Assembly (NCBI GenBank): GCA_013335845.1
Contig: JAAXUU010000003.1
Location: 1-22,460, forward strand
Direction of reading: 5' to 3'
DNA from: Actinomycetota bacterium
Lineage (GTDB): Bacteria; Actinomycetota; Coriobacteriia; Coriobacteriales; RUG844
DNA: 22,460 bases
In this document: positions 1 to 22,460 of the stretch, one piece after another
Numbering within the stretch: the first letter of the stretch is position 1
How the letters are laid out: each line of letters opens with the position of its first letter
The notes under the pieces: generated by a model
Seen by the model: the letters and a program-made list of their open reading frames with translations, nothing else
What the model was told of the DNA's origin: nothing
Database searches by the model: none
Translations under genes and position numbers: made by a program

Positions 1-12
1 GAATGATAGATT

Positions 13-650
13 GTGAAGTTGCTGGTACATGCTTGCTGCGGTCCATGCTCGCTTGAGCCTCATCGGTGGTTCGTCAATGCCGGTTGTGACGTGACGCTTG
101 CTTACTTGAATTCAAATATTCATCCACGGGAAGAGAATCTTCGTCGCCTCGAGACACTACGGGCATGGGCTGAAACTCAGGGAGTTTCGTTACTTCTCGG
201 CGATTACGATCCCGAAACTTGGGAAAGCTTGGCCGGAGTCTATGGGTCGAATCGCGAGAACCGTTGCCGGATGTGTTATCGGATGCGCTTCGAGGAACTT
301 GCGTCGATTGCGAAAGACCAAGGGTATGACGCCATATCGACCACATTATCGGTGAGTCCCTATCAGTTCACCCAGGTGATTGAAGAAGAATTGCAACGTG
401 CCGCAGATGCAGTCGGAATAGAAGCGCTGTTCCAAGATTTTCGCGATCGATATCCTGATGCGACTCGGCGTTCCCGTGAATTGGGAATGTATCGACAGAA
501 TTATTGTGGCTGTCATTTTTCTAATGAGGAAGCCGCACAAGAACGGGAAGAGAGCAAGGCTGCGCGTAAAGCAGCCAAAGTGGCGATTATCACAGCTCGC
601 GAGAAGGCACGGGAGTTCTGTGCCGAGAAGAAGAAGGAAATGGAATACTA

Positions 651-651
<1 letters not shown>
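13..651 (+). CDS. queH: epoxyqueuosine reductase QueH
   Basis: QueH reduces epoxyqueuosine to queuosine in the wobble position of GUN-anticodon tRNAs, the last step of queuosine synthesis; it is the non-cobalamin alternative to QueG. The 212-residue protein opens with the family signature HACCGPC (C8, C9, C12). It also has the second pair RCRMC (C85, C88) and the YCGC motif (C165, C167), which in this family hold an Fe-S cluster and a metal site. The tail after about residue 175 is Lys/Glu/Ala-rich and probably helical. The start is GTG at 13, because in-frame stops TGA (4-6) and TAG (7-9) lie just upstream and the protein begins exactly at the usual family N-terminus. An upstream gene may end at base 6. 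The stop codon overlaps the queA start by one base, so the two are translationally coupled. Confidence 0.93.
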
Positions 652-2891
<2,240 letters not shown>

Positions 2892-2996
2892 GACTTCGCC
2901 GCGCTATTCGGGCATATAGGAAAATAATGACGATTTCCGTCGAATGCTAGGTGTATCATACATGGATTATGTTCTCGTTCGCATGAAAGGGTGGTT

Positions 2997-4388
2997 ATGA
3001 GCGCAAACACGCATAAGAGGAAGCTCGACAGGCGCAACATCATTCTGCTTGTCGCACTGGCTGTCCTCCTCATCGCAGCAGCTATATGCTTCACGCCGCT
3101 CAAGGATAGGATCACGCAAGGCCTCGATATCCAAGGTGGTCTCTCCGTCATCATGACCGCCGACCACTCCGACGGTAGCGAGGTCACGACCGATGATATG
3201 GAGAAAGCGGTCGCCATCGTAACCAACCGCGTCAACAAACTGGGCGCCTCTGAGGCTACGGTCCAACAGCAGGGTGACACATCCATACTCATACAGATCC
3301 CGGGGGTCGAGAATGCAGAGCAAGCACTTTCGACCATCGGTACCACGGGCGCTCTCGAGTTCGTTGATCTTCGCGATATCACCGATACGGATATGGTGAA
3401 ACGCATCGAGAGCGGCGAAACGGGCATGGGGCTCGAACCGGGAACCTATACGGCGTTTATGACCGGGGACTCGATCCAAAGCGTCACCATCGGGCAGGAG
3501 ACGCAGACAAGTGCCTATTATGCCGTCAATCTCAACCTCGACAGCACCGGCACCGCTTCGTTTGCGACGATCACCACCGACCTGGTCTCCACCAACGGTC
3601 AGATCGCGATCGTGCTCGACGGTGTGGTGAATTCGGCACCTGCGGTCCAGAGTGCCATCACTGATGGGGATGTCGCCATCACGGGAAACTACACATTGGA
3701 CGAGGCGAAATCACTTCAGACGGTTCTTGAAAGCGGTGCGCTTCCCGTCGACCTCTCCTTTTCCGAGTCGCGAGTCGTGGGCCCGACACTCGGTCAGGAC
3801 TCATTGAACGCAGGTCTTATCGCCATGGCCATCGGCTTCATACTTGTCGGCCTGTACCTGCTTGTATTCTATCGTGGCCTCGGCGCGTTGACGGTCTTGA
3901 ACCTCCTCGTGTTCGCGACCCTCTATCTCGGCATTCTGGCTGTACTTTCCTATTTCGGTCTATTCGCTTTGTCGCTTGCGGGTATCGCCGGTATCGTGCT
4001 CACAATCGGTTTGGCGGCCGATTCTTCGATCCTGGTACTGGAAAGATTCAAAGAGGAAATCAGAATGGGCCGGTCGGTCAAAGCCGCATCCATTTCCGGT
4101 GTCAGGCATGCGATAAGAACCTCTATCGATGCGGATATGGTCACACTTGTCTCGGCGTTGGCATTGTTCTTCATTGCAGTCGGTCCCGTGAAAGGGTTCG
4201 GACTTACCTTGGGTCTCGGTATCGTTTGCGACGTCGTCACTATGATCATATTCAAGGCGCCGATAATCCGTCTGCTCGCACCCTCGCAGATCGAGAAGAA
4301 CCCCGGATTCTGGGGCGTGACAACCGATATCGAAGAGGGGTCACATGCTGAGGAAATCGCATTGAAGGGAGGTGCCCGGAATGCCTAG
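2997..4388 (+). CDS. secD: protein translocase subunit SecD
   Basis: SecD, with SecF, is the RND-type membrane partner of SecYEG that uses the proton motive force to pull secreted proteins through late in export. The 463-residue protein has a transmembrane helix at about 14-34, the hallmark GLDIQGG (residues 42-48), a periplasmic-type P1 region to about 265, and five C-terminal helices from about 273 to 425. The helix-4 charged segment reads ADSSILVLERFKEE in place of the more common DANVLIFERIKEE. ATG at 2997 is preferred over GTG at 2991 because GAAAGGGTGG precedes it at good spacing. A possible -10 element (TATCAT, 2954-2959) lies upstream without a convincing -35. The gene is shorter than many actinobacterial SecD proteins, which carry long insertions in P1. 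Confidence 0.94.
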   Translation: MSANTHKRKLDRRNIILLVALAVLLIAAAICFTPLKDRITQGLDIQGGLSVIMTADHSDGSEVTTDDMEKAVAIVTNRVNKLGASEATVQQQGDTSILIQIPGVENAEQALSTIGTTGALEFVDLRDITDTDMVKRIESGETGMGLEPGTYTAFMTGDSIQSVTIGQETQTSAYYAVNLNLDSTGTASFATITTDLVSTNGQIAIVLDGVVNSAPAVQSAITDGDVAITGNYTLDEAKSLQTVLESGALPVDLSFSESRVVGPTLGQDSLNAGLIAMAIGFILVGLYLLVFYRGLGALTVLNLLVFATLYLGILAVLSYFGLFALSLAGIAGIVLTIGLAADSSILVLERFKEEIRMGRSVKAASISGVRHAIRTSIDADMVTLVSALALFFIAVGPVKGFGLTLGLGIVCDVVTMIIFKAPIIRLLAPSQIEKNPGFWGVTTDIEEGSHAEEIALKGGARNA

Positions 4389-5352
4389 ACTGTCCAGAAA
4401 CGAAATCAACTTCTTGGGTAACCGCAACATCATGTTCATCATCTCCGGGATCCTGATCGTTCTATCGCTTGCTGCAATCGGGATCCGCGGACTCAACTTC
4501 GGAATAGAATTCGAGGGCGGTTCGTCTGTGGATTTCAATGATGCAGCCGGCATCAGCATCCAAGATATGCGCACGGCATTCGAAGATGCGGGCGAGAACG
4601 AGGCTGTAATCCAGACGACGAACTCGAACGGTGTCGAAGGTTTTCTGATCCGCACCACAGAGGTCAACCCGGATGCGGCAGCTGCTCTTGCTCAAACCGT
4701 GGCTGACGAACTGGGACTATCAGCGGATTCGTTCCAAGTCACTACTATCGGCCCTGACTGGGGCGCCGATATCACCCGTAGTTCCCTTATCGCGTTCCTT
4801 GTCTCTATTATCGTCATCATCATCTACATCGCCATCCGTTTCGAATTCAAGATGGGTGTCACGGCGATTGCCTCGCTCTTCCATGACGTCGTCATCGTCG
4901 TAGGTATCTACGCGCTCGTAGGGCGCGAGATAACACCGAACGTCATCGCGGCCCTGCTCACGATCTTGGGATATTCCCTCTATGATACGATCGTCGTCTT
5001 TCATAGAATCGGCGACAATGCGGAGGAGGCAAAGCCCAAGTGCTCGCTCATGAAACTGGCGAATCATTCCATCAACCAGGTTTTCGTCCGTACCATCAAC
5101 ACGACGCTCGTTTCGCTCATCCCGGTTCTGGCAATGCTCTTTTTCGGTGGCGAGACTCTCAAAGACTTCGCGTTCGCCATGGCCATAGGTCTCGTGTGTG
5201 GGTCCTATTCGTCGATTTCCATCGCCGCTCCGTTCTATACGATGTGGAAGTCGCGTGAACCGAAGTACGCGAAACTCGCTAAGAAATATCCCGATGACCT
5301 GTTACCTAAGCGAAAGTTGAAGAATGCCGAAGAGGGTACGACCGAGGTCTAA
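4381..5352 (+). CDS. secF: protein translocase subunit SecF
   Basis: SecF is the second half of the SecDF export motor. The 323-residue protein has a first membrane helix at about 17-35, the signature GIEFEGGSSVDF (residues 41-52), a short extracytoplasmic domain, and a C-terminal five-helix block. That block contains GREITPNVIAALLTILGYS and DTIVVFHRIGDN, the family's functional motif in helices 4-5. The start is ATG at 4381, behind GAAGGGAGGT at 4364-4373 with seven bases spacing. It lies inside the secD coding region, with an eight-base overlap, so translation is coupled and the subunits are made in equal amounts. GTG at 4372 is in frame but sits on the ribosome binding site and is rejected as the start. 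The tail is basic and cytoplasmic. Confidence 0.95.
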   Translation: MPRLSRNEINFLGNRNIMFIISGILIVLSLAAIGIRGLNFGIEFEGGSSVDFNDAAGISIQDMRTAFEDAGENEAVIQTTNSNGVEGFLIRTTEVNPDAAAALAQTVADELGLSADSFQVTTIGPDWGADITRSSLIAFLVSIIVIIIYIAIRFEFKMGVTAIASLFHDVVIVVGIYALVGREITPNVIAALLTILGYSLYDTIVVFHRIGDNAEEAKPKCSLMKLANHSINQVFVRTINTTLVSLIPVLAMLFFGGETLKDFAFAMAIGLVCGSYSSISIAAPFYTMWKSREPKYAKLAKKYPDDLLPKRKLKNAEEGTTEV

Positions 5353-5393
5353 GCGTCAATTCCGAGCAAAGAATGAATCGGTAGGCAGTCTTT

Positions 5394-8300
5394 ATGCTTG
5401 AGTCCAAACAAAATAGCTATGCACTTCCGGAAGTCGATTCGGAGTGTGTCCACATGCTGGAGCGTAAACTCGGTCTTTCGCGCATTACGGCGCACTTACT
5501 CGTATCGCGCGGAATCGATACACTTGACGCTGCCCGTGATTTTTTGGAACCGTGCCTGGAGCGTGATTGGCACGACCCTCTCAGCATTCCGGGTATGGTC
5601 GAAGCATCCGATGAAATCGAATGCACTCTACGCGCCAAGGGCAGGGTCGTCATCTTCGGCGATTTCGATGTCGATGGGATCACCTCGACGGCCGTGTTGA
5701 CGCGCGGCTTGCGTGAACTCGGGGCGACCGTTGTTCCTTTGATACCCCACCGCCTCGAAGAGGGCTATGGTTTGTCCGAGGCGGCCTTGCAGCGTATTTT
5801 CGATCAAAGCCCCGACCTTGTCGTGACTGTGGACAACGGCGTATCCTCGGTGGTGGAAGTCGGGATAATGCGAGCGCGCGGTTTGCGCGTCGTCATCACC
5901 GACCACCACGAACCCGGCGATCTCGTCCCGGTCGGTGTGCCGGTGGTCGATCCGAAGCTCGATAAAAAGTGTCCTTCCCGGGAACTTGCGGGGGTTGGCG
6001 TTGCGCTCAAATTGGTCCAAGAGCTCGGTCGACGTCTCGGAAAGCCCGATCTATGGCGTGATTTCACCGATCTTGCCGCTCTGGGCACTGTGGCAGATCA
6101 GATGCTTCTCGTGGGTGAGAACCGTGCCTTGGTCGCCGATGGCATAGCGCGAATGAACTCGAACCCCTGTCCTGCGATCGCAGCCTTCATCGCGACCTCG
6201 CACCGAGGTGGACCTCTTAGCTCCGATGGGCTTTCCTATTCTTTGATACCCCGGCTGAATTCAGCCGGACGCATGGGTGACGCCGCACGGGCGCTCGAGC
6301 TTCTGCTTTCCGATGACTTCGATAAGGCGCTGGGTCACATGGCGCAGCTAGAAGAGATAAATGCCGCGCGTCGCCAAGCAGAGTTGGAGTTCACCGAGCT
6401 GGCGCTATGCGCGATCAAGGAGTCCTATCGCGGAGAAAAGGCGATCGTACTCGGTGGAGAGAACTGGCATGAGGGAATCAAAGGTATCGTTGCGTCCCGC
6501 ATAGCGAATCGATTCGGGGCCCCAACCATCCTATTCAGTATCATCGGCGATCTCGCTCACGGTTCGGGGCGAAGTGTCGGTAGCGTCAATCTCTATAAGG
6601 CAGTGGAACGATGCGCGGACCTCTTCGTCCGCTTCGGTGGCCATGAGGCTGCCGTCGGCATCACGTTGCGCTCCGAGCATCTGCCTGAATTCCGTGCACG
6701 CTTCTGTGCTCTCATGAACGAGCTCCCTTCCGAGCAGTTCATTCCCGCTGCGAAAGTGGATATGGAAGTGACGCTGGGGGAAATCACCCTCCCTGTTCTC
6801 GAAGAATTGGAATGTCTTGCACCCTTCGGGCAAGGCAACCACGTGCCGTGTTTCATTGCGCGGTCCGTTCTGATGACCAATTCGTCCAAGCTCGGTAATC
6901 CACCCGCCCATCTTTCCTGTTTCGCCACGGATGGCCTCGCATCCGTTAGGGGAATATATTTCAATCCTCCCGATCTCGACGAACTCGCTGCGTGCCAAAG
7001 CGTGGTGGATATGGTCTTCCTCGCAGAGAAAAACGAATTCCGAGGCAAAAGTACACCGCAGCTCATGCTTAAGGACATTCGTATCTGCGCTAGGGCGGAG
7101 GGGGAGAATGAGGACGATTTCGTATACGACGAAGTCGTCGAGGATCTTTTCTCGCATAGCGATCGATTTTTGGATAAAGGAGATTATGCGGGTATCCTCG
7201 ATGCCGACTCCTTTCATACCAAACTCGCCGGTGTCACATTCGACGGTCGTCAACAGGCGTTGTCCAAGATGGGTAACGGAGCTGAGCTCGTTTTACGACG
7301 TGAACCGGAAAACGAGTATGATAGCTGCGCCGTCGCTGTTTTTCATGTCGAGGAGCACATAGGTTATCTCAACACACGGCTCGCGCAAAGACTTGCGCCG
7401 GCAATCGATGCGGGAGTTTCCTATGAGGCTATGCTCACAGAACTGACCGGCGGGGTGGATGATACGAGCTACGGCGCCAATATCATCATACGCAAGGTGC
7501 ACGCCGCAGAAGAAGATATCAAGAAGGCGGCGAGGCTTTCACGGCGAAAAGCGGAGATGCAGGCTCTTGGCGAACCCGAACTGTCCGAGCGTATCCGCGA
7601 GGTACTTATCGGGGAACATTCGTTGCATGATGCCCAGAAAGAGTCCCTGGATTATCTGGCGCAGGGGCATGCTGTTCTTGCCGTTATGGCGACCGGTAGA
7701 GGGAAATCGCTCATTTTCCATATGCATGCAGCGCGTTGCGCCCTCAGGGACAAGAAAGCAAGCGTTTTCATCTATCCCTTGCGCGCCTTGGTCGCCGACC
7801 AGGCGTTCCACCTTCAGGGCACATTCGAAGAACTCGGCTTACAAGCCTGTCTTCTCACGGGCGAGAGCAGCGAGGAGGAACGGACTCGAGTCTTTGCCGG
7901 CCTCGAAGATGGGTCGGTCGATTGTGTCCTTACGACTCCTGAGTTCCTCTCGCTTCATGCTGCGCGTTTCGCGCAGACGGGTCGCATCGGATTTCTCGTT
8001 GTAGACGAAGCACATCATATCGGTATGGCTCGCGCGGGTCATCGTCCCGCCTATGCGGGTCTCGCAGAGGTATGCCATGCGCTGGGCAATCCACCTACGT
8101 TGGCGACGACGGCGACGGCTGACGACGCGACGGCACGCGAGATCGTCAAAGCACTTGGGATCGACAAGGTGGTGCTCGACCCGACGGTGCGGGAGAATCT
8201 TCGTATCGAAGATGCACGATCGGTGCGTGATCGGGATATGCGACTCGCGCATCTCGTCTCATCGGGGGAGAAGTCGGTCGTGTACGTGAACTCCAGGGAA

Positions 8301-9038
8301 CATTCGATACGTCTTGCGCGTATGTTGCGAAAGCGTATCCCCGACCAAGCCAACGGCATCGCGTTCTATAATGCAGGTCTCTCCCGCAAGGATCGTGCCC
8401 ATGTCGAGCAGGCGTTCCGCACAGGTGCGCTTAGGACGATCGTTTCGACAAGCGCTTTCGGCGAAGGGGTGAACATCCCTGACATCCGCCATGTCGTGCT
8501 CTACCACCTGCCCTTCAACGATGTCGAGTTCAATCAGATGGCAGGACGGGCAGGCCGTGACGGGGCTCCCGCTCACATCCACCTTCTGTTCGGGAAGGGC
8601 GATGCTAAGATAAACGAGAAGATATTGTCATCTGCAGCCCCCGCTAGGGGGGACCTTATCACTCTGTATAGATGCTTGCGTGCTTTGCAGGCGGACCTTG
8701 CGGGAGATGACGGTTTCTTCATGCAGACGAACGAGGATATCGCGCAACGTTGTGTACGGATTGATCCCAAATGCGCGCTTACCGACCAGGGCGTTTCCTG
8801 TGGCATCTCGATATTCAAAGAGCTTTCTTTACTCGAGACAAGAGGACAAGGGAGCGCACGCCGGATCAAACTCCTCGAAGGTTCGCAGAAAGTGGAGCTG
8901 AGCACGAGCGTGCGGTACCTCGAGGGCTGTGATGAGTTGGAGCAATTCGAGGGGTTTCGCGATTGGGTATTCGAAGAAAGTTCAGACATGCTCCTTATGC
9001 ACTTCAATAGACCGATCATTCCCTATACAATAGGATAA
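5394..9038 (+). CDS. recJ: RecJ-type ssDNA exonuclease fused to HIRAN and RecQ-like helicase domains
   Basis: A 1214-residue single protein joins a 5'-3' single-strand nuclease to a DNA helicase, roughly twice the length of ordinary RecJ. Residues 80-240 are the DHH phosphoesterase core: GDFDVDG (D90, D92, D94), D147 in TVDNG, TDHH (170-172) and D235. Residues about 340-435 are DHHA1, with GSGRS and FGGHEAAVG. About 450-565 is the RecJ OB domain. About 610-690 is a HIRAN domain (GVTFDGRQ, REPENEYDSCAVAVF, IGYLNTRLAQRLAP). From about 735 comes an SF2 helicase: Walker A ATGRGKS (766-772), DEAH (871-874), ATTAT (904-908), and motif VI QMAGRAGRDG (1048-1057). The zinc-binding cysteine cluster of classical RecQ is not evident. 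The reading frame is continuous with no sign of a frameshift joining two genes. Likely role: unwinding and resecting DNA ends in recombination repair. The ribosome binding site is weak (GTAGGCAG). Confidence 0.93.
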   Translation: MLESKQNSYALPEVDSECVHMLERKLGLSRITAHLLVSRGIDTLDAARDFLEPCLERDWHDPLSIPGMVEASDEIECTLRAKGRVVIFGDFDVDGITSTAVLTRGLRELGATVVPLIPHRLEEGYGLSEAALQRIFDQSPDLVVTVDNGVSSVVEVGIMRARGLRVVITDHHEPGDLVPVGVPVVDPKLDKKCPSRELAGVGVALKLVQELGRRLGKPDLWRDFTDLAALGTVADQMLLVGENRALVADGIARMNSNPCPAIAAFIATSHRGGPLSSDGLSYSLIPRLNSAGRMGDAARALELLLSDDFDKALGHMAQLEEINAARRQAELEFTELALCAIKESYRGEKAIVLGGENWHEGIKGIVASRIANRFGAPTILFSIIGDLAHGSGRSVGSVNLYKAVERCADLFVRFGGHEAAVGITLRSEHLPEFRARFCALMNELPSEQFIPAAKVDMEVTLGEITLPVLEELECLAPFGQGNHVPCFIARSVLMTNSSKLGNPPAHLSCFATDGLASVRGIYFNPPDLDELAACQSVVDMVFLAEKNEFRGKSTPQLMLKDIRICARAEGENEDDFVYDEVVEDLFSHSDRFLDKGDYAGILDADSFHTKLAGVTFDGRQQALSKMGNGAELVLRREPENEYDSCAVAVFHVEEHIGYLNTRLAQRLAPAIDAGVSYEAMLTELTGGVDDTSYGANIIIRKVHAAEEDIKKAARLSRRKAEMQALGEPELSERIREVLIGEHSLHDAQKESLDYLAQGHAVLAVMATGRGKSLIFHMHAARCALRDKKASVFIYPLRALVADQAFHLQGTFEELGLQACLLTGESSEEERTRVFAGLEDGSVDCVLTTPEFLSLHAARFAQTGRIGFLVVDEAHHIGMARAGHRPAYAGLAEVCHALGNPPTLATTATADDATAREIVKALGIDKVVLDPTVRENLRIEDARSVRDRDMRLAHLVSSGEKSVVYVNSREHSIRLARMLRKRIPDQANGIAFYNAGLSRKDRAHVEQAFRTGALRTIVSTSAFGEGVNIPDIRHVVLYHLPFNDVEFNQMAGRAGRDGAPAHIHLLFGKGDAKINEKILSSAAPARGDLITLYRCLRALQADLAGDDGFFMQTNEDIAQRCVRIDPKCALTDQGVSCGISIFKELSLLETRGQGSARRIKLLEGSQKVELSTSVRYLEGCDELEQFEGFRDWVFEESSDMLLMHFNRPIIPYTIG

Positions 9039-9062
9039 GACGATCTTGGGAGGTGAGTTACG

Positions 9063-11327
9063 ATGGAGGATCCCGTATCCCTCATAAAAGAACCTACAGC
9101 ACATAGTGCCGAGAATTTCGAGAAGGTTTTGACGACTGCATCGACGTATCTGCAAGATACGGATATAAAGAAGCTTGTCGACTCATATGAATTCGCATCC
9201 GGAGCCCACGAGGGGCAGTGCCGGAAAAACGGCGAGCCTTTCATCAACCACCCCGTTGAGACTGCGCTCATCTTGGCCGAACTGCGTATGGATGTCGACA
9301 CGATTATCGCTGCGATCCTGCACGACACCGTCGAGGATTCGTCGGTGACGGTCGAACAGGTCGAAGCGAAGTTCGGCAAGGAAGTCGCCGAGTTGGTGGA
9401 TGGCGTCACGAAGATCACGCGTATCGAAATCGAATCGCTCACAGAGGCGCAGGCGAACACCTTGCGCAAGATGCTCATCGCGATGTCGAAAGATATCCGT
9501 GTCATCGTCATCAAGCTGGCCGATCGCCTTCATAACATGCGCACCCTCATGGCACTACGAGAAGACAGACGCATATTCAAAGCACGCGAAACCATGGAGA
9601 TATATGCTCCGCTAGCTCACCGTCTGGGTATATCCTCGATAAAATGGGAGCTCGAGGACCTTTCATTCTTCTACCTGGAACCGGCGAAATTCCAGCAGGT
9701 TTCCAAAATGGTCGCGGAATCCCGTGCCGCACGCGAGGCGTATCTGGACGAGACCATCATCGCCCTGCGAGGCGAGCTGGAGAAACTCGGCATCAAAGCG
9801 AAGATTTCCGGACGCCCGAAGCACCTCTATTCCATCTATCAGAAGATGTCCCAGAAGGGTAAGGATTTCTCGGAGATCTACGACTTGATCGCCCTACGTA
9901 TCATCGTCGACACGGTCAAGGATTGCTATACTGCGCTCGGCGCTGTGCATACCTTGTGGCATCCCATGCCAGGGCGTTTCAAAGACTACATCGCCATGCC
10001 GAAATTCAATATGTATCAGTCGTTGCACACGACCGTCATCGGAATCGCCGGACGCCCCCTTGAGATTCAGATACGTACGATGGAGATGCATCGTATGAGT
10101 GAATACGGAGTTGCTGCCCATTGGCGCTACAAAGAGGGGGAAGGTGCTCCTAAGCGCAAGGATTTCGACGAGCGCCTTGCCTGGCTCAGACAGATGCTCG
10201 ATTGGCAAAGCGATACGGAAGACCCGAAGGAATTCATCGAAGGCTTGAAGATAGGGCTTTTCGAAACCGAGGTTTTCGTTTTCACGCCGAAGGGGGAGGT
10301 TATCTCACTTCGAAGCGGAGCAACCCCCATCGACTTCGCCTATGCGATCCACACCGAGGTCGGCCATCATTGCGTCGGTGCCAAGGTCAATGGATCGATC
10401 GTTCCCCTCTCGTATGAACTTCAGATGGGAGACCGCGTCGAGATTCTCACCCAGAAGGCTTCGACCCCCTCGCGCGATTGGCTGAATAACGTGCGCACTC
10501 CATCTGCGCGCTCGAAGATACGCACGTACTTCTCGAAGATATCCCGTGGAGATGACCTTCTGCATGGTCGTGACCAATTGGTGCATGAGATGCGCAAGCA
10601 CGGCGTCGGGATGTCGTCTACGACCTCCTTGCGGGCGGTCGAAGACGTTGCGAAGACACTCGGTTATCCGGGCGGCGATGATTTGATGGTCGCCATCGGT
10701 GCAGGGAAGCTTTCGGCGAAGCTCATCTCCAACAAGCTGCTCCGTCTTCTACTCAAAGATTCGGGCCAGGCAGCCGAGAATGTCAATGTGCTCCCGGGAT
10801 TCACGCTGGAGACACCGATGATCGCCCCGAGGAAGCATCGGAACAAAACGAACGATGCGGGTATCGAGGTCAGAGGGATAGACGATGTCCTAGTGCGCCT
10901 CGCACGCTGTTGCAACCCCGTCCCGGGGGACGAGATCACGGGCTTCGTCACGCGTGGGCGCGGCGTCTCAGTCCATCGCAGTAATTGCCCGAACACCGTC
11001 TCTTTGCTGGAGACCCCTGAACGCGTGATAGATGTATCGTGGGCGGGGAAGGGGGCGTCGTCGTTCCAACTGGAGATACTCGTCGAAGCGTTGGATCGTC
11101 TCCGCCTCCTGCAAGATGTCACGATCGCCCTTGCCGATACCGGTGTGAATATCCTAGGGTCTTCTACCCAGACCCACAAAGACGGTCTCGTGGAGATGCG
11201 CTTCTTGCTTGAGATGACGGAAGCCGCACGCATAGAGCAGATTTTACGTGATCTTCGTGCAATCGAAGGCGTTTTCGGCGCGCGCCGTATGGTCGCAGGA
11301 GAATCAGTCAAGAAAAGGAAGAACTGA
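9063..11327 (+). CDS. rel: bifunctional (p)ppGpp synthetase/hydrolase Rel
   Basis: Rel makes and degrades the stringent-response alarmones ppGpp and pppGpp on amino-acid starvation. The 754-residue protein has an intact HD hydrolase site: H63 in INHP, H87-D88 in ILHDTVEDS, and D154 in KLADRLHNMR. The synthetase domain carries GRFKDYIAMPKFNMYQSLHTTV-type residues at about 304-325. The RFKD form (305-308) is that of bifunctional enzymes, unlike the EXDD of synthetase-only RelA. A TGS domain follows at about 400-465, a Cys-containing linker (LARCCNPVPGD and HRSNCPN) at about 617-650, and a C-terminal ACT domain at about 665-745 for ribosome sensing. The start at ATG 9063 is fixed by GGGAGGTGA at 9048-9056. 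The next gene starts directly after its stop. Confidence 0.96.
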   Translation: MEDPVSLIKEPTAHSAENFEKVLTTASTYLQDTDIKKLVDSYEFASGAHEGQCRKNGEPFINHPVETALILAELRMDVDTIIAAILHDTVEDSSVTVEQVEAKFGKEVAELVDGVTKITRIEIESLTEAQANTLRKMLIAMSKDIRVIVIKLADRLHNMRTLMALREDRRIFKARETMEIYAPLAHRLGISSIKWELEDLSFFYLEPAKFQQVSKMVAESRAAREAYLDETIIALRGELEKLGIKAKISGRPKHLYSIYQKMSQKGKDFSEIYDLIALRIIVDTVKDCYTALGAVHTLWHPMPGRFKDYIAMPKFNMYQSLHTTVIGIAGRPLEIQIRTMEMHRMSEYGVAAHWRYKEGEGAPKRKDFDERLAWLRQMLDWQSDTEDPKEFIEGLKIGLFETEVFVFTPKGEVISLRSGATPIDFAYAIHTEVGHHCVGAKVNGSIVPLSYELQMGDRVEILTQKASTPSRDWLNNVRTPSARSKIRTYFSKISRGDDLLHGRDQLVHEMRKHGVGMSSTTSLRAVEDVAKTLGYPGGDDLMVAIGAGKLSAKLISNKLLRLLLKDSGQAAENVNVLPGFTLETPMIAPRKHRNKTNDAGIEVRGIDDVLVRLARCCNPVPGDEITGFVTRGRGVSVHRSNCPNTVSLLETPERVIDVSWAGKGASSFQLEILVEALDRLRLLQDVTIALADTGVNILGSSTQTHKDGLVEMRFLLEMTEAARIEQILRDLRAIEGVFGARRMVAGESVKKRKN

Positions 11328-11954
11328 ATGGCGGCTCAAGTCAAGATAATGAAGCTCGGTCCTATACAAACCAACTGCTACCTTGTATCCGACGAGAAGG
11401 GCTGCATGGTGGTCGACCCGGCAGATAACGCCCCTGCGATTCTTGCGGAGCTCGATGGACGGAAACTGGACCTGATCGTTCTGACGCACCGTCACTGGGA
11501 CCATCTGCAGGGAGCCGCGGATCTTATGGCGGCGAGCGGCGCACCTATCGCCATCGGGGAGTTCGATGCCGACGCAGCCTGTACTCCCGGCGCAACCGGA
11601 GGTCAGTCCTGGGGCGTTTCCACATCGGTACCTCGGGTCGACCGAAGGCTTGAAGATGGCGAGATCGTCGAAGTGGGCGCTATGCGTTTCACCGTTCTGA
11701 ACACGCCCGGCCATACCGTCGGCAGTATCTGCCTGTATGAGCCGACCGAGAAGATACTTCTCTCCGGTGATACGCTCTTCGCAGCAGGGGTGGGTCGTAC
11801 CGATCTCGAGACCGGTAGCAAACACGCTTTGGTCGAATCCATAAAAACCAAACTCGCACCTTTACCTGACGACGTTACCGTTTATCCGGGGCATGAAGCG
11901 ACCAGCACCGTCGGAGCCGAGCGATCATGCAACTCGATGATGAGACGGCCTTAG
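11328..11954 (+). CDS. MBL-fold metallo-hydrolase (glyoxalase II-like)
   Basis: A 208-residue metallo-beta-lactamase-fold hydrolase of the small glyoxalase-II-like group, which typically cleaves thioesters such as acylated low-molecular-weight thiols; the substrate here is unknown. All metal ligands are visible: THRHWDH (H54, H56, D58, H59), H129 in NTPGHT, D148 in LSGDTLF, and H189 in VYPGHE. No signal peptide is seen, so it is cytoplasmic. The ATG follows the rel stop codon with no gap, and AAGGAAG in the rel 3' end supplies the ribosome binding site, so it is cotranscribed with rel. The last residues (RRP-stop) come from the first copy of a 14-bp tandem duplication that also spans the end of the convergent gene. 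Confidence 0.88.
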   Translation: MAAQVKIMKLGPIQTNCYLVSDEKGCMVVDPADNAPAILAELDGRKLDLIVLTHRHWDHLQGAADLMAASGAPIAIGEFDADAACTPGATGGQSWGVSTSVPRVDRRLEDGEIVEVGAMRFTVLNTPGHTVGSICLYEPTEKILLSGDTLFAAGVGRTDLETGSKHALVESIKTKLAPLPDDVTVYPGHEATSTVGAERSCNSMMRRP

Positions 11955-11969
11955 AGCGACGGCCTTAGA
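11944..11969. repeat. 14-bp tandem duplication spanning two convergent stop codons
   Basis: GACGGCCTTAGA occurs at 11944-11955 and again at 11958-11969, a 14-bp period. The first copy contains the TAG that ends the metallo-hydrolase on the plus strand. The second contains TTA (11965-11967), which is the TAA stop of the minus-strand FAH gene. The two genes are thus separated by only ten bases and no terminator hairpin is visible between them. Confidence 0.7.
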
Positions 11970-12858
11970 TAAAGGTATTATAAAGGCGACCGATACCTTC
12001 GATTTCAACCACGACTTCGTCGCCGGGGGCAAGCCACTGCTTTTTGTCTTGCGGATACCCCATCATGACACCCGAAGGGGTTCCGCAGAAGATGATGTCC
12101 CCCGCTTCGAGCGTGATGAAGGTCGAGAGGTAGCTGACGATTTCCTCGGGTGAGAAGATCATGTTCTTCGTCGTGTCGTTTTGCCGTAGATCCCCGTTCA
12201 CTTTTGTCGTCACGGCGAGGTCGTGTGCATCGATTTCATCCGCGCTTACGATGATGGGTCCTATCGGTGCGAATTTATCGCAACCTTTCCCAAGGAACCA
12301 TTGACTGGTGCGGCGCTGCAGCTCGCGAGAGGTGACATCGTTTCCGACGGTATATCCGAAGATGGATTCGGCAGCATCTTCCACGCTCACGCGTTTCGTC
12401 CGTTTGCCTATGACCATGACAAGCTCGGCTTCGTAATCGTATTCATGGGCATCCGGGTTCATTTCAATGGCTTCGCCGCAACCGGCCAAGGCGTTGTTCA
12501 GTTTCGTGAAGACGGCGGGAAAGGCGGGGGCGATATCGAAATCATGGCACTCCTCGACATGGTCCCTGTAGTTCAGCCCGATGCAGAGTATCTTACCGGG
12601 TGCGGTGAGCACCGGGGCGAACACAAGCGAATCGTCGAGGGGGATAAGGGGGAGGCTCCCTTTCTGTGCGGCCGAGGCGAGGAGCGCTATCTCGTCCGCA
12701 ATCTTCGTGCTGCTTTCGAGGGATTTGATTATCCCGTCGATGCTCGACGGGATAGCGCATTGGCACTCACGGGCTGCAAAAACCAGGTCGAGATAACCAT
12801 CTTCCAAGAGCACGCAGGGCCGCGCTACACCGTGTATGAGTAAGTTGGAGAGTCTCAT
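11965..12858 (-). CDS. fumarylacetoacetate hydrolase (FAH) family protein
   Basis: A 297-residue enzyme of the FAH superfamily, whose members hydrolyse C-C bonds in acylpyruvates and fumarylacetoacetate, decarboxylate oxaloacetate, or isomerise muconates; the exact substrate cannot be read from the sequence. Family marks are LCIGLNYRDHVEE (91-103), the metal ligands E143 and E145 in YDYEAELVMVIGK, D174 in GYTVGNDVTSRELQ, LGKGCDKFAPIGP (189-201), and the C-terminal GDIIFCGTPSGVMMG. The start is ATG at 12858 because AAGGAG lies six bases before it; the 28 further upstream in-frame codons do not resemble the family. It is the only catabolic-type gene in the plus-strand cluster and is oriented against it, which suggests insertion. 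A -10-like TATACT lies about 40 bases upstream without a clear -35. Confidence 0.9.
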   Translation of the reverse strand: MRLSNLLIHGVARPCVLLEDGYLDLVFAARECQCAIPSSIDGIIKSLESSTKIADEIALLASAAQKGSLPLIPLDDSLVFAPVLTAPGKILCIGLNYRDHVEECHDFDIAPAFPAVFTKLNNALAGCGEAIEMNPDAHEYDYEAELVMVIGKRTKRVSVEDAAESIFGYTVGNDVTSRELQRRTSQWFLGKGCDKFAPIGPIIVSADEIDAHDLAVTTKVNGDLRQNDTTKNMIFSPEEIVSYLSTFITLEAGDIIFCGTPSGVMMGYPQDKKQWLAPGDEVVVEIEGIGRLYNTFI

Positions 12859-13014
12859 GCGAACTCCTTCAGGCCGATGACTACAGATCGTTGTATCCAG
12901 TATAGGCGGAAGTGAGAGTCGGTGACGCATCGAACCGCCCAAAAGATTGGGAGTGGTTCTACAACGGCTTGTCTCGCACTAACGTCACGCTTTGGTACAT
13001 ACGGCAGGCTTGTT

Positions 13015-13044
13015 TTGGCATATCCCGGCAAGATGCCGTACAAT
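13015..13044 (+). promoter_or_regulatory. sigma-70-type promoter of hisS-aspS
   Basis: TTGGCA (13015-13020) and TACAAT (13039-13044) are separated by 18 bases, close to the vegetative consensus. They sit 38 bases before the hisS ATG, in a 224-bp gap between the divergent FAH and hisS genes. This would give a short leader of roughly 30 bases, so a T-box leader for hisS has no room downstream of it. Confidence 0.65.
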
Positions 13045-13082
13045 CATACGGTTAATCGAGTATTGAAGAGGAATGTGCATCT

Positions 13083-14408
13083 ATGTCCAGCAAAGCGCCC
13101 CGCGGAACCGTCGATCTTCTGCCAAGTGCCGCTCGCACGTGGCGGTATCTCTCGCAAACAGCATATGAGGTGTTCTCGACGTACGGCTATGAGCCTATTG
13201 AAACGCCTATGTTCGAGCAGACCGATCTATTCGTCCATGGTATCGGTGAGGCGACCGACGTCGTTGGCAAGGAGATGTTCTCCGTGCTCTCCAAAAACGC
13301 CTACGAGAAGATCATGGCGGGCGAGCAATTGAAGGCCGACCAGCGTCTCTCTTTGCGCCCTGAAGGTACGGCGAGTGTCGTCCGCGCGGTTCGCGAGCAT
13401 AATCTGATCCCTCAAGGCGGGGCTCCTGTGAAGTTGATGTACGCGGGCTCGATGTTCCGTTGCGAACGGCCGCAAAAAGGGCGTCTCCGAGAATTCCACC
13501 AGCTGGGTGCCGAATGTCTCGGGGCAATCGAACCATCGGCCGATGCTGAGCTCATCGTCATGCTCATGCGTTTCTTCGAGTGCTGCGGCCTGCCGAGGAC
13601 CTCGGTGACGCTTCTTCTGAATTCGATGGGTGACGATGCCTGCCGTCCCGCCTACCGGGAAAGCATCCGCACCTACATACACGAGAATTCCGCGGACTTA
13701 TGCGAGGAGTGCAATCGCCGCGCGGAGACGAATCCGCTACGTGCTTTCGATTGCAAGAATCCCGCTTGCCATGCGGTCATGGAAAAGGCACCCAAGATAA
13801 GCGACGCGCTCTGTGACGACTGCAGAACGCACTATGAGACGGTTAAGAAATATCTCGATATAGCCGGGATCGATTATGTCGAGGATCCTCGTCTTGTTCG
13901 CGGGCTCGATTACTACACACATACGGTTTTCGAAGTACAGGTCAAAGATGGCCTGGGCTCTCAAAACGCCATCGGAGGCGGGGGGCGCTACGATAAGCTC
14001 ATGGAAGCCGTCGGTGGAAACCCGACCCCCGGGCTGGGATTCGCCATCGGTTTCGAGAGGACTGTCATGGCACTCGAGGCAGCCGGTGTCGAACTGGATA
14101 GCGGCTCGAACCTCGAGGTCTATGTCGCCACGGTCGATGATACCGTACGAACCGAGGTGTTCACCGTGCTCCAATCGCTGCGAGATGCCGGGTTCAGTGC
14201 CGATTGCGACCACCAGGCGCGTTCCCTCAAAAGTCAACTGAAACTTGCAGGTAAAGCGCAGGTACCCTGTGTGCTTATCGTCGGGCCCGAAGAGCTGCTG
14301 AGCGGCGAAGTGACCTTGCGCGATATGAACACGCACATCGAGCAGCGCATAGCGTTGCACGATGTGCCTGCCGAAGTACGATCCCTACTTGGTACGCAGA
14401 CGGCTTAG
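13083..14408 (+). CDS. hisS: histidyl-tRNA synthetase
   Basis: HisRS is a class II synthetase that charges tRNA-His. The 441-residue protein shows the family N-terminus PRGTVDLLP, LRPEGTASVVRA, motif 2 (FRCERPQKGRLREFHQLGAE), the histidine-binding LVRGLDYYTHTVFEV, GGGGRYDKL, motif 3 GLGFAIGFERT, and a C-terminal anticodon-binding domain. Before LRPEGT there is a roughly 13-residue insertion (around KNAYEKIMAGEQLKADQR, residues 71-88) relative to the short loop of typical enzymes. The cysteine-rich middle (LCEECNRRAE, CKNPAC, LCDDC) is of the kind seen in Gram-positive HisRS and could bind a metal. ATG at 13083 has AAGAGGA about ten bases upstream. aspS follows after 29 bases, so they are cotranscribed. 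Confidence 0.95.
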   Translation: MSSKAPRGTVDLLPSAARTWRYLSQTAYEVFSTYGYEPIETPMFEQTDLFVHGIGEATDVVGKEMFSVLSKNAYEKIMAGEQLKADQRLSLRPEGTASVVRAVREHNLIPQGGAPVKLMYAGSMFRCERPQKGRLREFHQLGAECLGAIEPSADAELIVMLMRFFECCGLPRTSVTLLLNSMGDDACRPAYRESIRTYIHENSADLCEECNRRAETNPLRAFDCKNPACHAVMEKAPKISDALCDDCRTHYETVKKYLDIAGIDYVEDPRLVRGLDYYTHTVFEVQVKDGLGSQNAIGGGGRYDKLMEAVGGNPTPGLGFAIGFERTVMALEAAGVELDSGSNLEVYVATVDDTVRTEVFTVLQSLRDAGFSADCDHQARSLKSQLKLAGKAQVPCVLIVGPEELLSGEVTLRDMNTHIEQRIALHDVPAEVRSLLGTQTA

Positions 14409-14437
14409 CCGTATTCGATAGAGGAGATAGAAACACG

Positions 14438-16216
14438 ATGTCAGAGAATTTTGCACACAGCTACACCATGCGCACCCATACATGTGGCGAACTCACGATT
14501 GCGAATGTCGGGAACGAAGTCAAGCTGACAGGCTGGGTCGCTCGCCGCAGGGACCACGGAGGACTTATCTTCGTCGACTTGCGTGACCGAGAGGGTCTCA
14601 CGCAATGCACCTTCGATCCCGACCATGCCGGTGAAGCCTTCGCTACTGCCGAGCGTATACGCCCCGAATGGGTCGTACTCGTGACCGGTGTGGTGCAAGC
14701 CCGCCCGGATGATACTGCGAATTCGAATATGCCGACGGGCGAGATCGAAGTGATCGTAAGCAGTATCGATGTCTTGAATTCCAGCGTGACGCCGCCATTC
14801 GCCATAGAGGACGGTATCGAGACCGATGAATTGACGCGCTTGCGTTGGCGTTATCTCGATATCCGCCGCCCCGAGCTCTTCAAGGCGCTATCCCTTCGCA
14901 ACACCGTCGCACAGTCCTTCCGCCGCTCTCTCGATAAGCGCGGCTTTCTAGAGGTCGAGACTCCGATCCTCACCAAATCGACTCCCGAGGGCGCGCGAGA
15001 TTTCATCGTGCCGTCGCGTCTCAACCCGGGTAAGTTCTATGCTCTCCCGCAATCACCGCAGCTTTTCAAACAGCTTCTCATGGTCGGCGGTTTGGAGCGC
15101 TATTATCAGATCGCCCGTTGTTTCCGTGATGAGGACCTGCGCGCCGACCGTCAGCCGGAATTCACGCAGGTCGACATCGAGATGAGCTTTGTGACACAAG
15201 ACGATGTCATGCAGATGATGGAGGATGTGTTCGAGGAGGTCTTGCTCGCTGTAGGGGTTTCCCACGAGTTCCCTCTACCACGGATCACCTACGCCGAGTC
15301 GATGGCGCGCTTCGGCAACGACCGTCCTGATGTGCGTTTCGGTATGGAACTGGTCGACCTTTCCCAGATCGTCAAAGACTGTGGATTCAAGGTGTTTGCC
15401 GGAGCATTGTCCAACGGTGGGGTTGTGAAGGCTATCAACGCCAAGGGTGCCGGTGACTGGAGTCGTGGAGAGATCGACAAACTCGGTCAGATCGCGATGG
15501 ACAGCGGTGCCAAGGGAATGGCCTGGATCGCTTTCACAAGCGCAGGCGACGTGAAATCCCCCATAACCAAGTTCTTCTCTGAAGAGGAGTTCGCGGCGAT
15601 GAGGGAAGCTCTTACCGTCGAACCGGGTGACCTCGTGATGTTCGCTGCGGACGCCGTGGGAGTTGCCAACAATGTTCTGAGTAACTTGCGCCTGCATATG
15701 GCCGAAGCTTTGGGACTTTCCCGCGAGGGTCATGCGCTGATGTGGGTGACTGATTTCCCCATGTTCAAATATGATGAAGAAGAGAAGCGTTACGCCGCGG
15801 AACACAATCCTTTCATGCGCATAGCCGATGCCGATCTCGATAAAATCGAGGATGCTCCCCTTGAGTGCGGTAGTTTTTCCTATGACCTCATCATGGACGG
15901 TTATGAGATAGGTGGCGGAACGATCCGTATCGACAACGCCGAAGTTCAGATGCGCGTGCTGCGGCGTCTTGGTTTTACCGAAGAACAGGCGAAGGAACAG
16001 TTCGGTTTCCTACTTGAGGCTCTTTCGTTCGGCGCACCTCCTCATGGCGGCATCGCCTTGGGTCTCGATCGCGTGATCATGCTTTTGGGTGGTTATCAGT
16101 CGATTCGAGATGTCATCGCGTTCCCCAAGACGAGTTCAGGCGGCGACCCCATGACGGGAGCCCCGGAAGGTGTTTCGCTGCGCCAGCTCAAAGAAGCCGG
16201 CCTACGCGTCGATTAG
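14438..16216 (+). CDS. aspS: aspartyl-tRNA synthetase (bacterial type, probably non-discriminating)
   Basis: This class II synthetase charges tRNA-Asp. It has 592 residues, the usual bacterial length. Domains are an N-terminal OB anticodon-binding fold (GWVARRRDHGGLIFVDLRDREG, 32-53), the catalytic core with ETPILTKSTPEGARDF, CFRDEDLRADRQPEFTQVDIE and a bacterial GAD insertion at about 290-400, and motif 3 GLDRVIMLLGG near the C-terminus. H40 in RRRDHGG matches the histidine that marks tRNA-Asp/Asn non-discriminating enzymes such as the Pseudomonas one, where discriminating enzymes have leucine. Such enzymes work with GatCAB to make Asn-tRNA; this is an inference. GAGGAG at 14421-14426 precedes ATG 14438 by 11 bases. 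Transcription ends at the hairpin at 16239-16271. Confidence 0.95.
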   Translation: MSENFAHSYTMRTHTCGELTIANVGNEVKLTGWVARRRDHGGLIFVDLRDREGLTQCTFDPDHAGEAFATAERIRPEWVVLVTGVVQARPDDTANSNMPTGEIEVIVSSIDVLNSSVTPPFAIEDGIETDELTRLRWRYLDIRRPELFKALSLRNTVAQSFRRSLDKRGFLEVETPILTKSTPEGARDFIVPSRLNPGKFYALPQSPQLFKQLLMVGGLERYYQIARCFRDEDLRADRQPEFTQVDIEMSFVTQDDVMQMMEDVFEEVLLAVGVSHEFPLPRITYAESMARFGNDRPDVRFGMELVDLSQIVKDCGFKVFAGALSNGGVVKAINAKGAGDWSRGEIDKLGQIAMDSGAKGMAWIAFTSAGDVKSPITKFFSEEEFAAMREALTVEPGDLVMFAADAVGVANNVLSNLRLHMAEALGLSREGHALMWVTDFPMFKYDEEEKRYAAEHNPFMRIADADLDKIEDAPLECGSFSYDLIMDGYEIGGGTIRIDNAEVQMRVLRRLGFTEEQAKEQFGFLLEALSFGAPPHGGIALGLDRVIMLLGGYQSIRDVIAFPKTSSGGDPMTGAPEGVSLRQLKEAGLRVD

Positions 16217-16238
16217 CTCGACACGGTATATATGCTCG

Positions 16239-16271
16239 ATAGAGACCGCTTATGGCGGTCTCTATCTTTTT
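16239..16271 (+). terminator. intrinsic terminator of hisS-aspS
   Basis: An 11-bp perfect stem, ATAGAGACCGC (16239-16249) with GCGGTCTCTAT (16255-16265), has a five-base loop and is followed by C and five T (16267-16271). It lies 22 bases after the aspS stop. Its 3' arm contains the stop codon of the minus-strand gene ending at 16262. No U-tract exists on the minus strand, so it looks directional. Confidence 0.85.
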
Positions 16272-17047
16272 CCGGGGGCGTCATCATCGGGTACATAATC
16301 GCGAGTGTCCTCGATATCTTTGAAGCGCAGGTACGGGAATGCTTTCAACAGACGTCTGTCATGGAGATTGAGGTTCCGTATGGCGTCATGGAGGTTCTCG
16401 ATGTTGTTTCGCGTACTTTGGAAACCGGCCCTCAGGCGCGCGTGGGCGCTAGGCCCTTGAGGGAGTTCTGAGATACGGTCTTTGACATTCTCCTGTAAAT
16501 GCCTGAAGTCGTCAGACATCCGCGTTCGAGCGGCGAATACCTTCTCTTTGAAATTCAAGATACCTAGAACGGTTACCGTCAGGTCGATGCCAAGGGCGAG
16601 TAGGCAAACAAGCGCAACGAGATCGATCGTTAGCCGGGGGATGAGACCGATAAGACGAATGGTTACGGGGTGTATGAACAGTATGAGTGTAACGGCGAAG
16701 GCACCGAACACGACCGCACCCAAGAGGCATACCCGACCGTTGAGATTGAAACCCATATGACTGTAGTCCCACCATTTCGCATGGAAGATCATCTCGAGAA
16801 GCCATGATGTAAGGTACTCGAGGATACTTGCGACGACCGCCCCTGTCATGAACAGCACGAGGGGGTTCTGGATGGTGCCCAGCAGGAGGATGTCGGCGAT
16901 CGCACCGGCTCCATAGATCGGGCAAAAGGGGCCGTTGAGAAAACCGCGGTTGATGACCCTGCGCTCGATGATGGAGCAGTAGATGGATTCGTACGCCCAG
17001 CCGATAAAGCTATAGATGAAAAAGTAGACGATATATGTGGAGAACAA
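16262..17047 (-). CDS. CmpB-like putative ABC-transporter permease family membrane protein
   Basis: A 261-residue integral membrane protein of the family annotated as putative ABC transporter type IV / CmpB (PF06541), common in Gram-positive anaerobes and of unproven function. Five hydrophobic segments are visible at about 4-22, 37-57, 62-88, 105-126 and 131-160. Motifs include GWAYESIYCSI near the N-terminus, RGFLNGPFCPIYGAGA, and LEYLTSWLLEMIFHAKWWDYS. The last 100 residues are hydrophilic and helical, probably cytoplasmic. The start is TTG at 17047 with AAGGGAG five bases upstream; the next methionine lies inside the third helix region and would remove conserved residues. No ABC ATPase or solute-binding protein is adjacent, so a transport role is not supported by context. 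Confidence 0.8.
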   Translation of the reverse strand: MFSTYIVYFFIYSFIGWAYESIYCSIIERRVINRGFLNGPFCPIYGAGAIADILLLGTIQNPLVLFMTGAVVASILEYLTSWLLEMIFHAKWWDYSHMGFNLNGRVCLLGAVVFGAFAVTLILFIHPVTIRLIGLIPRLTIDLVALVCLLALGIDLTVTVLGILNFKEKVFAARTRMSDDFRHLQENVKDRISELPQGPSAHARLRAGFQSTRNNIENLHDAIRNLNLHDRRLLKAFPYLRFKDIEDTRDYVPDDDAPGKR

Positions 17048-17311
17048 ATGACTCCCTTGTATGCCGGTTTGAAGACATAAGCTATTTTCCCAGCTATATG
17101 CTTGATTGCAAGTTACGATTCATCGTCGAAGCGTGGGTGCGCTTGATTCTCGACCATACATCGGACGCGTGAAATCATCCCGCCGTCCATTGCCGCAGTC
17201 GCCGTGGTCGCAAAGGAGCTCAGGGGCCGATTCCGTTACCGCGAAGTATGCCGATTCGTGTAGTATTATGGTAGGGTACTGCATCGAGCGATGACAACGA
17301 GAGGTTTGTGC

Positions 17312-17920
17312 ATGAACGTAGTGATTCTGGGGGGATTCCTTGGTTCGGGGAAGACCACATTCCTCCTCCGATTAGCCAGATATCTTACCGAGAATAGTGA
17401 TTCGAGTTCGGAGTACAAAGTGGTAGTGCTGGAGAACGAGGTCGGCGACATCAGCATCGACGACGGCTTCCTCAGCTCGTCGGGATTCCAGACGAGGAAC
17501 CTCTTCTCCGGGTGTGCGTGTTGCACCCTAGCCGGCGAACTCGGCGCGACCGTGCGCGATATCGATTCGACGTATAGTCCGGATTGGCTGGTGGTCGAGG
17601 CAAGTGGCGTCGCGTATCCGGAGAAGATGAAGCAGATCATCGAAACGATCGTCTCGGGGCAGGTAAGGACGATCGTACTCACCGATGCGTTCCGTTGGAA
17701 GAGACTGCTTCGGGGTCTTCAGATGGTGATTCCCATGCAGCTCGAAGGTGCGGATATAGTCTTGGTGAACAAGGCGGATAAGGTATCTGCGGAGGGCCTC
17801 GAAGAGGTGATGGAGAGCCTTCGGAGTCTGTGCGACGGTTGTCCTATCCTACCGATGTCCGCGAAGGACGACGTACCCGAAGAATTCTGGGAGGAATTGC
17901 TCTCCCGTATCGACCTTTAG
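17312..17920 (+). CDS. compact CobW/COG0523-type metal GTPase
   Basis: A 202-residue G3E-family P-loop GTPase of the CobW/P47K group, which deliver metals such as Zn or Co to client proteins. Visible are Walker A GGFLGSGKTT (7-16), the ENEVGD switch (41-46), the metal-binding GCACC (C68, C70, C71) that matches the family CxCC, and the guanine-specificity motif NKAD (153-156). It ends right after the GTPase domain and lacks the C-terminal CobW domain of full-length members. ATG 17312 is chosen over the in-frame ATG 17291 because GAGAGG (17299-17304) stands seven bases before it and the family starts directly with the beta-1 strand. The next gene, 11 bases downstream, encodes a His-rich protein that may be its partner. 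Which metal is handled cannot be told; no riboswitch was recognised in the 264-bp upstream gap. Confidence 0.88.
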   Translation: MNVVILGGFLGSGKTTFLLRLARYLTENSDSSSEYKVVVLENEVGDISIDDGFLSSSGFQTRNLFSGCACCTLAGELGATVRDIDSTYSPDWLVVEASGVAYPEKMKQIIETIVSGQVRTIVLTDAFRWKRLLRGLQMVIPMQLEGADIVLVNKADKVSAEGLEEVMESLRSLCDGCPILPMSAKDDVPEEFWEELLSRIDL

Positions 17921-17931
17921 GAGACCCACCG

Positions 17932-18414
17932 ATGGAAGAACCCGCAAAGCAACCGTGTTCGCACGGGCATCACGACCACCATGATTGCGACCATCATGAT
18001 CACGACCACCACGCGCACGAACACGGTGCAAAGGAAGATATCCATTCCGGGGTCCATGTGGAAGCGCGACTACACGAAGGCGCCGTTGTCGCATCCGGGG
18101 AAATGCGGATACCGGCGAGAAACGATGGACAAATCCGGGAGATTCTCGGTCATGATATGAAGGCGCTTGCCGCCTGGGTAGAGAAGTCCGATGGCATCAT
18201 CGGTCATATCAAAGCCTCGGTTGAGACAACGAGGACGGATATATACTCGATCACGGACTGTGAACTGTCCGAGAGAACTGCCGATGCAGTCATGGTCGGA
18301 ATCAAGATAGCGGCAATCGTCTATGGCGTCGAATCGGACGCGCTTCTCCATCGTCTCGAAACCTTGCTCAAACACTTGGAAGCTATCGATACATCCGCAC
18401 GTAAGGACGTTTGA
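17932..18414 (+). CDS. small protein with N-terminal histidine-rich metal-binding tract
   Basis: The 160-residue protein is of no family I recognise. Residues 11-31 contain 12 histidines interleaved with Asp and two nearby cysteines (C9, C19), with a further H38, H42 and H48; this composition is that of a Ni/Zn/Co-binding or storage segment, as in HypB or SlyD tails. From about 55 to 155 the sequence looks like a compact domain with several amphipathic helices (around 68-92, 112-131 and 135-152) and no membrane segment or signal peptide. The ATG at 17932 is preceded by TAGGAGA (17918-17924). It is 11 bases after the CobW-type GTPase gene, so the two are cotranscribed and probably act together: the GTPase as metal inserter, this protein as metal donor or client. 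That function is inference. Confidence 0.75.
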   Translation: MEEPAKQPCSHGHHDHHDCDHHDHDHHAHEHGAKEDIHSGVHVEARLHEGAVVASGEMRIPARNDGQIREILGHDMKALAAWVEKSDGIIGHIKASVETTRTDIYSITDCELSERTADAVMVGIKIAAIVYGVESDALLHRLETLLKHLEAIDTSARKDV

Positions 18415-18444
18415 GCCTTTCGATAGAACGACGATATCGAGGCT
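18414..18444 (+). other. imperfect hairpin after the His-rich gene
   Basis: AGCCT (18415-18419) and CGATA pair with TATCG and AGGCT downstream, giving about ten base pairs with a two-base bulge. No T-run follows, so it is not a convincing intrinsic terminator; it may stabilise the mRNA 3' end or be chance. Confidence 0.3.
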
Positions 18445-18498
18445 AAGAGTGGGTGGTCTCCAGCCGCCTGCGTCTTGAAATCAGCCCGGAAGAACATC

Positions 18499-18520
18499 CT
18501 CCGGTGCGTCTCCGGTGCGT
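18499..18520 (+). repeat. 11-bp perfect tandem duplication
   Basis: CTCCGGTGCGT occurs twice in direct succession (18499-18509 and 18510-18520), in the non-coding stretch between the His-rich gene and the 6S RNA promoter. A third, poor relative (CTCTCCGTGGCG) follows at about 18528. No function is evident. Confidence 0.7.
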
Positions 18521-18588
18521 ATCTGTGCTCTCCGTGGCGAAGTTATGTTCGACACTGTTTCGTTGCTGTATTTCTTTGAAAATCGCGT

Positions 18589-18594
18589 TATAAT
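18589..18594 (+). promoter_or_regulatory. -10 element of the 6S RNA
   Basis: A perfect TATAAT at 18589-18594 sits in an AT-rich patch seven to eight bases before the proposed RNA 5' end. The -35 is poor: CTGTAT at 17-base spacing, or TTGCTG (18563-18568) at 20-base spacing. Confidence 0.6.
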
Positions 18595-18601
18595 TAACTC
18601 G

Positions 18602-18805
18602 CACCTCATCCCTAGTGCCGTTCATATTGATGAACCGACAGTTTGTAATAGGGAGCCCTGATATCAAACGGGACAGGAATTGCCTACGTTGGCGAAGCTG
18701 GAACTAAGATGCGGGCACCCACTTTTTGGAGATGGGTTCATCTCCTCGGTCGGGGGTGGGGTCGCCAAGTAGAGCCCTGCGGTTTCGCGGGGCACTACTT
18801 TTTTT
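18602..18805 (+). ncRNA. ssrS: 6S RNA (SsrS/BsrA type)
   Basis: 6S RNA mimics an open promoter and sequesters vegetative RNA polymerase. This roughly 204-nt non-coding stretch runs from a TATAAT -10 to a terminator and has the rod-like complementarity expected. TAGTGCC (18613-18619) pairs with GGCACTA (18791-18797) as closing stem. GTTCAT/ATGAAC (18620-18635) and GTTTG/CAAAC flank the 5' side. TTGGCGA (18689-18695) pairs with TCGCCAA (18762-18768). A GGAGATG/CATCTCC hairpin (18728-18745) lies in the 3' half. The CACCCAC stretch facing GGGGGTGGGG resembles 6S sequences I remember. Position between aspS and rarA matches B. subtilis bsrA. I could not run a covariance model; another structured RNA, such as a rarA leader, remains possible. 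Confidence 0.72.
18767..18805 (+). terminator. intrinsic terminator of the 6S RNA, just before rarA
   Basis: AAGTAG-A-GCCCTGCG (18767-18781) pairs with CGCGGGGC-A-CTACTT (18786-18800), 14 pairs with one A-A mismatch and a four-base loop, followed by seven T (18799-18805). Only 33 bases separate it from the rarA start and no promoter is seen there. The 3' arm also pairs with upstream segments of the RNA (see findings). Confidence 0.88.
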
Positions 18806-18838
18806 AGGCTCTCCTCTCAGCATCCCGTAGGAGGTGTT

Positions 18839-20239
18839 ATGGCGCGCAAGACAGACAGTCTGTTCTCTGAAATCGAGGACCAAGCACGTCGTGGTGTAGC
18901 GCCTCTTGCCGTACGTATGCGGCCTACGTCCTTATCCGAACTTGTCGGTCAAGACGACGTGGTGGGAGAGGGAACGTGGCTCAAATCCGCCATCGAAAGC
19001 GACTCTCTGTCATCGGTGGTTTTCTTCGGACCTGCCGGGACCGGCAAAACATCCCTCGCTCGTATTATCGCATCCGTCACCCAGGCGGAATTCGTCGAGG
19101 TATCCGCTGTAAGTGGGGGAGTCGCCGACTTACGCCGTGAAATCGAAGAGGCTTCCAAGCGCCTTACCTTCAGCGACCGCCGGACGATTCTGTTCGTCGA
19201 CGAGATCCATCGTTTTTCCCGCTCGCAGCAGGATGCCTTGCTTCATGCGGTGGAGGACCGCGTCGTGATTCTGGTCGGCGCGACTACTGAGAACCCCTTT
19301 TTCGAGGTTAATTCCGCGCTTCTCTCCCGTTCTCGAATCGTCGAGCTGCACCCCCTTTCCGATGAAGACATAACCGCACTTATCCTGCGTGCGCTTTCCG
19401 ACGTAAGAGGGCTTGCCGGTGCGTACGCCATCACGCAGCCTGCGATTGAAGCTATAGCGATTTCAGCGGGTGGCGACGCGCGTATGGCCCTTACGACGCT
19501 TGAGCTCTCTTGCGATCTCGCCGTTCCCTTGGCGGACGTTCCGGCCGAGGAGGCCGCTTCACTTGATCGAGATACAACTCTCCCTGTCATCACCCTCTCT
19601 TCGGTGCGGGAAGCGTCTCCGCGACGGAGTCTACCCTATGACAAGTCGGGAGACACGCATTACGATGTCATCTCCGCGTTCATCAAGAGCATGCGTGGGA
19701 GCGACCCAGACGCTGCGGTCTATTGGCTTGCCCGTATGATCGAAGGTGGAGAGGATCCGAAGTTCATCGCACGGCGTATTTTCATACTCGCTTCGGAGGA
19801 CATAGGCAATGCCGACCCGAACGCTCTTCTTGTAGCCCATGCCGCTTTCAAAGCAGCCGAATCGATCGGGTATCCCGAATGCCGAATCACCCTTTCGCAA
19901 GCGGCCATCTATATGGCGTTGGCTCCGAAATCCAATGCATCCTATAGCGCGATAGATGCCGCATTGGAAGAGATACGCAAGGGCCCGCTGCGCGATGTCC
20001 CCTCGTACTTGCGCGATCGCCATCGCCCCGGGTCCGAGGGCTACGGTCCCTATCGCTATCCGCACTCCTATGAAGGCGCGTGGGTCGATCAGCGCTATCT
20101 ACCGGAGGGTCTTGAGCAAGGTAGATTCTACAAACCGACGGAACGTGGTTGGGAAGCGTACCGCACGGATGCGGTGATGCGCGATAGGAAGCCGCTGAAA
20201 GCTTCTCGACAAAATGGTGACAAACGTGAAAACTCTTAG
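18839..20239 (+). CDS. rarA: replication-associated recombination protein RarA (MgsA)
   Basis: RarA is a clamp-loader-like AAA+ ATPase that acts at stalled replication forks and interacts with SSB. The 466-residue protein shows the N-terminal PLAVRMRPTSLSELVGQD, Walker A GPAGTGKT (64-71), Walker B FVDEIHRFSRSQQDALL (119-135), the sensor region GATTENPFFEVNSALLSRSR, and the C-terminal tetramerisation domain ending YRYPHSYEGAWVDQRYLPE. A block of about 20 residues around EEAASLDRDTTLPVI in the lid region looks like a low-conservation linker. The start ATG 18839 has an almost perfect TAGGAGGTG (18827-18835). Transcription must come through the 6S RNA terminator or from a promoter inside the RNA, as none lies in the 33-bp gap. 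Confidence 0.95.
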   Translation: MARKTDSLFSEIEDQARRGVAPLAVRMRPTSLSELVGQDDVVGEGTWLKSAIESDSLSSVVFFGPAGTGKTSLARIIASVTQAEFVEVSAVSGGVADLRREIEEASKRLTFSDRRTILFVDEIHRFSRSQQDALLHAVEDRVVILVGATTENPFFEVNSALLSRSRIVELHPLSDEDITALILRALSDVRGLAGAYAITQPAIEAIAISAGGDARMALTTLELSCDLAVPLADVPAEEAASLDRDTTLPVITLSSVREASPRRSLPYDKSGDTHYDVISAFIKSMRGSDPDAAVYWLARMIEGGEDPKFIARRIFILASEDIGNADPNALLVAHAAFKAAESIGYPECRITLSQAAIYMALAPKSNASYSAIDAALEEIRKGPLRDVPSYLRDRHRPGSEGYGPYRYPHSYEGAWVDQRYLPEGLEQGRFYKPTERGWEAYRTDAVMRDRKPLKASRQNGDKRENS

Positions 20240-20308
20240 GAAAACGATAGGTTACCTCACGCTTTGTCTGTTATGCTTCGATGATAGGAGTTTCGAGATG
20301 GAGGCATC

Positions 20309-20953
20309 ATGCAACTGACAGAGCTCGTCAACCAGGCAATTCCCTTTTTGATAGGCCTGCTGATCCTGTTCGGTATCTGGGCGGTCGCAGAGGTCGCGCT
20401 GACGATCAGGCGTGTCCGTACCACATTATCCGAAGTGGATGAAGCTATCGGGATGGTCGGGCCTTTGGTCGAGAAGGTCGACCCCTTGCTCGAGAGGGTC
20501 GATCCCTTGCTCGAACGCGTGACGTTGACGGTCGATGCGCTCAATCTGGAGATCATGCGTGTCGATCAGATCCTCGAAGACGTCGAACAGGTTACGGACG
20601 CTGCGACGACCGCGGCGAACGCGGTCTCGACTGCCACTACCGCTCCCATCGAATTCCTCACCGGTCTGAGCGAGCGCATACGTCTCGGTTCGAGGTGGCG
20701 AACTCGTGAACGCAAGGCCAATCAAGCTGTGGCTAAAGCGGCTTTGGAGCAGGCGGCGTATGAGGATGCGGGGCAGATACTGATAGAAGAGAGGGTTGCG
20801 TCAGCGCTCGATACAGACGCCGCATCTTCCGGCAATACGGACGCCAAGCGGGGCGTAACGGTCATCGAGACGATCCTACCGGAATCGGACACGGTGGAGG
20901 AGCTAACGAGCCACGAAGCTAAACCCACTGTTTTGGAAGAAATCGATCATTAA
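20309..20953 (+). CDS. membrane-anchored coiled-coil protein of unknown function
   Basis: A 214-residue protein with one N-terminal membrane helix (about 8-30), then a long helical, probably coiled-coil region (35-120) and an acidic, Ala/Glu-rich tail. It recalls DUF948-like proteins of Gram-positives but no named family can be assigned. Residues about 50-70 contain three heptads, VGPLVEK, VDPLLER, VDPLLER, encoded by 21-bp tandem repeats. The N-terminus has few charges before the helix, so topology is uncertain. ATG 20309 has GATGGAGG ending five bases upstream. It is separated from the AI-2E-family permease gene by 16 bases, so the two are cotranscribed and may act at the same membrane. Confidence 0.7.
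   Translation: MQLTELVNQAIPFLIGLLILFGIWAVAEVALTIRRVRTTLSEVDEAIGMVGPLVEKVDPLLERVDPLLERVTLTVDALNLEIMRVDQILEDVEQVTDAATTAANAVSTATTAPIEFLTGLSERIRLGSRWRTRERKANQAVAKAALEQAAYEDAGQILIEERVASALDTDAASSGNTDAKRGVTVIETILPESDTVEELTSHEAKPTVLEEIDH
20455..20517 (+). repeat. 21-bp (seven-residue) tandem repeat within the coiled-coil gene
   Basis: Copies at 20476-20496 and 20497-20517 share GGTCGA-C/T-CCCTTGCTCGA and differ at only a few positions. A more diverged copy precedes them at 20455-20475. They encode consecutive heptads, so copy-number change would lengthen the coil by two turns without breaking the frame or register. Confidence 0.75.
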
Positions 20954-20969
20954 GGACACCAAGTCAGCT

Positions 20970-22325
20970 ATGCAGAATCAAGAGGCGACAAACGAACCGG
21001 AACAGTTGAGCAAGCTCGACAGAGTACGTACGTCATTTTTCACTATCGGCACCATCATCGGTATCATTTTGCTGCTTATGGGCGTCGGGTATGCGCTCGG
21101 TAAGATTTCCCTTGCGGTATCCATTGTATTTTTTGCGATGGTTATCGTATTCATCCTTCGTTCTCCCGTTGCCTTTTTCGAAAGAAAAGGTATCAAGCGC
21201 GTGTTCGGGACGCTCCTCGCGTATCTGATCGCATTGGCGATCATCGTGATCCTCGTCGTGATAATCGGTCCTTTATTCGGTGAGCAGATAGATGCCCTAC
21301 TGGAAGCTCTTCCGTCCTATGCCACCCAGGTGGTCGATTGGGTCGAAGATCTATGGGTCACGTATGGGTACCTTCTCGGAGGTGACATGGCTCAATCGTT
21401 TGCAAAGGATTTCGGCGCAACTCTTTCTGAATGGACCAGTTCGATTGCGAGCGCAAGCGCGAGCGGTCTCATCTCCCTCGGCACTTCGATCACGAACACA
21501 TTCATCGTCACCTTGATGTCGATCGTCACAGCCTTCTGGGTGTTGAAGGACCTTCCGCAGATGAAAAAGGAGATCCGCATCCTCGTCAGCCCTAAATTCC
21601 GAGAAGATGCTTCGGTGGTATCGGCGTTATGCGCTCATGTAGCCGACGGATATATCAAGGGTGTTCTGATCTCGTCCACCTGTACAGGCTTGATAGCGGG
21701 TATCGGTTATGCCATCGTCGGTGTCCCATACCCTGCGGTACTCGGTCTTCTCACGGGTATACTCAATATCATTCCCATTCTCGGGCCCTGGATCGGTGGT
21801 GCATTCGCGGCTCTCATGGGATTGTTCGTCAGTCCGGTCGCATGCCTTCTCGCGATCATCATAACCGTAGGGGCACAACAGTTCACCGATACCTTCATCC
21901 AGCCACGCATCATGTCCTCAACAGTCGAACTACACCCCGCCCTCGTCATACTCGCTTTGACGGCCGGTGGAAACCTAGGCGGTATCGTTGGTATGATCGT
22001 CGCAGTGCCGGTCTTGGCGGCGGTAAAGGCTGTTTTCGTCTACTATTTCGAGAAACGCACGGGGCGAAAACTCGTCCACGAGGACGGAGCTCTATTCGCC
22101 GGCTGTTCGAAGGGCGGTACCGATCCTGATCCCGCGCTCGATGCCACTTTCAGTTCCGAATGTGAACGGACTCACATCAAGAACCGGAAAGTGAAAGATC
22201 GACTGGCGAAGCAACTCAGGCGTGACGACTCGAAAGCGGACGCTACATCAGATGCGGCTCCGTCCGCACGTGAAGCGGGGAATGAAGCCGAGATAATCGA
22301 GTCCGAGGACACCCGCGAATCGTAG
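20970..22325 (+). CDS. AI-2E family transporter (PF01594) permease
   Basis: A 451-residue polytopic membrane protein of the AI-2E/YdiK/PerM family, whose members are linked to export of autoinducer-2 or to sodium/proton antiport; the substrate here is unknown. Hydrophobic segments appear at about 25-45, 45-65, 80-105, a long pair around 165-195, and a C-terminal block from about 230 to 365. The latter includes the family signature GVPYPAVLGLLTGILNIIPILGPWIGG and QFTDTFIQPRIMSS. The last 85 or so residues are hydrophilic, first basic (KNRKVKDRLAKQLRR) then acidic, and are longer than usual for the family. The ribosome binding site is modest (AAGGAC). The position next to rarA and before a new promoter recalls B. 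subtilis yrrI upstream of alaS. Confidence 0.88.
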   Translation: MQNQEATNEPEQLSKLDRVRTSFFTIGTIIGIILLLMGVGYALGKISLAVSIVFFAMVIVFILRSPVAFFERKGIKRVFGTLLAYLIALAIIVILVVIIGPLFGEQIDALLEALPSYATQVVDWVEDLWVTYGYLLGGDMAQSFAKDFGATLSEWTSSIASASASGLISLGTSITNTFIVTLMSIVTAFWVLKDLPQMKKEIRILVSPKFREDASVVSALCAHVADGYIKGVLISSTCTGLIAGIGYAIVGVPYPAVLGLLTGILNIIPILGPWIGGAFAALMGLFVSPVACLLAIIITVGAQQFTDTFIQPRIMSSTVELHPALVILALTAGGNLGGIVGMIVAVPVLAAVKAVFVYYFEKRTGRKLVHEDGALFAGCSKGGTDPDPALDATFSSECERTHIKNRKVKDRLAKQLRRDDSKADATSDAAPSAREAGNEAEIIESEDTRES

Positions 22326-22417
22326 TCACCGCGCTAGGGTATCCCAGCATGAATCTGTGTTGCAAACGCTGTGTTCATTGATGCCTTGTAGCGGAAAATC
22401 AGTGTTTTTCCTTTCCT

Positions 22418-22447
22418 TTTCAAATATCTACCCGTAAAGTATATAAT
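22418..22447 (+). promoter_or_regulatory. promoter for a gene beyond the window
   Basis: A perfect TATAAT at 22442-22447 is preceded at 18 bases by TTTCAA (22418-22423), within a T-rich tract. Transcription would begin near 22454, so the target lies outside the window. From conserved order alaS would be a candidate, but that is a guess. The rest of 22326-22417 contains nothing recognised. Confidence 0.5.
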
Positions 22448-22460
22448 TTAGACTTCAAGG

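Follow-up and report, generated by a model that had tools for sequence, protein, structure and literature searches.

Closest described systems

RecJ acts 5'-3' and RecQ moves 3'-5', and a RecJ of the E. coli type stops after its OB domain. The RecJ and RecQ pair, NurA-HerA and the exonuclease/helicase WRN resemble the protein described here in setting a nuclease beside a helicase, but do so as separate proteins or, in some of these systems, with unrelated nucleases. The HIRAN domain was reportedly the subject of a study by Iyer et al. in 2006, and PF10141, a domain of Bacillota RecJ, has to our knowledge no known function. The parts of the literature drawn on here (PMC4666394, PMC11237066, PMC9960219, PMC4663267) present RecJ and RecQ as a nuclease and helicase for 5'-strand resection (PMC9960219), the HIRAN domain of HLTF as a binder of 3' ends that loses DNA binding when two asparagines, including N91, are mutated jointly, and domain IV of Deinococcus RecJ as being without a defined homolog by HHpred (PMC4663267). 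Among the titles listed by literature searches, none concerned a RecJ-HIRAN-RecQ fusion or PF10141 as a helicase remnant.

A recJ-HIRAN-recQ gene at the secDF-relA locus

The window (the whole stretch of 22,460 nucleotides that was analysed) contains, between secF and relA, a gene with an ATG start and zero internal stops, which ORF translation renders as a single 1214-aa frame. The features are as follows:

2991..4388, + strand: secD, neighbour (profile matches)
4372..5352, + strand: secF, conserved neighbour (profile matches and locus comparison)
5394..9038, + strand: recJ-HIRAN-recQ fusion gene, 1214 aa
5643..6089, + strand: DHH domain (aa 84-232; Pfam 77.4 bits)
6438..6719, + strand: DHHA1 domain (aa 349-442; Pfam 46.1 bits; GGH 415-417 conserved)
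6756..7076, + strand: RecJ_OB domain (aa 455-561; Pfam 77.6 bits)
7218..7448, + strand: HIRAN domain (aa 609-685; Pfam 45.0 bits, cut-off 24.7)
7632..8135, + strand: RecA lobe 1, DEAD (aa 747-914; Pfam 79.1 bits)
8247..8564, + strand: RecA lobe 2, Helicase_C (aa 952-1057; Pfam 81.4 bits), probable homologue of the C-terminal remnant in motorless RecJs
8577..9035, + strand: C-terminal domain 'ct' (aa 1062-1214), with weak matches that suggest a winged helix, and probably related to PF10141
9063..11327, + strand: relA/spoT, conserved neighbour (profile matches and locus comparison)
11328..11954, + strand: MBL-fold hydrolase, neighbour (also at loci L104, L095 and L212)

All Pfam domain calls exceed their gathering cut-offs and follow the order given in the original prediction, which had put RecJ nuclease, HIRAN and RecQ-like helicase on one polypeptide. 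Membership in RecJ is supported by the DHH, DHHA1 and OB domains with their catalytic motifs and by an equivalog-level score against NCBIfam TIGR00644 (446.4 bits, cut-off 396.9); beyond this full RecJ core, the chain adds HIRAN and a helicase. The nuclease residues D90/D92/D94, D147 and DHH 170-172 and the catalytic residues of the helicase are at least 95% identical across 83 fusions. The helicase motifs are intact, as had been proposed, with Walker A (ATGRGKS, aa 766-772, positions 7689-7709), DEAHH and GRAGR all read in the sequence. Among 131 surveyed frames, Walker A was present in 130, the DExH motif in 124, and motifs V and VI in 130 each; the window's own readout in this survey was disregarded, the wrong frame having been read. 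The ct domain behind the helicase (aa about 1062-1214) had been missed in the earlier description.

Distribution of the fusion

A survey found the architecture to be class-wide and so not unusual there: within Coriobacteriia the RecJ-helicase fusion is the ordinary recJ, and TIGR00644 gave a sole match per genome at E ≤1e-60 in 21/21 sampled class genomes. Fusions also occur elsewhere in Actinomycetota and in Bacillota, and for several of these, Bacillota included, comparison of neighbours gives the locus of the window's gene. Part of the loci read were hand-chosen and are thus non-random. Because many genomes from several phyla carry this architecture, an assembly-made join of two genes can be ruled out. 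In Parabacteroides, recJ adjoins recQ.

It is conceivable, if unlikely, that the helicase half is an add-on to a protein with ordinary RecJ activity, the motor merely displacing bound proteins or remodelling forks. Consistent with this, genome G007 has RecJ alone (L064, 571 aa, with relA directly behind) in the genus in which G003 has the full form, and many class genomes have a second RecQ-family match; retention of the motor motifs across two phyla argues against it.

Comparison with RecQ and other resection proteins

The helicase has an SF2 core with RecQ-type motifs, and RecQs are its best sequence matches in the PDB. It differs from them in scoring below the recQ_fam cut-off (TIGR00614, 183 bits against 219.8), in its C-terminal domain and in lacking the classical zinc cysteines; the absence of the latter had been correctly noted, the C...C..C..C pattern seen in the class's free RecQs (10 compared) being missing from the fusion. 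The aromatic loop reads ARAGHRPAY, versus SQWGHDFRPEY in RecQ, so that RP.Y is kept and the W and F are missing. Given the altered loop and the lack of a zinc domain, the polarity of the fusion's motor is an assumption. The ct domain was considered as a RecQ RQC domain, and no match was found (prob 1.3 against the free-RecQ C-terminus). Its PDB matches are weak and mostly to winged-helix regulators, the strongest of which has E 0.09; sifA, ranked first at E 0.04, is not such a regulator.

A general role as a stand-in for RecQ is not supported, and replacement of RecQ is rejected at the level of the class, since RecQ-family matches above the cut-off occur in 123 of its 197 genomes; the window's own genome, 86% complete, has none. 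Replacement of AddAB is likewise not supported: of 119 class genomes, 116 gave a match to the AddA model at E ≤1e-20, with no match exceeding the model's cut-off. The genome of origin encodes an AddA/RecB-like protein with UvrD and PDDEXK domains, and the fusion is therefore not necessarily its principal enzyme for resection.

The HIRAN domain

The HIRAN profile matches HLTF at E 1e-11, with N640 aligned to N91 of HLTF. N640 and D643 are nearly invariant; the share of N at the N640 position is 100% among 72 fused rows (which contain the window twice, as L001 and L021) and 96% among 45 others (which include three contig-cut pieces, L085, L113 and L116). The position of HLTF Y93 is mostly H, Y or F, and N90 of HLTF is not conserved across the aligned rows. 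F616, which we take by eye to lie opposite HLTF Y72, falls outside the HMMER alignment and carries no evidential weight. Like proteins of the HLTF type, the fusion combines HIRAN with an SF2 motor, with N kept at the N91 position and mostly H, Y or F at that of Y93, whereas its motor is RecQ-like, a nuclease is attached and there is no RING domain.

Of 50 Coriobacteriia loci read, 14 carry RecJ-helicase lacking HIRAN, and one further locus has only a HIRAN remnant. Because the domain is missing from several lineages, end reading by HIRAN cannot be essential.

A probable helicase remnant in motorless RecJs

The region behind the OB domain in 'long' RecJs, including PF10141 of Bacillota, is colinear with lobe 2 plus ct of the intact fusions. 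This alignment was obtained for 41 of 42 motorless Bacillota RecJs, versus 0/42 in each of three controls, and for 33/34 in a subset chosen by length alone. By group, post-OB regions matched lobe 2 plus ct at E 3.5e-38 (17 intermediate Bacillota RecJs), 5e-21 (12 Actinomycetota RecJs) and 3.5e-8 (six Bacilli-type RecJs).

We give very little credence to the explanation that motorless RecJs end in an unrelated domain whose likeness to lobe 2 plus ct is accidental or convergent, and that the fusion was gained separately. It would account for the non-significant match of Bacilli-type RecJs to lobe 2 by itself (E 0.03), for the failure of one single sequence of the 42, L240 (prob 10.8), and for PF10141 matching, at E ≤0.1, just 8/46 intact ct domains, with 1.7e-6 as the best value and no match to the ct of the window's protein. 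It sits poorly with the colinear two-part match and its empty controls, with the lobe 1, HIRAN and RecJ profiles reaching prob 8.7 at most against the same regions, and with L214 and L216, in which a faded HIRAN accompanies a dead motor.

Profile-profile comparison of PF10141 and ct gave E 2.8e-9. Domain IV of Deinococcus/Thermus RecJ, considered as the same remnant, gave no match at E ≤1, while RecJ PDB 8Y30 was matched at 540-756, behind the OB domain (E 1.8e-30). For three dead motors that keep two lobes, the alignment spans 380 columns, lobe 1 by itself being not significant (prob 18). The forms grade from a live motor through a dead motor with two lobes and a remnant with one to RecJs that lack the domain. 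Bacillota RecJs with PF10141 have regions that align to lobe 2 plus ct, with a motor that is dead or deleted, unlike the window's intact one. New in this analysis is the proposal of a dead motor in other RecJs, whose post-OB region would be lobe 2 plus ct.

Evolution of the locus

In the helicase tree, whose outgroup took in two long-branch rows from the window's own genome (its other helicases, L022 and L023), the helicases of 48 fusions form one clade (SH-aLRT 100), outside which the stand-alone helicases fall. In RecJ trees, whose deep branches have poor support, intact and motorless RecJs are interleaved; forcing 29 intact RecJs into one clade was rejected at p-AU 0.001, a nominal value, the group having been named after the first tree. 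The interleaving could stem from gene transfer. In the two Eremiobacterota-type genomes read, HIRAN-RecQ stands alone at the secDF locus, with secD-secF directly upstream (L135 and L159), and 0/31 such genomes have a RecJ match.

These data leave appreciable room for a stand-alone HIRAN-RecQ as the ancestral state: a single fusion at the secDF locus would have joined it to an adjacent recJ, which Eremiobacterota would have lost or never had there. The upstream secD-secF, the missing RecJ and the placement of stand-alone helicases all fit this order of events; a fusion that shed its RecJ half would explain the data equally well, and the stand-alone rows are no demonstrated single clade (two changes). 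We lean towards a single gene at the secDF-relA locus, encoding a motorised RecJ-HIRAN-RecQ enzyme for resection, as the shared ancestor from which Bacillota, Coriobacteriia-type Actinomycetota and perhaps also Eremiobacterota would derive their RecJs. The present forms would be erosion products, in which HIRAN was lost, the motor died, lobe 1 was deleted (PF10141, Bacillus-type RecJ), the whole tail was lost or RecJ was lost, and PF10141 of Bacillota RecJ would be a fossil helicase.

Proposed mechanism and implications

On sequence grounds, the fusion is probably the intact form of an old single-chain, ATP-driven 5'-strand resection enzyme, of which Bacillota RecJ holds a fossil helicase. Starting at a DNA end, a gap or a stalled fork, the RecQ-like motor would move 3'-5' on the 3'-ended strand, feeding the displaced 5'-ended strand to the RecJ site for 5'-3' degradation, so that a 3' tail remains for RecA. 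Where it is retained, HIRAN may grip the 3'-OH end and load or orient the motor. In other RecJs the motor would have decayed repeatedly, its remnant (RecA lobe 2 plus ct) persisting behind the OB domain of long RecJs, with PF10141 of Bacillota among the cases; Eremiobacterota-type genomes instead lack the RecJ half. The self-contained end-resection machine of the original prediction is plausible in that the polarities of its parts match; HIRAN as a core part of it is not supported, given the loci without the domain.

If true, the protein would be a single-chain counterpart to the separate RecJ and RecQ proteins with fixed geometry, and loading, handover and polarity could therefore be studied in a single enzyme. 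It would also explain where the C-terminal domain of Bacillota RecJ comes from, and so provide a fold and role to test, and the family would show, in graded steps, how a helicase decays into a domain without motor function.

The fusion gene and its locus

The gene under study was confirmed as a single unbroken frame with an ATG start, intact and encoding 1214 amino acids, and a Pfam search recovered the order of the original prediction, DHH, DHHA1, RecJ_OB, HIRAN, DEAD and Helicase_C, with each domain above cut-off. NCBIfam names the protein recJ, and its RecQ model score stays under the cut-off; in the PDB, RecJ 8Y30 (query 22-564) and RecQ 4TMU (query 720-1084) are related to it in sequence. 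Its neighbours, identified by Pfam and NCBIfam matches, include queA, tgt, secDF, relA and hisS, which places the fusion in a housekeeping locus:

queA, tgt, secD and secF, upstream of the fusion gene
5394-9038, plus strand, RecJ-HIRAN-helicase fusion gene
relA/spoT, downstream
MBL-fold hydrolase, downstream
FAA hydrolase, downstream, minus strand
hisS and an aspartyl-type tRNA synthetase, downstream

Distribution in Coriobacteriia

Some portion of the fusion protein was matched in all 296 genomes searched, and 21 class genomes have exactly one RecJ match each at E<=1e-60, membership of Coriobacteriia being assigned from the names of proteins and records. The predicted architecture holds across the class only in part: among 50 loci read (best matches plus loci chosen to cover families, not a random sample), 34 encode RecJ, HIRAN, the helicase and a C-terminal domain (residues about 1062-1214 in the window protein), and 14 encode the same chain lacking HIRAN. 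One further locus (L084) keeps a HIRAN remnant that scores 16 bits and goes unreported by Pfam, and one (L064 in genome G007, 929-4948) encodes RecJ alone, at 571 amino acids, with relA immediately behind. Genome G003, of the same genus, keeps the full fusion; L064 is a natural case in which the helicase half has been lost cleanly. On a quick helicase tree the HIRAN-less state needs six changes, three forced by starred branches; such counts alone cannot separate gain from loss, and it is the L084 remnant that speaks for loss. Small free HIRAN proteins, in frames of mostly about 110-250 amino acids, are common in the class (e.g. G024 and G042), also where the RecJ fusion is without HIRAN.

The idea that the fusion stands in for RecQ did not survive a class-wide search, with RecQ-family matches above cut-off in 123 of 197 genomes, although a handful come from frames of 900-1200 amino acids that may encode other helicases. 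In the genome of the window (86% complete), no RecQ-family match exceeds the cut-off; the fusion scores best there, followed by a 433-amino-acid DEAD-box protein. The same genome encodes a 1236-amino-acid, AddA/RecB-like UvrD helicase with a PD-(D/E)XK domain (L165, 290-3997), which scores far below the AddA cut-off.

Distribution outside the class

RecJ-HIRAN-helicase proteins are also present in two other families of Actinomycetota, f31 and f84 (L046-L050). Named genomes were scanned with Peptococcaceae-type helicase halves, and the best 80 of 147 loci comprise 32 with RecJ, HIRAN and helicase in a single frame (L092, L114 and L118 cut by a contig end), one RecJ-helicase without HIRAN (L164), 43 HIRAN-helicases without RecJ (L153 starting at a contig start, L129 split across two frames) and four contig-cut pieces. 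Fused forms include Thermincola ferriacetica MAGs, Orenia metallireducens, Anaerospora hongkongensis and Peptococcaceae MAGs; the unfused loci are mostly from Candidatus Eremiobacterota. All four Bacillota loci checked have relA behind the fusion. Two of them, L102 and L095, have secF ahead of it; in L104 and L143 that side carries other genes (ABC1 kinase, VWA protein). Downstream, L104 also has a phosphoribosyltransferase, and both L104 and L095 have an MBL protein. Two stand-alone HIRAN-RecQ loci (L135, L159) lie behind secD-secF. No RecJ match at E<=1e-3 was found in any of 31 stand-alone HIRAN-RecQ genomes among the 43 such loci. A quick tree groups 48 fusion helicases in one clade (SH-aLRT 100), separate from 12 stand-alone ones.

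Conservation of active-site and HIRAN residues

The catalytic residues of both halves, RecJ and helicase, are at least 95% identical to those of the window protein in a set of 83 fusions, 16 of which lack HIRAN. In a set of 131 frames, the helicase motifs Walker A, VI and V were each found in 130 and DExH in 124. The HLTF HIRAN domain binds the 3'-OH of ssDNA (PMC11237066). In human HLTF, DNA binding and fork reversal are abolished when N90 and N91 are mutated together, and Y72 and Y93 flank the pocket (PMC4666394). In a profile alignment, with residue numbers assigned by this analysis, HLTF N91 aligns with N640 of the window protein and Y93 with Y642; the residue at the N90 position (E639 in the window protein) is not conserved. 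At the N640 position, 100% of 72 fused rows and 96% of the 45 others have asparagine; every row has aspartate at 643, and H, Y or F predominate at 642.

Probable remnants of the helicase in motorless RecJs

PF10141, the C-terminal domain of RecJ, was matched by 8 of 46 fusion C-terminal domains at E<=0.1 (best 1.7e-6), which prompted a comparison of what follows the OB domain in helicase-less RecJs with intact fusions. In 12 long Actinomycetota RecJs, this region gives a probability of 99.4% (E 5e-21) against RecA lobe 2 plus the C-terminal domain of intact members, with lobe 1, HIRAN, RecJ, free RecQ and reversed profiles all at <=0.2%; Pfam finds PF10141 in just 2 of 8 long Actinomycetota RecJs, under its cut-off.

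PF10141 was matched at E<=1e-3 in 24 of 199 Bacillota genomes (14 above cut-off) and in the controls B. subtilis and L. lactis. One of the 24 (G618) has an intact fusion; the others divide into 17 intermediate and six Bacilli-type post-OB regions. The intermediate set matches lobe 2 plus the C-terminal domain at E 3.5e-38 and lobe 2 alone at 9e-23. The Bacilli-type set matches the former at probability 95% (E 3.5e-8) and the C-terminal domain alone at 2.8e-9, with lobe 2 alone not significant (0.03), and matches the intermediate set at E 3e-16. The highest control probability was 8.7 (lobe 1); free-RecQ lobe 2, a true relative, reached 76 against the intermediate set. An alignment of three two-lobed forms to the full helicase spans 380 columns (E 1e-22), lobe 1 alone giving a probability of just 18.

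RecJ was detected at E<=1e-60 in 188 of 199 Bacillota genomes, in open frames of 570 to 1272 amino acids among the matches listed. Fifty loci were read (40 chosen to span lengths, eight from PF10141 matches and the named records L211 and L212). Judged by Walker A, II and VI, the motor is live in four (L204, L218, L232, L233); another 42 carry a C-terminal region of >120 amino acids without a motor, and four have no such region. Against lobe 2 plus the C-terminal domain, 41 of the 42 reach a probability of at least 70 (median 97.2; the sole miss, L240, 10.8), including 33 of the 34 chosen by length alone, and reversed, shuffled and RecJ-core controls each gave 0/42. In L215 (1091 amino acids) the helicase profile still scores 321.6 bits, with STAVVDIS at the Walker A position and KEQCWIAGV at motif VI, and L214 and L216 retain a faded HIRAN (20.7 and 32.3 bits). 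The Paenibacillus cellulosilyticus RecJ (L211, 802 amino acids) matches PF10141 at 71.4 bits; in the Monoglobus locus (L212, 2501-6686), where the recJ-relA-MBL order is kept, RecJ is about 570 amino acids long and has no C-terminal domain.

Decay or gain of the motor

Intact and motorless forms interleave on the RecJ tree, with at least three changes forced by starred branches: L207/L185, from one genome, group with Peptococcaceae fusions (97), as do L205/L206/L209 with Thermincola-type ones (91), and L059 sits within f31/f84 (99). These trees are quick, with most deep branches, including the place of Bacilli-type RecJ, not fixed and an outgroup of more than one clade. Forcing the 29 intact rows into one clade against 17 others was rejected at p-AU 0.001, a nominal value because the group was named after the interleaving had been seen. 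Gene transfer may be a source of this interleaving. Given that the helicases form one clade and that the remnant is shared, repeated decay of the motor would explain the distribution more simply than repeated gain.

Possible mechanism

RecJ degrades DNA 5'-3' and RecQ moves 3'-5'. Beyond the domains, motifs, conservation, locus and remnant homology observed for the fusion, we infer its polarity, coupling, loading and substrate: both activities in one chain would advance into the duplex from the same DNA end, the motor tracking along the 3'-ended strand, the nuclease degrading the displaced 5'-ended strand and HIRAN perhaps gripping the 3' end. RecJ and RecQ are described as a bacterial resection pair in PMC9960219. 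In Parabacteroides distasonis (L210, 2432-6082), recJ adjoins a separate recQ with 9 bases between them, an arrangement that lends independent support to nuclease-helicase coupling.
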